64,000 bases of DNA from assembly GCF_030733745.1 (NCBI RefSeq), contig NZ_JASHIK010000001.1:124001-188000 (forward strand). Reading direction: 5' to 3'. Shown here in pieces: positions 1-64,000 of the stretch. This DNA is from Stappia sp. MMSF_3263. GTDB lineage: Bacteria; Pseudomonadota; Alphaproteobacteria; Rhizobiales; Stappiaceae. A program made the translations under genes and the position numbers. The stretch's first letter is position 1; each line of letters starts with the position of its first letter. Below the pieces are notes generated by a model, which worked only from the letters and a program-made list of their open reading frames with translations, searched no databases and had not been told where the DNA came from.

Positions 1-85
1 CCCGGGCCGCTCGCCGCAACCTTGCCGCGACCGACGTGCCGGGGACGATGCCGTCCGGGTTCACGGATACTGCGCTGCCTGGCAT
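1..85 (-). CDS. Start of an unidentified protein, cut by the window edge
   Basis: A minus-strand reading frame opens with ATG at 85-83. The leader AGTGAGGAGAACAAC gives a strong ribosome-binding site with good spacing. The 28 visible codons read through the window edge and encode an arginine- and valine-rich start (MPGSAVSVNPDGIVPG, then a basic stretch). That is too short to assign a family. It lies divergent from the thiamine locus. The main support is the strong ribosome-binding site; the rest of the gene lies outside the window. Confidence 0.4.
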   Translation of the reverse strand, partial: MPGSAVSVNPDGIVPGTSVAARLRRAAR

Positions 86-231
86 GTTGTTCTCCTCACT
101 CACGATGTCGGCCCGCATTGCCGTCCCTGACGCAGCGTCCGTCGCGGTCGCGGGGATGCCAGCCTAACCCGGGGTAGAGACGGCGAACAGGTCTTCATGG
201 CGCGGGTCGTTCCTTTACCGTGCAGCCCTGC

Positions 232-260
232 TTGACGCCTGCCGGACTTGCTCCTATCGT
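232..260 (+). promoter_or_regulatory. Candidate promoter of the thiamine operon
   Basis: A TTGACG -35 element (232-237) and a TATCGT -10 element (255-260) are separated by 17 bases. Predicted transcription starts a few bases before the TPP riboswitch, which is the arrangement expected for a riboswitch-controlled transcript. The call rests on pattern and position only. Confidence 0.5.
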
Positions 261-272
261 GCCGCGAAATTC

Positions 273-353
273 GTTGGGGTGCCTTAGCCGGCTGAGAGAC
301 GCGACCGCGTCAACCCACTGAACCTGATCCGGGTCATGCCGGCGTAGGGAACG
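273..353 (+). promoter_or_regulatory. TPP riboswitch (thi box)
   Basis: The conserved thi-box blocks are present in order: GGGGTGCC at 276-283, GCTGAGAGA at 291-299, then AACCTGATCCGGGTCATGCC at 321-340 and GGCGTAGGGA at 341-350. These form the pyrimidine- and pyrophosphate-sensing arms of the TPP aptamer. A small perfect hairpin (GCTTCC-ACG-GGAAGC, 371-385) follows but has no T-run. Control in this group is usually by blocking translation, and the 165-base leader before thiD would suit that. The riboswitch should reduce expression of thiD and the genes behind it when TPP is plentiful. Confidence 0.95.
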
Positions 354-517
354 AATGTGACGGCCTGAAAGCTTCCACGGGAAGCGCGCAAAGGGCCACA
401 GCCGCAAGTCCGGCCATCCGTTTCCTGCTTCTCATGTCCTGGATCCCGTATGTTCGCGGACGCTTTCGCGTGTCCGCAAAACGCGCCCGATGCGGCGCCT
501 GGGGAGATGGACAGGCC

Positions 518-1390
518 GTGGCAGAGACGATTGCAGCAGCGCCCGGATCGGTGACAGGGATCGGTCGCCCAGGCCGCGACGCCCCGGCCATCGCACTGAC
601 GATCGCCGGCTCCGACAGCAGCGGCGGCGCCGGCATCCAGGCGGACCTGAAGACCTTTTCGGCGCTTGGCGTCTACGGCGCCAGCGTCATCACGGCGGTG
701 ACCGCGCAAAACACCCGCGTTGTCACCCACATTCATGACATCCCGCTCGATGTGGTCGAGGGCCAGATCGTCGCCGTGCTCGACGATCTCGATGTCGCGG
801 CGATCAAGATCGGCATGCTGTCCTCGCCTGAGATCGTCGAGAGCGTGGCGCGCGCGCTGGACGGCTACGCCGGCCCCGTTGTGCTCGACCCGGTCATCGT
901 CGCCAAGTCCGGCGCCAAGCTCCTGCGCGACGAGGCGATCGCGGCACTGAAGGAACGGCTCCTGCCGCGCGCGACCGTGATCACGCCGAACCTGCCGGAG
1001 GCCGCCGCCCTGCTCGACTGCGCCCCGGCCGGCGATGCGGAGGAAGTCGAACGCCAGGGCAGGGCGCTTCTTTCGCTCGGTCCGGCCGCCGTCCTGATGA
1101 AGGGCGGCCACGCGGAAGGGGAGGTCTGCACCGACCTTCTGCTTGTGGCGAACGGGCCGGCAATGACCTTCACTGCCGAGCGGCTCGACACACGCAACAC
1201 CCACGGCACCGGCTGCTCGCTTTCCTCGGCGATTGCCGCGGGCCTTGCAAAGGGTCTGGCGTTGCCTCAGGCCGTTGGCGAGGCACATGACTGGCTTCAC
1301 GGTGCAATCCGTGCCGCCGACATGCTTTCCGTCGGCTCCGGCCATGGTCCCGTCCATCACTTCCACCGGCTGTGGGAGGGCCTGCGATGA
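518..1390 (+). CDS. thiD: Hydroxymethylpyrimidine/phosphomethylpyrimidine kinase ThiD
   Basis: ThiD phosphorylates HMP to HMP-P and then HMP-PP, the pyrimidine donor for thiamine phosphate synthase. The substrate-binding motif GSDSSGGAGIQAD is at residues 31-43, and the anion-hole motif GTGCS with the catalytic Cys is near 230-234. I chose the GTG start at 518 because GGAGAT lies 9 bases upstream and the length (290 aa) is close to the family's. An upstream ATG at 434 would add 28 residues that look nothing like ThiD. The stop overlaps the thiO start (ATGA). It is the first gene behind the TPP riboswitch. Confidence 0.93.
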   Translation: MAETIAAAPGSVTGIGRPGRDAPAIALTIAGSDSSGGAGIQADLKTFSALGVYGASVITAVTAQNTRVVTHIHDIPLDVVEGQIVAVLDDLDVAAIKIGMLSSPEIVESVARALDGYAGPVVLDPVIVAKSGAKLLRDEAIAALKERLLPRATVITPNLPEAAALLDCAPAGDAEEVERQGRALLSLGPAAVLMKGGHAEGEVCTDLLLVANGPAMTFTAERLDTRNTHGTGCSLSSAIAAGLAKGLALPQAVGEAHDWLHGAIRAADMLSVGSGHGPVHHFHRLWEGLR

Positions 1391-2397
1391 AGGTCTCCGT
1401 CATCGGCGGCGGTGTCGTCGGTCTTTGCGTTGCGACGGTTCTCGCCGAGCGCGGGCTCAACGTGACGCTTTACGAACGCGCCGAGGCGCCGGGTCCGGCC
1501 GCCTGCTCCTGGTGGGCGGGCGGCATGCTCGCGCCCTGGTGCGAGGGCGAGAGCGCCGAGGAACCGGTCGTCCGGCTCGGTCGCGAGGCCATCACCTGGT
1601 GGTCGGAGCGTGTCGGCGGTGTCGTGCTCAACGGCAGCCTCGTGGTCGCGACGCCGCGCGATGCGGCAGACCTGCGCCGTTTCGCCCGGATGACCGAGTG
1701 CCATGAGGCGGTCGATGCGGAGCGCATCGCCGCGCTGGAACCGGATCTGGAAGGCCGCTTCCGCCGGGGGTTGTTCTTTGCCGGCGAGGGGCATCTCGAC
1801 CCGCGCCGGGCGCTTGCCGACCTTGTCGCGCGGCTACAAGGGCTTGGCGCCGAACTGCGCTTCGGCACGGAAGTGTCGCCGCAGGACGCTCCTGGCGACA
1901 AGGTCATCGACTGCCGCGGTCTTGGTGCGCGGGACGACCTGCCGGAGCTGCGCGGCGTCAAGGGCGAGATGCTGGTGCTGCATGCGCCCGACATATCGCT
2001 TTCGCGTCCGGTCCGCCTGCTGCATCCGCGCATCCCGCTTTATGTGGTGCCGCGCGGGGAGGGCGTCTTCATGGTCGGCGCCACCATGATCGAGAGCGGC
2101 GAGCGCTGGCGCATCACCGCCCGCTCCATGATGGAGCTGCTCGGCGCCGCCTATACGCTCAACCCCGCCTTTGCCGAGGCGGAGATACTGGAGACCGGCG
2201 TCGACGCGCGCCCCGCCTTTCCCGACAACCTGCCGAGGCTCCTGCGAGAGGGCCGCATCCTGCGCGCCAACGGCACCTATCGCCACGGCTACCTGCTGGC
2301 CCCGGCTCTTGCACAGCAGGCGGCCGCACTTCTGCTCGAACCTGAAACCGAACCGGAGTTCTTCCATGGCCATAACCGTCAACGGCGCTCCGCTTGA
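1387..2397 (+). CDS. thiO: Glycine oxidase ThiO
   Basis: ThiO is an FAD enzyme of the DAO family that oxidises glycine to the imine used to build the thiazole ring. The N-terminus shows the dinucleotide-binding motif GGGVVG (residues 7-12) followed by the Glu that ends the second strand (LYERAE). A GGMLAP block typical of ThiO lies near residue 45. At 336 aa it matches family length. The start overlaps the thiD stop, and its own 3' end overlaps thiS by 32 bases, so the genes are probably translationally coupled. Its presence means aerobic thiazole synthesis from glycine rather than the ThiH route from tyrosine. Confidence 0.9.
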   Translation: MKVSVIGGGVVGLCVATVLAERGLNVTLYERAEAPGPAACSWWAGGMLAPWCEGESAEEPVVRLGREAITWWSERVGGVVLNGSLVVATPRDAADLRRFARMTECHEAVDAERIAALEPDLEGRFRRGLFFAGEGHLDPRRALADLVARLQGLGAELRFGTEVSPQDAPGDKVIDCRGLGARDDLPELRGVKGEMLVLHAPDISLSRPVRLLHPRIPLYVVPRGEGVFMVGATMIESGERWRITARSMMELLGAAYTLNPAFAEAEILETGVDARPAFPDNLPRLLREGRILRANGTYRHGYLLAPALAQQAAALLLEPETEPEFFHGHNRQRRSA

Positions 2398-2563
2398 GCT
2401 TGCGCCGGGGTCGCTGGCCGCGATCCTCGAGGCGCTCGAGTACGGCGATGCCATCGTCGCCACCGCCCTCAACGGCGATTTCGTCCCCGCAGAGGAGCGC
2501 GCCGACACGCAGGTGCGCGACGGCGACCGGGTCGAGATCCTCGCCCCCATGCAGGGAGGCTGA
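2366..2563 (+). CDS. thiS: Sulfur carrier protein ThiS
   Basis: This is a 65-residue ubiquitin-fold sulfur carrier. It ends in the diagnostic Gly-Gly (APMQGG), whose C-terminal carboxylate is adenylated and converted to thiocarboxylate to supply sulfur to ThiG. It starts inside the end of thiO (32-base overlap) and stops just before thiG, the usual thiO-thiS-thiG order. No thiF adenylase gene is present in the window. Activation must be done by a protein encoded elsewhere, for example a MoeB/ThiF homologue. Confidence 0.92.
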   Translation: MAITVNGAPLELAPGSLAAILEALEYGDAIVATALNGDFVPAEERADTQVRDGDRVEILAPMQGG

Positions 2564-2566
2564 GCC

Positions 2567-3340
2567 ATGCCCGTCTTCTACGGCGAAATCGTCGAGAGCC
2601 CGCTGCTGCTCGGCACCTCGCTCTATCCTTCCCCGGCGATCATGGCCGAGGCGGTGCGGGCCTCTGCCTGCGATATCGTCACCGTGTCGCTGCGGCGCGA
2701 GTCCGGCTCGGCCCGTACGGGGCAGGATTTCTGGGGCTTCATCCGCGACCTCGGTGTTCGCGTCCTGCCCAACACCGCCGGTTGCCACTCGGTCAAGGAG
2801 GCGGTGACCACGGCGAAAATGGCGCGCGAGGTCTTCGGTACGCCATGGATCAAGCTCGAGGTGATCAACGATGCCGAGACGCTCGCTCCCGACGTCTTTG
2901 GTCTTGTCGAAGCGGCGCGCATCCTGACCGATGAGGGCTTCCAGGTGTTTCCCTATTGCACCGAGGATCTCGGTGTTGCGGCCCGCCTGATCGAGGCCGG
3001 TTGCGAGGTCCTGATGCCCTGGGGCGCGCCGATCGGCTCGGCCCGCGGCCTCAACAATGTCTACGGCCTGCGCTCGCTGCGGGCCCATTTCCCGGACGTG
3101 CCGCTTATCGTCGATGCAGGCCTCGGCCTGCCCTCGCATGCGGCGGCCGCCATGGAGCTCGGCTACGACGCGGTGCTGCTCAACACCGCCGTGGCCAAGG
3201 CCAGCGATCCGGTCGCCATGGCAGACGCCTTCGCCCGCGCCGTCGAGGCCGGCCGCATCGGTTTCGAGGCCGGCGCGATGGAACCGCGCGACATGGCCGC
3301 CCCTTCCACCCCGGTTCTCGGAAAGGCCTTCCTCGAATGA
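2567..3340 (+). CDS. thiG: Thiazole synthase ThiG
   Basis: ThiG condenses 1-deoxy-D-xylulose 5-phosphate, the glycine imine and ThiS thiocarboxylate into the thiazole phosphate. The Schiff-base lysine is Lys96 in WIKLEVI, the same position as in well-studied ThiG proteins. The phosphate-binding loop is in the region [18 protein letters not shown]. At 257 aa it is full length. AGGGAGGCTGAGCC precedes the ATG. Its stop overlaps the thiE start (ATGA). Confidence 0.95.
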
Positions 3341-3963
3341 CCGCGACGACGCGTGCCGCAAGGCTCGACCCCTTCTACCCGATCCTCGACAGCGCCGCCT
3401 GGATTGACCGCCTCGTGCCGCTCGGCATCAAGCTCGTCCAGCTGCGCGTCAAGGACAGGCCGGAAGCCGAACTTGTCGCCGAGATCCGCGCGGCGGAGGC
3501 GACCTGCCTTGCCCATGGCTGCATGCTGGTCGTCAACGACCACTGGCGGATCGCCATCGAGGAGGGATGCCGGTTCGTTCATCTCGGGCAGGAGGACCTG
3601 GCCGGGGCCGATATCAGCGCGATCCGCGCCGCTAGCCTCAAGCTCGGTCTCTCCACCCATGACGACGAGGAACTCGACACCGCGCTTGCCGCGCGTCCCG
3701 ACTATGTCGCGCTCGGACCGGTCTATCCCACCATCCTGAAGAAGATGAAATGGGCGCCGCAGGGGCTGGACAAGCTCGGCGACTGGAAACGCCGGATCGG
3801 CGACATCCCGCTCGTTGCCATCGGCGGCATGAGCGTCGAGCGTGCGCCAGGCGCCTTCGCCGCCGGAGCCGACATCGTCTCCGCCGTCACCGACATCACG
3901 CTCAACGCCGACCCCGAGGGGCGGGTGCGGGAATGGCTCGCCGCCACCCGTCCGCACGAATAA
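3337..3963 (+). CDS. thiE: Thiamine phosphate synthase ThiE
   Basis: ThiE joins HMP-PP and thiazole phosphate to give thiamine monophosphate. This is a 208-aa TIM barrel. It shows the QLRVKD strand that contacts pyrophosphate, the VNDHW motif (NDxxxxA type), the HLGQEDL strand, GPVYPT, and the AIGGM phosphate loop. I start it at the ATG overlapping the thiG stop; the longer upstream reading frame is the shifted frame of thiG. It is the last biosynthetic gene before the salvage genes begin 66 bases downstream. Confidence 0.93.
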
Positions 3964-4029
3964 CGCAACGTGCAATATCGAGCAGAATCCGATCAATTTT
4001 TCGAAAAACCGACGCCGGAGTTGTCAGAA

Positions 4030-4968
4030 ATGATCCGAATTTTCGCACTCGCAGCCGCCATCGCTATGGCTTCTCCCGCACTTGCCGCCGACAAGATGAC
4101 CCTGCTTCTCGACTGGTATGTGAACCCGGACCACGGTCCCGTCATCATCGCGAAAGAGAGGGGCTATTTCGCTGACGCCGGCCTCGATGTCGAGATCATC
4201 GCCCCTGCGGATCCGTCCGCCCCGCCGAAGATGGTGGCCGCCGGGAAGGCGGACCTTGCCATCTCCTACCAGCCGCAGATCCATCTCCAGGTGGCCGAGG
4301 GACTGCCCTTGAAGCGCGTCGGAACGCTTGTCGCCACGCCGCTTAACTGCCTGATGGTAAGGGACGATGGCCCGGTCAAGACGATCGCCGACCTGAAAGG
4401 CCGCAAGATCGGCTACTCGGTCTCGGGTGTCGAAAGCGCCCAGGTCAAGGCGCTGCTCGGTCGTCACGGGCTGACCATCGACGATGTCGAGATGGTCAAT
4501 GTCAACTGGTCGCTCGCCCCGTCGGTCATGTCCGGCCAGGTCGACGCAGTGATCGGCGCCTATCGCAATGTCGAGCTGCATCAGATGGAGATCGAGGGCG
4601 TCAAGGGCCGCTGCTTCTTCATCGAGGAGGAGGGCGTCCCTCCTTATGACGAGCTGATCTATGTCGCCAATCCGCAGACCATGGACGTGGACAGGATTAC
4701 CCGCTTCCTCGAGGCGACCGAGCGTGCCACCCAGTATATCGTCAACCACCCGGAGGAGAGTTTCCGCGTCTATGCCGGCACCGCGCCGGAGCTTGACGAT
4801 GAACTCAACAAGCGCTCCTGGGCCGACACGATCCGCCGCTTCGCGCTGCGTCCCGCCGCCCTCGACCATGGCCGTTATGCGCGCTTCGAGGCGTTCCTGA
4901 AGGAAAACGGCCTGATCGAGGCGGTGCGCCCGGTCTCCGACATCGCCATCGACGTGACCGCGCAGTAA
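4030..4968 (+). CDS. thiY: Pyrimidine-precursor ABC transporter, substrate-binding protein ThiY
   Basis: A 312-aa periplasmic binding protein of the NMT1/THI5-like family. A signal peptide (MIRIFALAAAIAMASPALAA) is followed by KMTLLLDWYVNPDHGPVIIA, the typical start of the mature domain, with the N-D-H-P residues used in pyrimidine contact in Thi5-like proteins. ThiY homologues bind N-formyl-aminomethyl-pyrimidine, a thiamine breakdown product. I start at 4030 so that the signal peptide is N-terminal; CCGGAG lies about 10 bases upstream. It is followed by tenA, thiZ and thiX. Confidence 0.88.
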   Translation: MIRIFALAAAIAMASPALAADKMTLLLDWYVNPDHGPVIIAKERGYFADAGLDVEIIAPADPSAPPKMVAAGKADLAISYQPQIHLQVAEGLPLKRVGTLVATPLNCLMVRDDGPVKTIADLKGRKIGYSVSGVESAQVKALLGRHGLTIDDVEMVNVNWSLAPSVMSGQVDAVIGAYRNVELHQMEIEGVKGRCFFIEEEGVPPYDELIYVANPQTMDVDRITRFLEATERATQYIVNHPEESFRVYAGTAPELDDELNKRSWADTIRRFALRPAALDHGRYARFEAFLKENGLIEAVRPVSDIAIDVTAQ

Positions 4969-5013
4969 GGCGCGGTCGCAGGAACGCGTGACGCATATCG
5001 AGGAGGGATGATG

Positions 5014-5751
5014 ATGACCGCCATGGAACACAAGGGGTTTGACGGCGAAACGGATTTCGGTTCGCCGGTCTTCGCCCGCCTGCGGGCGGAAGCCGGCCCC
5101 GCATGGGCTGCCTATACGAACCACGCCTTCGTGGCGGGTCTTGCCGACGGCAGCCTGAAGCGGGAAAACTTCCTGCACTACCTGGTGCAGGACTATGTCT
5201 TCCTGCATCACTATGCCCGCGCCTGGGCGCTGGCGGTGGTGAAATCCGAAACACCGGCCGAGGCGCGTTTTGCCGCCGGCACGGTCGATGCGCTGCTCAA
5301 CACCGAACTGGCGCTGCATGTCGGCGTCTGCGCCGAGGCCGGCATCAGCGAACGGGACCTTGAGAGCGCTGCCGAGGAGCGTGAGAATCTCGCCTACACC
5401 CGTTATGTGCTTGAATCGGGTCTCACCGGTGATTTCCTCGATCTCGTCGCAGCCCTTGCGCCCTGCGCGCTCGGCTATGGCGTGATCGGCGCCCGGCTTG
5501 CCCGCGAGGCCTCGCCCGACACGCCCTACCGGGCCTGGATCGACACCTATTCGGGCAAGGACTACCAGGATGTCTGCCAGCGGGTTGCGGCCCTGCTTGA
5601 GGAGACGGCCGCCTCAAGGCTCGGGCCCGATCCCGCCTCCGTGCCGCGCTGGGCGTTTCTCTCGAAGCGCTTCCGAACCGCGACGGAGCTGGAAATCGGC
5701 TTCTGGGACATGGGCTTGCGCGGCGGTGCGCTTCCGGAGCGCGCTGCGTGA
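5014..5751 (+). CDS. tenA: Aminopyrimidine aminohydrolase TenA (thiaminase II)
   Basis: TenA hydrolyses aminomethyl-pyrimidine, a thiamine degradation product, to HMP and so feeds ThiD. The helical-bundle sequence has LHYLVQDYVFLHHYARAWAL near residue 60, the nucleophilic Cys in ALAPCALGYG near residue 151, and the C-terminal acidic motif ELEIGFWDMG. Three consecutive ATGs (5008, 5011, 5014) follow AGGAGG. I prefer the third, which gives 7-base spacing. The gene sits between thiY and thiZ, consistent with salvage of imported pyrimidine. Its stop overlaps the thiZ start. Confidence 0.9.
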   Translation: MTAMEHKGFDGETDFGSPVFARLRAEAGPAWAAYTNHAFVAGLADGSLKRENFLHYLVQDYVFLHHYARAWALAVVKSETPAEARFAAGTVDALLNTELALHVGVCAEAGISERDLESAAEERENLAYTRYVLESGLTGDFLDLVAALAPCALGYGVIGARLAREASPDTPYRAWIDTYSGKDYQDVCQRVAALLEETAASRLGPDPASVPRWAFLSKRFRTATELEIGFWDMGLRGGALPERAA

Positions 5752-6479
5752 CGCAGGCTCCCGATATCCGGCTTTCCGGCGACTTCCACCACGCCGGGCG
5801 GCCGCTTTTCTCCGGTCTCGACTTCACGGTGGCGGCGGGCGGCTGGACCTGCCTGCTGGGTCCCTCGGGCGTTGGCAAGTCGACGATCCTGAGACTTATT
5901 GCCGGCCTCGACACCGGTGGCAGCTTTTCCGGAAAGATCGCGGCGGGTGACGGCGAACCCGTTGCAGGCCGCATTGCCTTCATGGCGCAAAGTGACCTGC
6001 TCGCCCCCTGGCTCGACGTCTTCGGCAACGTGACGCTCGGCGCCCGGCTGCGCGGCGAGGCGTCCGACCGGACGCGCGCCCGCACCCTGATTGAGCAGGT
6101 CGGCCTTGCCGAACACGCCGAAAAGCGCCCCGCGAGCCTTTCCGGCGGCATGCGCCAGCGCGTCGCGCTCGCCCGCGTACTGATGGAGGACCGCCCGATC
6201 GTGCTTCTGGACGAGCCGTTCGCGGCGCTCGACGCACGCACCCGGGCCGAGATGCAGGAACTGGCTTTCGAGACGCTGAAAGGGCGCACCGTGCTCCTCG
6301 TCACCCATGATCCGGCCGAGGCGGTGCGCCTCGGCGATCACATCTTCATCCTTTCGGAAGAAGGGCTCGCCGGCATCGAGGCGCCGGCCTTGCCATCCAT
6401 TCGCGAGGTCGATGCACCGGAAACGCTGGCGATGCAGGCACGGCTCTTCCGTGCCTTGCGCGGCGGAGTGGCGACATGA
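5748..6479 (+). CDS. thiZ: Pyrimidine-precursor ABC transporter, ATP-binding protein ThiZ
   Basis: A 243-aa ABC ATPase with Walker A (GPSGVGKST), Q-loop, signature (LSGGMRQRVALAR), Walker B (VLLDEPF) and H-loop (VTHDPAEAV). It belongs to the nitrate/sulfonate/taurine-type importer subfamily that includes ThiZ. The start is GTG, overlapping the tenA stop, and the stop overlaps thiX. The assignment to pyrimidine import rests on its position between tenA and thiX and on ThiY. Confidence 0.87.
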   Translation: MTQAPDIRLSGDFHHAGRPLFSGLDFTVAAGGWTCLLGPSGVGKSTILRLIAGLDTGGSFSGKIAAGDGEPVAGRIAFMAQSDLLAPWLDVFGNVTLGARLRGEASDRTRARTLIEQVGLAEHAEKRPASLSGGMRQRVALARVLMEDRPIVLLDEPFAALDARTRAEMQELAFETLKGRTVLLVTHDPAEAVRLGDHIFILSEEGLAGIEAPALPSIREVDAPETLAMQARLFRALRGGVAT

Positions 6480-7252
6480 GCCCCGCGCAGCGTTTCATCG
6501 GGCGCTCGCGCGATGCGCTGATCGCCGCCGGCGTGGCGCTTGCCTTGTGGCAGGGGATTGTCTGGGCAACCGGTGTGCCGGCTTTCATCCTGCCCGGACC
6601 CTGGCGCGTGGCAACGACACTCGTTGCCAATATCGGGCTTATCGCCGACCATGCAATGATCACCATCGCCGAGGTGCTGATCGGCCTCGTCGTCGGCGCG
6701 GCTCTCGGCGCCGTCACCGCGCTGCACCTGATGGTGTCGCCGGCAGCTCGCCGTATCGCCCTGCCGATCATGGTCTTCAGCCAGGCGGTTCCGGTCTTCG
6801 CGCTGGCGCCGATCCTGACCCTGTGGCTCGGATACGGCATGGCCTCGAAGATCGCCATGGCGCTCTTGATCATCTACTTTCCGGTGGTTTCGACCTTCTA
6901 TGACGGTTTGCGCAGGACCGATCCGGGGCTGATCGACCTTGCCCGCACCATGGGAGCAACGCCGGCGCGCACGCTGCTGTTCTTGAGACTTCCCGCAGGA
7001 TTGCCGGCCTTCGGCTCGGGCCTGAGGCTCGCCGCCGTCTATGCGCCCATCGGCGCGGTGATCGGCGAATGGGTCGGTGCCTCCAAGGGGCTCGGCTACC
7101 TGATGCTGCTCGCCAATGGACGTGCCAAGACGGACCTGATGTTCGCCAGCCTCTTCGTGCTCGCCGCGTTCGCCGTTGCGCTCTACGCGCTGGTTTCCGT
7201 CCTCACGCGGCGGATGACCAGTTGGTCGCGGGAAAGCACGGACACGATCTGA
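6476..7252 (+). CDS. thiX: Pyrimidine-precursor ABC transporter, permease ThiX
   Basis: A 258-aa inner-membrane permease of the SsuC/TauC/ThiX type with about six hydrophobic segments. The EAA-like loop that contacts the ATPase is visible (DLARTMGATPARTLLFLRLP), and EWVGASKGLGYLM follows near the end. It overlaps thiZ by four bases (ATGA). It is the last gene of the riboswitch-led run, ending 21 bases from the convergent thiN. Confidence 0.87.
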   Translation: MSPAQRFIGRSRDALIAAGVALALWQGIVWATGVPAFILPGPWRVATTLVANIGLIADHAMITIAEVLIGLVVGAALGAVTALHLMVSPAARRIALPIMVFSQAVPVFALAPILTLWLGYGMASKIAMALLIIYFPVVSTFYDGLRRTDPGLIDLARTMGATPARTLLFLRLPAGLPAFGSGLRLAAVYAPIGAVIGEWVGASKGLGYLMLLANGRAKTDLMFASLFVLAAFAVALYALVSVLTRRMTSWSRESTDTI

Positions 7253-7273
7253 CGCCTCGATATCGCCCGGAAA

Positions 7274-7936
7274 TCAAGGGTTTTCGAGATCATACGGCCG
7301 TGACAGAAGCACGGCCCTGCCGCCACCGAGGCGAACACGGATGCCGTTCGCATCTCGCGCCACCCGGTTGGAGAGCGTCAGCGAGCCGCCCATCGGCACA
7401 TCGCGGTCGAGCAGCGGCCAGTCGACACCTTCCAGCGTCAGCGCCGTGAGGTCGGTCAGCGCAAGGACCGAGAAGAGCGACCCGGCCGGCAGGTCGAGCG
7501 CCTGCTCGCCCGGCACCAGCGGCCAGGCTTCCTCGTGGCCGCTTGTCAGCAACACAGGCAATCCGCGCGCCCTCAGCGCCGCGCCATGCAGGAGGTTCTG
7601 CAAGGCGTGGTCGGAACGCTCGCCGCCAAGCGCGCCGGCGATGACCAGCCGGTCCGCGCCGCGCGCCATCGCTTCCTCCGCCGCAAGTACCCCGTCGGTC
7701 GCGTCCTTGGCAGCCGGGTGGCTCTGCCGTGCCACATGCGACCAGTCGCCGGCCAGAGCGGGCGGGCTGGAATCGAAGTCGCCGACCCACAACTCCGGCT
7801 CGACGCCGAGAACCCCGGCGTGACGCATGCCTCCATCGGCGGCGATCGTGCGCGCACCCGCGATCTGGCGCCGGATTCTCCGTGTGGGGGTGAGATCGCC
7901 GCCCAGCAGTATCAGGAACGGTGTCGTTCCGGTCAT
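7274..7936 (-). CDS. thiN: Thiamine diphosphokinase
   Basis: Converts thiamine to thiamine diphosphate, the active cofactor and the riboswitch ligand. Family motifs are all present: the ADGGMRHA strand, WVGDFDS, KDATDGVLA (the DxT-D pyrophosphate/metal site) and GALGGERSDHALQNL (GGxxxRxDH). At 220 aa it matches the bacterial ThiN family. It is convergent with thiX and lies outside the riboswitch transcript, so it is not directly TPP-controlled from 273-353. With ThiE making thiamine phosphate, its main role here is probably salvage of imported thiamine. Confidence 0.9.
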   Translation of the reverse strand: MTGTTPFLILLGGDLTPTRRIRRQIAGARTIAADGGMRHAGVLGVEPELWVGDFDSSPPALAGDWSHVARQSHPAAKDATDGVLAAEEAMARGADRLVIAGALGGERSDHALQNLLHGAALRARGLPVLLTSGHEEAWPLVPGEQALDLPAGSLFSVLALTDLTALTLEGVDWPLLDRDVPMGGSLTLSNRVARDANGIRVRLGGGRAVLLSRPYDLENP

Positions 7937-7961
7937 CGGGCATGCCTCCCGTGCGATATGA

Positions 7962-7989
7962 GATATTACGAAATCCGCCTTGTAATATC
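7962..7989. promoter_or_regulatory. Inverted repeat between thiN and the COG4091 gene
   Basis: GATATTAC (7962-7969) and GTAATATC (7982-7989) are perfect 8-base inverted arms separated by 12 bases. The site is centred 55 bases before the 8031 start and 39 bases before the thiN start. A divergent intergenic site of this symmetry suggests a dimeric repressor or activator. The regulator is not identified. Confidence 0.45.
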
Positions 7990-8030
7990 GGCTTTTTCCC
8001 GGCCATGCTCGCGCAAAAGGGGAGGACTTT

Positions 8031-9377
8031 ATGAATCTGTCTCACATGCTCGCCCACCGCGCGCAGTCCGGGCGGCCGCTCCGCGTTGCGCTCATCGGTG
8101 CCGGCAAGTTCGGCTCCATGTACCTGACGCAGGCCCGCCTGACCGTGGGCGTGCACATCACGGCGATCGTCGATCTCGACCCGGGCCGGGCGCGTGCGAC
8201 GCTGGCCACTTGCGGCTGGCCGGAGGAGCAGTCGGCGGCAACTTCGTTGAATGACGCCGTCCAGGCCGGGACGACCTTCATCACCGACGACCTTGCCGGG
8301 GTGCTTGACGACGAGCGCGTCGAGGTGGTGATCGAGGCGACTGGCGATCCCTCCGTCGGCATCCGCCATGCGCTTGCCGTGATCGAGGCCGGCAAGCATG
8401 TGGTCATGGTCAATGTCGAGGCGGATGTGCTGGCCGGGCCTCTGCTGGCGCGCAAGGCCGAGAAGGCAGGCGTCGTCTACTCACTTGCCTGGGGTGATCA
8501 GCCGGCGTTGATCTGCGAGCATGTCGACTGGGCCAGGACCTGCGGTTTCAAGGTCGTGTGTGCCGGCAAGGGCACTCGCTATCTGCCCACCTATCACCAA
8601 CTGACCCCGGACACCGTCTGGGATGTGCTGGTGCAGTATCTCGGCATCACCGACCGAAGCCTGATCAATCCGAAGATGTTCAACTCGTTCCTGGACGGCA
8701 CCAAGTCCGGCATCGAGATGACGGCAGTGTGCAACGCGACCGGCCTCCTGCCGCAACCGGACGGGCTGTCTTTCCCCCCGGCGAGCCGCTTCGAGCTTTC
8801 CACGGTGCTGAGGCCGAAGGATGCGGGCGGTGCCCTGCCGATCACCGGCACGACCGAAGTCGTCTCCTCTTTGACCCGTGAGGGCGTCGACGTCCCGCAT
8901 CATCTGGCCATGGGTACCTTCGTCGTGATTGAGGGCGAGACGGATTACGCGCGCCAGTGTTTCCGCGAGTATCACATGCTCGAGGACGAGAGCGGGCGTT
9001 TCGCCGCGCTCTACCGGCCAACCCATATGATCGGCATGGAACTCGGGCTGTCGGTGGCCTCCGCCGTCCTGCGCAAGGAGCCGACGGGCGCGCCGCGCGG
9101 CTTTGTCGCGGATGTGGTGGCGACGGCCAAGCGCGACCTTAAGGCGGGAGAGATGCTGGACGGCGAAGGCGGGGCGACGGTCTGGGGCAAGCAGCAACCG
9201 GCCGAGGCCTCGGTGCGGGCCGGTCTGCTGCCGCTGGGTCTTGCCACCCACGTCAAGCTGGTGCGCGATGTCGCGGAAGGCGCGATGCTCGCCTGGGACG
9301 ATGTCGCCATCGACACGACGCAGACGGCGGTGCGCATCAGACGCGAGATGGAAGAGGCCTTCGTGCCGGCTGCCTGA
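8031..9377 (+). CDS. Homoserine-dehydrogenase-like oxidoreductase with C-terminal SAF domain (COG4091 type)
   Basis: A 448-aa protein with an N-terminal Rossmann fold (VALIGAGKFGSMYL, residues 19-32), a central catalytic-like domain resembling homoserine dehydrogenase, and a C-terminal SAF domain (about 370-435, PLGLATHVKLVRDVAEGAMLAWDDVAI). It matches the COG4091 pattern of predicted NAD(P)-dependent dehydrogenases, whose substrates are mostly unknown. SAF domains often lead to wrong FlgA annotations; there is no flagellar context. GGGGAGGACTTT precedes the ATG. It is followed by convergent L-serine dehydratase. A canonical ThrA/Hom role is unlikely because no other threonine genes are near. 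Confidence 0.75.
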   Translation: MNLSHMLAHRAQSGRPLRVALIGAGKFGSMYLTQARLTVGVHITAIVDLDPGRARATLATCGWPEEQSAATSLNDAVQAGTTFITDDLAGVLDDERVEVVIEATGDPSVGIRHALAVIEAGKHVVMVNVEADVLAGPLLARKAEKAGVVYSLAWGDQPALICEHVDWARTCGFKVVCAGKGTRYLPTYHQLTPDTVWDVLVQYLGITDRSLINPKMFNSFLDGTKSGIEMTAVCNATGLLPQPDGLSFPPASRFELSTVLRPKDAGGALPITGTTEVVSSLTREGVDVPHHLAMGTFVVIEGETDYARQCFREYHMLEDESGRFAALYRPTHMIGMELGLSVASAVLRKEPTGAPRGFVADVVATAKRDLKAGEMLDGEGGATVWGKQQPAEASVRAGLLPLGLATHVKLVRDVAEGAMLAWDDVAIDTTQTAVRIRREMEEAFVPAA

Positions 9378-9386
9378 TTTCGCCCT

Positions 9387-10769
9387 TCAGCAGGCGACGA
9401 CGTTCACGGCAAGTCCGCCCTTCGAGGTTTCCTTGTACTTGTCGGTCATGTCGAGGCCGGTCTGACGCATTGTCTCGATGCAATTGTCGAGCGGCACGAA
9501 ATGAGTGCCGTCGCCGCGCAAGGCCAGCGAGGCGGCGGTCACCGCCTTCACTGCACCGAGCGCGTTGCGCTCGATGCAAGGCACCTGGACGAGGCCGCCG
9601 ATCGGATCGCAAGTCATGCCGAGATGATGTTCGAGCGCGATCTCGGCCGCGTTCTCCACATGCTCGTTGCTGCCGCCGAGCGCGGCGCACAGTCCGGCGG
9701 CGGCCATGGCCGAGGCGGAACCGACCTCGCCTTGGCAACCGACCTCCGCGCCCGAGATTGAGGCGTTCGCCTTGATGATGCCGCCGACGGCGGCCGCCAC
9801 CAGCAGGAAATCGCGAATGCCCGCCTGCGAGCAGTCGGGGCAATGGTCGAGATAGTAGCGCAATACCGCCGGCACGACGCCTGCCGCCCCGTTGGTCGGA
9901 GCCGTGACGAGGGTTCCCCCGGCAGCGTTCTCCTCGTTGACCGCCATCGCATAGACGCTGAGCCAGTCCATCACGGTGTGCTGGAAGGGGCGGTTCTGCC
10001 CCGCTTCTCCGATGAGCTTGCGGTGGATCTGGTGGGCGCGCCGCTTGACCTTGAGCCCGCCGGGAAGCGTGCCCTCCTGGGCAAGACCTCGCTCCAGGCA
10101 GGCATTCATCGCCTCCCAGATACGGTCGAGCCCGGCATCGAGGTCTGTCTCAGGCGCGCGGGTTTCCTCGTTCGCACGCTTCATCGCGGCGATCGTGAGA
10201 CCGCTGTCGCGGCCCATCGCCAGCATTTCGGCGGCCGACTTGAAGGGATGCGGCACACCTTCCTCAACATTGGTCGCAAGCGGCTCGTCGCGATTGGCAA
10301 GTTCCTGCGCGCTGACGACAAAGCCACCACCCACGGAGTACAGCGTTTCCTCGGCAAGCGTTCCACCGTCGGCACCAAGCGCGCGGAAGATCATGCCATT
10401 GGCGTGGCCCGGCAGCGGCGGGCCGTAGTCGAACACGAGATCCGCTTCCGGGTCGAAGGCGATATGCCCGATGCCTTCGATGGCAATGCGCTTGTCGCCT
10501 GCAAGGCGTGCCATTTCGCCATCGACGCAGTCGGGGTTGATGGTTGCCGGATCATGGCCGAGAAGGCCGAGGCAGATGGCGCGGTCGCTGGCGTGGCCCT
10601 TGCCGGTGAAGGCAAGCGAGCCGTGCAGCGACACGGAAATGCGCGCCGGCTTCACTCCGGTCTCGCGAAGGCCTTGCAGGAAGCGGCCGGCCGCCACCAT
10701 CGGCCCCATCGTGTGCGAGGATGAAGGCCCGATCCCGATCTTGAAGATGTCGAAGACGCTGATGAACAA
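9387..10769 (-). CDS. sdaA: L-serine dehydratase (L-serine ammonia-lyase)
   Basis: Deaminates L-serine to pyruvate using a [4Fe-4S] cluster. The N-terminal beta domain carries [15 protein letters not shown]. The alpha domain has cysteines at about 345 (VGCQGEVG), 387 (MTCDPIGG) and 398 (VPCIERN). The protein ends in a cysteine (NVVAC, residue 460). In the structurally known type 2 enzyme the C-terminal Cys tucks into the active site as a fourth cluster ligand. The spacing here matches that pattern offset by two. At 460 aa it is full length and fused, not split into alpha and beta genes. Confidence 0.93.
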
Positions 10770-10897
10770 GTGACCCTCCCGGCCGGCCCCGATACGGGTG
10801 TCTGCTGCACCCTTTCGGAGGCGATCATGCTTGGCATTTCATCGTCTGTCACCCGTTGCCGCGTGGCATGGCGGAAACGGGAAAATCGCTGTCGCTT

Positions 10898-11605
10898 TCA
10901 GGCTTCGAGCGGCCACAGGAAGGCGTAGACGGCGAGCGAAAAACCGATGTGCTCGACAAGCAACGCGACGGCACGGTCCGTATCCCGGTCAAGGGCGGCC
11001 TCCATCAGCCGGGTATGATGGGCAAGTCCGAGCGTGCGCTCGACCAGGTCGCCGAACGAGGGCTGCGCCTGGGGATCGAGTTCCTGGCGTGCCGCCGGAT
11101 CGAACAGCATGTGGCGGTGGTGGCGTTGCAACTGCTCTGTGATCTGGCGCTGGAAGCGCGTCAGGCTCTCCGAGCGCCCCGCCGCCAGAAGGGCTCCGTG
11201 GAAGGCGTCATGCCGCTCTTCCCACAAAGTCATGCCGGCTTCGTCGATGCCCGGTGCGGGCGAGGGCGTGCGCGACAGCCGGTGATGTTCGGCGACGATG
11301 CCCGCTTCCCAGTTCGCATCGCCGCTCTCGATGGAGCGGCGCAGCAGCGTTTCCTCCACCGTGCGGCGGGCAAGCTGAAGATCGCGGATCGCGCCGGCCG
11401 AAACCGGGGCGACCCGGTAGCCGCGATTGTGCTCGAGAACCACGAGCCCTTCGATCTCGAGCCGCGACAGGGCCTCGCGCAAGGGGGTCCAGCCGAGACC
11501 GTAGCGCTCTTTCAACCCGGCCACGACCAGCGGCGTGCCTGGCGCGATTATGGCGCGCAGGATATCCGATTTCAGCCGGTCGTAGGCTTCGCTGCTCTTT
11601 GCCAT
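10898..11605 (-). CDS. GntR-family transcriptional regulator, FCD type
   Basis: A 235-aa regulator with an N-terminal winged helix (AYDRLKSDILRAIIAPGTPL, then LKERYGLGWTPLREALSRLEIEGLV) and a C-terminal FCD helical ligand-binding domain. The FCD domain has the metal-type residues spread through VEETLLRRSIES, ERHDAFHGALLAA and HTRLMEAALDRD. FCD regulators commonly sense organic acids or amino-acid breakdown products. It is divergent from kynU, and an AT-rich operator cluster (11651-11676) lies between them. I infer control of the kynurenine genes. The nearby sdaA could be an additional target. Confidence 0.88.
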   Translation of the reverse strand: MAKSSEAYDRLKSDILRAIIAPGTPLVVAGLKERYGLGWTPLREALSRLEIEGLVVLEHNRGYRVAPVSAGAIRDLQLARRTVEETLLRRSIESGDANWEAGIVAEHHRLSRTPSPAPGIDEAGMTLWEERHDAFHGALLAAGRSESLTRFQRQITEQLQRHHRHMLFDPAARQELDPQAQPSFGDLVERTLGLAHHTRLMEAALDRDTDRAVALLVEHIGFSLAVYAFLWPLEA

Positions 11606-11650
11606 TGTGGCCCGATGCTGGATGCCGGCACGGCGTGCCGGTTGATGGAA

Positions 11651-11676
11651 ATATAATGCTACTGATTATATATAAT
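11651..11676. promoter_or_regulatory. Operator-like AT-rich palindromes between the GntR gene and kynU
   Basis: ATATAAT (11651-11657) and ATTATAT (11665-11671) form 7-base inverted arms. The second overlaps a perfect 12-base palindrome, ATTATATATAAT (11665-11676). FCD-type GntR regulators often bind short AT-rich palindromes of this form. The palindrome abuts the -35 element of the kynU promoter candidate and also overlaps likely -10 sequences for the GntR gene on the minus strand. Confidence 0.55.
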
Positions 11677-11678
11677 TG

Positions 11679-11707
11679 TTGAGACCCTCCGTCCACCCTG
11701 CTACCGT
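11679..11707 (+). promoter_or_regulatory. Candidate kynU promoter
   Basis: TTGAGA (11679-11684) and TACCGT (11702-11707) are separated by 17 bases, directly downstream of the palindrome at 11665-11676. The predicted transcript would have a leader of about 75 bases before kynU. Confidence 0.4.
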
Positions 11708-11788
11708 GCCGGCACGATCAACGCGGATGGCTTGCCGTCCGCGTCCGTCAATGAGTGCCAAGAACAGGCCCGATCAAGGACAGGCCCG

Positions 11789-13024
11789 ATGCTGACAAGG
11801 ACCGGGGTCGATATCGACACCCTCGACCGCGACGACCCGCTCAAGGCGCGGCGCGAGCTCTTTTCGATTCCGCGAGGCGTGATCTATCTCGACGGCAATT
11901 CGCTCGGCGTGCTGCCCAGGGCAGTGCCGGAACGTCTGGCGGAGGCGGTCAGGATCGAATGGGGCGAGAGCCTGATTCGGGCCTGGAATGCGCATGGCTG
12001 GATCGATCTGCCGCAGCGCGTCGGCGACCGCATCGCACGGATCGTCGGGGCGGCGCCGGGCACCGTGACGGCGAGCGACAGCACCTCGGTCAACGTCTTC
12101 AAGGTTCTGGCGGCTGCGCTGGCGCTGCGCCCGGAGCGCAAGGTAATTCTCTCCGACAACGGCAATTTTCCGACCGACCTTTACATGGCGCAAGGGCTGC
12201 GCGATCTGCTGGGGCGCGGTCATGAGCTGAAGATCGTCGATCCGGAAGCAGTCGAGGATGCGATCGACGAGAGCGTCGCCGTCGTCATGCTGACCCAGGT
12301 CGACTACAAGACCGGCCGCCTGCACGACATGGCCGGCTTGACGGCGAAGGCCCATGCGGCCGGCGCTCTGACCATCTGGGACCTTGCCCATTCGGCGGGC
12401 GCCCTGCCGGTGGAACTTGACGCGGCCGGCGCCGATTTCGCCGTCGGCTGCGGCTACAAGTATCTCAACGGCGGTCCCGGCGCTCCGGCCTTCCTCTATG
12501 TCGCGGCGCGTCATCACGACACGGTGACGCCGCCATTGACCGGCTGGATGGGGCACGAGGCGCCCTTTGCCTTCGATCTTGATTTCCGCGCCGACACCGG
12601 CATTGGCCGCATGCGCGTCGGCACGCCGCCGATCCTGTCGCTGATCGCGCTGGAAGCGGCGCTTGCCGCCTTCGATGGCGTCGACATGCAGGTGCTGAGA
12701 GCCAAGTCGATCTCCCTGAGCGAGCTTTTCCGCGAGGAGGTCGAGCGCCGCTGTCCGGATCTGGTGCTGGCGAGCCCGCGCGATCCGCAGGTGCGTGGCA
12801 GTCAGGTGTCATTCCGTTTCGAGCACGGCTATGCCTTGATGCAGGCCCTGATCGCGCGCGGCGTCATTGGCGACTTCCGTGCGCCGGACATCGTCCGCTT
12901 CGGCTTCACGCCGCTCTATCTTTCCCATGCCGATGTGATCGCCGCCTGCGACATTATCGAGGAGATCGTCGCGACGCGCGCCTGGGACCGCCCCGAGTTT
13001 CACAAGCGGGCCAAGGTCACATGA
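11789..13024 (+). CDS. kynU: Kynureninase
   Basis: A PLP enzyme that cleaves kynurenine (or 3-hydroxykynurenine) to anthranilate (or 3-hydroxyanthranilate) and alanine. The PLP lysine is Lys224 in [14 protein letters not shown], very close to Lys227 of characterised enzymes. NGNFPTDLY (125-132) and [10 protein letters not shown] (197-205), with the PLP-nitrogen Asp, are also seen. I chose ATG 11789 because AAGGACAGG lies just upstream and the family usually begins with a short helix then LDRDDPL. The frame extends to 11732 but adds no family-like sequence. Its stop overlaps the kynA start. Confidence 0.93.
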
Positions 13025-13896
13025 GCGCCTGCGGGGAGGGGGAGGATCTTTCGCCCTATGCGTCGGAGCCGTTCGATCCGGCCGAGGACGGGGCAGAGAT
13101 GGCTTTTGACGGCCGCATGTCCTATGGCGACTACCTGCGTCTCAGCCGCATCCTGACGGCGCAGAACCCGCTGTCGGAAGCCCATGACGAGATGCTGTTC
13201 ATCATCCAGCATCAGACATCTGAACTGTGGATGAAGCTCGCCATTCACGAGCTGTCCGCGGCCAAGGCGAAGATCGCCGCCGGCGACCTGCAGCCGGCCT
13301 TCAAGATGCTGACCCGCATGTCGAGGATCTTCGAGCAGTTGACCGGCGCCTGGCAGGTGCTGCGCACGATGACTCCGTCCGAATACACCGAATTCCGCAG
13401 CGATCTCGGCCAGTCCTCGGGCTTCCAGTCGCACCAGTACCGGGCGATCGAGTATCTGGCGGGAAACAAGAACGCCGCGATGATGCGTCCGCATGCACAT
13501 GTGCCGCGCCTGCATCACTGGCTCGACCAGATCCGCCGCGACACCAGCATCTACGACGAGGCGACGCGTCTGCTGGCGCGTTCGGGGCTATCCATCGACG
13601 AGGCGCACCTGGCGCGCGACGTGTCGCAGCCTTATCAGCGCAACGACAGCGTCCACCAGGCCTGGCTCGAGGTCTATCGCGACCCGCATAAATACTGGCC
13701 GCTCTACGACCTTGCCGAGAAGCTGGTCGATTTCGAGGACTATTTCCGCCGCTGGCGCTTCAATCACGTGACGACGGTGGAGCGGATCATCGGTTTCAAG
13801 CGCGGCACCGGCGGTACGTCGGGCGTGCATTATTTGCGGCGCATGCTGGAAGTCGTGCTGTTCCCCGAACTGTGGGAAATCCGCGCCGACATGTAA
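13021..13896 (+). CDS. kynA: Tryptophan 2,3-dioxygenase
   Basis: A heme dioxygenase opening the indole ring of tryptophan to N-formylkynurenine. The proximal heme His is His249 in [20 protein letters not shown]. The distal-side His is His64 in [14 protein letters not shown], and the [11 protein letters not shown] loop that orders over substrate is intact. At 291 aa it is full length. It overlaps kynU by four bases and precedes kynB, giving all three steps from tryptophan to anthranilate in one operon, though in the order U-A-B. Confidence 0.95.
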
Positions 13897-13963
13897 GGCG
13901 GGGCGGGTTGCGGGGGGCAACCGGTACCCTGCACATGCTGTCCGGCCTTGGGAGGGGCCTGCC

Positions 13964-14590
13964 ATGGCAAGCTTGATCGATATCACGCCGCCCTTGCGCG
14001 TCGGCGCCGCGGTCTTTCCCGGCGACGCGCCTTATGCGGTCAGCCAGACCTTCGCGATCGGTCCGGGTTGCCCGGTCAATGTCACCTCCGTTTCGCTTTC
14101 CACCCATTGCGGCGCCCATGCGGACGCGCCCTCCCACTACGATGCAAACGGTGCCACGATCGATGCGCTGGCGCTGGAGGACTATATCGGGCCGGCCCGG
14201 CTGATCGACGCGCGCGGGTCCGGCCCGCTGGTGCTGCCGCAGGAGATCGCTCCCGCGCTGGATGACGCGCCGCCGCGCGTGCTGCTGCGGCTTGCCGATA
14301 CCCTAGATCCGCAGGTCTGGCCTGAAGGCTTTCGTGCGCTGGCGCCAGAAACTGTGGACCTGCTGGCTGCCCGGGGCGTGCGGCTCGTCGGGGTCGACGT
14401 GCCGTCGGTCGATCCGGAAACCTCCAAGGACCTGCCGGCGCACATGGCGGTGCGTCGCCACGACATGCGGATTCTCGAAAATCTGGCGCTTTCGCGGGCG
14501 GATTTCGGGGATTATGAGTTGATCGCGCCGCCATTGAAGCTAGAAGGGCTCGACGCAGCGCCCGTCAGGGCGGTGTTGCGCCGCCTGTGA
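13964..14590 (+). CDS. kynB: Kynurenine formamidase
   Basis: A cyclase-type arylformamidase that hydrolyses N-formylkynurenine to kynurenine and formate. The zinc-binding motif HxGxHxDxPxH is at residues 48-58 (His48, His52, Asp54, His58). The sequence starts ITPPLRVGAAVFPGD, as is typical, and at 208 aa it is full length. It follows kynA after 67 bases, with GGGAGGGGCCTGCC before the ATG. Confidence 0.93.
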   Translation: MASLIDITPPLRVGAAVFPGDAPYAVSQTFAIGPGCPVNVTSVSLSTHCGAHADAPSHYDANGATIDALALEDYIGPARLIDARGSGPLVLPQEIAPALDDAPPRVLLRLADTLDPQVWPEGFRALAPETVDLLAARGVRLVGVDVPSVDPETSKDLPAHMAVRRHDMRILENLALSRADFGDYELIAPPLKLEGLDAAPVRAVLRRL

Positions 14591-14657
14591 TGTGGCGCGC
14601 CCCATTCGAAGACGAAGGCGGCACGCCGAAGGCCGCAGCGGGAAGGGCGAGGGACTT

Positions 14658-15446
14658 ATGAGCGGGCAAGACAAGATGCTGGAGGTTGACGGCCTCGTCA
14701 TGACCTATGGCGGGTTTCGCGCTGTCGACGATTGTTCGCTGGACGTGCGGGAGGGGACGATTACCGGCCTGATCGGCCCCAACGGCGCCGGCAAGACGAC
14801 ACTGTTCAACCTGATCGCCGGCGCCTTCCCGCCGACCGCCGGTCGCATCCGCTATCTGGGCAAGGACATCACGGGTCTTTCCACCGACCGGCGCTTCCAC
14901 CGCGGCCTGGTGCGCACCTTCCAGATTCCGCACGAGTTTCACCGCCTCACCGCGCTGGAGAACCTGATGATGGTACCGCCGGCGCAGGCCGGCGAGGGGC
15001 TCGCCGCCAACTGGTTCGCCTGGGGCCGCGTGCGCGAAGGCGAGACTGAGGTGCGCCGCCGGGCGCTCGACACACTCGCCTTCCTTGAGCTCTCGCATGT
15101 CGCGGGAGAGCGGGCCGGCAACCTCTCCGGCGGGCAGAAGAAGCTGCTCGAACTGGGTCGCACGATGATGACCGACGCGAAGCTCGTGCTGCTCGATGAA
15201 CCGGCCGCCGGCGTCAACCGCACGCTGCTCAGGAAACTGGAGGAGAAGATCGCGATCCTCAACAGGGAGCGCGGCTACACTTTCATCCTGATCGAGCATG
15301 ACATGGAGATGATCGAGAAACTTTGCGATCCGGTGATCTGCATGGCGGAAGGGCACGTGCTGATCCAGGGCGATTTCGCAACGGTGCGCTCCGATCCCAG
15401 GGTGCTCGAGGCCTATCTGGGCGAGACGGTCGGAGACGCCGCATGA
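14658..15446 (+). CDS. livG: Branched-chain amino acid-type ABC transporter, ATP-binding protein LivG
   Basis: A 262-aa ABC ATPase of the LivG class. Walker A is GPNGAGKTT, the signature is [13 protein letters not shown] and Walker B is VLLDEP. The long insertion after the Q-loop ([19 protein letters not shown]) is typical of LivG rather than LivF. I start at ATG 14658 (GGGCGAGGGACTT upstream). It sits 67 bases behind kynB in the same direction and may be cotranscribed. The substrate could be tryptophan, kynurenine or another amino acid; this is inferred only from position. Confidence 0.85.
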
Positions 15447-16150
15447 GCGACATGCTGGAAATGCGTCAGGTGGTCGGCGGCTATGGCGAGGCCGACATCC
15501 TGCAGGGCGTCAGCCTGCGTGCCGGGCAAGCCGAGATCGTGGCCATTGTCGGCCCCAACGGGGCTGGCAAGTCGACCGCGATGAAGGCGATCTTCGGCCT
15601 GCTCAACGTGCGTGGTGGAACGATCGTGGTCGACGGGCGCGACATCACCGGCCTTGAACCCAACCGCATTGTCGAGGCCGGCGTTTGCTACGTGCCGCAG
15701 GTCGACAACGTGTTCCGAGAGATGACGGTGCACGAGAACCTGGAGATGGGTGCCTTCCTGCGGTCGGGCGACCTGTCTGCGGCTTATGAGCGGGTCTACG
15801 GGCTCTTTCCGGACCTGAAGGAACGCCGCCGGGCGCTTGCCGGCAATCTTTCTGGCGGACAGCGCCAGATGGTCGCCATGGGCCGCGCCCTGATGCTGGA
15901 GCCGAAGCTGTTGCTGCTGGACGAGCCGACGGCCGGCCTGTCGCCCCGATACATGGAGCAGATCTTCCAGATTTGCCGCGATGTGCGCGACACCGACGTC
16001 ACCATCTTGCTCGTCGAGCAGCACGCCAAGCAAGCGCTCGCCTTTGCCGATCGCGGCTATGTGTTGGCCTCCGGCGCCAATCGTCACGAAGGCACCGGTG
16101 CCGAACTGCTGGCCGACCGCGAAGTCGCCGCCATGTTCCTCGGAGGATGA
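15443..16150 (+). CDS. livF: Branched-chain amino acid-type ABC transporter, ATP-binding protein LivF
   Basis: A 235-aa ABC ATPase of the LivF class: GPNGAGKST Walker A, PQVDNVFREMTVHENLEMG after the Q-loop, LSGGQRQMVAMGRALM signature and LLLLDEPTAGLSP Walker B. ATGA overlap with livG upstream and with livH downstream. In this order the two ATPases precede the permeases. Confidence 0.87.
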   Translation: MSDMLEMRQVVGGYGEADILQGVSLRAGQAEIVAIVGPNGAGKSTAMKAIFGLLNVRGGTIVVDGRDITGLEPNRIVEAGVCYVPQVDNVFREMTVHENLEMGAFLRSGDLSAAYERVYGLFPDLKERRRALAGNLSGGQRQMVAMGRALMLEPKLLLLDEPTAGLSPRYMEQIFQICRDVRDTDVTILLVEQHAKQALAFADRGYVLASGANRHEGTGAELLADREVAAMFLGG

Positions 16151-17028
16151 GCGCGATGGGTGCTCTGGAAATCGTCAATTTCTATCTGGTGCCGGGCATT
16201 GTCGTGGGCTCCATCTATGCGCTCGGCGCCGTTGGCATCACGCTCGTCTTCGCCATCCTGCGCTATGCGCATCTGGCGCATGGCGACCTGGCAACGCTCG
16301 GCGCGTTCCTGGCGCTCGGCGCGGTCACGATCCTCGGCGTTTCCCCCTATGTGGCGCTGCCGATAGCCATGTTGCTGACCGCTGTCATCTCGGTCGGTAT
16401 CGACAAGACGTTCTATGCCTATCTTCGCGAACGGCCGAAGATCGTCACCGTCATGGCCTCGCTCGGCGTGGCGCTGATGGTCCGCTCGCTCGTCCAGGTC
16501 GTGTGGGGTGTCGATTCCGAGACCTATTCACGCGGCATCGTGCGCCCTGAAAACTGGTTCGGCATCCGCCTGCGCGACCGCGAGATCGTCACCGTGCTTG
16601 CCATGGTGGCGCTGGTGCTTGCGCTTCAGGTCTTTTTGAAGCGCAGCAAGTGGGGCAAGGCGATGCGTGCCATGTCCGACAATCCCGATCTTGCGCTCCT
16701 CTCCGGCGTCGACAATCGCAAGGTGGTGACGCTGACATGGCTGATCGTCGGCGGGCTCTGCGCCGCCGCCGGCGTCTTCCTCGGTCTCAACTACGAGCTC
16801 AAGGCGATGATGGGCTGGACCATGCTTCTGCCGATGTTCGCGGCCGCGATCCTGGGCGGTGTCGGGCGCATCGAGGGTGCGGTTCTCGGCGGTTTGATCG
16901 TCGGCATTGCCGAGGAGATGTCGACGCTTTTCCTGCCGACCGAATACAAGGCCGCGACGGCCTTCGCCATCTTGTTGCTCATGCTGCTTGTGCGCCCCAC
17001 CGGGTTGCTCAAGGGCAAGGTACTTTAG
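16147..17028 (+). CDS. livH: Branched-chain amino acid-type ABC transporter, permease LivH
   Basis: A 293-aa permease with about eight hydrophobic segments and the LivH hallmarks: GSIYALGAVGITLVFAILRYAHLAHGDLATLGAF at the N-terminus and GGVGRIEGAVLGGLIVGIAEE in the cytoplasmic loop. The start is ATG 16147, overlapping the livF stop; ATG 16156 is an in-frame alternative. livM follows after 15 bases. Confidence 0.87.
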   Translation: MSAMGALEIVNFYLVPGIVVGSIYALGAVGITLVFAILRYAHLAHGDLATLGAFLALGAVTILGVSPYVALPIAMLLTAVISVGIDKTFYAYLRERPKIVTVMASLGVALMVRSLVQVVWGVDSETYSRGIVRPENWFGIRLRDREIVTVLAMVALVLALQVFLKRSKWGKAMRAMSDNPDLALLSGVDNRKVVTLTWLIVGGLCAAAGVFLGLNYELKAMMGWTMLLPMFAAAILGGVGRIEGAVLGGLIVGIAEEMSTLFLPTEYKAATAFAILLLMLLVRPTGLLKGKVL

Positions 17029-17043
17029 GGAAGGACGGCTCGA

Positions 17044-18024
17044 ATGGAATGGTTCGGCTTCCTCAACTACGCCGTCTTCATGGCGATATTCATCTGCATC
17101 TACGCGCTGCTGGCGCTCGGCCTCAATATCCAGTGGGGCTTCACCGGCCTGTTCAACGCCGGTATCGCCGGATTCTTCGCTGTCGGGGCTTATACCTCGG
17201 CGATCCTCACCTCGCCGGAAGCGGCCGGGCGGATCGGCGGCTTCGACCTGCCGGTGCCGGTCGGCTGGCTCGGCGCGATGCTGGCCGCGGGCCTGATCGC
17301 CTGGCCGATCGGCAAGATCTGCCTGCGCCTGCGCTCCGACTACCTGGCCATCGCGACGATCGGCGTCGCCGAGATCATCCGCCTGGTGATCAAGTCGGAA
17401 GGTTGGCTGACCAATGCCGCGCGAGGCATCACGGATATTCCGCGTCCCTTCGGGGACCTTGCCTACCTGATGTCGCAGCTGGCCTATCTGGCGGTTGTCG
17501 GTGGCGCGCTGCTTGCCGTCTATCTCCTGGTCGAGCGGCAGTTCGCCTCGCCCTGGGGTCGCATGATGCGCGCCATCCGCGACAATGAGGACGCGGCCCG
17601 GGCGATGGGCAAGGATGTGCCCTATCGGCGGCTTGAGGCGTTCATCTTCGGATCCGCGTTGATGGGGCTTGGCGGTGCGCTCTTTGCCCATTTCAACCGG
17701 ACGATCACGCCGGAAGCGATCGACCCGATGGTCGCCACCTTCCTTGTCTGGATCATGCTTATCCTCGGTGGATCGGGCAACAACCGTGGCGCCATCCTGG
17801 GCGTTGCCGTCGTCTGGATCATCTGGTCCATGTCCGAGATCGTGACCGATCAGTTGCCGCATGAATACGCGGTCAAGGCGAAATACCTGCGGGTCTTCCT
17901 GATCGGCCTGATGCTGCAGCTGGTTCTCCGCTTCCGGCCGGAGGGCCTGTTGCCCGAGCCCCAGGGCGATGCGCACGCGAGAAGGGCGCCCGCCGCGACA
18001 CGTTCGCCCGGAGGGGCGGATTGA
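17044..18024 (+). CDS. livM: Branched-chain amino acid-type ABC transporter, permease LivM
   Basis: A 326-aa permease of the LivM class. It shows NIQWGFTGLFNAGIAGFFAVGAYTSAIL near the start, then LRLRSDYLAIATIGVAEIIR and RAMGKDVPYRRLEAFIFGSALMGLGGAL, the loop that contacts the ATPase. It partners LivH at 16147-17028. The C-terminal tail after residue 300 is basic and proline-rich. Confidence 0.87.
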   Translation: MEWFGFLNYAVFMAIFICIYALLALGLNIQWGFTGLFNAGIAGFFAVGAYTSAILTSPEAAGRIGGFDLPVPVGWLGAMLAAGLIAWPIGKICLRLRSDYLAIATIGVAEIIRLVIKSEGWLTNAARGITDIPRPFGDLAYLMSQLAYLAVVGGALLAVYLLVERQFASPWGRMMRAIRDNEDAARAMGKDVPYRRLEAFIFGSALMGLGGALFAHFNRTITPEAIDPMVATFLVWIMLILGGSGNNRGAILGVAVVWIIWSMSEIVTDQLPHEYAVKAKYLRVFLIGLMLQLVLRFRPEGLLPEPQGDAHARRAPAATRSPGGAD

Positions 18025-18184
18025 GACTTGTGGCGGCGGCGCGTTTCGGTTGAAACTGCCGCCACGATCGGCTCCGGCCAGCGGCCGGATCCGCGAAGCG
18101 GGCGACACGACACGCTCCCCGCTGCAAAAGGAAACGGCCGGCCATCGCGCGCCCGGCCGAACAACGACAATGTGGAGGTTTCTC

Positions 18185-19384
18185 ATGAAAAAATTCCGTA
18201 CTGCCGCCCTGGCGGCGCTTTTCGGCGCGACCGCGCTGGCGGCACCCGCCCATGCGGATGTCAAGATCGGCCTGCTCGGCGGTGTCACCGGCCCCATCGC
18301 CGCGATGGCGCCGGCCATGATCGACAGCGCCAACCTGGCGATCCAGCAGGTCAACGAGGCCGGCGGCATTCTTGCTGGCGAAAAGCTTGTCGGCGTCGTG
18401 GGCGACAGCGCCTGCAACCCGCAGAACGGCACCGATGCGGCCACCAAGGCGGTCAACATCGAGGGCGTTGTGGCCATCGTCGGCCCGCATTGCTCAGGCT
18501 CGGTGCTCGCCGCGGCGAACTCGGTCACCATCCCCGCCGGCATCACCATTGTGACGCCGTCCGGCACCTCGCCCGAGATCACGTCGCTCAAGGACAATGA
18601 CACCGTGTTCCGCACCGTGTCCTCCGACGACTATCAGGGCCGGGCGCTGGCGCGCACGCTGCTGGAGCGCGGCACCAAGAAGGTCGCGGTCGCCTATCTC
18701 AACAACGACTACGGCAAGGGTCTGGCGGATGCCTTCCGCGCCGAATTCGAGGAGAAGGGCGGCGAGATCGCCGGTTTCGCGGCGCATGAGGGCGAGAAGG
18801 CCTCCTATCGCTCCAACCTTGCAGAACTCGCTTCCGGTGGCGCCGACACGCTCGTCGTTCTCGATTATGGCGACGGATCGGGCCTGACCATGCTGCGCCA
18901 GGCACTTGAGAACGGCTTCTTCGAGAACTTCGTCGGCGCCGACGGCATGAAGTCGGATGCGCCGATCAAGGAACTCGGCGCGGAGAACCTGGCGACCTTC
19001 CTCGCATCGGCCCCGGTCGGCGAGAAGTCGGATGCGCTGGAAATGTTCAGCAAGGCCTTTTCCGATGTCGGCGGCGATCCGAGCGCGATTTTCGTGACCA
19101 CGTCCTATGACGCCGCCTTCATGCTGGCACTGGCCATCGAAAAGGCCGGCGGCGACAAGGCGAAGGTCGCGGCGTCGCTGCGCGAGATCTCCAGCGGTGA
19201 GGGCGAGCCGATCCGTCCCGGCGAGTGGGCCAAGGCGAAGGAACTGATCGCGGCCGGCAAGGCCATTGACTACAAGGGCGCTGCTGGCGATCACAACTTC
19301 GACGCCAATGGCGACGTTCCGGGGGCTTACGCGCTGTTCAAGGTGACGGACGAGGGCTTCGAGGTCGTTACCGAAATGAAGTAA
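18185..19384 (+). CDS. livJ: Branched-chain amino acid-type ABC transporter, substrate-binding protein
   Basis: A 399-aa periplasmic binding protein (Peripla_BP_6 type) with a signal peptide ending ALAAPAHA and a mature start DVKIGLLGGVTGPIAAMAP. Two type-I lobes are joined in the usual manner; residues SGTSPEIT and VTTSYDAAFML mark the ligand pocket region. I start at ATG 18185 because GTGGAGGTTTCTC lies directly upstream and the signal peptide is then N-terminal. A 160-base gap after livM and a strong hairpin terminator behind suggest it closes the operon. Ligand unknown; an aromatic amino acid is possible given the kyn genes. Confidence 0.87.
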   Translation: MKKFRTAALAALFGATALAAPAHADVKIGLLGGVTGPIAAMAPAMIDSANLAIQQVNEAGGILAGEKLVGVVGDSACNPQNGTDAATKAVNIEGVVAIVGPHCSGSVLAAANSVTIPAGITIVTPSGTSPEITSLKDNDTVFRTVSSDDYQGRALARTLLERGTKKVAVAYLNNDYGKGLADAFRAEFEEKGGEIAGFAAHEGEKASYRSNLAELASGGADTLVVLDYGDGSGLTMLRQALENGFFENFVGADGMKSDAPIKELGAENLATFLASAPVGEKSDALEMFSKAFSDVGGDPSAIFVTTSYDAAFMLALAIEKAGGDKAKVAASLREISSGEGEPIRPGEWAKAKELIAAGKAIDYKGAAGDHNFDANGDVPGAYALFKVTDEGFEVVTEMK

Positions 19385-19425
19385 GGAGGCGGGGTCGTCC
19401 CGGCTCCGAACCCCTTCGAGGCAAG

Positions 19426-19453
19426 CGGCGGCGCCTTTCGGTGTCGCCGTTTT
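19426..19453 (+). terminator. Rho-independent terminator behind livJ
   Basis: A 10-base-pair stem (19426-19435 with 19440-19449, including two G-U pairs) closes a TTTC loop and is followed by TTTT. It lies 41 bases after the livJ stop. Confidence 0.75.
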
Positions 19454-19559
19454 GCGTTGTGTCGCCATGCTGCCAGCGCGGCCACTCAACACGCACGCGA
19501 AAAATGGCGCCGGCCGGAACCCGGCCGCCGCTCATGGCAGGTTATCCGGTGAGGGAAGG

Positions 19560-20027
19560 TCAGGCGCGCTGCAGCTGGGCCGAACTGGCGGCGGGATCCA
19601 TGTTCAGCAGGAAACGGATTTCGGTGCGATCCTCGGCGAGTTCCGCGATCGTGTGAGAATCGAGCACGCTCATGAACGCCTCCAGCGCCTCGTGAAGCAG
19701 GCCGTTGAAGCCGCAAGAGGTGATCAGTGGGCAGTCCTTGCGTCCGGATTCAAAGCACTCCGCCAGCAGGAAGCTTTCCTCGGCGGCGCGCACAGCCGCC
19801 CCGACCGTGATCTCCTCGGCCGGGCGTGCCAGCATGATGCCGCCATTGCGTCCGCGCAGGGTGCGTACGAAGCCCGCATCCACAAGAACCTTGAGGATCT
19901 TGAACAGATGGGTTTCCGACATCTCGAAGCTTGCCGCGATATCCGCGACACGGCTTGGGGATCCGGGATTGGCCGCGCAGTAGATGAGCGTGCGGACGGC
20001 ATAGTTGGTCTGCTGAGTCAGGCGCAT
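19560..20027 (-). CDS. rirA: Rrf2-family iron-responsive regulator RirA
   Basis: A 155-aa Rrf2 winged-helix protein. The three Fe-S cluster cysteines are Cys91, Cys99 and Cys105 (AECFESGRKDCPLITSCGF), exactly the RirA positions. The flanking sequence (MRLTQQTNYAVR at the start, IRFLLNM near the end) also follows rhizobial RirA rather than IscR or NsrR. RirA with an intact cluster represses iron-uptake genes and loses function when iron or cluster is scarce. I start at 20027; the extra 12 codons to 20063 do not match the family. A TTGACA element on the minus strand (20099-20094) lies about 70 bases upstream. No iron-uptake genes are adjacent. Confidence 0.87.
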   Translation of the reverse strand: MRLTQQTNYAVRTLIYCAANPGSPSRVADIAASFEMSETHLFKILKVLVDAGFVRTLRGRNGGIMLARPAEEITVGAAVRAAEESFLLAECFESGRKDCPLITSCGFNGLLHEALEAFMSVLDSHTIAELAEDRTEIRFLLNMDPAASSAQLQRA

Positions 20028-20121
20028 GCCATTAGATATGAGGCGCTTGGTGGCCCACGTCAACGGGAAAGCGAGCTAAAACATGCCTCTGTTTGTCAAG
20101 TTTTTGTCAGCGGTTGTTCCC

Positions 20122-21033
20122 TTACGGAAAAGGCCGGTTGTCTGGAGCTGCCCGTTGCCCGAGGGCGCTGGCGGCGAAGTCGAGGAATGCGCGAACGCGG
20201 GCCGGCACGCGGTGCCCGTGCGGATGGACGAGATGAACCGGTATGCGGGATGTCTCGAAGGAGGCGAGGATCTCGACAAGGCTTCCCTGGGCAAGCGCCG
20301 GCTGCACCTGGTAGGACAGTGCCCGGGTGATGCCGAAACCGGCAACCGCCGCGTCGATCGCCGCCCGAACCGTGTTGACGCTGAGCGCCGGCGCACGTGC
20401 ATGAACGATGCTGCGCTCCCCGTTCCTGAATGTCCAGTCGCCGTCGCCCAGGCCCCGGGCCGCGACCAGTCGATGCTTCCGAAGTGCGTCCGGCGTTTCC
20501 GGCGTGCCGGCGCGCGCCAGATAGGCAGGCGCTGCGACGGTGACAAGGCGTAGCGTTCCGACGCGCCGGGCCATCAGGCTGGCGCCCTGCAATTCGCCGA
20601 TGCGAAGAGCGATGTCGAAACCTTCCTCGACAAGGTCGACGATCCGGTCGAGCAACATCAACTCGGCCGCGACCTCGCGATTGGCATCGAGGAAATCGCG
20701 CAGCACGGGAGCAAGCAGCATTTCGCCGAAAAGAACCGGTGCCGTGATGCGCAGCGTGCCGCGCGGCGTGCCGTGGGCGCCCCTGGCGGTCTCCTCGGCT
20801 TCCGCGAGGGCGGCAAGCACCTGACGCGCCTCGACGAGGAAACGTTCGCCGGCCTCGGTGAGGGCTATGGCACGGGTGGAGCGCAGGAAGAGCCGGGCAT
20901 CGAGGCGCGCTTCGAGACCCGCGATCAGGCGGGTAACGGCGGCCGGCGACCGGTTGAGGGCGCGTGCGGCGGCATTGAACGCACCGCGTTCTGCCACTGC
21001 GACGAAGGCTTGCATCTCAGTGAAACGATCCAT
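20122..21033 (-). CDS. LysR-family transcriptional regulator
   Basis: A 303-aa LysR protein with an N-terminal winged helix (MDRFTEMQAFVAVAERGAFN, then AAARALNRSPAAVTRLIAGLE) and a type-2 periplasmic-binding-like effector domain from about residue 90. It is divergent from the split-barrel flavoprotein at 21201, with an AT-rich 167-base intergenic region, the usual layout of a LysR regulator and its target. The effector is unknown. Confidence 0.88.
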   Translation of the reverse strand: MDRFTEMQAFVAVAERGAFNAAARALNRSPAAVTRLIAGLEARLDARLFLRSTRAIALTEAGERFLVEARQVLAALAEAEETARGAHGTPRGTLRITAPVLFGEMLLAPVLRDFLDANREVAAELMLLDRIVDLVEEGFDIALRIGELQGASLMARRVGTLRLVTVAAPAYLARAGTPETPDALRKHRLVAARGLGDGDWTFRNGERSIVHARAPALSVNTVRAAIDAAVAGFGITRALSYQVQPALAQGSLVEILASFETSRIPVHLVHPHGHRVPARVRAFLDFAASALGQRAAPDNRPFP

Positions 21034-21200
21034 GATTGCGCATAATGAAACAAACTAATTCGATATTCGATGATTATCTCGACAATCAGTGTTCGCCATA
21101 TTGCCTGAAACGCGGCAATGCCCGTGTCGGCGTCGGGCCGGCAGCGGGTGGGCATCGGTGCCCACGGCATGTCATGCATTGCCCGAATGGAGTGGATGTC

Positions 21201-21827
21201 ATGGCCCGAGCCTTCGCCGAAATCGCCTTCACCCCGGCCGTGCGCGCCCTTCAGAAGCAGGAAGGGTCGAATGCCGCCTATGATCCCTTCCTGGAACCAG
21301 GCGTGGAGGCCCGTGACCGTCTTGGCGAGGCCGAGGCAACCTTCATCTCTCTGCGCGACGGGTTCTATCAGGCAAGTGTTTCTGAAACTGGCTGGCCTTA
21401 TGTGCAGTTTCGCGGCGGACCGCGCGGCTTTCTCAAGGTGCTCGATGAGCGGACGGTGGCCTATGCGGATTTCCGCGGCAACCGGCAGTATCTGAGCGTT
21501 GGAAACCTCGCTGGAAACGATCGGGTGTCGCTGATCCTGACGGACTATCCCAACCGGGGGCGGCTGAAGCTGTGGGGCCATGCCCGTGTCATCCAGAAGG
21601 CGGACGATCCGGCGCTGATCGGCAACCTTGTCGATCCCGGATACCGCGCCCTGCCGGAGCGTGCCGTGGTGATCACGATCGAGGCTTTCGACTGGAACTG
21701 TCCCTCGCATATCCCGCGGCGCTTCACGCTGGAAGAGCTGGAGCCGCATCTGGCGCCGCTGCGGGCCGAGATCGAGCGGTTCGCGCTGGAAAATGCGCGT
21801 CTGAAGGCGGCAAACGGTATGGAGTGA
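21201..21827 (+). CDS. Pyridoxamine 5'-phosphate oxidase-like flavin-nucleotide-binding protein
   Basis: A 208-aa FMN-binding split-barrel protein (COG3576-like). The core is FISLRDGFYQASVSETGWPYVQFRGG, followed by VAYADFRGNRQYLSVGNLAGNDRVSLILTDY and RLKLWGHARVI, which form the barrel strands and the FMN phosphate contacts (R/N-Q). A C-terminal helical segment (EELEPHLAPLRAEIERFALENARL) is a short coiled coil. I start at ATG 21201 with GGAGTGG upstream. True PNPOx activity is not implied; related proteins act as small-molecule reductases or detoxifiers. Divergent from the LysR gene. Confidence 0.8.
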   Translation: MARAFAEIAFTPAVRALQKQEGSNAAYDPFLEPGVEARDRLGEAEATFISLRDGFYQASVSETGWPYVQFRGGPRGFLKVLDERTVAYADFRGNRQYLSVGNLAGNDRVSLILTDYPNRGRLKLWGHARVIQKADDPALIGNLVDPGYRALPERAVVITIEAFDWNCPSHIPRRFTLEELEPHLAPLRAEIERFALENARLKAANGME

Positions 21828-21927
21828 CGGGGTTCGCTTGATCGGGTTGCATTGCGATCATTCCGCTTGCCATGGCTGTATGAGCGGTGCTAGGCGCGAA
21901 CGGTCGATGCCCGGAGGGAGGAACCTG

Positions 21928-22560
21928 ATGAACGAGTTGACGCTTGCCGCATTCGCCATGGTTGCCTTCATCGGCATAGTCACGCCCGGCCCGACCGTCC
22001 TGCTGGCGTTGGCCAACGGTTCGCGCTTCGGTCTCCGGCGGGCGCTCTACGGCATGGCCGGGGCGCTCCTGTCGGACCTTGTGCTTGTCGGCGCCGTTGC
22101 CCTCGGGCTCGGTGCATTGCTTGCCGCGTCCGAATTCTGGTTCCAGGTTGTGAAATGGCTGGGTGTTGCCTACCTCGCCTTCCTCGGCGTGATGCTGCTG
22201 CGTTCGCGCGGGTCGGTCGACGGCGCTCTTGCCGAAGCTGGGCGGGAGGCCGGCTCGCCACGGGCCATCTTTCTCAAGAGCTTTCTCGTCGCGGTGACCA
22301 ATCCCAAGGGCTATCTGTTCTTTTCGGCCTTCCTGCCGCAATTCATCGATCCGTCGGCCCCGCAGGTGCCGCAATATCTCGCCCTGACCTGCATCTTCAC
22401 AACCATCGATCTCCTCGTGATGTTCGCCTATGCGGTCTGCGGTTCACGGCTTGCGCATGTTCTCAGGAATGCCGGGGCGCTCTGGCTCGACCGCATCTGC
22501 GGCGGCGCGCTGCTGGCGCTGGCCGCATCTCTCGCCGCCTACCGTCGATCATCCGCCTGA
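21928..22560 (+). CDS. LysE/RhtB-family amino acid exporter
   Basis: A 210-aa inner-membrane protein with about six hydrophobic segments. The N-terminal GIVTPGPTVLLALANGSRFG carries the conserved P-G-P motif of the LysE/RhtB family, and LVAVTNPKGYLFFSAFLPQFI is the second conserved block (NPK). GGGAGGAACCTG precedes ATG 21928. The substrate is not predictable. It follows the split-barrel gene by 100 bases on the same strand and may share its control. Confidence 0.87.
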   Translation: MNELTLAAFAMVAFIGIVTPGPTVLLALANGSRFGLRRALYGMAGALLSDLVLVGAVALGLGALLAASEFWFQVVKWLGVAYLAFLGVMLLRSRGSVDGALAEAGREAGSPRAIFLKSFLVAVTNPKGYLFFSAFLPQFIDPSAPQVPQYLALTCIFTTIDLLVMFAYAVCGSRLAHVLRNAGALWLDRICGGALLALAASLAAYRRSSA

Positions 22561-22592
22561 CGGTCAGCCAGTCTCGCGCACCCGATTTCGGC

Positions 22593-22637
22593 TTGAACGT
22601 CCGGCAAAAAATATGAATACTGATTCATAATTCATAT
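22593..22637 (+). promoter_or_regulatory. TetR-gene promoter with overlapping operator
   Basis: A TTGAAC -35 (22593-22598) and an AATACT -10 (22616-22621) are spaced 17 bases. Over the -10 lies an inverted repeat: ATATGAAT (22611-22618) with ATTCATAT (22630-22637), plus an inner TGATTCAT (22621-22628). The 27-nt window 22611-22637 matches the site at 32907-32933, in front of the minus-strand transporter operon, at 20 of 27 positions. The position fits autorepression by the TetR gene that follows. Confidence 0.65.
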
Positions 22638-22656
22638 TGAGCCGGGTGAGCATGTC

Positions 22657-23445
22657 GTGAGCAAGACGAAGGCGGGCAAGGGCGCGGAGCGGTCACCGGA
22701 TCGCGGCCGCGCGACACGCGGGTCAAAGGCCGGTGTGAAGACAACCGCCCCCAAGACAGAACCATCCAAGAATGGCGCGACCGGGCGGGGCGGGGCAAGC
22801 GCCTTGCAGCGGCCCGAGGCGAAAGGGGAGCTTGCCGCCGGCATGCCGAAGACGGCACGCGGGGCGGCGACGCGGCGCGCCATCCTGGAAGCGGCCGAAC
22901 GGGCCATCGGCCGGCAGGGCTTCAACGAGGCGTCGATCGGCTCGATCACCCGCGAGGCGGGCGTCGCGCAGGGCACCTTCTACATCTATTTCGCCAGCAA
23001 GGACGAGGTGTTCTCGGAGCTTGTCGCCGAGATGGGCCGCATGCTGCGTCACGCCATCAGCGAGGCGACGTCCGGTTATGCTGATCGTTTGGAAGCCGAG
23101 CGCGAGGGCCTGCGTGCCTTTCTCGGCTTCGTTTCGGCCCATCCGGAGCTCTATCGGATCGTCCAGGAGGCGCAATTCGTCGACCGGGATGCCTATCTCG
23201 CCTATTTCCGTACCTTTGCGGACGGCTATCGCGAGGGACTGGAACGCGCTGCCGGCAACGGCGCCATCCGGCCGGGCGATGCCGAAGTCCGCGCCTGGGC
23301 GCTGATGGGCATCGCCCGCTCGCTCGGCGAGTTTCAGGTTGTCTTCGGTGGCAAGACGCCGCTCGACACGATGGTCGAGGTCGCCCACGACCTGATCGAG
23401 AACGGATTGAAGGCGCGGGACGACCAGGACGAGGCCGGCCGATGA
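22657..23445 (+). CDS. TetR-family transcriptional regulator
   Basis: A 262-aa TetR protein. The helix-turn-helix is at about residues 68-115 (RRAILEAAERAIGRQGFNEAS, then ITREAGVAQGTFYIYFASKDEVF), followed by a variable ligand-binding domain (TetR_C). The first 65 residues are a low-complexity Lys/Arg/Ala/Gly/Pro extension not usual for the family. I use GTG 22657 because the operator-promoter lies just upstream; ATG 22843 (MPKTARGAATRR) is an in-frame alternative that would remove the extension but leave a 200-base leader. The stop overlaps the crotonase start, so it is the first gene of the catabolic operon. Ligand probably an acyl-CoA or acid of the pathway (inferred). Confidence 0.83.
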   Translation: MSKTKAGKGAERSPDRGRATRGSKAGVKTTAPKTEPSKNGATGRGGASALQRPEAKGELAAGMPKTARGAATRRAILEAAERAIGRQGFNEASIGSITREAGVAQGTFYIYFASKDEVFSELVAEMGRMLRHAISEATSGYADRLEAEREGLRAFLGFVSAHPELYRIVQEAQFVDRDAYLAYFRTFADGYREGLERAAGNGAIRPGDAEVRAWALMGIARSLGEFQVVFGGKTPLDTMVEVAHDLIENGLKARDDQDEAGR

Positions 23446-24236
23446 CCGCCACCGTGCATCTCGATCGTGCCGGTGAGGCTGCATGGTTGACGCTCGACCG
23501 GCCGGGGCGGGGCAACGCGCTGGTGCCGGAACTGCTGGCGGCCTTGCGCGCCCGGATCGCGGAGGCCCGTACCGCCGGCGCCCGCGTGCTTGTGGTGACC
23601 GGCGCCGGGCGGGCCTTTTCCGCCGGCGGGGATGTTGGCGTCTTCGCCGCTCATGCGTCCGACACGGTCGCCTTGCGGGCCTATGCGGCAGAGATCGTCG
23701 GGGAACTCAACGCGGCGGTCCTTGATCTGCTGGCCTTTCCCGCACCTGTCCTTGCCGCCGTCAACGGTCCGGTCACGGGAGGGTCCGCCGGGCTGATCCT
23801 CGCTGCCGACATGGTTGCGATGAGCGATACGGCCTTCCTGCAACCCTATTACAGCGAGATCGGCTTCGCCCCCGACGGTGGCTGGACGGCGCTTCTGCCC
23901 GAGCGCATCGGCAGCGCGCGGGCGCTGAAGGCACTGTATCTCAACGAGCGCCTTTCGGCACACGACTGCCTGAAGCTCGGCATTGCCGATCATGTGTGCG
24001 AGGCAGACCGACTGGGCGCCGTCACGGGCGGGCAGGTCGCGATGATCCTGGAAAAGGACGCGGCAAGCCTTGCGGTTTCGCGCGCGAATGTCTGGAGCCC
24101 GGCGCGCCGGGCCCGGCTCGCGACCGCGCTGGAGCGCGAGCGCGAGGGGTTCCTGTCGTTGATCGCGCGCCCTGAAACGCTGGAGCGCATGCAGCGGTTC
24201 CTCGCCGCGGTCCGTCCGGCGGAGCCCGCGAGATGA
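23442..24236 (+). CDS. Crotonase-fold acyl-CoA hydratase/isomerase family protein
   Basis: A 264-aa crotonase. The oxyanion-hole segments are RAFSAGGD (about 63-70) and NGPVTGGSAG (about 107-116). The two glutamates of canonical enoyl-CoA hydratase are missing: GGSAGLIL replaces GGGCELAM, and LQPYYSEIG replaces the QPE segment. It has Asp in IGFAPDGGWTALLP, as PaaG-type isomerases do (PDGGGTW-like). So it is probably an isomerase or another crotonase activity rather than a standard hydratase. ATGA overlaps on both sides link it to the TetR gene and the CoA ligase. Confidence 0.82.
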   Translation: MTATVHLDRAGEAAWLTLDRPGRGNALVPELLAALRARIAEARTAGARVLVVTGAGRAFSAGGDVGVFAAHASDTVALRAYAAEIVGELNAAVLDLLAFPAPVLAAVNGPVTGGSAGLILAADMVAMSDTAFLQPYYSEIGFAPDGGWTALLPERIGSARALKALYLNERLSAHDCLKLGIADHVCEADRLGAVTGGQVAMILEKDAASLAVSRANVWSPARRARLATALEREREGFLSLIARPETLERMQRFLAAVRPAEPAR

Positions 24237-25780
24237 TCCACGTGACGGACATGGCGGCGAAGCGTGCCGAGTTGACGCCGGATAAGATCGCCTTTCGCGA
24301 CCACGAGACGGGGGCGGCTCTCAGCTTTTCCGAGGTCGATCGCCGGGCCAACCGTATGGCGCGCTGGTTATGCGCGCGCGGATGTGCAGCCGGCGACCGG
24401 ATCGCGGTGCTGTGCCACAATCATCCGGATTTCTTCGTGCTGCTCTTTGCCGCCCAGAAGGCAGGTCTCGTTCTGCTGCCTCTCAACTGGCGGCAACCGG
24501 CGGCCGAACTGGAGCCCGTTCTGGTCGAGGCGGGCGCGCGCCTTCTCCTGCATGATGCGGCGACGGCGGAGACGGCGGCGGAGCTGGCGCGGCGAACGGG
24601 ATGCGAGCGGGTTGGATTCGCCGATGCCGGCGAGAGTGCCGGCGCGGATGCGGATGGAGCCTCGCTCGAGGCGCTGCTGGAGGGGATGAGCGAGGAGGCT
24701 TTCGGCGAGGGTCGGATCGATGCCGAGGCGCCCTGGTATCTGCTCGCCACGTCCGGTACCACCGGCACGCCGAAACTGGTGATCCAGACGGCGGCGATGG
24801 CCTGGGCGAATGCCGTGAACTATTCTCAGGCAACCGGGCTTTTGGCCAGCGACACGGGCGTCAACTATCTGCCGTTGTTCCACACTGCCGGGATCAATCT
24901 CTTCGCGCTGCCGCTGTTTCTCGCCGGTGGCCAGACCATCGTGCTGCGCAAGTTCGACGCACCGGCAGTGCTGAAGCTGATCGCCGGGGGCGCCGTGACC
25001 GCCTTTTTCGGCGTGCCGGCGATCTATCAGGCGCTGGCGCTGGAGCCGGATTTCGCGCATGCGGATTTCTCGGCACTGCGTTCGCTCGGTTGCGGCGGCG
25101 CGCCGATGCCTGCGCCCTTGCTTGAAACCTATCTCAAGCGCGGTGTCACCGTGTGCAACGGCATGGGCATGACGGAAACCGGTCCGACCGTGTTCCTCGC
25201 CGATGCGGACCGCGCGGCGGAGAAGATCGGTTCGGTCGGCAAGGCGCAGATCCTTGCCGAGGTACGTCTCGTCACAGCCGACGGCAGCGTCGTGGAAGGG
25301 GCGGGCGAGGGCGAGTTGCAGATCCGCGGTTCCGGCGTCACGCCCGGATACTACGGCAACCCGGAGGCAACGCTGGCCGCCTTCGTGGACGGGGGGTGGC
25401 TGCGTTCGGGCGATGTCGCCCGCCGCGACGGGGACGGCTACTACTACATCGTCGATCGCATCAAGGACATGTACATTTCCGGCGGCGAGAATGTCTATCC
25501 GGCCGAGGTCGAGCGGGTGCTGGTCACTCATGCGGACATTCTGGATGCGGTCGTGGTCGGCGTGCCGGACGAAACGTGGGGAGAGGTGGGCGCCGCCTAT
25601 CTGATCCCGAGACCTGGTGCGGAGATCGACACGGCGAGGCTCCTTGCCTGGTGCCGCCAGAGACTTGCCGGCTACAAGGTGCCGCGCAGCGTGACGGTCG
25701 TTGCGGACCTGCCGCGCACAGCCGCGGGCAAGGTGCAGAAGCACGTCCTGAAATCCATGCATGAAGAGGGCGCCCGATGA
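24233..25780 (+). CDS. Acyl-CoA synthetase (AMP-forming ligase)
   Basis: A 515-aa ANL-superfamily ligase. The P-loop-like motif is LLATSGTTGTPKLVIQT; A5 is GMGMTETGPTVF, A7 is LRSGDVARRDGDGYYYIVDR, A8 follows at IKDMYISGGENVYPAEVE, and the A10 lysine is in PRTAAGKVQKHVL. It activates a carboxylic acid to its CoA thioester. The specificity is not readable, but the FadD/CaiC-like layout and neighbours suggest a medium-chain, alicyclic or aromatic acid. It overlaps the crotonase and MaoC genes by four bases each. It defines the entry step of the TetR-controlled pathway. Confidence 0.87.
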   Translation: MIHVTDMAAKRAELTPDKIAFRDHETGAALSFSEVDRRANRMARWLCARGCAAGDRIAVLCHNHPDFFVLLFAAQKAGLVLLPLNWRQPAAELEPVLVEAGARLLLHDAATAETAAELARRTGCERVGFADAGESAGADADGASLEALLEGMSEEAFGEGRIDAEAPWYLLATSGTTGTPKLVIQTAAMAWANAVNYSQATGLLASDTGVNYLPLFHTAGINLFALPLFLAGGQTIVLRKFDAPAVLKLIAGGAVTAFFGVPAIYQALALEPDFAHADFSALRSLGCGGAPMPAPLLETYLKRGVTVCNGMGMTETGPTVFLADADRAAEKIGSVGKAQILAEVRLVTADGSVVEGAGEGELQIRGSGVTPGYYGNPEATLAAFVDGGWLRSGDVARRDGDGYYYIVDRIKDMYISGGENVYPAEVERVLVTHADILDAVVVGVPDETWGEVGAAYLIPRPGAEIDTARLLAWCRQRLAGYKVPRSVTVVADLPRTAAGKVQKHVLKSMHEEGAR

Positions 25781-26199
25781 CGGAAGACTCGCACACCGCC
25801 CCGTCCGCCACTCTCGCTCTGCCTGTCGGAGAGATTGTCGCGACCTGGACTCCAAGCCAGTCGGATTTCGATGCCTTTGCCGAACTGTCCGGCGACGACA
25901 ATCCGATCCATGTCGATCCGGCCTTTTCCGCTCGCACCCGCTTCGGCCGGACGGTGTCGCACGGCATGCTGCTCTATTCCCGGCTCTGGGCGCTGCTGCG
26001 CGCCCGTCACCCGGGCCGCCGCCACGCCATGCAGTCGCTGATGTTTCCCAATCCTGCCTACGCGGGGGAGGAACTCGCCTTCCGGTTCTCGGCTGCCGAG
26101 ACGAAAGGGAAGGACGAGACGATGGTCATCGAGATCCGGCGGACCGCGGATGGAAAGGTGGTGCTGTCGGGTGAGTGCCGGATGGAGGAGATCGGATGA
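25777..26199 (+). CDS. MaoC-family dehydratase
   Basis: A 140-aa single hot-dog domain with the hydratase-2 signature FAELSGDDNPIHVD at about residues 35-47, which supplies the catalytic Asp and His, followed by FGRTVSHGMLLYSRLW. It likely hydrates an enoyl-CoA with R stereochemistry. It overlaps the ligase gene and the next hot-dog gene by four bases each (ATGA). Confidence 0.85.
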   Translation: MTEDSHTAPSATLALPVGEIVATWTPSQSDFDAFAELSGDDNPIHVDPAFSARTRFGRTVSHGMLLYSRLWALLRARHPGRRHAMQSLMFPNPAYAGEELAFRFSAAETKGKDETMVIEIRRTADGKVVLSGECRMEEIG

Positions 26200-26561
26200 C
26201 GCTGGAACTCGGTCAGACGGCGGAAGTTCGCCGCGTCTTTCCCGCAAGTGATGCGGGTGCCTTCGCGGCGCTAGCGGGTCTTGCCGGTGTTCCGGACGCA
26301 GTGCCGGAGCCGCTGATCGGCGGGCTTTTTTCCTATCTCCTGGGCGTCGAATTGCCCGGTTTCGGCACCAACTATCTCAAGCAGGAGATGCGCTTTCTTG
26401 CACCGGCCGGTTTCGACGAGGAACTGACGGCGCGCGTGAGGGTGACGCGGCTTCGGCCGGAGAAACATCTTGTCGACCTGGAGACGGTTTGCGAGTGCGC
26501 GGACGGTCGGCGCGTGTGCGAAGGCAGGGCGCTTGTCTATGTAGAAGATGTTGGCGCCTGA
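26196..26561 (+). CDS. MaoC-like hot-dog protein without the hydratase motif
   Basis: A 121-aa protein whose C-terminal strands (NYLKQEMRFLAPAGFDEELTARVRVTRLRPEKHLVDLETVC) follow the MaoC hot-dog fold. In the place of the SGDxNPxH signature it has LAGLAGVPDAVPEPLIGGLFSYLLG, with neither the Asp nor the His. The overlap with the preceding MaoC gene suggests the two form a heteromeric hydratase in which this is the non-catalytic subunit. Alternatively it has a thioesterase-like role. Last gene of the plus-strand operon. Confidence 0.7.
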   Translation: MTLELGQTAEVRRVFPASDAGAFAALAGLAGVPDAVPEPLIGGLFSYLLGVELPGFGTNYLKQEMRFLAPAGFDEELTARVRVTRLRPEKHLVDLETVCECADGRRVCEGRALVYVEDVGA

Positions 26562-26586
26562 AGCGCCGGACATGCGTCCCCCAACG

Positions 26587-26614
26587 AAAAACGCCGCCGG
26601 CAAGCCGGCGGCGT
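26587..26614 (-). terminator. Rho-independent terminator of the cold-shock gene
   Basis: A perfect 10-base-pair stem (26591-26600 with 26605-26614) with a 4-base loop. Read on the minus strand it is followed by TTTTT (26590-26586). It lies 33 bases behind the csp stop. On the plus strand there is no T-run, but the same hairpin may slow read-through from the MaoC operon. Confidence 0.85.
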
Positions 26615-26647
26615 TCGTCAAACAGCTTTCAGGCCGAGGAGCGCGTG

Positions 26648-26860
26648 TTACGCGAGCTCGAGCTGGGCGGCCTGCAGGCCACGGCCGCGACGGTCTTCTT
26701 CCGTCACGAAAGTCAGGGTCGTGCCTTCCGCCGGGACGGCGATGCCCGAGCGCTCGAAAGCGGTGATGTGGACGAACACATCCTTGCCGCCTTCGGCCGG
26801 GGTCACGAAACCGAAGCCACGATCATGGTTGAAGAACTTGAGGGTGCCGGTCTGGCGCAT
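26648..26860 (-). CDS. Cold-shock protein, CspA family
   Basis: A 70-aa OB-fold nucleic-acid-binding protein with RNP1 (RGFGFV, residues 14-19) and RNP2 (DVFVHI, 27-32). It starts TGTLKFFNHDRGFGF as alphaproteobacterial CspA proteins do, and acts as an RNA chaperone. AGGAG lies 10 bases upstream of the ATG. The gene has its own terminator and a 277-base upstream region with hairpins. It interrupts the two halves of the TetR-linked locus but has no obvious functional tie to it. Confidence 0.93.
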   Translation of the reverse strand: MRQTGTLKFFNHDRGFGFVTPAEGGKDVFVHITAFERSGIAVPAEGTTLTFVTEEDRRGRGLQAAQLELA

Positions 26861-26894
26861 GGGGGAAACTCCTGTCCCGAGTCAAAACGTTAAA

Positions 26895-26966
26895 GCGCAA
26901 GTAAGCGCGCTTGCTTGCGCGAGCGTGGCATTCAGAAACGGGAAAGGCAGTTCTGTTCGACAGAAC
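26895..26966 (-). promoter_or_regulatory. Hairpins upstream of the cold-shock gene
   Basis: Two inverted repeats lie 35 to 106 bases upstream of the csp start. The first pairs 26895-26906 with 26909-26920 (12 bases with one imperfect pair, minimal loop). The second, GTTCTGT-TCG-ACAGAAC (26950-26966), is a perfect 7-base inverted repeat. If transcribed they would structure the csp leader RNA, where cold-shock mRNAs often carry temperature-dependent folds. The second could instead be an operator. Confidence 0.4.
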
Positions 26967-27137
26967 CGGTCACGGAGACCGGGAGAGAGCCGCATACCGA
27001 AACTTTCTTAACCGGGGTTCGAATTTTCAAGCCCGCTTTTGCCGGACCTAGGCCCGACGCGCGAAGTGTATGCGAAAACACGGAAGCCAGCAAGCGCCGT
27101 GGTGCAGGCGAGGGATGCGGAACGCGGCTGTCTGCCA

Positions 27138-27947
27138 TCAGTTGGGGGAGCGGCGCGGATCGATCACTTCCCCCAGCATGGCGTTGAACGGACCGGGTTC
27201 CTCCAGATGCGGGGCATGGCCGGATGCGGAGAATGTGTGGAGGTGCGCGCGCGCCAGCTGAGAACATTGCCACTGGGCGGCACCGGCGTCATAGAGCTGG
27301 CTTTGCGCCCCGCGCGCGAGCACCACGGGCAGTTCGAGGCGCGGGATCAGGTCGCGAAAGTCCTGCGCGGTCAGGGACCGCCACATGGCGGCAAGCGACC
27401 TGGGGTCGGCGGCGCGCATTTCCCTCTCCGCGAAGGAAAGTAGGTTCCGGGGTGCCCCGGATGCGAAGGTGCGCCGCGCGGTCGGTGCGGCGAGCAGCGG
27501 CCATTGCGTCTCGATCGCCTTGAGAAAGACCGCATTGCGGTCGCCGTCCAGGCCGCTGCGCGACCCGAATTGCCAGTCGGGCGCGTTGACCACCTTGGGC
27601 GACATGTCCTCCACCACGAGCGCCGACAGGCGGCCCGCGCCGTGCCGTTCGATCATCGACCAGGCGACAAGCGCGCCCATCGACCAGCCGACAACGGCGG
27701 CATTCTCGATCCCGTCTTCCGCAAGCAGGTCGTGAAGCGCGTCGGCGCCCGCCTCGATGGTCGGCGCGAGGCGCTCGGCGCTGCGGCCGTGACCGGGAAG
27801 GTCGGGGGCCAGCACCAGTGTCTGTTCGCCCAGCGCCTGCATTTGTGGTTCGAAGAAGCCGCCGTGGCAGGACCAGCCATGCAGCAGGACAAGGGGGCAC
27901 CGCCCGCGCCGCAGCGTGCCGGCGCGGCGGACGAAAAGACTGGTCAT
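27138..27947 (-). CDS. Alpha/beta-fold hydrolase
   Basis: A 269-aa hydrolase of the BioH/MhpC type. The oxyanion segment is LLHGWSCHGGFF, the nucleophile is Ser89 in VVGWSMGALVAW, and the catalytic His lies in SASGHAPHLEEPGPF near the end. I start at ATG 27947, which overlaps the livM stop by four bases; the longer frame reads into livM. As the last gene of the transporter operon it may release a substrate from an ester or thioester taken up by the transporter. The substrate is unknown. Confidence 0.82.
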   Translation of the reverse strand: MTSLFVRRAGTLRRGRCPLVLLHGWSCHGGFFEPQMQALGEQTLVLAPDLPGHGRSAERLAPTIEAGADALHDLLAEDGIENAAVVGWSMGALVAWSMIERHGAGRLSALVVEDMSPKVVNAPDWQFGSRSGLDGDRNAVFLKAIETQWPLLAAPTARRTFASGAPRNLLSFAEREMRAADPRSLAAMWRSLTAQDFRDLIPRLELPVVLARGAQSQLYDAGAAQWQCSQLARAHLHTFSASGHAPHLEEPGPFNAMLGEVIDPRRSPN

Positions 27948-29002
27948 CCCCGTCTCCGCAGCCGGCCGACCACGCCGTCGGGGAAGAAATAGACGGACAG
28001 GATGAAGAGCACGCCGAGCCACAGCAGCCAGCGCTCGGGAGCGAGCAGCACGGACACCAGCGGCAACGCCTCGGTTGCCTGCTCGGCCGCGCCCATCAGG
28101 TTCTGAAGGTAGGTCTGGGCGAGGATGAAGAGCGTTGCGCCGATCACGGCGCCGTACATCGTGCCCATTCCGCCGATGACAACCATCAAGAGGATGTCGA
28201 TCATGATCTCCATCGAAAGCGTCGTCGCCGGGCCCGTGTAGCGGATCCAGATCGCCAGCAGTGCTCCGGCAAGACTGGCCATGGCGGCCGACAGGACGGT
28301 TGCCGTCGTTCGGTACCAGATCACCCGGTAGCCGATCGCCTCGGCGCGGAAGGCATTGTCGCGCACCGCCTTGAGTGTCGTGCCGAAGGGCGAATTGACG
28401 ATCCGCAGCATGGCAAGGAAGAGCGCCAGCGCGCAGAAGAAGACGAGGTAATAGGCCAGTAGCCGTCCGTCGAGGCGCACGTCGAACAGACGGAAATCGG
28501 CGAGGCGGAAAGCCGGCGTCAGTTCGCGCGGTATGCGGTAGGTGAGACCGTCCTCGCCCCCGGTAAAACCGGACATCTGCGACACGAGCACGGCGAAGGC
28601 GCTGGCCACCGCGAGTGTCACCATGGCGAAGAAGATCGCCTTGACCCTAAGCGAGAAGAGCCCGATGGCGAGAGCCAGAACGGCTGAGACGAGCGTGCCG
28701 GCGACGACGCCGACGCCGATCGCGCTGAAGCCCGGACCCATGACTGAAAGCGCGATGGCAACACCATAGGCCCCGATGCCGAAGAACATCGTGTGGGCGA
28801 AGGACACGATTCCCGTATATCCGAGCAGCAGGTCGTAGCTCGCCACCAGTACGATGAAGATGCAGATGCGCGCGGCCGTGTCGAGTGGCTTCGTGCCGGG
28901 AAAAAGGAACGGCGCGAAAGCAAGCGCCAGGCCGATCAGGATCAGGATCGCGGCCAGGATGCGGCTTTGCGGACGGTCCCCGGAGAACAGCGTGTTGATC
29001 AT
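27944..29002 (-). CDS. livM: Branched-chain-type ABC transporter, permease LivM (second system)
   Basis: A 352-aa LivM-class permease: YDLLLGYTGIVSFAHTMFFGIGAYGVAIAL near residue 55, LRVKAIFFAMVTLAVASAFAVL, and the ATPase-contact loop FRAEAIGYRVIWYRTTATVLSAAMASLAGAL. It is more divergent from the window's other LivM than orthologues would be, fitting a different substrate. It lies 7 bases behind livH and overlaps the hydrolase gene. Confidence 0.85.
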   Translation of the reverse strand: MINTLFSGDRPQSRILAAILILIGLALAFAPFLFPGTKPLDTAARICIFIVLVASYDLLLGYTGIVSFAHTMFFGIGAYGVAIALSVMGPGFSAIGVGVVAGTLVSAVLALAIGLFSLRVKAIFFAMVTLAVASAFAVLVSQMSGFTGGEDGLTYRIPRELTPAFRLADFRLFDVRLDGRLLAYYLVFFCALALFLAMLRIVNSPFGTTLKAVRDNAFRAEAIGYRVIWYRTTATVLSAAMASLAGALLAIWIRYTGPATTLSMEIMIDILLMVVIGGMGTMYGAVIGATLFILAQTYLQNLMGAAEQATEALPLVSVLLAPERWLLWLGVLFILSVYFFPDGVVGRLRRRG

Positions 29003-29009
29003 GTTGGAC

Positions 29010-30038
29010 CTATTTCGCCTTGACCACGGGATAGAGGCCCTGCGGTCGCCACATCAGCACGCCGACCATCAGAGCGATGGTCGAGACAAGCGCGATCTTG
29101 GGGGCGAGAAACGCCATGTAGTTGGCGAGCAGCCCGACGAGCAGCGCGCCGATGAAACAGCCCTCGATTGAGCCGAGGCCGCCGATGATGACGACGACGA
29201 AGACGAGCACCATGATTTCCGAGCCCATGTGTGCGGTGATCGTCTCCTGGTAGAGGCCCCACATGACGCCGCCGAGGCCGGCAAGCGCGGACCCTGCCAT
29301 GAAGACCAGCAGGAACAACCGGCGGATGCGGTAGCCAAGCGCTTCCACCATTTCGCCGTTCTCGACGCCGGCGCGCACCAGCAGGCCGAGCCGCGTGGCG
29401 CGCAGCACGTGGCGCATGGCGAGGAAGAGCACGAGGCCGATGCCGACGGCGAAGACGCGGTACTTCTCGATCGCGGCCTCGCCGAAGATGAAGGAGCCCT
29501 GCAGCGACTGCGGCCGGGCGACATGGATCGCGTCAGGCCCCCAGACCACGTGGATGAGCTGCTGGGCGACGATCAGCCCGCCCATGGTGACGAGGATCTG
29601 CTTCAGATGATGGCCGTAGACCGGTTTGACAATCACCCGCTCGAAGGCAAGTCCGAGAGCGCCGGTGATCGCCATGGATGCAAGGATCGCCAGGAAGACG
29701 GCGGCAAGGTTGAGGATGACGGCCGGGCTCTGGGTCCAGCCGGCGAGCCAGGCGAGCACGGTGAAGCCGACGAAGGCGCCGACGGAAACGAAGGCGCCAT
29801 GGCCGAAATTGATAACGTCCATCAGGCCGAAGACAACGGTCAGCCCGGATGCCATGATGAAGATCATCAGCCCCATGGCAAGGCCGGCAACGGTCAGCGT
29901 GAGCCACACGGAGGGATCGCCGATGGCGGCAAGGCCGGCGAGCGCCATGACGGGGGCAAGCAGCAAGGGTGCCGCCCGCCTGACCCGCTCCAGCGGCGTC
30001 GGCCCGACGAGTTTGGGGCGGATCGCGGTTTCGCTCAT
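29010..30038 (-). CDS. livH: Branched-chain-type ABC transporter, permease LivH (second system)
   Basis: A 342-aa LivH-class permease. It has the family block GLTVVFGLMDVINFGHGAFVSVGAFVGF after an N-terminal extension of about 60 residues. IIGGLGSIEGCFIGALLVGLLANY forms the late cytoplasmic loop. It overlaps the livF stop by four bases. Confidence 0.85.
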   Translation of the reverse strand: MSETAIRPKLVGPTPLERVRRAAPLLLAPVMALAGLAAIGDPSVWLTLTVAGLAMGLMIFIMASGLTVVFGLMDVINFGHGAFVSVGAFVGFTVLAWLAGWTQSPAVILNLAAVFLAILASMAITGALGLAFERVIVKPVYGHHLKQILVTMGGLIVAQQLIHVVWGPDAIHVARPQSLQGSFIFGEAAIEKYRVFAVGIGLVLFLAMRHVLRATRLGLLVRAGVENGEMVEALGYRIRRLFLLVFMAGSALAGLGGVMWGLYQETITAHMGSEIMVLVFVVVIIGGLGSIEGCFIGALLVGLLANYMAFLAPKIALVSTIALMVGVLMWRPQGLYPVVKAK

Positions 30039-30760
30039 TGGTGTTCCTCCAGGCTGAGGCCCATCAACTGTTCCTGCAGGCCGGCGTCGGCGGCGAGCGC
30101 GCGCATGTCGCCCGCATGGACGATGCGCCCGTCATCCATCACCGAGACGGTGTCGCCAAGCGCCGAGGCCATGGCGAAGTTCTGTTCGACCAGCAGGATG
30201 GTGGTGTCGGTCTCCTTGAGCTCGCGCAAGGCGGAGGTCATGGATGCGATGATCGCCGGGGCAAGCCCCTTGCTGGGCTCGTCGATCAGGATCAGTCGGC
30301 GTGGCTCGATGATTGCACGGGCAACGGAGAGCATCTGCTTCTGTCCGCCCGACAGCGTGCCGGCCGTCTTGTCCCAGAACGTTGCGATCGGCGGAAAGAG
30401 CTCCTTGATCCAGGCGAGCCGGCGTGCGTCGAACGGGCCGTCGACGGCGGCAAGCCGCATGTTTTCCGCCACGGTCAGGTCCGAGAAGACACCCATGTTC
30501 TCTGGCACATAGGCGATGCCGGAGCGAGCGATCTCGGGTGTCGCGAGGGAATGGATCGCCTTGCCGTCGAACAGGATCTCACCGGCGCTCGCCCGCCACA
30601 GCCCCATGATCGTGCGCAGCGTGGTGGACTTGCCGGCTCCGTTGCGACCAAGCAGCACGGCAACGCCGCCGCGCGGCACGTCGAGCGTGACGTCCTGCAG
30701 GATGTGGTAGGGACCGATATGCGTGTGCACGCCGGCAAGGCGCAGGAGCATGTCAGCCAT
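30035..30760 (-). CDS. livF: Branched-chain-type ABC transporter, ATP-binding protein LivF (second system)
   Basis: A 241-aa ABC ATPase of the LivF class. Walker A is GRNGAGKST, then YVPENMGVFSDLTVAENMRLA, the signature is LSGGQKQMLSVARAI, and LILIDEPSKGLAP is Walker B. It overlaps livG by 8 bases and livH by four. Confidence 0.86.
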   Translation of the reverse strand: MADMLLRLAGVHTHIGPYHILQDVTLDVPRGGVAVLLGRNGAGKSTTLRTIMGLWRASAGEILFDGKAIHSLATPEIARSGIAYVPENMGVFSDLTVAENMRLAAVDGPFDARRLAWIKELFPPIATFWDKTAGTLSGGQKQMLSVARAIIEPRRLILIDEPSKGLAPAIIASMTSALRELKETDTTILLVEQNFAMASALGDTVSVMDDGRIVHAGDMRALAADAGLQEQLMGLSLEEHQ

Positions 30761-31544
30761 GGACCACCTCCGTGCTTGCCGCTTCGGGCGCCTTGCCGAG
30801 ATAGGCTTCCTGGACGATCGGCGAGCACATCACCTCGCCCGGTTCGCCGTCGGCGACCAGCGCGCCGTTGTGCAGCACGATGATCCTGTCGGCGAGCGTG
30901 CGAATGACGTCCATCTTGTGCTCCACCAGAAGGATGGTGCGGTCGCGATCCTTCTTGAGGTCGCGGATCAGGTCGAGAATGACGGGAACCTCGTCGACGC
31001 TCATGCCGGCCGTGGGTTCGTCAAACATCAGCACCTGAGGGCTGAGGGCGATCATCAGCGCCACTTCCAGCTTGCGCTGGTCGCCATGGGGCAGGGCCGA
31101 GACCGGCATGTCGCGCTTGTCGATGAGCCGCACCTCGGCAAGCACGTGCTCGGCCCGCTCGATCAGTTCCACATGGGCGCTAGCGCGCGAGAAGATGTCG
31201 AACCCGCGATTGGCACGGGATTGCACGACGAGGCGAACGTTTTCCCGCACGCTGAGGTTCGCAAACAGGTTGGTGAGCTGGAAGGCACGGCCGATGCCAC
31301 GGTCGCACCGTTCAGCGACGCCCTTGCGGGTGATGTCCTCGCCGTTGAGGCGGACGCGTCCCGCGCTTGCACGCAACTGGCCGGAAACCAGGTTGAAATA
31401 GGTGGTCTTGCCGGCGCCGTTCGGCCCGACGATGGCCGTCAGCGTGCCGCGCTCGAAAGCGCAGGAAACGTTGTCGACGGCGACATGGCCGCCGAAGCGG
31501 ATCGTCAGGTTCTCTGTCTCGAGAACGGGCGGTTCGCGAGTCAC
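30753..31544 (-). CDS. livG: Branched-chain-type ABC transporter, ATP-binding protein LivG (second system)
   Basis: A 263-aa ABC ATPase of the LivG class. Walker A is GPNGAGKTT and Walker B is VLMFDEPTAGMS. The signature region reads SALPHGDQRKLEVALMI, a divergent form in which LSGGQ is replaced by LPHGD; this variant occurs in some LivG proteins. I prefer the GTG start at 31544 because GGAG lies 9 bases upstream. The frame extends to ATG 31610 but that adds 22 residues unlike the family. Confidence 0.84.
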   Translation of the reverse strand: MTREPPVLETENLTIRFGGHVAVDNVSCAFERGTLTAIVGPNGAGKTTYFNLVSGQLRASAGRVRLNGEDITRKGVAERCDRGIGRAFQLTNLFANLSVRENVRLVVQSRANRGFDIFSRASAHVELIERAEHVLAEVRLIDKRDMPVSALPHGDQRKLEVALMIALSPQVLMFDEPTAGMSVDEVPVILDLIRDLKKDRDRTILLVEHKMDVIRTLADRIIVLHNGALVADGEPGEVMCSPIVQEAYLGKAPEAASTEVVHG

Positions 31545-31634
31545 GGCGCGGATCTCCGGCAGTTGGGTGGAATATCGCAGGCAATCGTGGCCGTCCGCCC
31601 CCGCTTGCATGCGGGCGGGGGCGGACCAAGCGGA

Positions 31635-32831
31635 TCAGCGTGTGTTGCGGACCGGGATCGCCATGTCCTCGATCTTCAACTCGCGGACCAGTTCGGGAAT
31701 GCCCCATTCGACGTCCGGATCGACGCGGATCTTGAAGTGGTACATCGACTGCAGCGCCTGATGGTCCTCCGCACGGAAGGTCATGGTGCCCTTCGGTGTC
31801 TCGAAGGACATGCCCTCCATCGCCGTGATCAGCTCCTCGGTGTCGGTCGAGCCGGCCTTGCGGATGCCTTCCACGACAGCGATGGCAGCGGACATTCCGC
31901 CGGCGGTGAAGAAGTCCGGCGGTGAGCCGTGGCGCTTCTCGTGCTCGGAGACGAGCCAGTCATTGGCCGGGTTCTTCGGGATATCGTGATAGTAGTAGGT
32001 GGCGCCCTCCATGCCCGGCAGCGCCTTGTAGGCCTTCATCGCGGCCAGGATGTTGCCGCCGGTGGCGATCTCGATGCCGAAGCGCTCCGGCTCCATCGCC
32101 TTGATCTTGCCGATCGGATTGTTGCCGCCGGCCCAGATGACGAACAGGAACTTGCGGCCCTCGACATCCTTGAGGGCGTCGAAGATGCGCTGGGCGCTGG
32201 CCGTGAAGTCCTGGGTGTCGGTCGGGGCGTATTCCTCGAAGGCAAGCTTCGCACCGGTACCGGCAAGCGCCTCGCGGAATGCGGCGACGCCGTCGCGGCC
32301 GAAAGCGTAGTCCTGGGCGAGGGTCGCGATGGTGACGCCCTCCTTGCCGAGCGCCACCGCATTTGCGATGGCGTCCTGAGAGGAGTTGCGCCCGGTGCGG
32401 AAGATGTAGCGGTTCCAGTTCTCGCCTGTGATGCTATCGGCCACGGCCGGCTCGACGATCAGCAGCTTGCCGTACTCCTCGGCAACGGGAAGCATGGCAA
32501 GCGCCACGCCCGAGGAGACCGGCCCAACTGCGAGGTCCACCTCGTCGTCGCCATAGGCCTCGGCCAGGGCCGCGCGGGCGATGTCAGGCTTCAGCTGGGT
32601 GTCCTTCTCGATCACGACAATCTTGCGGCCGTCGATCTCCATCGTGCCGTCGGTCGCGTATTCCAGCCCCATCATGAAGCCGGTATGCGACTGCTTGGCA
32701 TAGGCCTCAAGCGCGCCCGTCTTGCCGTAGACATGGGCGATTTTGATGTCCTGCGCGAATGCGGCGGCACCCAGCGGTGCGGCGGCAAAGCCGGCGGCCA
32801 GCGCGGCCACCAAGGCGAATTGTCTGTGCAT
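31635..32831 (-). CDS. Branched-chain-type ABC transporter, substrate-binding protein (second system)
   Basis: A 398-aa periplasmic binding protein with a signal peptide (MHRQFALVAALAAGFAAAPL, ending GAAAFA) and a mature start QDIKIAHVYGKTGALEAYAKQ. The mature domain has the two type-I lobes of Peripla_BP_6; GPVSSGVALAMLPVAEEYGKLL and IFRTGRNSSQDAIA line the cleft. This subfamily is often linked to uptake of aromatic or alicyclic carboxylates rather than amino acids (family knowledge, not proof). AGGGAGTAACGCC precedes ATG 32831. It is first in its operon and the site matching the TetR operator lies 76-102 bases upstream. Confidence 0.83.
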   Translation of the reverse strand: MHRQFALVAALAAGFAAAPLGAAAFAQDIKIAHVYGKTGALEAYAKQSHTGFMMGLEYATDGTMEIDGRKIVVIEKDTQLKPDIARAALAEAYGDDEVDLAVGPVSSGVALAMLPVAEEYGKLLIVEPAVADSITGENWNRYIFRTGRNSSQDAIANAVALGKEGVTIATLAQDYAFGRDGVAAFREALAGTGAKLAFEEYAPTDTQDFTASAQRIFDALKDVEGRKFLFVIWAGGNNPIGKIKAMEPERFGIEIATGGNILAAMKAYKALPGMEGATYYYHDIPKNPANDWLVSEHEKRHGSPPDFFTAGGMSAAIAVVEGIRKAGSTDTEELITAMEGMSFETPKGTMTFRAEDHQALQSMYHFKIRVDPDVEWGIPELVRELKIEDMAIPVRNTR

Positions 32832-32906
32832 GGCGTTACTCCCTGTTGGCGCATGCAAGCCGTGCCCGTTCCTCCGCGAGCATGTCTGCCTCGTTGCACC
32901 TCGTAT

Positions 32907-32936
32907 ATATGACGCATGATTCATGTTTCATGTCAA
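32907..32936 (-). promoter_or_regulatory. Transporter-operon promoter with TetR-type operator
   Basis: On the minus strand TTGACA (32936-32931) is a perfect -35 and TCATAT (32912-32907) the -10, 18 bases apart. The 27-nt stretch 32907-32933 covers the spacer and -10. It matches the site in the TetR promoter (22611-22637) at 20 of 27 positions, including all of TGATTCAT (32917-32924) and the following TTCAT. A repressor bound here would block RNA polymerase. Confidence 0.65.
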
Positions 32937-33100
32937 TCGGTGGAGCGAAACCCCGCCGGATGGCGAAATTGCGCATTACGTCGCTTCGTGATGGCGATCA
33001 CATTCATTTGCAGAAATGCCGGCTATCTTCAGAACATGGACGCAGGAAAAAGCGGCGTCATACAGGAAAAAGAGCGGCATCAAACAGAGGGAATGAAGTC

Positions 33101-33439
33101 ATGATGAAGAAGATCGCAGTCACAAGTCTTGCAGTTGCCCTGACCGCCGGTGCGGTTATGGCCTCCGCCACCACCGATGCCGAGGCGCGTCGCTGGCATC
33201 ACCAGAACGGCTGGGCAGCAGCCGGCGGGTTCGTCGCAGGTGCCATTGTCGGCTCCGCCTTGACGCAGCCGCGCTACTACGAGCCCGCTCCGCAATACGT
33301 CCCGGCTCCGGCCTACTATGGCCGTCCGGCCCCGTGGACTCCCGAATGGTACCGCTACTGCTCGTCGAGGTATCGTTCGTTCGACCCGGCGACCGGCTAT
33401 TTCCGCACCCATTCGGGTCGTGTGAAGTTCTGCCGCTGA
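33101..33439 (+). CDS. BA14K-like secreted protein
   Basis: A 112-aa protein with a signal peptide (MMKKIAVTSLAVALTAGAVM, ending near ASATTDAEA), a Gly/Ala hydrophobic stretch (GWAAAGGFVAGAIVGSALTQ), a Pro/Tyr-rich linker, and a C-terminal BA14K-type motif (WYRYCSSRYRSFDPATGYF, ending RVKFC) with two cysteines. BA14K proteins are known in Brucella and relatives as lectin-like surface antigens. ATGs at 33101 and 33104 are equivalent; GAGGG lies upstream. A terminator follows. Confidence 0.82.
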   Translation: MMKKIAVTSLAVALTAGAVMASATTDAEARRWHHQNGWAAAGGFVAGAIVGSALTQPRYYEPAPQYVPAPAYYGRPAPWTPEWYRYCSSRYRSFDPATGYFRTHSGRVKFCR

Positions 33440-33466
33440 GCGGAACTGTCGACAGGAACCTGGAAG

Positions 33467-33490
33467 AGGCTGGCTTTTGCCGGCCTTTTT
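33467..33490 (+). terminator. Rho-independent terminator behind the BA14K-like gene
   Basis: AGGCTGGC (33467-33474) pairs with GCCGGCCT (33479-33486) around a TTTT loop with one G-U pair, followed by TTTT. It lies 28 bases after the stop. Confidence 0.72.
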
Positions 33491-33572
33491 CCCGTGCATG
33501 CTTCGCCCCGCCGGCGCGGCGGGCTTGAAATTCGTCAGACTGGTTGCGGCAAGCTGCGACAAGAACTTCAGA

Positions 33573-35009
33573 TCAGGGCAACTGGCGCCGGTCCCCGGCG
33601 ATGCGGTTTCGGCCGGCTTGCTTGGCTGCGTAAAGATGCTGGTCGGCGCGGTTGAACGTATCGTCGATGTCTTCTGCCCGCACGACCGCCGTGACCCCGC
33701 CGGAGACGGTCGCGGTGATGGCAGTGCCGCCGAACAGGACGGGTGCCTCTGTCAGGGCGAGGCGCAGTCGTTCCGCCATTGCCATGACCGCGGCTGCGTC
33801 GGCATGCGGCATGACGACGAGGAACTCCTCGCCCCCCAGGCGGCCGAAATGATCGTCCTCGCGCAACAGTCTGCGCGCGCGCCCGGCAAACTCCCGCAGG
33901 ACAGTGTCTCCCGCAAGGTGGCCGTGGCAGTCGTTCACCTGCTTGAAGTGGTCGAGATCAAGGAGAATGACGCCAAGGCCGGCCGCCACGATGTCGGGCT
34001 GCTCGGCAAGGTGCCTTGCCGCCGAAAGGATGGCCCGCCGCGACATGGCGCCGGTCAGCTCGTCGCGATGAGCCAGGTCATAGAGCTCCGCCTGTCGCTG
34101 CTTCAGGGCGGTGATGTCGACGCGGAAACCGACCGTGCCCCCGTTGGGGAGCTTCTTCTCCAGAACCCGGATCCAGCGCCCGTCGGGCAGCAACTGCTCG
34201 ATCGCCTCGGCGGAGGTGCGGTGGGCGGCGAGACGCTCGACAAGCCAATCCTTCTCGCGCCCGCGAGCCTGCGGAAACTGCCCGCATCTCAGGCCCTCGC
34301 GCAGGATTTCCTCGAAGTGCTGCCCGGGCCGGATGGCGTGGGCCAGTTCCGGATAGACCCGCCGGTATTGCTCATTGCAGATCAGCAGCCTGTCATCGGC
34401 GTCGAACAGGGCAAAGCCGTCAGGCAGGATCTCGATGGATTCCGTGAGCGTTTCCCAGAACGAGGTGGCGATGCGCTCGGCCGCCACCTGTTGCAACTCG
34501 CGAAGGACGAGTTGGGCGACGTCCTCGACCGCGTCAAGGTCCTGTCGGGAGAGACAGTGCCTTCGGCCATCGGCGAGACAGATCGATCCGACCATGCGGC
34601 CTTCATTGTCCCGCATCTGGAACCCGGCGAGGAGTGTCATCCTGGTGCCGGCAAGCCGGGCCTCGTCGGGCAGGCCTCGATGGGACGAGCCGGTGCCGGG
34701 CGACCAGAGGAACGACCCGGTCGCCACGCAGGCCCGTGCGATCGCGTGGGCCAGCGCGGCAAGCGGATCGTTGCATCCCTCCCGATGCAGATCGCGCGTA
34801 CCGTGCCCACCGGGCAGATAGACGAAGACGGCATCGACCTCGCACAAGCGACGTGCGATCCGCAATATCCGGGTCATTGCGACGTCGGCATGGAGCCTGG
34901 TGTCTTCGTCGGTCGCCGGAGCGTGCAACTCTGTGGCTGGTCCTGCCTCAAATCTGCTTGCCGGGGCCATGGTTGCCCTGACCTTGCCCGCGGGTTTCGG
35001 TGCGTTCAC
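33573..35009 (-). CDS. GAF-PAS-GGDEF diguanylate cyclase
   Basis: A 478-aa soluble signalling protein. An N-terminal GAF-like domain (about 40-170) is followed by a PAS domain (about 185-300; LPDGFALFDADDRLLICNEQYRRVYP) and a GGDEF domain from about 310. The active-site loop is GGEEF (392-396), an allowed active variant. RxxD, the product-inhibition site, is present five residues before it (Arg383, Asp386). It should therefore make cyclic di-GMP and be feedback-inhibited. No membrane segment is seen. It stands alone, convergent with the BA14K-like gene. Confidence 0.88.
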   Translation of the reverse strand: MNAPKPAGKVRATMAPASRFEAGPATELHAPATDEDTRLHADVAMTRILRIARRLCEVDAVFVYLPGGHGTRDLHREGCNDPLAALAHAIARACVATGSFLWSPGTGSSHRGLPDEARLAGTRMTLLAGFQMRDNEGRMVGSICLADGRRHCLSRQDLDAVEDVAQLVLRELQQVAAERIATSFWETLTESIEILPDGFALFDADDRLLICNEQYRRVYPELAHAIRPGQHFEEILREGLRCGQFPQARGREKDWLVERLAAHRTSAEAIEQLLPDGRWIRVLEKKLPNGGTVGFRVDITALKQRQAELYDLAHRDELTGAMSRRAILSAARHLAEQPDIVAAGLGVILLDLDHFKQVNDCHGHLAGDTVLREFAGRARRLLREDDHFGRLGGEEFLVVMPHADAAAVMAMAERLRLALTEAPVLFGGTAITATVSGGVTAVVRAEDIDDTFNRADQHLYAAKQAGRNRIAGDRRQLP

Positions 35010-35224
35010 GTCAACCGTCCATGCATCTCGACCCGACCTGATCTGCCCGACCCGGCCGGTCCCGTTGATCGGTCCTGGGTGCCGTGCATCGCGAAAAAAG
35101 CGAAGGATGCCGGAACCTGCCGTAGAGGACGCAGGGCTTCAAGGTTCGAAGAGAGGATGTACCCATCGCAGACCTGCTGTCGTAAACAGCAGCTAGCGGG
35201 CAAAGGTGCGATTTGAATCGAGTT

Positions 35225-36451
35225 TTAAAGTCCGAGCCGGGCGGCGGCCCCGTGAGCGGCCGCCAGTCCCGTCGCGAAACAGGCTTGAAGAAGATAGCCG
35301 CCGGTCGGAGCTTCCCAATCCAGCATCTCGCCGGCGACGTGAATGCCGGGCAGGGCTGTCAGCATGAACGTGTCGTCGATTGCATCCCACATAATACCGC
35401 CGGCCGAGGATATGGCGCGTTCCGGGGCGGGAAAGCCGGTGGCCACCAGCGGCAGGGCCTTGATCCTGGCGGCGAGTTGCTCCGGGTCGGCCGGGCGGGC
35501 GCCGGGTTCGGAAAGGAGCGCGACGGCAACGGGAGGAAGCCCGGTGCTCTTGCGCAGGTGGTTCGACAGCGATTGCTTTCCGCGCGGCCGCGACAGGCGT
35601 TGGCGCAGGTTCTCGAGGTCGAGATCGGGGCGCAGGTCGATGGAGATATCGGCCCGCCCGCTATTCGCAATTCGGGCGCGAAGCTCCGGCGTCAGGGCAT
35701 AGACGGCGCCGCCTTCGAGGCCGGAAGCCGTGACCACGGCTTCGCCCGCGATCCGCCGGTCGCCCACGGTGATGGCGATCCGCTTCAGCGGAGTGCCGGC
35801 GAAACGCTCGCGCAGGTGCTGCGACCAGGAAACGGAGATGCCCGCGTTGGCCGGCTGCAAGTCCGATACCGCGACGCCGCGCGAGGCAAGCAGCGGCACC
35901 CACTGCGCATTGCTGCCAAGTCGTGGCCAGCTTGCTCCGCCAAGCGCCAGAAGTGCGGCATCGGCACGGGCCTGCGAGGAGCCGTCCGGTCCCTCGAAAT
36001 GCAATGCACCATCCTCGCCAAGGCCTGTCCAGGTTGAGCGGGTCTGAAGACGGACGCCGTTTGCCGCCAGGCGGGCGAGCAGGGCGCGCACCAGCGGCGA
36101 GGCCTTCATCTGCCGCGGGAACACGCGCCCGCTCGAGCCGACAAAGGTCTCGATGCCAAGCTCCCCGCACCAAGTCCGCAGCGCCTGCGGATCGAACGCC
36201 CTGATGACTGGCGTCAGCCGGTCTTCAGCCTCGCGGTAGCGTCCGAGGAAGGTTTCGACAGGTTCGCTGTGGGTGAGATTGAGGCCGCCGCGCCCGGCCA
36301 TCAGAAGCTTGCGGGCGGGAGAGGGCATGCTCTCGTGAACGGTCACCGCCGCGCCGCGCCGCGACAAATGGTCGGCGGCGATGAGGCCGGCCGGGCCGGC
36401 GCCGACAACGACAACGGCGGGTTTGGCGATGCCCATGACTTGGTTCCCCAT
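35225..36451 (-). CDS. BaiN/HI0933-like FAD-dependent oxidoreductase
   Basis: A 408-aa flavoprotein of the TIGR03862-type family: FAD-binding VVVVGAGPAGLIAADHLSRRG near the start, GRGGLNLTHSEP (typical of HI0933/BaiN proteins), a central insertion, and C-terminal AGGIMWDAIDDTFMLTALPG, then IHVAGEMLDWEAPTGGYLLQ. The reaction is unknown in most members. The start region is a tandem 15-base duplication (36432-36446 and 36447-36461), each copy carrying a ribosome-binding site and ATG. Starts at 36451 and 36436 are therefore equally plausible. Confidence 0.85.
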   Translation of the reverse strand: MGNQVMGIAKPAVVVVGAGPAGLIAADHLSRRGAAVTVHESMPSPARKLLMAGRGGLNLTHSEPVETFLGRYREAEDRLTPVIRAFDPQALRTWCGELGIETFVGSSGRVFPRQMKASPLVRALLARLAANGVRLQTRSTWTGLGEDGALHFEGPDGSSQARADAALLALGGASWPRLGSNAQWVPLLASRGVAVSDLQPANAGISVSWSQHLRERFAGTPLKRIAITVGDRRIAGEAVVTASGLEGGAVYALTPELRARIANSGRADISIDLRPDLDLENLRQRLSRPRGKQSLSNHLRKSTGLPPVAVALLSEPGARPADPEQLAARIKALPLVATGFPAPERAISSAGGIMWDAIDDTFMLTALPGIHVAGEMLDWEAPTGGYLLQACFATGLAAAHGAAARLGL

Positions 36452-36515
36452 GACTTGATTCCCGGTGTGGTGAAATGGAAGTTCGTTCAGAGCCTGCCGG
36501 GAAGTGGGGTGAACT

Positions 36516-37319
36516 TCAGACCCGGGGTTGCGGCCCGGCCTCGCGGCGGGCAGCGAGGTCGCCTTCGTAGGCTTTGGCGATCCGCAGGAAACGGGTATAG
36601 GCGAAGTTCCCGGAAATCACGATCCCCCACCATCCGTAAAGCATGTAGCGGCGCAGGACATAGGCCTTGAGGAAGGCAAGCGGGAATTCGGTGAGAAGGC
36701 GCCAGCGGGCCACCTTGCGGCCGCGCTTTGCCATGTCGAGCGCCTGCATCGTGGAATAGCGGTTCATCTTCTCGACATGGAAGGCGACCGAGCGGATCGA
36801 CCGATGCTCCATAGCCTGCCGGAGCCGTGCGGGTCGCGCATCCTCGGGCGGCCGTACGGTGTCGTGCACGGGCGAATCGGAAAAGCGTCCGGCCCGTCGA
36901 TCGTAGAGGCGGATCTGGATATAACCGTAGGCCCAGGGCGCCGGCCCGTCCTCGTGCGCGAAGACATCCAGGATCGACACCTGCCAGAACGGGTTGGAAA
37001 CAAGGGCGGAGGAACGCGCCAGTGTTTCGATCTCCAGCGCCAGTGCGGGCGTCGCGGCCTCGTCGGCGTCGAGATTGAACAGCCAGTCATTGCGGCACTG
37101 GTCTTCCGCGAAGCGCTTCTGCGGTCCGTAGCCGGACCAGGCATTCTCGATCACGCGCGCGCCGTGCCGCTCGGCGACCTCCCTCGTGCCGTCCCGCGAA
37201 CCGCTGTCGACGACGATGATCTCGTCGGCGAAGGGTTTGACGCTGTCGATGGCGCGTCCGATCCGGTCCGCTTCGTCCCGCGCTATTATAAAGACGGAAA
37301 TCGCCTGGGCTTCGCTCAT
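36516..37319 (-). CDS. Family 2 glycosyltransferase, WaaE/KdtX-like
   Basis: A 267-aa GT2 enzyme with the nucleotide-sugar fold ISVFIIARDEADRIGRAIDSVK, IIVVDSGSRDGTREVA and the metal motif NLDADEAAT (DxD). The later part (FSDSPVHDTVRPP, HRSIRSVAFHVEKMNRYSTMQA, ending in a hydrophobic FPLAFLKAYVLRRYMLYGWWG segment) follows the lipopolysaccharide-core WaaE/KdtX group. It probably adds a sugar to the LPS core at the inner membrane. It lies 64 bases upstream of the flavoprotein gene (transcription order). Confidence 0.85.
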   Translation of the reverse strand: MSEAQAISVFIIARDEADRIGRAIDSVKPFADEIIVVDSGSRDGTREVAERHGARVIENAWSGYGPQKRFAEDQCRNDWLFNLDADEAATPALALEIETLARSSALVSNPFWQVSILDVFAHEDGPAPWAYGYIQIRLYDRRAGRFSDSPVHDTVRPPEDARPARLRQAMEHRSIRSVAFHVEKMNRYSTMQALDMAKRGRKVARWRLLTEFPLAFLKAYVLRRYMLYGWWGIVISGNFAYTRFLRIAKAYEGDLAARREAGPQPRV

Positions 37320-37763
37320 TGAGGCAACGGCCTTCCTGGTTCTGCGACGGGATCGTGCCGAATCGCGCCCGCCCGGTCAGTCCGGAAAGGCGGGAGCGAT
37401 GCAACTGCAAACCGCGCGCGCCTTCTTTAAGTGGCGATTCTCCCGTCATCAAGCATGTAGGCGGATCGCGGTGCAAGCGCCGGACGGACGGCAAGCGGCG
37501 CGGCGTGCTCCACCTCCCGGTTTGCGCAAAAAGCCGCGAAACGGCGGAAATGCCGGGAAACGGGGCTCATTTGCTAACAGAGGCTTAACGGGGTGTCACC
37601 GCAAAGACACACTGTGTCCGTGGAGTGCCGCAAACAGGCATTTGCCGGTTGCGAGGCGCGGCCGGCCCGGCTTAGAACAGGGTCGAGCTCGCGGGGAAGC
37701 TTGCTCAACTCTCATCTCCCGTTGGCCACAAGGTCACTAGGGAACAACGACGAGGTCAGGAAA
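37320..37763. other. Intergenic region between the glycosyltransferase and the porin
   Basis: 444 bases without a supportable gene, between divergent genes. It holds the porin promoter candidate (37649-37677) and an 80-base porin leader. The distal part near 37560-37620 is AT-richer and contains repeated short GTGTC/GACAC blocks. I see no terminator and no small ORF with a good ribosome-binding site. Confidence 0.6.
37649..37677 (+). promoter_or_regulatory. Candidate porin promoter
   Basis: TTGCGA (37649-37654) and TTAGAA (37672-37677) are 17 bases apart. Transcription would begin about 80 bases before the porin ATG. Porin genes are strongly expressed, so a good sigma-70-like promoter is expected here. 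Confidence 0.45.
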
Positions 37764-39047
37764 ATGAACATTAAGAGCATCCTGCTCGGCGCTTCCGCTG
37801 CCGCCCTGGCGGCCACGGGCGCTCAGGCCGCCGATCTTCCGGTGGCTCCGGAGCCGGTCGATTACGTCCGCGTTTGCGACGCTTTCGGCACCGGCTTCTT
37901 CTACATCCCGGGCACCGAGACCTGCCTGAAGATCGGCGGCGGCGTTCGCGTTGAATTCCGTGCGTTCGACATGCTCCAGGACGGCGGCAGCGCTTGGGAC
38001 GCCCGCACCGATACCTCGACCGGTATCCGTGCTCGTGGCTACCTGAACTTCGACAGCCGCACCAACACCGAGTACGGCCTGCTGCGCACCTACGTCGCTG
38101 CTTGGTCGACCACCGACAACGCTGGTGGCTCGGACTTCTACCTGGATGAAGCCTTCATCCAGCTCGGCGGCTTCGTCGCTGGTCGTACCGCTTCGTACTT
38201 CCAGTTCTACACGGGCAACAACTGGGGTTCCGTGCTCGACCAGGGCTTCGCTGACTTCGGCGAGACCAACCTGTTCGCGTACACCGCTCAGTTCGGCAAC
38301 GGCTTCTCGGCTTCGGCCTCGGTGGAAGTTGCCAACAAGCGTGGCCAGATCTTCTACAACGGCGCTCAGATCGGTACCCGTACCGTTGCGCTCTCTGGTA
38401 CCCCGGCTGCTTCGATCGACGGTTACGGCGGTCACAAGATCCCGGACTTCGTCGCCAACCTGCGCGTCGACCAGGGTTGGGGTTCGGCTCAGTTGATGGG
38501 TGCTCTGCACCACGTCTACGGCCGTTCGCTGAACGCTGCCACGATGGGTACCGGCACTGCCGCCACCAACTTCCCGGGCGCTGTTATCAGCACCAACGGC
38601 AAGGGCAAGCTCGGCTGGGCGATCGGCGCTGGCGCCACGTTCAACCTGCCGATGATTGCTCCGGGCGACAACGTGTCGATCCAGGCTTCGTACTCGCAGG
38701 GCGCTATCGGCTACGTGAGCTCGGCTTGGGACGGCGTCTTCTCTGACGCTTCCTACAACGCTGCCGGCGCTCTCAAGCTGTCGAGCGCATGGGGCATCGG
38801 TGGTGGCTTCACCCACTTCTGGACCCCGGCCATCTCGTCGGCTCTGACCGTGTCCTACAACAGCCTCGACCAGGCTGCTGGCGGTGCGGACATCCGCGAC
38901 CTGAACGTTCAGGGTAACCTGATCTGGCGTCCGGTCTCCGGCCTCTATGTCGGTGCCGAGCTCGAGTACCGCAACCGCAACACCAACGTCGTTGGCGCGG
39001 ACTCTGACGATCTCGTCGGTATCTTCCGCGTGCAGCGCACGTTCTAA
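37764..39047 (+). CDS. Outer-membrane porin, alphaproteobacterial RopA/Omp2 type
   Basis: A 427-aa trimeric beta-barrel porin. The signal peptide MNIKSILLGASAAALAATGA (cleaved near AQA/ADLP) is followed by the family start EPVDYVRVCDAFGTGFFYIP. Two cysteines (CDAF and CLKIGG) bracket it, as in Hyphomicrobiales porins. The barrel ends in a C-terminal Phe (VQRTF), the outer-membrane assembly signal. Codon choice differs visibly from the neighbours (many GCT, GGT and CGT codons), as in very highly expressed genes. AGGTCAGGAAA precedes ATG 37764; a strong terminator follows. Confidence 0.93.
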   Translation: MNIKSILLGASAAALAATGAQAADLPVAPEPVDYVRVCDAFGTGFFYIPGTETCLKIGGGVRVEFRAFDMLQDGGSAWDARTDTSTGIRARGYLNFDSRTNTEYGLLRTYVAAWSTTDNAGGSDFYLDEAFIQLGGFVAGRTASYFQFYTGNNWGSVLDQGFADFGETNLFAYTAQFGNGFSASASVEVANKRGQIFYNGAQIGTRTVALSGTPAASIDGYGGHKIPDFVANLRVDQGWGSAQLMGALHHVYGRSLNAATMGTGTAATNFPGAVISTNGKGKLGWAIGAGATFNLPMIAPGDNVSIQASYSQGAIGYVSSAWDGVFSDASYNAAGALKLSSAWGIGGGFTHFWTPAISSALTVSYNSLDQAAGGADIRDLNVQGNLIWRPVSGLYVGAELEYRNRNTNVVGADSDDLVGIFRVQRTF

Positions 39048-39071
39048 TCTGATCTCCTAGATCGGATTGAG

Positions 39072-39104
39072 GGCCCGGCGGGAAACCGCCGGGCCTTTTC
39101 TTTT
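39072..39104 (+). terminator. Rho-independent terminator of the porin gene
   Basis: A perfect 10-base-pair GC stem (39072-39081 with 39086-39095) closed by a GAAA tetraloop and followed by TTTTCTTTT. Confidence 0.95.
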
Positions 39105-39390
39105 GGGCGCATTGCAACGGCGTTGCCTCGACGAGAGGCGTCCCATCGGCCTGGTTCATGCGGTGTAATGGCGTCTATTCGGTCGCTTCTTTTTTGTTCT
39201 AAGCATATGTTTTAATTACAGTAAATAGAATATATTGACGTTCTCGTAAATAAGCCGCTTGCATCCCCGCCTCCAAGGTGGAATCTTCTCTCCCGACTGG
39301 AACAGCAAGACGCTTGCCTGCCGAGGCGCCGGGCCAATGCCCGCTGCGCTCCATCTCGCAGGGCAAGCGGTACCGCGAGGGAGCAATGCC
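39105..39390. other. AT-rich intergenic region before the thiolase gene
   Basis: Between the porin terminator and the thiolase start. The segment 39185-39260 is clearly AT-rich, with several -10-like hexamers (for example TATATT near 39232), which makes it a likely promoter region, but no single -35/-10 pair stands out. No small gene with a convincing start signal is seen. Confidence 0.5.
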
Positions 39391-40557
39391 ATGACTGCAG
39401 CGATCGTTGGCTGGGCGCATACGCCGTTCGGCAAGCATTCCGAGGAAAGCGTCGAGAGCCTCATCGTCACCGTCGCGCGCGATGCGATTGCCGATGCGGG
39501 CTTCGAACCCGGCGATATCGACGAGATCGTGCTCGGTCATTTCAACGCCGGCTTCTCGGCGCAGGACTTTACCGCGTCCCTGGTTCTTCAGGCCGATCCG
39601 GCCCTGCGGTTCAAGCGTGCGACGCGGGTCGAGAACGCCTGTGCAACTGGTTCGGCCGCGGTCCATCAGGGGGTGCGGGCGATCAATTCCCGCGAGGCGC
39701 GCGTGGTGCTCGTCGTCGGCGTCGAGCAGATGACCACGACACCTGGCCCGGAGATCGGTAAAAACCTGCTCAAGGCGTCCTATCTGCCGGAGGACGGCGA
39801 CACGCCGGGCGGATTCGCCGGCGTCTTCGGCAAGATCGCGCAAGGCTATTTCCAGAAATACGGTGACCGCTCGGACGCGCTGGCCGCGATCGCGGCGAAG
39901 AACCACAAGAACGGTGTCAGCAATCCCTATGCACAGATGCGCAAGGACCTGGGCTTCGAGTTCTGCCGCGCCGAAAGCGAGAAGAACCCGTTCGTCGCTG
40001 GCCCGCTGAAGCGCACCGACTGCTCGCTCGTCTCCGACGGCGCGGCAGCTCTGGTGCTCACCGATGTCGAAACGGCGCTGGGACGCAAGAAGGCGGTTGC
40101 ATTCCGTGGCCTTTCGCATGTCCAGGACTTCCTGCCCATGTCGAAGCGCGACATCCTTGCGTTCGAGGGCTGCGGCGAAGCCTGGCGGCGGGCGTTGTCG
40201 GCAGCCGGCGTCGGCCTTGACGACCTCTCGTTTGTCGAGACGCATGACTGCTTCACGATCGCGGAGCTGATAGAGTACGAGGCGATGGGGTTAACGAAGC
40301 CGGGCGAAGGCCACCGCGCCATCCTGGAAGGCTGGACGCAGCCGGACGGGCGTTTGCCGGTCAATCCCTCTGGCGGGCTGAAGGCCAAGGGACATCCGAT
40401 CGGAGCCACCGGGGTCTCGATGCATGTCCTCTCGGCAATGCAGCTGACCGGTACGGCCGGCGATATCCAGGTCAAGAACGCCGGGCTCGGCGGCATTTTC
40501 AACATGGGTGGAGCGGCTGTCGCCAACTACGTGTCGGTGTTGCAACCGCTGCGCTAA
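39391..40557 (+). CDS. Thiolase-family acetyl-CoA acyltransferase (SCP2-type)
   Basis: A 388-aa thiolase. The nucleophilic Cys is in VENACATGSAAVHQGV (about residue 87). The C-terminal histidine block is NPSGGLKAKGHPIGATGVSM, and VETHDCFTIAELIEYEAMGL carries the SCP2-thiolase HDCF motif. These proteins cleave or form 3-oxoacyl-CoA; SCP2-type members often act on branched or unusual chains. I start at ATG 39391 with GAGGGAGC upstream. No partner DUF35/OB-fold gene is next to it, which is unusual for this type. It might serve the acyl-CoA pathway at 22657-26561, but nothing in the sequence links them. Confidence 0.83.
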   Translation: MTAAIVGWAHTPFGKHSEESVESLIVTVARDAIADAGFEPGDIDEIVLGHFNAGFSAQDFTASLVLQADPALRFKRATRVENACATGSAAVHQGVRAINSREARVVLVVGVEQMTTTPGPEIGKNLLKASYLPEDGDTPGGFAGVFGKIAQGYFQKYGDRSDALAAIAAKNHKNGVSNPYAQMRKDLGFEFCRAESEKNPFVAGPLKRTDCSLVSDGAAALVLTDVETALGRKKAVAFRGLSHVQDFLPMSKRDILAFEGCGEAWRRALSAAGVGLDDLSFVETHDCFTIAELIEYEAMGLTKPGEGHRAILEGWTQPDGRLPVNPSGGLKAKGHPIGATGVSMHVLSAMQLTGTAGDIQVKNAGLGGIFNMGGAAVANYVSVLQPLR

Positions 40558-40579
40558 CGAGCTGGATCGGGAGCTCGTT
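40556..40579 (+). terminator. Hairpin directly behind the thiolase gene
   Basis: AACGAGCT (40556-40563) and AGCTCGTT (40572-40579) form a perfect 8-base stem with an 8-base loop. There is no T-run, so it may be a weak or Rho-assisted terminator or an mRNA-stabilising hairpin. The remaining 200 bases to 40785 hold nothing recognisable. Confidence 0.3.
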
Positions 40580-40785
40580 CCAGGCCTGTCGGGAAACGGC
40601 ACAACCTCGGGTCGGGGCGCGGGCGTTTCGGTCATCGGCATTGGCATCGCACGGATGCGCGCCGGGAACCGACCCCGGGTTTGGGCGAGCGAACATGCCT
40701 GGTCGGGCGGATGATATGTGCAGATGATCGCGGCGCGGGGCAACGGCTTCCGCGCCGTTTGCTTTTCCCTTTGCCGCGCGCCGGC

Positions 40786-41487
40786 TCAATAGATCGCCGA
40801 TTCCATGTGCCGGGCGAGGTCGAGCAGGTCGAAAGCCACGACTTCCCATGAATCCTCAGGTGCAAGGTCGTGGGTCTGCTCGGCTCCAAATTCTTTCGGC
40901 CTGGCAAAGAAGGCCGTCTTCAGGCCGGCGCTGCGTGCAACGGCAAGATCGGCATTGTGGGCTGAGGCGTACATGACCTCGCCCGGTGTGAGGCCGATCG
41001 CCTGCACCGCCCCGGCCAGCAACCCGCCACGCCGGCCCTCGCCGACCAGATCGGTTCCCAGAACCAGGTCCCAAGGCAGGCCGGCATGCTTGGCAAGCCA
41101 GGTCATGGTCGAGGTCGGGATGTCCGTGCAAGGGGCAATGACGTATTCGCGGCGCAATGCCCGTAAACCGGGAACGCTGTCGGGCCAGGACGGCAGCCGT
41201 TGCCAGCTGCTTGCAAGTTGCGCTGTGTCCTTGTCGCCAAGGACCCGATCAAGTTTCCCGGTTTCCAGAACATCCTGCAGGGATGCGCTTGCGACTTCGT
41301 CACCGCGCACATCCTGAGCAAGCGGATCCCGCACACGGGCTCTGTAGGCCTGATACCAGGCGTCCGCCAGCGCGTGGGAACTGATCTCACGACCGCTCTT
41401 GGCAAAGGCCCGCTCGAAACCATGGGCAAGTCCTTTACGCCAGTCGATTACGGTGCCGAATACATCAAAGAAAATAGCTTTTACCAC
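40786..41487 (-). CDS. Haloacid dehalogenase type II-like hydrolase
   Basis: A 233-aa HAD protein. The nucleophile Asp8 is in AIFFDVFGTVIDW; type-II haloacid dehalogenases show FDxYGT here. Motif II is ...APCTDIPTSTM (Thr), and the late acidic block is VMYASAHNADLAVARSAGLKTAFFARP. It may hydrolyse a 2-haloacid or act as a phosphatase-like HAD. I chose GTG 41487 because GAG lies 8 bases upstream and the sequence then begins at the first strand; GTG 41496 and ATG 41562 are alternatives. Upstream DNA is unusually AT-rich. Confidence 0.8.
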   Translation of the reverse strand: MVKAIFFDVFGTVIDWRKGLAHGFERAFAKSGREISSHALADAWYQAYRARVRDPLAQDVRGDEVASASLQDVLETGKLDRVLGDKDTAQLASSWQRLPSWPDSVPGLRALRREYVIAPCTDIPTSTMTWLAKHAGLPWDLVLGTDLVGEGRRGGLLAGAVQAIGLTPGEVMYASAHNADLAVARSAGLKTAFFARPKEFGAEQTHDLAPEDSWEVVAFDLLDLARHMESAIY

Positions 41488-42176
41488 GGGATTCACTCGA
41501 TATTGATTTGATTGAAACGTCTCGCGACAGCGTAGTATTAGTTGTCCGGATGCGAGAATCAACCAAGAGTGCTAGGCCTCGAAACAATAGTAGCATCCTT
41601 GAAATTGATTCGTTGCAGAATCTAATTTTCCTGTCGTTGTGAAAAATATGGTTGCGAGTTGAAGTCATTCGCGTTCGATTCAAATAAAAACATCGGCCTG
41701 CACGAAATGAATGTGCGTCTCTGGATTTTGGTTTGGTTGCGTTGGTGTCTTGCAATAACTTGTAACCACATGCTGGTGGTGCAGGCGAAGAGAAACCAGA
41801 GGTGGTAATATTGCGCGAACCGCCCACGGTCCGCGCCGTGGCGGCAGGCACGTCTCTGACATGACACCTCTCTGGATGCGATGCCCGCAGGTGCAAGACG
41901 TGTATCGGTGCGGTGCGCCGTGAACGGATGGCAGCGCCGGCAGAACCGGAAAGCCGTGGCGGGCGGCGTTTCACCTGAGGAACCTTCGCACGGATATTTT
42001 CCGCATGGGAAATCGTCGGCCGGCAGGGGCGCGGCATTGCCTTTGCCGTGTCGACATGCCCGCCCGGGGATGTTTTTTCTCCTCTTCTCGTCTCGTTTGA
42101 AATGCCATGCCCGGCGGATCGGCACGTGAGCCTCTATCTGTAGGTTCACTCAGAATTCAGCCGGAGACCGCGCCGA
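41488..42176. other. AT-rich intergenic island upstream of cysG
   Basis: 689 bases without a supportable gene. From about 41500 to 41820 the base composition is clearly lower in GC than anywhere else in the window. Minus-strand frames here (for example 41622-42149) show no domain, no good ribosome-binding site and odd composition. A bulged GC hairpin lies at 41820-41845 (CCGCC-ACGG arms) without a T-run. It must contain the promoters of the HAD gene and of the cys operon, but I cannot place them. It may be a remnant of inserted DNA. Confidence 0.5.
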
Positions 42177-43622
42177 ATGACCCGCCAGGATGACGCAGCA
42201 AATCGAAAGCTTGCCGTCTTCCCGACCTTTCACAAGGTCGAGGGACGTCGGGTTGTGGTGGTCGGCTCCGCAGAGGAGGCTGCTGCCAAGGTTCGGCTTC
42301 TGGCCGAGACGCGGGCGCGGATCGAGGTTATCGCCCCGCGGATAAAGCCTGCGGTGGCCGCGGCTCTCGACACCGCAGGTGGCGTATGGGTTCGTGCCAG
42401 GTTCCAGCCCGGGCTCCTCGAGGGCGCTGCGTTGGTCTTCGCCGCGAGCGGCGAGGAAAGACAGGATACGGCTGTCGTCGAAGCGGCCCGGAAACTCGGT
42501 ATTCCCGCCAATGCGGTCGATCGTCCGGAGCTTTGCGACTTCTATGTCGGCGCGCTCGTCAACCGCGCGCCGGTTGCCATCGCGATCACCTCGACGGGTG
42601 TCGGACCGGTGCTGGCACGTCACATTCGTGCCCGCATCGAGGCGCTGTTGCCGCGCGAGACCGGCGATCTCGCTCGCCTGGCCGAGAGCTTTCGCGACAC
42701 GGTCGCCCGGGTGATCGTCGGCGCCGCGGAGCGTCGCCGCTTCTGGGCGCGCTTCTTTTCCAGTCCCGTGGCTGCGCATCTGCAGGCGGGGCGGCCGGAC
42801 GTGGCCCGCGCCGAGGCGCAGCGCCTGCTCAACAGCCGCAGCGACGATGCCGGTTTCGTCTGGCTCGTGGGCGCGGGGCCGGGCGCCGAGGACCTTCTCA
42901 CCTTGCGCGCGCAGCGTGTGCTTCAGGAAGCCGATGTCATTGTCCATGACGCGCTGGTTCCAGGCGAAGTGATTGCGATGGGTCGGCGCGATGCGGAGCG
43001 CATCGCGGTCGGCAAGCGCAAGGGCGCGCATTCGGTGTCTCAGGCGCAGATCAACGCGATCCTGGTGCGCGAAGCCGCGCTCGGGCGCCGCGTTGTCCGC
43101 CTGAAGGCGGGTGATCCGCTGGTCTTCGGGCGTGCCGGCGAGGAAATGGCGGCGCTGCGCGAGGCCGGTGTCGCCTATGACATCGTTCCCGGCGTGACGG
43201 CGGCGCTTGCCGCGGCCGCCAGTGCGCGCATTCCGCTGACGTTGCGTGGCATTGCCTCCGATCTGGTGTTTGCGACCGGTCATGACCGCTCCGGCGACAC
43301 CTTGCCCGGCTGGGCGGGGCTCGCCATGGGCGGTGCCACGGTGGCCGTCTACATGGGGCGCAGTGTTGCCGCGCGCGTCGCCGAACGTCTGGCTGAAGCC
43401 GGGCTTGCCGCCGAGACCCCTGTCGTGGTGGTGGAGAACGCCGCGCAGCGGGGCGAAACCCTCTATGCCGGGACGCTTTGCGATCTCGCGGCCTTTGAAG
43501 GGCGCGACGACGTGACAGGGCCCGCACTCATCGTCATCGGCAAGGCGGTCGGCCACGCCGATCTACCCGAAAGCCAGCCCTTGCGCGCGATGCTCGCCTC
43601 CCGAGCCGTCGCCGCCGCTTGA
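42177..43622 (+). CDS. cysG: Siroheme synthase CysG
   Basis: A 481-aa multifunctional enzyme making siroheme from uroporphyrinogen III. The N-terminal dehydrogenase/ferrochelatase part has the Rossmann strand RRVVVVGSAEEAAAKVRLL (about 23-41), and SPVAAHLQAGRPDVARAEAQRL forms the linker. The C-terminal methyltransferase (SUMT) begins VWLVGAGPGAEDLLTLRA and carries VRLKAGDPLVFGRAGEEM and VPGVTAALAAAA. Siroheme is the cofactor of CysI encoded two genes on, so this is a dedicated sulfate-reduction operon. Start ATG 42177. Confidence 0.93.
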   Translation: MTRQDDAANRKLAVFPTFHKVEGRRVVVVGSAEEAAAKVRLLAETRARIEVIAPRIKPAVAAALDTAGGVWVRARFQPGLLEGAALVFAASGEERQDTAVVEAARKLGIPANAVDRPELCDFYVGALVNRAPVAIAITSTGVGPVLARHIRARIEALLPRETGDLARLAESFRDTVARVIVGAAERRRFWARFFSSPVAAHLQAGRPDVARAEAQRLLNSRSDDAGFVWLVGAGPGAEDLLTLRAQRVLQEADVIVHDALVPGEVIAMGRRDAERIAVGKRKGAHSVSQAQINAILVREAALGRRVVRLKAGDPLVFGRAGEEMAALREAGVAYDIVPGVTAALAAAASARIPLTLRGIASDLVFATGHDRSGDTLPGWAGLAMGGATVAVYMGRSVAARVAERLAEAGLAAETPVVVVENAAQRGETLYAGTLCDLAAFEGRDDVTGPALIVIGKAVGHADLPESQPLRAMLASRAVAAA

Positions 43623-43644
43623 GCACGCCATAAGGAACGACTGC

Positions 43645-43950
43645 ATGAAAGCTCTTACTGCCAACCGTCTGATCGATGGCGAGGTTGTCTGGCTGGGCCG
43701 TGCCGGCCAGTGGGTCGAGACGCTGGATGTCGCCCGTTTGCTGGAGAACGCCGAGGCGATTGCCGAGGCAGAGGCGCTGGGGATCGAGGCCGTTGCCCAG
43801 CGGCTGATTGTCGAGCCGTACCTGATCGACCTGCGGCGGGAGGATAACGAGATCGTACCGGTCCGGTTCCGCGAACGGATCCGCGCCAAGGGGCCGACGA
43901 CGCGCCTCGACCTTGGCAAGCAAGCCCGCCGCGAGGTTTCGGCCGCCTGA
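43645..43950 (+). CDS. DUF2849-family protein
   Basis: A 101-aa protein beginning MKALTANRLIDGEVVWLG with an acidic helical centre and basic C-terminus. Small proteins of this type are nearly always encoded between cysG and cysI in alphaproteobacteria. The function is unknown; a role in sulfite reductase assembly or electron transfer is plausible only from context. It contains no cysteine, so it is not itself a redox or cluster protein. Confidence 0.85.
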   Translation: MKALTANRLIDGEVVWLGRAGQWVETLDVARLLENAEAIAEAEALGIEAVAQRLIVEPYLIDLRREDNEIVPVRFRERIRAKGPTTRLDLGKQARREVSAA

Positions 43951-44041
43951 GCAGGCGGAGCGGATACCCGGCAACCCAGACCAGACAGACTTCGGGCCGC
44001 CGGCGCTGGATGCGCGGCGCCTGCCGATCCAGGAGACAGCG

Positions 44042-45697
44042 ATGTATCGCTACGACGAATTCGATGCGCATTTCGTTTCGGCACGGGTCGAGCAGTTTCG
44101 CGACCAGGTGCGGCGCCGGCTCGCCGGCGATCTGACCGAGGACCAGTTCAAGCCGCTGCGGCTGATGAACGGCGTCTATCTGCAGCTCCATGCCTACATG
44201 CTGCGGATTGCCATTCCTTACGGCACGCTGGATGCGCGGCAGATGCGCCGTCTCGCCCATATCGCGCGCACCTATGACCGTGGATACGGCCATTTCACCA
44301 CGCGTCAGAACATCCAGTTCAACTGGCCGCGGCTGAAGGACATTCCCGATATCCTCGAGCAGCTTGCCGAAGTCGAGATGCACGCCATCCAGACCTCGGG
44401 CAACTGCATTCGGAATGTCACGGCGGATCACTTCTCGGGAGCCGCCGCCGACGAGATCGTCGACCCGCGCCCCTATGCCGAGATCCTGCGCCAGTGGTCG
44501 TCGCTGCATCCGGAGTTCTCGTTCCTGCCGCGCAAGTTCAAGATCGCGGTCACCGGTGCTCCGCACGACCGTGCAGCGGTGCAGGTTCACGATATCGGTC
44601 TGCAGGCGGTGCGCGGTGCCGACGGCAATATCGGCTTCACCGTCTTTGTCGGCGGTGGTCTGGGCCGCACGCCGATGGTCGGCCGCAAGGTTCGCGATTT
44701 CCTCCCCGAGGAGGACCTGCTTGCCTACAGCGAGGCGATCCTGCGCGTCTACAACCGCTACGGTCGCCGCGACAACAAGTACAAGGCACGCATCAAGATT
44801 CTCGTGCATGAAACCGGTCTGGAAACGCTCAAGGCCGATATCGAGCGCGAGTTCGAGGAGATCCGGGGCGGCGTGCTCGACCTGCCGCAGGCCGAGATCG
44901 ACCGCATCGTGGGATACTTCGCGCCGCCGGAGCTTGACGCCGGCGCGGATGACGAGGCGTTCGAGCGGGCCGTGGCCGCCGATCCGGCGCTTGCCGCCTT
45001 TGCCGAGTGCAATGTCCATGCGCACCACGGTGCCGGCCATGCCAGCATCACGATCTCGCTGAAGCCGGTCGGCAAGGCGCCGGGCGATGCGACGGCGGAG
45101 CAGATGGAAGTCGTTGCCGACCTCGCCGAGCGTTACGGCCACAACGAGATCCGCGTCAGTCACGAGCAGAACCTCGTCCTGCCGCATGTGCGCAAGTCCG
45201 ACATTCCGGCCGTCTTCGCGGTGCTGGTCGGGGCCGGCCTCGGCGATGCCAATGCGGGCCTTGTGACAGACATCATCGCCTGCCCGGGCATGGACTATTG
45301 CGCGCTTGCCACCGCGCGCTCGATCCCGGTTGCGCAGCGTATCTCGGAGCGTTTCGCCTCGCTCCAGCGCCAGCGCGACATCGGCGACCTGAAGATCAAG
45401 ATCTCCGGCTGCATCAATGCCTGTGGTCACCACCATGTCGGCCATATCGGTATTCTGGGCGTGGAGAAGAAGGGCGAGGAATACTACCAGATCACCCTTG
45501 GCGGCTCGGCCGACGAGAACACGTCCGTTGGCGAGATCATCGGACGCGGCTTTTCCTATGACGAGATCGTCGATGCCATCGAGAAGGTGGTCGACACCTA
45601 TGTCGATCTGAGAAGCGATCCGGCGGAAGACTTTCTCGCCGCCTATCGCCGGGTTGGCGATGCGCCCTTCAAGGAGGCTCTCTATGGCTCAGCCTGA
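44042..45697 (+). CDS. cysI: Nitrite/sulfite reductase hemoprotein CysI
   Basis: A 551-aa sulfite reductase with the siroheme/[4Fe-4S] ligand cysteines Cys414 and Cys420 (CPGMDYC), Cys457 and Cys461 (GCINACG). The N-terminal half has the RQNIQFNWPRLKD repeat and the TSGNCIRNVTADHFSGA block. The spacing C-x5-C...C-x3-C is canonical. I start at ATG 44042 behind AGGAGACAGCG; the frame extends to 43913 inside DUF2849. No CysJ flavoprotein is encoded, so electrons probably come from ferredoxin or flavodoxin via the downstream reductase. The stop overlaps cysH by 14 bases. Confidence 0.92.
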   Translation: MYRYDEFDAHFVSARVEQFRDQVRRRLAGDLTEDQFKPLRLMNGVYLQLHAYMLRIAIPYGTLDARQMRRLAHIARTYDRGYGHFTTRQNIQFNWPRLKDIPDILEQLAEVEMHAIQTSGNCIRNVTADHFSGAAADEIVDPRPYAEILRQWSSLHPEFSFLPRKFKIAVTGAPHDRAAVQVHDIGLQAVRGADGNIGFTVFVGGGLGRTPMVGRKVRDFLPEEDLLAYSEAILRVYNRYGRRDNKYKARIKILVHETGLETLKADIEREFEEIRGGVLDLPQAEIDRIVGYFAPPELDAGADDEAFERAVAADPALAAFAECNVHAHHGAGHASITISLKPVGKAPGDATAEQMEVVADLAERYGHNEIRVSHEQNLVLPHVRKSDIPAVFAVLVGAGLGDANAGLVTDIIACPGMDYCALATARSIPVAQRISERFASLQRQRDIGDLKIKISGCINACGHHHVGHIGILGVEKKGEEYYQITLGGSADENTSVGEIIGRGFSYDEIVDAIEKVVDTYVDLRSDPAEDFLAAYRRVGDAPFKEALYGSA

Positions 45698-46430
45698 AGT
45701 CCTGCTGCCCGAACCGGATGCGGCATTCGAGGCGCTTACCCTGGCGCAGCGCCACCAGGGAGCCTCCGCCATGGAGGTCATCGCCGCCGCGCGCGAGCGT
45801 TACGGCGAAGGTCTTGCCATGGTCTCCTCCTTCGGGGCCGAGGCGGCGGTGCTGCTGCATCTCGTTTCGCGGGTCGATGCGGATATTCCGGTGTTGTTCA
45901 TCGACACGAAGAAGCTGTTTCCCGACACATTGCGCTACCGGGATCTGCTGGTGGAGCGCTTCGGCCTGAGTGACGTGCGCACGCTGACGCCGGACCCCGC
46001 CGACCTTGCCGCCGAGGATCCGGCCGGCATGCTGTGGATGGGCAACACGGATGCCTGCTGTGACATCCGCAAGGTGCGACCGCTGGCGCGCGGCCTGAAG
46101 GGTTTCGATGCCTGGATTTCCGGCCGCAAGCGGTTTCAGGCCAGCAGCCGCTCGGACATCCCGCTCTTCGAGGCGGAAGGTGGCCGGGTGAAGGTCAACC
46201 CGCTTGCCGACTGGGACCCCTCGGACCTGCGGGCTTATGTCGTGGAGCAAGGTCTTCCGCCCCATCCTCTGGTTGCCAAGGGATATCCCTCAATCGGCTG
46301 CATGCCCTGCACCAGCCCGGTTGCTGAAGGTGAGGACCCGCGTGCTGGTCGCTGGAGGGGGCAGGAAAAGACGGAATGCGGCATTCATTTCGCGCTGCCG
46401 CTCGAAAACGAACAGGGAGCCGGGATCTGA
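45684..46430 (+). CDS. cysH: Adenylylsulfate (APS) reductase CysH
   Basis: A 248-aa thiol-dependent reductase converting APS (or PAPS) to sulfite. It has the [4Fe-4S] cysteines Cys125-Cys126 and Cys206-x2-Cys209, which mark the APS-using assimilatory type, and the catalytic Cys232 in TECGIHF. The nucleotide-binding loop is SSFGAEAAVLLHL. AAGGAGG lies 8 bases before ATG 45684, inside the end of cysI. The frame could open at 45654 but that lacks a ribosome-binding site. Confidence 0.92.
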   Translation: MAQPEVLLPEPDAAFEALTLAQRHQGASAMEVIAAARERYGEGLAMVSSFGAEAAVLLHLVSRVDADIPVLFIDTKKLFPDTLRYRDLLVERFGLSDVRTLTPDPADLAAEDPAGMLWMGNTDACCDIRKVRPLARGLKGFDAWISGRKRFQASSRSDIPLFEAEGGRVKVNPLADWDPSDLRAYVVEQGLPPHPLVAKGYPSIGCMPCTSPVAEGEDPRAGRWRGQEKTECGIHFALPLENEQGAGI

Positions 46431-46432
46431 TC

Positions 46433-46957
46433 ATGGCCGCAAGACTTTATCGCGCCGGCGGGTTTGTCGCCGATGACTGGCTGCTGCTCGGCGACGAGGA
46501 TGCGGTACCTGAGACCGGGCGCCTCATCCTGCCGCTCGCGCGCTTCCTGGAACTGGCCGGGGCAGGGCGTTCCGAGCCGCGTTTCGCGGTGCTGGTAAAG
46601 GCTCACGAGGATCCCCAACTCCTCGCCCCACATTTGGCCGGACTGACGCTCGTGGCCGTGGCGTTCGAGAAGTTCTCGGACGGGCGGGGCTATTCGACGG
46701 CCCGGCTTCTACGCCAGCGCCTCGGCTTTACCGGCGAGGTAAGGGCGGTCGGCGATGTGCTGCTCGACCAGATTCCGCTGATGCGGCGCGTCGGCTTCGA
46801 CGGTTTCGCGGTCTCTAATGAGCCGACGATCCGGGCGCTCGAGGCTGGTCATGATGTCGACGTGCCTCTATACCTTCAACCTTCGGAACGCTCAGACGAG
46901 GTGCCGGCCGGTGCCCGATACTGGGCGCGGCGCCCGTCAGGTGCGCAGCTTTCCTGA
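46433..46957 (+). CDS. DUF934-family protein
   Basis: A 174-aa protein of the DUF934 family, typically encoded next to cysH and cysI. Conserved segments are FEKFSDGRGYSTARLLRQRLGFTGEVRAVGDVLLDQIPLMRRVGFDGF. The function is not established; it is thought to support sulfite reduction. It starts two bases after the cysH stop. Confidence 0.85.
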   Translation: MAARLYRAGGFVADDWLLLGDEDAVPETGRLILPLARFLELAGAGRSEPRFAVLVKAHEDPQLLAPHLAGLTLVAVAFEKFSDGRGYSTARLLRQRLGFTGEVRAVGDVLLDQIPLMRRVGFDGFAVSNEPTIRALEAGHDVDVPLYLQPSERSDEVPAGARYWARRPSGAQLS

Positions 46958-47039
46958 TGCCAGGGCTCGGCCGGGCGGTTATTCTGCCGCGCGCGGCACG
47001 CTCCATGGATGTTCCCAGACAGACTTGAGGATGAAGCGG

Positions 47040-47852
47040 ATGAATGTGGTCAATCTTGCCGGCGATCTTGCGGACGCCGTTCCTGCCGGCGCCACCGCCG
47101 AGACGGTGACCGAAGTCCAGCACTACACGGACGATCTGTTTCGTTTCCGCATGACGCGGCCGGCGAGCTTCCGCTTCCGTTCCGGCGAGTTCGTGATGAT
47201 CGGCCTGGCGATCGGCGAAAAACCGGTGTTCAGGGCCTATTCCATCGCCTCGCCGTCGTGGGACGAGGAGCTCGAGTTCTTCTCCATCAAGGTGCCCGAC
47301 GGACCGCTTACCCAGCATCTGCAGAAGATCAAGGTCGGCGACAAGGTCCTGATGAAGAAGAAGCCGACCGGAACGCTCGTCAACGACGCGCTGATCACCG
47401 GCAAGCGGCTTTACATGTTCTCGACCGGCACGGGCTTCGCGCCATTCGCAAGTCTCATTCGCGATCCGGAAACCTATGAGAAGTTCGATGAGGTGATTGT
47501 CACCCATTCCTGTCGTTTCGTTGCGGAGCTTGCCTATTCCAAGGAAACGGTCGCGGCCGCCAAGGAAGACCCGTTGATCGGGGAATACGCCGCCGATCGC
47601 CTGCGTCTCTTTACGTCGACGACCCGGGAACCTTACGAAACGACCGGCCGTATCACTACCTTGATTGAAAATGGCGAGCTTTTCCGGAAGCTTGGCGTGC
47701 TGCCGCTCGATCCGGCCGTTGACAGGGCGATGATCTGCGGGTCGATGGCCATGCTGAAGGACACCAAGGCATTGCTCGAGGCCGCCGGCCTTACCGAAGG
47801 CGCCAACAACCGGCCGGCCGAGTTCGTGATCGAGCGCGCCTTCGTCGGCTGA
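47040..47852 (+). CDS. fpr: Ferredoxin/flavodoxin-NADP reductase
   Basis: A 270-aa FAD enzyme exchanging electrons between NADPH and ferredoxin or flavodoxin. FAD binding is marked by RAYSIASPSWDEELEFFSIKV, NADP binding by STGTGFAPFASLIRD and MICGSMAMLKD, and the C-terminus ends ERAFVG, as in bacterial-type FNRs. I start at ATG 47040 (GAGG 9 bases upstream); ATG 47031 sits directly on the ribosome-binding site. It follows DUF934 by 82 bases and could feed electrons to CysI. Confidence 0.88.
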   Translation: MNVVNLAGDLADAVPAGATAETVTEVQHYTDDLFRFRMTRPASFRFRSGEFVMIGLAIGEKPVFRAYSIASPSWDEELEFFSIKVPDGPLTQHLQKIKVGDKVLMKKKPTGTLVNDALITGKRLYMFSTGTGFAPFASLIRDPETYEKFDEVIVTHSCRFVAELAYSKETVAAAKEDPLIGEYAADRLRLFTSTTREPYETTGRITTLIENGELFRKLGVLPLDPAVDRAMICGSMAMLKDTKALLEAAGLTEGANNRPAEFVIERAFVG

Positions 47853-47928
47853 TGCCGTAGAGGCACGCTTGCACTGGCCCCCGGTGCCTGACATGAGTGT
47901 CGACACGCGCGATACCATGAGGGGTTCT

Positions 47929-48561
47929 ATGAACGAACGTGACGACGGGGAACTGGCAGCGGATTGCGGCCAGACGGATGCGGTCCGTGTGATCGACCGG
48001 AAGACCCTTTTCGAGGGCTTTGGCAGCTATCGCGAAATGACGGTCGAGCACTCGACCGCGGATGGCGGCAAGCAGACCATCTCGCGCGAGTACCAGACTC
48101 GCACGGACGTTGTTGCAATCCTCCCCTATGATCCGGTGCGCCGTGTTGCGATGCTGGCGCGGCAGTTGCGCGTTCCGCTATTCGCCCGGGACGATCATGA
48201 CGGATATCTCACCGAGGTTCCGGCGGGGCATATCGATCCTGGCGAGGATGCGCAGTCGGCCGCGCGGCGGGAGGTCGCGGAAGAGGTCGGCATTTCGGTT
48301 CGCGAGATGGAGCATGTGGGCGATGTCTTCGCCTCGCCCGGTGCGCTGACCGAGAAACTGAGTCTCTATCTGGGAACGTATGGTGCCGGAGACCGGATCT
48401 CCGGCGGCGGCGGCCTTGCGGATGACGGCGAGGATATTGTGGTGCTGGAACGACCCCTGGCGGAACTCGCCGCCCTCGTAAGCGCCGGCGAGATTGCCGA
48501 CGCCAAGACGATGCTGCTTGTCCAGGCGCTGCAGTTGCGCCAGCCGGAGCTTTTCTCGTAA
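47929..48561 (+). CDS. NUDIX hydrolase, ADP-ribose/GDP-mannose pyrophosphatase type
   Basis: A 210-aa NUDIX protein with the complete box GHIDPGEDAQSAARREVAEE (Gx5Ex7REUxEExGU, about residues 102-121). The preceding strand TDVVAILPYDPVRRVAMLARQLR is typical of NudF/NudK hydrolases that cleave ADP-ribose or nucleotide sugars. I use ATG 47929, with ATGAGGGG upstream; the frame reaches back to 47869. Confidence 0.85.
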   Translation: MNERDDGELAADCGQTDAVRVIDRKTLFEGFGSYREMTVEHSTADGGKQTISREYQTRTDVVAILPYDPVRRVAMLARQLRVPLFARDDHDGYLTEVPAGHIDPGEDAQSAARREVAEEVGISVREMEHVGDVFASPGALTEKLSLYLGTYGAGDRISGGGGLADDGEDIVVLERPLAELAALVSAGEIADAKTMLLVQALQLRQPELFS

Positions 48562-48598
48562 CCTGCGGGTCCCGCCCGCAAACCTCGAGGAATTGCCC

Positions 48599-49603
48599 AT
48601 GCCGATGAACCGTGTCGTGCGTCTCGTCAAACGCCCAGCCCCCGGTCTCGTGAGCCCGGACTGTTTCGAGATTCGCGACGAGACGGTGCCCGAGCCCGGC
48701 GAGGGCGAGTTCCGTGTCCGCGCGCAATTCGTGTCGCTCGACCCGGCGATGCGCGGTTGGGTCAATGACGGGCGCTCCTATGTGCCGCCGGTGGGACTTG
48801 GCGATGTCATGCGCGCCTTTTCCGCCGGAACGGTCGAAGCATCCCGTCACCCGGACTTTCATGAGGGCGATGCGGTCGTTGGCCTGTTCGGGGCGCAAAC
48901 CCACGCGATTTCCGACGGCAAGGGCGTTCAGCGGGCGGACACGTCGATCGCGCCACTGCAGACATGGATTGGCGGTCTTGGCATGCCGGGGCTGACGGCC
49001 TATTTCGGGCTCCTGCGGGTTGCCGAGGCGAAGGAGGGCGACACGGTGGTCGTCTCCGCGGCCTCCGGAGCGGTGGGCTCGATTGTCGGGCAGATCGCCA
49101 GGATCAAAGGGTGCCGCGCCGTGGGCATAGCCGGCGGCCCGGAGAAGTGCCGTGCGCTCGTCGAGGAAGACGGCTTCGACACGGCGGTCGACTACAAGGC
49201 GGGCAACCTCGCCGGCGATCTTGCCGCCGCCTGCCCGAACGGCATTGACGTTGATTTCGAGAATGTTGGCGGCCCGATCCTGGACGCCGTGCTGCCCCTG
49301 ATGAACCCGTTCGGCCGGATCGCCGTTTGCGGGCTGATTTCCTCCTATACGGCGACGACCCCGCCGCCCGGGCCGGCAAACCTGCGTTTTCTCCTGACCA
49401 TGCGGCTGAAGATGCAGGGCTTCATCGTCTTCGATTTCGCGCGTGAGAACCCGATCGCGCTGGCCGACCTCTCCCAGTGGATCGTCCAGGAAAAGCTTCG
49501 CTTCCGCGAGGACGTGCGCGATGGCGGCATTGATGCGTTCCCCGAGACGCTGAACCTTCTCTATACGGGCGGAAATTTCGGCAAGCTCAGCCTCAGGGTC
49601 TGA
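48599..49603 (+). CDS. NADP-dependent MDR-family oxidoreductase (CurA/prostaglandin reductase-like)
   Basis: A 334-aa zinc-independent medium-chain reductase. VSLDPAMRGWVNDGRSYVPPV near residue 45 and LGMPGLTAYFGLLRV near 125 are hallmarks of the double-bond reductase group. VVSAASGAVGSIVGQIARIKGCRAVGIAG is the NADP-binding fold. It reduces the C=C bond of enones or aldehydes in detoxification; the substrate is unknown. ATG 48599 lies 37 bases after the NUDIX stop. Confidence 0.87.
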   Translation: MPMNRVVRLVKRPAPGLVSPDCFEIRDETVPEPGEGEFRVRAQFVSLDPAMRGWVNDGRSYVPPVGLGDVMRAFSAGTVEASRHPDFHEGDAVVGLFGAQTHAISDGKGVQRADTSIAPLQTWIGGLGMPGLTAYFGLLRVAEAKEGDTVVVSAASGAVGSIVGQIARIKGCRAVGIAGGPEKCRALVEEDGFDTAVDYKAGNLAGDLAAACPNGIDVDFENVGGPILDAVLPLMNPFGRIAVCGLISSYTATTPPPGPANLRFLLTMRLKMQGFIVFDFARENPIALADLSQWIVQEKLRFREDVRDGGIDAFPETLNLLYTGGNFGKLSLRV

Positions 49604-49687
49604 CGCTGGCTCGGCGGGCGCCATCGTGCTGACAAGAAGGCGCGGCCAAATCGGGTTCGCCGACTATCATTGAGGCGGGGGAGCACG

Positions 49688-50896
49688 ATGCGTCTTATCG
49701 GATTTGGCCATACCGGACTTGGCGCCGCCGTGCTGGCGGGCGTGATCAGCGTCTGCATGGGCCTGACGGAGCCCGCCTTCGCCTCCCTCGACAGCTGTGT
49801 CGCCGCGATCCGGTCGCAGGCCGTGAAAGCGGGCGTGAGCAGATCGACCGTCGAGGCGGCCTTGCGGGACGTTGCCTATGACGAGAAGGCGGTGCGTTTC
49901 TCGACGAGCCAACCCGAGTACAAGACCCCGATCTGGGACTATCTCGCGTTCCTTGTCGATGACGCCCGGATCGAAGACGGACGCGCGATGCTGCGTCGCC
50001 ACGCGACGACGCTCGCCAATGTCGAGAAGCGATATGGCGTCGATCGCCATATCGTCGTCGCCGTCTGGGGCGTGGAGAGCGATTACGGCCAGTTCCGGGG
50101 AGACTTCCACGTCCCGCATGCGCTTGCCAATGTCGCCTGCGCCGGACGCCGTGCAAAGTATTTCCGTTCGGAACTGATAGAGATCCTGAAGATCGTCGAT
50201 CGCAGGGATGTGCGCCTGTCCGATCTCCAGGGGTCCTGGGCCGGGGCCTTCGGACAGACCCAATTCATGCCGTCCACCTACCGGCGCCTGGCTGTCGACT
50301 TCGATGGCGATGGCCGCAAGGACCTCGTCAACTCTGTGCCGGACGCGCTTGCCTCCACCGCCAACTACCTCAAGAAATCCGGATGGGTTACCGGCATGCC
50401 CTGGGGCTATGAGGTGAAACTGCCGAAAGGCTACAGCGGCCCTTCGGGACGAAAGAAGCGGGCAAGTGTCACGGCGTGGGGCAAACGCGGTGTGCGTCAT
50501 CTTGATGGCGGCGACCTGACCGGCGCCGCCGATGCGGGGCTGTTGCTGCCGGCGGGCGCGGAAGGACCTGCATTCCTCGTTTTCAAGAATTTTGACGCGA
50601 TCTACTCCTACAATGTCGCGGAGAGCTATGCGCTCGCCATTTCGCATCTCGCCGACAGGCTGCGCGGGGCGGGGCCGTTCAAGGTCGATTGGCCCACCGC
50701 AGATCCCGGCCTGTCGCGGGCCGAGCGGCTTGAGCTGCAGAAACTGCTGCTGCGCGCCGGATACGACATCGGTGAGGCCGACGGCAGGGTCGGAGCGGCA
50801 ACACGGGCGGGAATCCGGCAGGCGGAGGCTCGCTTCGGCTTTCCCCAGACCGGTCGTCCCGGTCAGCGGATCTACAAGGCGCTGGGTGGCAGGTAG
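49688..50896 (+). CDS. Lytic murein transglycosylase, MltB family
   Basis: A 402-aa periplasmic enzyme cleaving peptidoglycan to anhydromuropeptides. A signal peptide (to about residue 32, ending EPAFA) is followed by the catalytic domain with Glu130 in VWGVESDYGQFRGD and LQGSWAGAFGQTQFMPST. A C-terminal PG_binding_1 domain (about 340-400, LSRAERLELQKLLLRAGYDI, ending FPQTGRPGQRIYKAL) binds the wall. No lipobox Cys is seen at the cleavage site, so it is probably soluble. GGGGGAGCACG precedes the ATG. Confidence 0.9.
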   Translation: MRLIGFGHTGLGAAVLAGVISVCMGLTEPAFASLDSCVAAIRSQAVKAGVSRSTVEAALRDVAYDEKAVRFSTSQPEYKTPIWDYLAFLVDDARIEDGRAMLRRHATTLANVEKRYGVDRHIVVAVWGVESDYGQFRGDFHVPHALANVACAGRRAKYFRSELIEILKIVDRRDVRLSDLQGSWAGAFGQTQFMPSTYRRLAVDFDGDGRKDLVNSVPDALASTANYLKKSGWVTGMPWGYEVKLPKGYSGPSGRKKRASVTAWGKRGVRHLDGGDLTGAADAGLLLPAGAEGPAFLVFKNFDAIYSYNVAESYALAISHLADRLRGAGPFKVDWPTADPGLSRAERLELQKLLLRAGYDIGEADGRVGAATRAGIRQAEARFGFPQTGRPGQRIYKALGGR

Positions 50897-50906
50897 CAGA
50901 TTTCTG

Positions 50907-50928
50907 GTCCGCCGTAGGGCGGACGTTT
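50907..50928 (+). terminator. Weak terminator hairpin between convergent mltB-like and msrA genes
   Basis: GTCCGCC (50907-50913) pairs with GGCGGAC (50918-50924) around GTAG, followed by GTTT. It lies 10 bases behind the transglycosylase stop. The short T-run makes it uncertain. Confidence 0.45.
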
Positions 50929-50935
50929 GCCGGGA

Positions 50936-51613
50936 TCAACTGCCCGGCTTGCCGGGAATCCCCTTGTAGGCATCGGCGCCCCAGATCTTCTTGACCTGCT
51001 TGTCGCGGCCGCAGGACCAGCGATAATAGGTGTAGCGGCGCGGCGCGCGCTCATGGAAGTCCTGATGATAGTCTTCTGCCGGGTAGAAGGCTCCCGCCTC
51101 CAGGACCGGGGTTACGATCTTCGTGCCGAGCTGGTTTGCCGCGTCCGCCTTCTGTGCCTCGGCCACCCGCTGCTGGCGAGCGTCCAGCGTGAAAATCGCG
51201 GTGCGATAGGAGGCACCTCGGTCGCAGAACTGGCCGCCGTCATCTGTCGGGTCGACGCTTCTGAGAAGGGCGGAGACCAGTTCCGCGTAGCCGACTTTGT
51301 CCGGGTCGAACCGGATGCGCACCGCCTCGTAATGGCCGGTGTCGCCACCTGTCACCTGCTTGTAGGTCGGGTTCTGTGTATGACCGCCGGTGTAGCCGGA
51401 GACCGTCTCGATGACGCCGGGGATCTTGTCGAAATCGGCCTCGACGCACCAGAAGCAGCCACCTGCGAAAATTGCCGTCTCGGCGTCTGCTGCGCGCGCC
51501 GCACCTCCTCCTGAAAGCAGAAGCATGAGCGCAAGGACGAGTGGCGCTAACAGTGCGTGGACCCGTCTTTGGCTCCCGGTTGATCCGTGTCCTGAATGTA
51601 TCTGGGTCTGCAT
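50936..51613 (-). CDS. msrA: Exported peptide-methionine (S)-S-oxide reductase MsrA
   Basis: A 225-aa methionine sulfoxide reductase with the catalytic Cys53 in IFAGGCFWCVEADFDKIPG. The N-terminal stretch (residues 18-42, RVHALLAPLVLALMLLLSGG) is a signal peptide, so it acts in the periplasm. I start at ATG 51613 with GGGAGGCGGAC upstream; the frame extends to 51742 but that adds sequence with no family match. No msrB partner is adjacent. Confidence 0.9.
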   Translation of the reverse strand: MQTQIHSGHGSTGSQRRVHALLAPLVLALMLLLSGGGAARAADAETAIFAGGCFWCVEADFDKIPGVIETVSGYTGGHTQNPTYKQVTGGDTGHYEAVRIRFDPDKVGYAELVSALLRSVDPTDDGGQFCDRGASYRTAIFTLDARQQRVAEAQKADAANQLGTKIVTPVLEAGAFYPAEDYHQDFHERAPRRYTYYRWSCGRDKQVKKIWGADAYKGIPGKPGS

Positions 51614-51778
51614 GTCCGCCTCCCGCTTGATGGCCGTGCCTATCCTGAGTTTGGCGCCGTCGGGCTTGCGATCAAGCGCCGCCGACTTCACATCCTCGGG
51701 ATGTGGAAAGGGATATGAGCTGATTGCCGGGTCATGGGTCATCGGCTACGGTCCGGCAAACGTGCATTCATATGACAA

Positions 51779-53248
51779 ATGGGAGCGCAAGCCTTGCAGA
51801 CGCACATCACCCACTACGAGGCTGTGATCGATGGCAAGTTGGCCGCCTCGGTCACCGGCGGCCGCATCGAGATGGTCTGTCCGAGCGACGGCCAGATCTT
51901 CGCGACTGTCCCGCGTTGCGATGCGGCTGATGTCGGCCGGGCTGTCGTCGCGGCAAGGCGCGCCTTTGACAAGGACGGCTGGCCGGCGACGCCGTCTGTC
52001 GAGCGCGGCCGTATCCTGTCGCGGCTATCCTCGTTGATCCGCGAGAATGAGGACGAACTGGCCGCGCTGGAGTCCCGGGACACCGGCAAGCCGCTGCGGC
52101 AGGGCCGGGCGGACATTGTCGCTGCCGCGCGCTACTTCGAGTTCTACGGGGGAGCGGCTGACAAGGTGACTGGCGAGACGCTGCCCGTGCAGACCGGTTT
52201 TCTGGCCATGACCCTGCGAGAGCCTCACGGCGTTGTCGGCTCGGTGGTGCCATGGAACTATCCGGCGCAGATCATGGCCCGCGTTGCCGGTGCTGCGCTC
52301 GCCATGGGGAACACCCTGGTGATGAAGCCGGCAGAGGATGCCTGTCTCTCCGTTGTCAGGATCGCTGAACTGGCGCTTGAGGCAGGTCTCCCAGCCGGCG
52401 TCTGGAATGTGGTCACGGGCCTTGGCGAGGAGGCGGGAGCGGCGCTTTCCAATCACCCGGAACTTGATTTCCTTACATTCACGGGCTCGCCCGAGGTCGG
52501 AACGCTGATCCAGACCGCGGCGGCCAAGAACCATATCGGTTGCACTCTGGAGCTTGGCGGCAAGTCGCCGCAGATCCTTTTTGCCGATGCGGATCTCGAG
52601 GCCGCGCTGCCGGTCGTCCTCAATGCCATCATCCAGAATTGCGGCCAGACCTGCTCCGCCGGCAGCCGGCTTCTCGTCGAGGCCAGTCACCTCGATACGG
52701 TCATGGAGCGGTTGCGCCAGAGTTTCCGTGCGCTTGTCAGCGGACCGCATGACCGTGATCTCGATCTCGGGCCGCTGATCAACGCGGCGCAGGCACGCCG
52801 TGTTGCAGATTTTGCGGAAGACGCGGCAAAAGCCGGGGTGCCGCTGATTGCGGAAGGGACCGTGGCTCCGGACAGTTCGCAGCACGGCTTCTATGTTCCC
52901 GCCCGGGTCTACGGCCCCGTGCCGCTTGATGCGCGTCTTGCGCGCGAGGAGGTCTTCGGTCCGGTCCTCGCGGTCATCCCGTTCCGGGACGAAGCGGAAG
53001 CGGTGCAGATCGCCAACGGCACGGAGTACGGGCTGGTGGCCGGCGTGTGGACGCGCGACAGCGCGCGCGCCATGCGCGTCGCCCGGGCGGTGCGTTCGGG
53101 CCAGGTCTTCGTCAACGGATATGGCGCGGGCGGCGGCGTGGAACTTCCCTTCGGCGGGTTCAAGAAATCCGGCCACGGCCGCGAAAAGGGATTTGAGGCG
53201 CTGCGTGAATTTTCGGCGCTGAAGACCATTGTTGTAAGCCACGGCTGA
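51779..53248 (+). CDS. Aldehyde dehydrogenase family protein
   Basis: A 489-aa NAD(P)-dependent aldehyde dehydrogenase. The catalytic Cys is Cys292 (NCGQTCSAGSR) and the base is Glu258 (LELGGKSPQ); the cofactor strand is VVPWNYPAQIMARVAGAALA. It resembles the betaine-aldehyde/aminobutyraldehyde group, but no choline genes are near and the substrate is not fixed. The start is uncertain. ATG 51779 has no ribosome-binding site, whereas TTG 51794 has GGAG 8 bases upstream. It is followed 38 bases on by an SDR gene, so the pair probably oxidises an alcohol then its aldehyde, or a related substrate. Confidence 0.85.
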   Translation: MGAQALQTHITHYEAVIDGKLAASVTGGRIEMVCPSDGQIFATVPRCDAADVGRAVVAARRAFDKDGWPATPSVERGRILSRLSSLIRENEDELAALESRDTGKPLRQGRADIVAAARYFEFYGGAADKVTGETLPVQTGFLAMTLREPHGVVGSVVPWNYPAQIMARVAGAALAMGNTLVMKPAEDACLSVVRIAELALEAGLPAGVWNVVTGLGEEAGAALSNHPELDFLTFTGSPEVGTLIQTAAAKNHIGCTLELGGKSPQILFADADLEAALPVVLNAIIQNCGQTCSAGSRLLVEASHLDTVMERLRQSFRALVSGPHDRDLDLGPLINAAQARRVADFAEDAAKAGVPLIAEGTVAPDSSQHGFYVPARVYGPVPLDARLAREEVFGPVLAVIPFRDEAEAVQIANGTEYGLVAGVWTRDSARAMRVARAVRSGQVFVNGYGAGGGVELPFGGFKKSGHGREKGFEALREFSALKTIVVSHG

Positions 53249-53285
53249 ATTGCCGGGCAGGAGATTGCAAGAGGAGCATCGGGGA

Positions 53286-54035
53286 ATGGCTGGAAGGCTT
53301 GAGGGCAAGGTCGCGGTTGTGACCGGCGCGGGATCCGGGTTTGGCGAGGGGATCGCCCGTCGCTTTGCCGAGGAAGGCGCCAGCGTCGTCGTCGCGGACA
53401 TAAACGGCGAAGCGGCGGAGCGGGTTGCGGCGGATATTGGCCCGGCCGCGCGGGCCGTGCGGGCCGATGTCACGGTCATGGCAGATGTCCAGGACATGTG
53501 CGCGGCAGCCCAAGCGTTTGGCGGCCTTGATGTCCTCGTCAACAATGCCGGCTATACCCATCGCAATGGCTCGATGCTGGATATCGACGAGGAGATGTTC
53601 GACCGTATCCTGGCCGTGAACGCCAAGGCGATCTACCTCGCGGCCCTCGTTGCCGTTCCGATGATGCGCGCGCGTGGCGGTGGTTCGATCATCAACACGG
53701 CATCGACCGCCGGGCTGCGTCCGCGTCCCGGCCTCACCTGGTACAACGCATCCAAGGGCTGGGCGATCACCGCCAGCAAGTCGATGGCGGTGGAACTGGC
53801 GCCGGACAATATCCGCGTCAACGCGCTCTGCCCTGTCGCGGGCGAGACGGGCATGCTGCATCTCTTCATGGGGGAGGATACGCCGGAGAAGCGGACGCAA
53901 TTCCAGGCATCAATCCCGCTCGGTCGGTTGTCGCGACCGGACGACATGGCCGGGGCGGCGCTTTGGCTTGCCTCCGACGAAGCGGCCTTCATCACCGGCG
54001 TCGCACTGGAAGTGGACGGCGGCCGCTGCGTTTGA
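53286..54035 (+). CDS. Short-chain dehydrogenase/reductase
   Basis: A 249-aa classical SDR: cofactor loop TGAGSGFG (residues 13-20), NNAG (86-89), and the catalytic triad Ser140, Tyr153 and Lys157 (TWYNASKGWA). Asp38 at the end of the second strand (VVADIN) indicates NAD preference. GAGGAGC lies upstream of ATG 53286. It is cotranscribed with the aldehyde dehydrogenase; the substrate is unknown. Confidence 0.88.
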   Translation: MAGRLEGKVAVVTGAGSGFGEGIARRFAEEGASVVVADINGEAAERVAADIGPAARAVRADVTVMADVQDMCAAAQAFGGLDVLVNNAGYTHRNGSMLDIDEEMFDRILAVNAKAIYLAALVAVPMMRARGGGSIINTASTAGLRPRPGLTWYNASKGWAITASKSMAVELAPDNIRVNALCPVAGETGMLHLFMGEDTPEKRTQFQASIPLGRLSRPDDMAGAALWLASDEAAFITGVALEVDGGRCV

Positions 54036-54062
54036 GCGGTGGCCCGCGCCTGTGTCCTGACG

Positions 54063-55316
54063 TCAGGAGGCAACCGTCCGGTTGCGGCCGCCGTGCTTGG
54101 CCTCATAAAGGCGCATGTCCGCGATCCTGAGGGCGGCATGGAGGTTCGCCTCGGTGCCGCTTGACACGCCCACGCTGATCGTCACCGGACCGAGCGACTT
54201 CAACTGGCCTCCGGCGCCGGTCAGCCCGGAGAGCTCGGCCCGGACCTTCTCGATGAAGGCCATGCAGTCCGGAGCAGGCAGCCCCGGCAGCAACACGCAG
54301 AACTCGTCGCCGCCAAGACGCGCGGGAAAGGCGCGTTGCGGACAGGCGCCGCGCAGGATCGTGCCGAACATCCGGATCAACTCGTCGCCCTGTTCATGGC
54401 CGTGGCGGTCATTGACCGACTTGAACGTGTCGATGTCGATTGCGGCGACCGCGATTTCCTCGCCGCCGCGCCGTGTCTTGTCGAACAGCGCATTGCCTTC
54501 CGAAAACAGGTGCCGGCGGTTGGAAAGGCCGCTCAACGCGTCGCCGTGCGCCATCGTCGAGAGCGTCTGGATGCGGTCGAGCATGTCGAGGTTCTGTGAA
54601 ATCCTGAGCATGAATTCTTCTGGCGTGCAGGATTTCGGCAGGAAGTCGTTGGCGCCGGACTTCAGGAAGCGCGCGATGACTTCCGGTCCCGCCTTGCCCG
54701 ACAGGCCGATCACGGCCAGTTCGTTCATTCCCTGGCGTCCCCGGATGGCGCGGAGGATCTCGAACCCGTCGACGCTCGGCAGGACATAGTCGAGGATCAC
54801 CAGTCGCAGATTCTCGATCGTGTCGAGCATCGCGATCGCCGTCTCGTGGTTGGGGGCCGTATGCACGCGCAACTGGTAAAGCGACAGGCGGCGGGCGATG
54901 ACTTCGGTGTCGACCCGGCTGTCGTCGACGACAAGCGCGTCGATATGGCGGTTGGCATAGACCCGCTGCACCAGAGTCGTCAGATAAGTGAGGCTCGCCG
55001 GACTGTCCTTCAGGATGTAGTCGACGATGCCCTTGTTGAGCAGGGTGTGGCGGAGGGTCTGGTCGAACCGACCCGAAAACACGATGGTAGGCAGGTCCGC
55101 GGCGAGCGTCACGTCGACGATCTCGCCGTCGGGGGCGTCCGGAAGGGTGAGGTCGACCAATGCAACGACCGGATTGAAGTCCGGCCGCGCGAGCAGGGCC
55201 TCGGCCTCCGCGCGGTTGGTGGCGGATACCACCTCGAGCCCGTGAATTTCGCTGAGTTGGCGGCGGATGACGCGCTCGAAGAACGAGGCGTCCTCTACAA
55301 GCAATACTTGTCCCAT
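54063..55316 (-). CDS. PleD-like response regulator with two receiver domains and GGDEF
   Basis: A 417-aa REC-REC-GGDEF protein. Receiver 1 has phospho-acceptor Asp55 (VALVDLTLPD); receiver 2 has Asp131/Asp132 in the acidic pocket and Asp176 (LVILDYVLPS). The cyclase motif GGDEF is at 335-339, so it should be active. The RxxD inhibition site five residues before the motif is absent (PQRA in its place), unlike the cyclase at 33573-35009. No partner histidine kinase is encoded nearby. It resembles PleD in layout but lies outside a flagellar or cell-cycle cluster. Confidence 0.9.
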   Translation of the reverse strand: MGQVLLVEDASFFERVIRRQLSEIHGLEVVSATNRAEAEALLARPDFNPVVALVDLTLPDAPDGEIVDVTLAADLPTIVFSGRFDQTLRHTLLNKGIVDYILKDSPASLTYLTTLVQRVYANRHIDALVVDDSRVDTEVIARRLSLYQLRVHTAPNHETAIAMLDTIENLRLVILDYVLPSVDGFEILRAIRGRQGMNELAVIGLSGKAGPEVIARFLKSGANDFLPKSCTPEEFMLRISQNLDMLDRIQTLSTMAHGDALSGLSNRRHLFSEGNALFDKTRRGGEEIAVAAIDIDTFKSVNDRHGHEQGDELIRMFGTILRGACPQRAFPARLGGDEFCVLLPGLPAPDCMAFIEKVRAELSGLTGAGGQLKSLGPVTISVGVSSGTEANLHAALRIADMRLYEAKHGGRNRTVAS

Positions 55317-55521
55317 ATGCCTTCAGTCCAAATCGCGTCCCTGGGACGGGTAGACTTGCGCAACAGGGGTAAAGGAAGCGTTTACCGAATCGCTGTTGGG
55401 TTCATGCGGGAAATTGCGGGTCCGGCAGATATCATGGGCGATCGGGAAATCCGGTTCCCTCGTCATGACCCTGGCAGGGCAAGCGGCAACCGCCCGCCCC
55501 GCCGGTTTGTCAGCAATGGTC

Positions 55522-56157
55522 TCAGGCGGGCACCGTCAGCTTTGCCTTGGTGCTTGCCATGACTTCCTCGGCGGTGACGCCGCTGGCCAGCTCGACCAGC
55601 GTCAAGCCGTCATCCGTCACGTCGAAGACGCCGAGATTGGTGATGATGCGGTCGACGCAGCGCACGCCGGTCAGCGGAAGGGTGCAGTCCTCGAGCAGCT
55701 TCGGGTCGCCGCCTTTCGAGGTATGGTCCATGATCACCACGACGCGCTTGACGCCGGCGACCAGGTCCATCGCGCCGCCCATGCCTTTGACCATCTTGCC
55801 CGGGATCATCCAGTTGGCGAGGTCGCCCTTTTCGGAAACTTCCATCGCGCCGAGGATCGACAGGTCGATATGGCCGCCTCGGATCATGCCGAAACTGTCT
55901 GCCGAGGAGAAATAGCTCGTCTGAGGCAGTTCGGTAATCGTCTGCTTGCCGGCGTTGATGAGGTCGGGATCGACCTCGTCGTCGGTCGGGAAGGGACCCA
56001 TGCCGAGCATGCCGTTCTCGGATTGGAGCGTGACGTGCACGCCTTGGGGAATGTAGTTGGAAACCAGCGTCGGAATGCCGATGCCGAGGTTGACGTAGAA
56101 ACCGTCTTCCAGCTCCTGCGCGGCGCGCTGAGCCATCTCGTCGCGAGTCCAGGCCAT
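55522..56157 (-). CDS. scoB: 3-oxoacid CoA-transferase, subunit B
   Basis: A 211-aa subunit carrying the catalytic glutamate Glu47 in the motif SENGMLGMG. With subunit A it transfers CoA from succinyl-CoA to acetoacetate or a related 3-oxoacid, allowing ketone-body use. [15 protein letters not shown] is a second conserved block. AAGGAGAACAGAC precedes ATG 56157; the longer frame upstream runs through scoA. It follows scoA after 17 bases. Confidence 0.93.
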
Positions 56158-56174
56158 GTCTGTTCTCCTTGTCC

Positions 56175-56870
56175 TCAGGCGGCGCGGGTGGTGCGCTTCT
56201 CGATCCGCTTCTCGTGCTGGCCGAGAATGATGCGGTCGACGAAGATGCCGGGCGTGTGGATGTTGTCCGGATCGAGCTCGCCGATCTCGACAATCTCCTC
56301 GACCTCGACCAGCGTCTTGCGGCCGGCCGTCGCCATCATCGGATTGAAGTTGCGGGCGGTCTTCCGGTAGATCAGGTTGCCTTCCTTGTCCGCCTTCCAC
56401 GCCTTGACCAGGGAAACGTCGGCGACGAGGCCGGTTTCCATGATGTAGGTCTCGCCGTTGAAATCCTTGTGCTCCTTGCCCTCGGCGATCAGCGTGCCGA
56501 CGCCCGTCTTGGTGTAGAAGCCGGGGATGCCGGCGCCGCCGGCGCGAATGCGCTCGGCAAGCGTCCCTTGCGGGTTGAACTCAAGCTGCAGCTCGCCGTT
56601 GAGATACTGCCGTTCGAACGTCGCGTTCTCGCCGACATAGGACGAGATCATCTTGCTGATCTGGCGTGTCTGGAGGAGAAGGCCGAGACCGAAATCGTCG
56701 ACGCCGGCATTGTTCGATATTGCGGTGATATCCTTGGCGCCGCTGTCGCGAAGGGCTGCGATCAGGTTCTCGGGAATGCCGCAAAGGCCGAAGCCGCCGG
56801 CCATCACAACCATTCCGTCGAACGTCAGCCCCTCAAGCGCGGCGGCCGCGTCGGGGTAGATTTTACTCAT
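56175..56870 (-). CDS. scoA: 3-oxoacid CoA-transferase, subunit A
   Basis: A 231-aa subunit with the CoA-binding motif [21 protein letters not shown] choose ATG 56870 because GAGGAG lies 6 bases upstream; ATG 56876 would touch that ribosome-binding site. The C-terminal RTTRAA tail is short and basic. It starts the scoA-scoB pair, and a palindromic site lies 27 bases upstream. Confidence 0.93.
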
Positions 56871-57197
56871 GGGCATCTCCTCGCATCAGCGTCTCCATGC
56901 AATCGGTTGCATCCGCCGGCCGCTTGGGTTTCGGGCACAGGCCCGCCTGGCAATATGAACCGTTCGTCAGGCGACCTGTGATAGCGTCCTTGCGATATCT
57001 TCTCAAGCGCGATGCGTCACGCGAGGCTTTTCGCGCGTGCGGACCTTGAACCCGCGCGCCAGACCTCCTATCCCGGTATGCAAGCAGGGGGACGGGCGTT
57101 CGAGGCAGTCCGGCGCACGATTGCATGTGCCGTTCGCGATTGCCTCCGGCTCCTTGCGCAGATCGCCGAAACCACCAGCGCCGAACCGGACTGCATC
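56871..57197. other. Divergent intergenic region between scoA and the AsmA-like gene
   Basis: 327 bases. It holds the LacI-type palindrome at 56897-56912 on the scoA side. The AsmA side (57000-57197) is GC-rich and could encode an N-terminal extension of the AsmA gene (frame open from 57012), but that stretch lacks family-like sequence and a good start. No other gene is seen. Confidence 0.5.
56897..56912. promoter_or_regulatory. LacI-type palindrome upstream of scoAB
   Basis: ATGCAA-TCGG-TTGCAT: perfect 6-base arms with a central CG, fitting the AAnCGnTT core of LacI-family operators. It lies 27 bases before the scoA start on the minus strand, close to where a repressor would act on that promoter. 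No LacI gene is in the window. Confidence 0.5.
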
Positions 57198-58997
57198 ATG
57201 AAGCGCCTCCTGGCGAGCCTGATCATACTGCTCGTTCTCGTCACAGCCGCCGGTATCGCGGGGTTTGCGCTGGTATCGAGCGACCGTGCACGCCTGCGCG
57301 TGGAAAGCGAACTGGCGGACTGGCTCGATGTGTCGGTTCGGGTGGGCGAGGCGCCGCGCGCCACCATCGCCTCCGGACCAGGGCTCGTGTTGCGCGACGT
57401 GCGTCTGCAAAGCCTGGACGGTGCGTGGTTGGTCGAGGCGGAGCGGATCGACATTCAGGTCGATGTTTCCGCGCTCCTCCTGGGCGAGGTCCGCATGTCG
57501 GCCATGGCCGTTTCGGGTGCGCGTATCCGTGTGGCCTCGGCCACGGCGCCAGCACGCCTTGCGGATGCCGGTCGGCTCGGCGCGGAGTTCCGGCGCCTCC
57601 TTCAGCACCCGGTCTCCCTGTCCGGCGGCACCGTGTTCTTCGGCGAGGAGAAACGCCCGCGCTGGCGGGAGGTGGCCCTGCGCGCCGCACCCAATGATCC
57701 CGGTGCGACGATCCGCGGCTCGCTGACGGCCATGGACCAGGCAGTAGAGTTCGGGGTGAGCCTCGCCGACAAGGCGATCCTGGCGGGAGAGGGAAGCGGA
57801 CGCGTTTCCGTTTCGATTGCCGCCCCGCTTGCATCGCTGCGTATCGACGGCGAGGTCCGTCCTGCCGGGTCGGGGCGCATCGAGGGAGCGATCGAGTTCT
57901 CGGCCAGCGACCTGCGGGGGCTGGCGGCCCGTTTCGGCAGGGAGCTCGCGGGCGATGCAGCGTTCGGCGCCGCCCGGTTGACGGGCACGGGCACCGTTTC
58001 GCTCACGGCGATCAATCTCGACACGGCAAGGCTGGAACTCGACGGCAATGTCGGGGAGGGGCGTCTCGGCCTGGATGCGGGCGGCGGGCGGGCGCGCATG
58101 GACGGAACGCTGGCCTTCGAGCGCTTCGACATGTCCGTCTATGCCAGGGAGTTCGGAGAGTTGCTGGGCATTGCCGCGCCCGGTGCGCCGGGCGGCGCCT
58201 GGCGCCAGTGGCCGCTGCGGGACGTCTTGAGCCAGTTCGATCTGGATCTGCGCCTCTCGGCCACGCAGTTGGTCTTGGGACCGCTCTCGGGCGGTCCGGG
58301 AGGCTTGTCGTTGCGACTGCGCGACGGCGACCTCTCGCTTGACCTGAGCGAGACGGCGGTCGCCGGGGGCACGGTCGAGCTGGCCGGCCGGCTCAAGCCG
58401 GACCAGGAGAGCGGTTTTCTCGATTTTTCGATGAAGATGATCGCCGCCAATCTGTCGGCCGAGGCGCTGCCGCGTTCTGAAACCCTGCCGGAAATTCTTT
58501 CCGGCAGGGTGGGCGGGCGGCTTGACCGTGTGGGCCGGGGCATGAACGTCGAGGAGGTGCTGGCTTCGGCCAGCACCACGGCAAGTCTGTCGCTGTCCGG
58601 TGCCCGCTTCGCGGGCGCCGAACCGACCTCAGTGTTCCAGCGTCTGACCGGGAACGGCGATGCGCCGGTGTCCGGCTCCGGGGTGTTCGAGAAGATAGAT
58701 GTCCAGGGAGAGGTCGGCGAGGCCGCCATGCGTGTTGACCAGGTGACGGCGGAAACCGCCGACCACGTGCTGACGGCCAGCGGTCGCGTGTCGTTGCCGG
58801 ACATGGCCCTGTCACTGCGCGGCCACCTGATGAAGCAGCCGGTCGAGAACCCTGGCGAGGCGGTGCAGGTTGACGGCTCCCAAACGCCTGGCCGCGAAGA
58901 AGGAGATCCGCGAACGCCGGTGCTACTGCGGGGCACCCTCACTGCGCCACGTCTTCTTCCCGACCTGATACGCAACGACGACGCCTCCCGCCGTTGA
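57198..58997 (+). CDS. AsmA-family inner-membrane/periplasmic protein
   Basis: A 599-aa protein with one N-terminal membrane helix (residues 4-24, LLASLIILLVLVTAAGIAGF) and a long periplasmic region of repeated beta-strand segments. The C-terminal part (DFSMKMIAANLSAEALP, ... SLSLSGARFAGAEPTSVFQR) is the AsmA-like domain. AsmA proteins are proposed to bridge the periplasm in lipid transport to the outer membrane. I start at ATG 57198 so that the helix is N-terminal; the ribosome-binding site is weak (CGGA). The frame extends to 57012. Confidence 0.82.
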   Translation: MKRLLASLIILLVLVTAAGIAGFALVSSDRARLRVESELADWLDVSVRVGEAPRATIASGPGLVLRDVRLQSLDGAWLVEAERIDIQVDVSALLLGEVRMSAMAVSGARIRVASATAPARLADAGRLGAEFRRLLQHPVSLSGGTVFFGEEKRPRWREVALRAAPNDPGATIRGSLTAMDQAVEFGVSLADKAILAGEGSGRVSVSIAAPLASLRIDGEVRPAGSGRIEGAIEFSASDLRGLAARFGRELAGDAAFGAARLTGTGTVSLTAINLDTARLELDGNVGEGRLGLDAGGGRARMDGTLAFERFDMSVYAREFGELLGIAAPGAPGGAWRQWPLRDVLSQFDLDLRLSATQLVLGPLSGGPGGLSLRLRDGDLSLDLSETAVAGGTVELAGRLKPDQESGFLDFSMKMIAANLSAEALPRSETLPEILSGRVGGRLDRVGRGMNVEEVLASASTTASLSLSGARFAGAEPTSVFQRLTGNGDAPVSGSGVFEKIDVQGEVGEAAMRVDQVTAETADHVLTASGRVSLPDMALSLRGHLMKQPVENPGEAVQVDGSQTPGREEGDPRTPVLLRGTLTAPRLLPDLIRNDDASRR

Positions 58998-59126
58998 TCT
59001 TTCCCCCGGGCCGCTAGGTGCGGAACGTCGCTGCGAAAGGCTTCGCCTTGTTGCGCAAACGCGATATGAAGACAGGAGAGCCGCGACCGCCGCGGGCTGG
59101 CAGCGATTTCAAGAAGGTGGGGGCCT

Positions 59127-59369
59127 TTGCTGCGCTTCTTGTCGACAGTGCTGAAGATCGGTCTGGTTTCGCTGATCACGGGTGCCGTGCTTGCGGAATT
59201 CGATGTGTCCGCGGCCGACCTGCTCGCGGGTGCGGGGCTGACGCCGGAGGAGCTTGCCGACTATGCGGTCCGCACCTGGCGATGGGCGCTTCCCAACATC
59301 ATTCTCGGTTCGATGATCGTGCTGCCGGTCTGGCTGGTGATCTACCTCTTCCGCCCGCCGCGCGGCTGA
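59127..59369 (+). CDS. Small two-helix membrane protein (DUF6460-like)
   Basis: An 80-aa protein with two hydrophobic helices (residues 7-23 and 57-75) flanking a short acidic loop. It resembles the DUF6460-type proteins of Hyphomicrobiales. The start is TTG 59127, with GGTGGGGG 6 bases upstream; no ATG or GTG gives a similar product. Function unknown. It is convergent with potI. Confidence 0.6.
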   Translation: MLRFLSTVLKIGLVSLITGAVLAEFDVSAADLLAGAGLTPEELADYAVRTWRWALPNIILGSMIVLPVWLVIYLFRPPRG

Positions 59370-59400
59370 CCAACCTCTCGATGGCGACAAGGCCGTCGTT

Positions 59401-60222
59401 TCAAAGCTGGGCTTCCGCCTGACGCATGTCGCGGGCCCTGGCCGCCTCCTGGCGTCTGGTGATGATCGAGGCGAAGACGACCACGACGGTGACCAGCCCG
59501 ACAAGGATGGTACATACCGCGTTGATCTCCGGCGTCACACCCAGACGCACCTGCGAATAGATCTTCATCGGAAGGGTGGTTGCCTCCGGCCCGGTGGTGA
59601 AACTGGCGATGACGAGGTCGTCGAGCGACAGGGTGAAGGCCAGCATCCAGCCGGCAACGACGCCGGGCAGGATGATCGGCAGGGTGACGGCGAAAAAGGT
59701 ACGGAACGGCGGGCAGCCGAGGTCCTGTGCCGCCTCTTCCAGCGACCGGTCGAAACCCGCCAACCGCGACTGCACGACGACGGCGACGTAGCACATGGCA
59801 AAAGTCGTGTGGGCGATGATGATCGTCCAGAAGCCGCGCGCCTGGTCGACCGCGACGAAGAGCAGCAGCAGCGACAGGCCGAGGATCACTTCCGGCATGA
59901 CCAGTGGCGCATAGACCATGCCGGAAAAAAGCGTGCGGCCGAGGAAGCGGCCCGACCGGGCAAGCACCATGGCGGCCAGCGTGCCGAACACCGTGGCGAT
60001 CGTGGCGGAGAAAAAGGCGACGCGCGCCGTTACCCAGGCAGCGTCGAGGAGCTGCTGGTTGTCGAGAAGCCCGGCATACCAGCGCGTCGAGAACCCGCCC
60101 CAGACCGTGACCAGGCGCGATTCATTGAAGGAATAGACGACGAGCAGGACGATCGGCAGGTAGAGGAACGCAAAGCCCAGTACCAGCGATGTCACGTTGA
60201 ACCAGCTAGGACCCTGGCGCAT
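59401..60222 (-). CDS. potI: Putrescine/spermidine ABC transporter, permease PotI
   Basis: A 273-aa permease with six hydrophobic segments, the N-terminal block LPIVLLVVYSFNESRLVTVWGGFSTRWY, and the EAA loop EEAAQDLGCPPFRTFFAVTLPII. LDDLVIASFTTGPEATTLP is the C-terminal PotI/PotC hallmark. It is the last gene of the pot operon, 37 bases behind potH. Confidence 0.88.
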   Translation of the reverse strand: MRQGPSWFNVTSLVLGFAFLYLPIVLLVVYSFNESRLVTVWGGFSTRWYAGLLDNQQLLDAAWVTARVAFFSATIATVFGTLAAMVLARSGRFLGRTLFSGMVYAPLVMPEVILGLSLLLLFVAVDQARGFWTIIIAHTTFAMCYVAVVVQSRLAGFDRSLEEAAQDLGCPPFRTFFAVTLPIILPGVVAGWMLAFTLSLDDLVIASFTTGPEATTLPMKIYSQVRLGVTPEINAVCTILVGLVTVVVVFASIITRRQEAARARDMRQAEAQL

Positions 60223-60259
60223 CAGAGCGTGCCTCCCGGTGTTGCGGCCGTCATGTCCG

Positions 60260-61195
60260 TCACAGGCCTCTCTCCGCCGCCTTCTGCTGCTGGTTCTGGA
60301 AGAGCACGATCGGCACCACCAGGATCAGCAGCAGGATCACCGCGACGGCGGAGGAAACCGGCCAGTCGCGATTGTTGAAGAACTCGGTCCACAGCGTCTT
60401 GCCGATCATCAGCGTTTCCGACCCGCCAAGCAGATCGGGAATGACGAATTCGCCGACGGCAGGGATGAAGACGAGAAAGCAGCCGGCCAGAACTCCCGGT
60501 AGGGCAAGCGGCACGGTGATCGACCAGAAACTGCGCCACGGAGGACAGCCAAGATCCGCTGCCGCTTCCAGCAGGCTCGTGTCGAGTTTCTCCAGGTTGG
60601 CGTAGAGCGGCAATACGAGGAAGGGCAGGTAGGAATAGACGATGCCGATATAGACGGCGATGTTGGTGTTGAGGATCGTCAGCGGCTGATCGATCAGTCC
60701 CAGGGAAAGCAGCAACTGGTTGAGCAGCCCCTCGTTCTTGAGGATGCCGATCCACGCATAGACGCGGATCAGGAAGCTGGTCCAGAACGGCAGGATGACC
60801 AGCATCAACAGCGTGGCGCGCCATTCCTTCGGAGCCCGCGCCATGCCGTAGGCCAGCGGAAACCCGACGATCAGCGTGATCAGTGTGGAGATTGCGGCGA
60901 TGGAGACGCTGGACAGGTAGGATTTCCAGTAAAGGTCGTCCTCCGTCAGCCAGACATAATTGTCGAAGGAGAAGGCCCCGAGCATTTCGGTGAACCCCTC
61001 CCAGCCCGCTGCGGGGTCGAAATTCGGAATATAGGGCGGGATCGCCACCGCGATTTCCGACAGCGATATCTTGAAGACGATGAAGAAGGGCGCGAGGAAG
61101 AAGACCAGCAGCCAGGCATAGGGGATGGCGATCAGCAGCCATCCGCCCACGCTGCGTCGGGGCTTTGCCTGTGGCGCGGCAGCCGTCTCGCTCAT
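60260..61195 (-). CDS. potH: Putrescine/spermidine ABC transporter, permease PotH
   Basis: A 311-aa permease of the PotB/PotH class. It has LLVFFLAPFFIVFKISLSE at the first helix, then a periplasmic insertion containing the conserved SFDNYVWL. The EAA loop is LLEAAADLGCPPWRSFWSITVPL and GEFVIPDLLGGSETLMIGK closes it. Start ATG 61195. It pairs with PotI. Confidence 0.88.
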   Translation of the reverse strand: MSETAAAPQAKPRRSVGGWLLIAIPYAWLLVFFLAPFFIVFKISLSEIAVAIPPYIPNFDPAAGWEGFTEMLGAFSFDNYVWLTEDDLYWKSYLSSVSIAAISTLITLIVGFPLAYGMARAPKEWRATLLMLVILPFWTSFLIRVYAWIGILKNEGLLNQLLLSLGLIDQPLTILNTNIAVYIGIVYSYLPFLVLPLYANLEKLDTSLLEAAADLGCPPWRSFWSITVPLALPGVLAGCFLVFIPAVGEFVIPDLLGGSETLMIGKTLWTEFFNNRDWPVSSAVAVILLLILVVPIVLFQNQQQKAAERGL

Positions 61196-61253
61196 CCCGC
61201 TCTCCCCTCATTCCCTCTTGCGCGGATCGTGCCGCCGCGCCGGTCAGGTTTCA

Positions 61254-62402
61254 TCACCGGGTCAACACGACACCCGCGTCCGCATCCCATGAAAGCCACA
61301 CCTCGTCGTCCCAGCTCATCGGTCGCTCCACGACCCGCGAGCGGTTGGCGACCGTCGCGCGGACGGTTTCCTCGTTGGCGATATGCGTATGATAGATCGA
61401 GACGTCGCCGAGATAGGCGATGTCCCAGACCTCGCCCTTCAGGGCGTTGACCCGGCTTTCCGGTTCCTCGAAGGAGATGCGCACCTTTTCCGGGCGGATG
61501 GCGAACCAGACCGTGTCGCCGATATTCGCATCGACCGCCTGCGATATCTTGATGTCGCAACCGAAGACGGGCGCGTGCAGGCTGGAGACGTCGCCCTCGC
61601 GCGCCGTCAGCTTGCATTCCATCAGGTTGATGTCGCCGATGAAGTCGGCGACGAAGCGGGAGTTCGGCAACTCGTAGATCTCCGCCGGTGTCGCGATCTG
61701 GACGATGCGGCCCTTGTCCATCACCGCGATCCGGTCGGCCATCGTCATGGCCTCCTCCTGGTCGTGGGTGACGATCAGGAAGGTCATGCCGAGTTCGTAT
61801 TGCAGATCGGTCAGCTCGAACTGGGTCTCTTCACGGAGCTTGCGGTCAAGCGCCCCGAGCGGTTCATCGAGCAGCAGCACCTTCGGCTTCTTGGCAAGCG
61901 AGCGGGCCAGCGCGACGCGCTGCCGCTGACCGCCGGACAGCTGATGCGGCTTGCGCCTGGCGAAGTCCTGCAGCTTGACCAGCTTCAGCATTTCCTCGAC
62001 GCGTTCGCCGATCTCCGCCTTCGGCATGCCTTCCTGCTTCAGGCCGAAGGCGACGTTCGCCTCCACGCTCATATGCGGGAACAACGCATAGGACTGGAAC
62101 ATCATGTTGACCGGCCGCTTGTAGGGCGGCACGCCGGCAAGGTTCTGTCCGTCCAGGAAGATTTCGCCTGCATTCGGGGTCTCGAAGCCGGCAAGCATGC
62201 GCATCATCGTCGTCTTGCCGCAGCCGGATCCGCCGAGCAGGGCGAAGAACTCGCGTTCGTAGATTTTCAGGCTAAGGTCGTCGACCGCGATGAAATCTCC
62301 GAACGTCTTGGTAACGTTTCGAAATTCGATGTAGGGTCGCGCTTGCGGGTCATCCCAGGGTGCGAAGTCGCGGCGCACCGGTCCGATCGGTTTTTTTGCC
62401 AA
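61254..62402 (-). CDS. potG: Putrescine/spermidine ABC transporter, ATP-binding protein PotG
   Basis: A 382-aa ABC ATPase with Walker A (GGSGCGKTTMM), signature (LSGGQRQRVALARSL), Walker B (VLLLDEPLGALD) and a C-terminal TOBE domain (about 290-375), the PotA/PotG layout. FETPNAGEIFLDGQNLAGVPPYKRP confirms the polyamine-type subfamily. It lies between potF and potH in the same direction. Confidence 0.9.
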   Translation of the reverse strand: MAKKPIGPVRRDFAPWDDPQARPYIEFRNVTKTFGDFIAVDDLSLKIYEREFFALLGGSGCGKTTMMRMLAGFETPNAGEIFLDGQNLAGVPPYKRPVNMMFQSYALFPHMSVEANVAFGLKQEGMPKAEIGERVEEMLKLVKLQDFARRKPHQLSGGQRQRVALARSLAKKPKVLLLDEPLGALDRKLREETQFELTDLQYELGMTFLIVTHDQEEAMTMADRIAVMDKGRIVQIATPAEIYELPNSRFVADFIGDINLMECKLTAREGDVSSLHAPVFGCDIKISQAVDANIGDTVWFAIRPEKVRISFEEPESRVNALKGEVWDIAYLGDVSIYHTHIANEETVRATVANRSRVVERPMSWDDEVWLSWDADAGVVLTR

Positions 62403-62471
62403 GATCTGCCCCCTGTCTCGTTCGACGGGTCCGGTCCGGCCGCGTGTCGCGGCCGGACCGTGCCGGCCATG

Positions 62472-63563
62472 TTACTGACCGGTTTTGACCTTGGTCCATT
62501 CGCGCGTGCGCGACCGCATCGCCTTGGGCGACTTGGTCGTGGTGCTGAACAGCTTCTCGACCGTTTCCTCGGTCGGATAGATGGCCGGATCCTCCAGCAC
62601 TTCCTTGTCGACGAAGGCTTGGCTCGCCTTGTTGCCATTGGCGTAGAAGACGTAGTTGGTGGCCTTGGCGACGACCTCCGGCTTCATGATGAAGTTGAGG
62701 AAGGCGTGCGCTTCGTCCACATGCGGCGCATCGGCGGGGATCGCCATGTTGTCGAACCACATCATCGCGCCTTCCTTGGGAATGACATAGGCGACGGTGA
62801 CGCCATTGTCGGCCTCGGAGGCACGGTCACGCGCCTGCAGCACGTCGCCCGACCAGCCAACGGCGAGGCAGATGTCGCCATTGGCGAGCGCGTTGATATA
62901 TTCGGATGAGTGGAACTTCTGGATATAGGGCCGAATGGACAGCAGCAGCTCCGACGCCTTCTCGAAATCTTCCGGATTGCTGCTGTCCGGGTCGAGACCG
63001 AGATAGTTGAGCGCGGCGGGGAAGATTTCGTCCGCCGTGTCGAGCAGATGGACGCCGCAATCGGCGAATTTCGAGATGACTTCCGGCTTGAAGATCATGT
63101 CCCAGCTGTCGAGTGGCGCGTCGGGCATGCGCTCCTTGATCTTCTCGACATTGTAGCCGAAGCCGGTGGTGCCCCACATGTAGTTGATGGCGTGCTCGTT
63201 GCCCGGGTCGAATTTCTCGATGCGGCCCATGATCTGCGGCCACATGTTTTCAAGGTTCGGCAGCTTCGACTTGTCCAGCTTCTGGAACACGCCGGCCTGG
63301 ATCTGGCGGCCGAGGAACGTGCCGGTCGGGACGACGACGTCATAGCCGGTGCCGCCGGCCAGAAGCTTGGTCTCCAGCATCTCGTTGCTGTCGAAGACGT
63401 CGTAGACGACCTTGATGCCGGTTTCCTTGGTGAATTCCTCAAGCACGGACTCGTCGATATAGTCCGACCAGTTGAAGACCCGCACGGTGCGCTCCTGCGC
63501 GGCAAGCCCGGTTGCGGCGACCGCACCGATCAGCGCGACGCTTGCAAATAGAAACTTCTTCAT
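62472..63563 (-). CDS. potF: Putrescine/spermidine ABC transporter, substrate-binding protein PotF
   Basis: A 363-aa periplasmic binding protein with a signal peptide (MKKFLFASVALIGAVAATG, cleaved near LAAQ). The mature start RTVRVFNWSDYIDESVLEEF carries the F-N-W-S-D-Y motif of PotD/PotF polyamine receptors, in which aromatic residues and Asp hold the amines. I start at ATG 63563 with GGAGGGACAC upstream; the frame extends to 63689. A neighbouring gamma-glutamylputrescine synthetase fragment supports putrescine as the ligand. Confidence 0.9.
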   Translation of the reverse strand: MKKFLFASVALIGAVAATGLAAQERTVRVFNWSDYIDESVLEEFTKETGIKVVYDVFDSNEMLETKLLAGGTGYDVVVPTGTFLGRQIQAGVFQKLDKSKLPNLENMWPQIMGRIEKFDPGNEHAINYMWGTTGFGYNVEKIKERMPDAPLDSWDMIFKPEVISKFADCGVHLLDTADEIFPAALNYLGLDPDSSNPEDFEKASELLLSIRPYIQKFHSSEYINALANGDICLAVGWSGDVLQARDRASEADNGVTVAYVIPKEGAMMWFDNMAIPADAPHVDEAHAFLNFIMKPEVVAKATNYVFYANGNKASQAFVDKEVLEDPAIYPTEETVEKLFSTTTKSPKAMRSRTREWTKVKTGQ

Positions 63564-63829
63564 GTGTCCCTCCGTCTGGCCCTGTCCTGGCGCGTCATCT
63601 TGCGCGCCGTGTTTTCGATTGTCTTGTCTTGTTGCAGCAAAACAGTGTGCTGCGGGAACTGGTGTTTCCGGACGCGCCGTCCGCGTCATGGCAATCTGTC
63701 GCCAGCCTAGAAGCGATGGCCCGTCGCCTCAAGGGGAGGCGGGTTCTGCTCTTGCGAGAATTTCCCCGTAGTGCCAGACGCTTCTTCCGGTGTCGCGGCA
63801 ATTGGCCTTTTGTTTCCCAACTTGTCGGC

Positions 63830-64000
63830 TCACAGATATGTCTGGCGCTCCAGGGTCGAAATCTCGCGCCCGAATGCGAAGAGCTCGTGACGCTTGATGT
63901 CGACCAGCACCTTGTGCATTTCCTCGCCGACGGCATCCTGCATGTGTTTCGAGGCGGCGAAGGCGTCGATCGCCTCGTCCATCCATGGCGTCAGGCGAGG
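63830..64000 (-). CDS. Glutamine synthetase-family protein, C-terminal end (probably gamma-glutamylputrescine synthetase)
   Basis: The last 56 codons of a minus-strand gene that begins outside the window. The translation (TPWMDEAIDAFAASKHMQDA, VGEEMHKVLVDIKRHELFAF, GREISTLERQTYL) fits the C-terminal helix pair of the glutamine synthetase family, where KRHELxxFxxxIxxxExxxYL is conserved. Beside potFGHI this suggests PuuA-type gamma-glutamylation of putrescine, the first step of the Puu pathway. The fragment is too short to tell PuuA from other glutamine synthetase paralogues. Confidence 0.68.
   Translation of the reverse strand, partial: PRLTPWMDEAIDAFAASKHMQDAVGEEMHKVLVDIKRHELFAFGREISTLERQTYL

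Follow-up and report, generated by a model that had tools for sequence, protein, structure and literature searches.

Two putative 27-bp operators, O1 and O2, in a 64,000-nt stretch of the Stappia sp. MMSF_3263 genome (the window; NZ_JASHIK010000001.1 positions 124,001-188,000, GCF_030733745.1; coordinates are the window's own) appear to tie an acyl-CoA enzyme operon to a nearby uptake-transporter operon, in what looks like a real but conventional case of gene control. By far the best explanation is that the locally encoded TetR repressor binds both operators and silences both operons until it is relieved by an acyl-CoA. The genes concerned (TetR, enoyl-CoA hydratase, acyl-CoA ligase, MaoC, hotdog-like protein, binding protein, LivG, LivF, LivH, LivM and alpha/beta hydrolase; Table 1) would thus probably form an eleven-gene, acyl-CoA-induced TetR regulon, with binding and repression deduced from sequence.

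Table 1. Coordinates of the genes, putative operators and promoter elements
Feature	Position	Strand	Basis or remark
Possible -35 TTGAAC, TetR operon	22593-22598	+	Putative, by inspection
Operator O1 (putative, autoregulatory), 27-bp pseudo-palindrome	22611-22637	.	Over the proposed TetR -10 and 5' leader
TetR-family regulator, FadRSa-like	22657-23445	+	TetR_N; probable GTG start
Enoyl-CoA hydratase/isomerase family	23442-24236	+	ECH_1
Acyl-CoA ligase	24233-25780	+	AMP-binding
MaoC-like hydratase	25777-26199	+	MaoC_dehydratas
Second small hotdog-like protein	26175-26561	+	4HBT below cut-off, E 0.008
Alpha/beta hydrolase, final gene of the transporter operon	27138-28022	-	Abhydrolase
LivM-type permease	27944-29002	-	Profile match
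LivH-type permease	29010-30038	-	Profile match
LivF-type ATPase	30035-30760	-	Profile match
LivG-type ATPase	30753-31610	-	Profile match
Periplasmic binding protein, branched-chain-type (HAAT) ABC transporter	31635-32831	-	Peripla_BP_6
Operator O2 (putative), 27 bp	32907-32933	.	Over the transporter promoter
-35 TTGACA, transporter operon	32931-32936	-	Perfect hexamer overlapping the O2 edge

Results

The likeness between the two sites claimed in the preliminary description is borne out: O1 and O2 have the same base at 20 of their 27 positions, among them TGATTCAT and the TTCAT after it, and, with both strands of the window searched, no place outside O1 matches it better than O2. First-order Markov simulations of the window (n = 200) gave best matches to O1 of 15.8 on average and 18 at most, with none at 20 or above. 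O1 is identical to its own reverse complement at 22 of 27 positions, and the two sites together describe a single pseudo-palindrome, approximately ACATGAAnnnTGAnTCAnnnTTCATGT, which is matched perfectly nowhere else in the 5.02-Mb genome. The preliminary description had named many chance matches elsewhere in the genome as grounds for doubt; the scan returned none that was perfect beyond O1 and O2 and only weak extras, namely three further places at 2 mismatches for the 17-base half pattern and four further places at 3 mismatches for the palindrome core. These scans gave no support for a wider regulon in the Stappia genome. Read as a pair of 20-bp palindromes, ACATGAAT-N4-ATTCATGT, offset by 7 bp and the second weaker, the operator may have room for two TetR dimers, a stoichiometry that we infer from this arrangement.

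Both sites lie between genes on our own gene calls, as had been claimed. O1 ends 19 bases before the likely TetR GTG start (22657), and the N-terminus encoded from this probable start is a variable basic tail, the conserved part beginning at 22843. Of the longest mechanically called binding-protein ORF (31635-32924), O2 overlaps the 18 bases at the 5' end; we place the start of the protein instead at 32831, where a signal-peptide-like sequence is seen by inspection. As to the claimed promoter overlap, the perfect transporter -35 lies at the O2 edge; the -10 elements, weak hexamers at both promoters, can only be proposed since neither promoter passed an automatic consensus scan. The candidate TetR -10 is AATACT at 22616-22621, 17 bases past TTGAAC and within O1. 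A CTTG-type hexamer is found 11-13 bases 5' of the operator in most aligned site-bearing loci (not L025 or L034), and the TTGACATGA / TTGACA region is present at the transporter in 24/24 aligned site-bearing loci (23 from the window's family and 1 from another). This placement, over the proposed -10 and leader of TetR and, at the transporter, from the edge of the -35 in the direction of the -10, fits steric blocking, and speaks against TetR acting as an activator, or as activator and repressor, instead of a simple repressor; such a role seems improbable here, even if TetR-type activators are known, FasR being one (PMC7382501).

The sites are kept upstream of orthologues, as seen by exact scan, orthologue alignments and matrix. 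The exact pattern matched in 51 of 87 family genomes, whereas the reversed pattern, used as a control, had zero matches in the same 87, and 30/30 fetched family matches lie upstream of TetR or of the transporter binding-protein gene. Upstream of TetR, 24 of the 25 testable orthologues carry a site with 20 or more of the 27 bases in agreement, and O2 is identical at 27/27 positions in 13/13 same-genus loci examined (the window counted), as well as in two further genera of the family (one locus each); many of the loci are from close relatives, some with identical sites, and such counts are not independent events. In the aligned loci, conservation computed over site-bearing loci only is 0.90-0.92 in operator columns versus 0.46-0.50 in the flanks. 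That O1 and O2 resemble each other by chance, a reading for which we found no supporting point, is practically out of the question: it is rejected by the simulations, the family scan, the matrix scan below and the gene-adjoining position of every fetched match.

On more distant homologues (L157-L195, which include unclassified MAGs of unestablished family, so that not all are certain to lie outside the window's family), a matrix built from sites of the window's family located the operator at 37 of the 39 TetR genes and at 30/30 testable transporter genes. The same matrix gave 4 matches in 1.46 Mb of other sequence, all just upstream of TetR outside the search interval. In L126, L143 and L175 the TetR site is present beyond that interval, L196 carries a site scoring 31.5 on a truncated contig, and more distant loci also carry the operator upstream of TetR. 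A second matrix had one Phreatobacter and one Amorphus site in its training set, so the scores it gives Phreatobacter loci are not independent. True departures from the full TetR site are seen in L146 and L169: genome G014 (L106/L146) keeps the genes, with one 20-bp palindrome only at TetR and no site found at the transporter, and L169, as well as L202, has only the 20-bp palindrome at TetR. Among class-level TetR loci, 3/9 score just 8.6-9.8, and no site was found at three distant homologues (34-35% identity).

The sites also follow the presence of the TetR gene. At transporter loci in genomes without TetR, the site is absent in 12/12 cases and in 5/5 of a second set (one locus shared), while 30/30 genomes with TetR among 297 of the order also have the transporter (hypergeometric 2.9e-31, uncorrected for ancestry). 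One shared divergent operator joins the TetR and transporter units in 14 loci, and such an operator is flanked by most or all of the eleven genes in a number of loci, including those of Phreatobacter and Ferrovibrio, in a gene-order survey that leaves out about L146-L163. The claim that this is the window's sole TetR holds as well, one of 34 TetR_N matches genome-wide falling inside it. Ownership of the sites by this regulator is itself a reading of sequence, and they might instead belong to another DNA-binding protein or be a conserved promoter element, with TetR a bystander; we regard this as very improbable, given that the sites are gone where the TetR gene is gone though the transporter remains, and that no other place in the genome matches perfectly. 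The conserved sites, the lack of any but weak matches elsewhere and the linkage to TetR together support the proposal of one regulon.

The regulator scores 51.9 bits against TetR_N (cut-off 24), which places it in the TetR family. Its best PDB match is FadRSa (E 3.8e-27), its top 6 Foldseek matches are FadRSa chains with TM (query) up to 0.89, and among the genome's 34 TetR proteins it is the nearest to FadRSa, at 95 versus at most 31 bits. Of 16 FadRSa contact positions examined, the Stappia protein keeps seven; nine are replaced in it and its homologues (Asn37, Tyr47, Leu49, Phe52, Phe68, Lys77, Met101, Phe111 and Arg132). Those kept include the DNA contacts Gly48, Tyr51 and Tyr53 and the CoA contacts Arg73 and Arg86; across 81 sequences, the window protein with 80 homologues, residues matching Gly48, Tyr51, Tyr53, Arg73 and Phe97 are invariant (81/81) and the one matching Arg86 is kept in 78/81. 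Retention of the DNA contacts is not diagnostic, as Gly48 occurs in 13 and Tyr51 in 15 of 21 other aligned TetR proteins of the genome.

An acyl-CoA inducer is probable from this kinship and from the gene content. As a variant that overlaps with our preferred explanation, TetR could occupy both sites but be released by a small molecule other than an acyl-CoA, such as the free acid: many members of the TetR family have ligands of other kinds, and several FadRSa ligand positions (Phe68, Lys77, Met101, Phe111 and Arg132) are substituted. We hold such release to be rather unlikely, since the TetR operon encodes acyl-CoA enzymes and the two kept arginines are important for the acyl-CoA response of FadRSa (PMC6449355).

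The best PDB matches of the acyl-CoA ligase are named fatty-acyl-CoA synthase and feruloyl-CoA synthetase. Many relatives have the small hotdog-like gene after MaoC, and in many the alpha/beta hydrolase gene accompanies either the transporter or the TetR operon. A Peripla_BP_6 protein, two BPD_transp_2 permeases and two ATPases make the transporter one of the HAAT, or branched-chain, type; a urea transporter (Urt) was rejected on NCBIfam scores (UrtA 65 versus a cut-off of 493, UrtD 206 versus 304, UrtE 200 versus 286). The binding protein matches 3n0x (E 2.6e-182; RPA4397 is presumably its locus tag) and 3nnd (E 4.9e-175), solved structures of its family for which we know of no assigned substrate. 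No paper was found for RPA4397, and among those listed for 3N0X/3NND none was relevant to the transporter's substrate; the neighbourhoods of transporters without TetR, with hydrolases and unrelated genes, gave no clear pointer to it.

Under acyl-CoA-relieved repression, TetR would bind O1 over its own promoter and O2 over that of the transporter, silencing two convergent operons. The transporter would import a carboxylic acid, or an ester that the alpha/beta hydrolase would then open; the ligase would turn the acid into a CoA thioester, and this acyl-CoA or a downstream one would bind TetR and lift repression of both operons.

Discussion

The closest described regulator is FadRSa (PMC6449355), a TetR protein that represses a lipase/beta-oxidation cluster of Sulfolobus acidocaldarius. 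Besides being the best sequence and fold match, with Gly48, Arg73 and Arg86 equivalents kept, it resembles the Stappia protein in its few sites near the regulator, its semi-palindromic operator holding one or two dimers, and its acyl-CoA enzyme and hydrolase targets (predicted ones here). In contrast, FadRSa is archaeal, whereas the Stappia TetR is bacterial and has an ABC importer in its predicted regulon; most FadRSa sites, in the same source, lie at least 130 bp upstream of promoters, whereas both Stappia sites lie over promoters; and 9/16 examined contact positions differ. A tentative proposal, somewhat short of even chances, is that the Stappia TetR belongs to a branch of the archaeal FadRSa lineage that lies within Bacteria, that its acyl-CoA pocket is homologous and its operator a dimer-of-dimers one, and that such sensing is common to Archaea and Proteobacteria by transfer.

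In circuit logic, the system is like that of MbdR, the TetR repressor of 3-methylbenzoate genes in Azoarcus, which controls (PMC4424350) its own gene, an ABC transporter and CoA-ligase operon and a pathway operon through operators over promoter elements, and is induced by the CoA thioester made by the ligase. The MbdR operator given there, ATACN10GTAT, is absent from O1 and O2 by inspection, and its pathway is anaerobic and aromatic; the likeness drawn here is one of circuit. FadP, PsrA and LiuQ of Proteobacteria are TetR-type proteins that govern the breakdown of fatty acids or branched-chain amino acids; their regulons were reconstructed by the same comparative method as here, and PMC5343134 describes FadP and LiuQ as confined to Betaproteobacteria. 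The NCBIfam PsrA model gives the Stappia TetR 23.9 against a cut-off of 300, the comparison with these three being by this score and by published description. Bacillus FadR shares superfamily and fold (3whb, 5gp9), but the Stappia TetR is only about 19% identical to B. subtilis FadR; the bacterial FadR equivalog (NF053878) was rejected at 45.7 versus 200 bits. Among the matches listed, from a search with subscription papers outside its range, we recognised no published account of the TetR/transporter regulon.

With two sites and eleven genes, the regulon would be a tight one serving acid uptake and activation, and it recurs in several alphaproteobacterial families. An acyl-CoA signal is suggested both by the gene set and by the retention of the two CoA-contact arginines, and the inducer's identity would help to name the substrate of the 3n0x/3nnd binding-protein family. 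The Stappia TetR also adds a bacterial relative to a class of regulators first known here from Archaea; if the tentative lineage proposal is true, acyl-CoA sensing of the FadRSa kind would not be confined to Archaea.

Two matching predicted operators at the TetR and transporter promoters

The resemblance between O1 and O2, the predicted operators claimed in the preliminary description, was borne out: they are identical at 20/27 positions, and simulated windows (n = 200) reach at most 18. Because O1 and O2 equal their own reverse complements at 22/27 and 20/27 positions, respectively, each is a pseudo-palindrome and more than a common word. TGATTCATNNTTCATNT has two perfect matches in the whole 5.02-Mb genome, namely O1 and O2; a scan at two mismatches adds O1/O2 self-overlaps and three further places, and a search for the palindrome core that tolerates as many as three mismatches finds four extra places in the same genome, with three mismatches apiece. 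O1 starts 12 bases past TTGAAC and ends 19 bases ahead of the GTG of the TetR gene, and in 18 of 21 loci inspected (window counted) an in-frame start codon lies no more than about 30 bases from the site. TTGACA adjoins O2 and was found in 24/24 aligned loci.

Features of the predicted regulon and its surroundings
Feature	Position	Strand	Remark
O1	22611-22637		TetR promoter
TetR gene	22657-23445	+	head of acyl-CoA enzyme operon
TetR N-terminal tail	22657-22842	+	apparent; Lys/Arg/Ala-rich, ~62 residues
Cold-shock-domain gene	26648-26860	-	small; between the two convergent operons
Binding-protein gene	31635-32831	-	HAAT-type ABC transporter operon
O2	32907-32933		transporter promoter

The cold-shock-domain gene recurs close to the transporter operon in several relatives, including L110, which comes from a genome without TetR (G018). 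In L110 a bile-acid-symporter-like (SBF) gene (7676-8650 of that locus) separates the LivG and binding-protein genes of the orthologous transporter.

The sites are conserved with the genes

The closest relatives bearing names are Stappia species, and the family is on these grounds probably Stappiaceae. Of 61 related genomes, 26 carry a TetR orthologue (E ≤ 1e-50) and 31 carry the binding protein, which accompanies TetR in every one of the 26. Sites upstream of orthologues, named beforehand as a check on the regulon, were found: at least 20/27 bases matched at 24 of 25 testable TetR orthologues (one further contig ends too early), and at least 22 matched upstream of the binding protein in 24 of 25 loci examined from TetR-bearing genomes. 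This second count leaves out G055, where one site (stretch L108) lies between the binding-protein gene and TetR. No site was seen upstream of three distant TetR homologues (34-35% identity), and transporter loci from five TetR-less genomes gave best matches of at most 18, with reversed-sequence controls up to 17. In site-bearing loci, operator columns are conserved at 0.90 (TetR side) and 0.92 (transporter side), compared with 0.46-0.50 for the 45-base flanks. When 87 family genomes were scanned for exact occurrences of the motif, 51 gave a match, and the reversed pattern had none; TetR or the binding-protein gene adjoins the site in all 30 matches examined as loci. One operator is common to divergent transporter and TetR units in 14 loci, which ties the transporter independently to the TetR operon; in G017 the two units lie ~160 kb apart, and the site is kept at both.

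We also applied a matrix built solely from sites of the window's family to 80 named homologue loci (L116-L195; Phreatobacter, Ferrovibrio, Hoeflea, Maritalea, Actibacterium and Pararhodobacter are among them), calling sites at ≥15 bits and excluding one TetR and 29 binding-protein positions whose gene or upstream region ran beyond the locus edge. Sites were called at 37/40 testable TetR genes in L116-L156 and 37/39 in L157-L195, and at 20/21 and 30/30 testable binding-protein genes. Three of the five TetR misses carry the site just beyond the search interval, and L146 and L169 have a 20-bp palindrome alone; L146 is also the sole binding-protein miss.

This single palindrome, of the form ACATGAAY-N4-RTTCATGT, stands at the TetR promoters of L169, L177, L180 and L181, and with one change in L146. 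Its presence there as a single copy suggests that it forms the basic unit, with the 27-bp site made up of two copies shifted by 7 bp, of which the second is the weaker. The genome represented by L106 and L146 keeps TetR, enzyme and transporter genes, with the TetR operator cut down to one such palindrome and the transporter without an operator; this may be a regulon in decay.

Across 297 genomes of the order, TetR (E ≤ 1e-45) occurs in 30 and the binding protein (1e-110) in 43, including 30/30 TetR genomes (hypergeometric 2.9e-31, uncorrected for ancestry). Scores of 24.7 or more were obtained at 10/10 scanned loci in genomes that carry TetR; the 13 binding-protein-only genomes yielded no site at 12/12 loci examined (best score -2.0). 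The site is present at 20 of 21 scanned order-level TetR loci, the exception, L202, having the 20-bp palindrome alone. Class-wide, TetR is found in 10/337 genomes, counting the window's own; six of the nine other loci score ≥15 and three 8.6-9.8, with reversed controls at or below -9.7.

Mechanism and putative signal

The predicted TetR regulon is very probably real. On the simplest reading, TetR would sterically block both promoters, and the acyl-CoA product of the ligase would relieve repression; an acyl-CoA is a likely signal. The system predicted here from sequence resembles that of MbdR, the Azoarcus repressor of 3-methylbenzoate genes, for which repression lifted by a ligase-made acyl-CoA has been shown with a comparable gene set (PMC4424350). 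The nearest entries to the ligase bear the names fatty-acyl-CoA synthase and feruloyl-CoA synthetase, and the nearest structures to the binding protein are 3n0x and 3nnd.

The TetR protein resembles an archaeal acyl-CoA repressor

FadRSa, the acyl-CoA repressor of Sulfolobus acidocaldarius, is both the top PDB sequence match of TetR and the top fold match of its confident model (pLDDT 91.9). Against FadRSa, TetR scores 95 bits, and the best of the genome's other 33 TetR genes 31. Across TetR and 80 homologues, the residues corresponding to Gly48, Tyr51, Tyr53, Arg73 and Phe97 are invariant, Arg86 is kept in 78/81, and Phe126 is matched by F or Y; the remaining nine of 16 FadRSa positions examined are replaced (Asn37, Tyr47, Leu49, Phe52, Phe68, Lys77, Met101, Phe111 and Arg132). 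Gly48 is not diagnostic, since 13 of 21 aligning control TetR proteins share Gly there; only three of these 21 alignments run as far as the final ligand position, and the full residue set is absent from each. The N-terminal tail of TetR apparently precedes the conserved PKTARG; its length is very variable in relatives, and it is short in the inspected Rhodobacterales and Hoeflea loci.

In FadRSa, Arg73 and Arg86 are important for the acyl-CoA response, and Gly48 for DNA binding (PMC6449355). The authors of that paper consider FadRSa to share no common descent with bacterial FadR proteins, and the homologues named in the sections consulted are archaeal only. A putative bacterial relative that keeps these positions is of some note.
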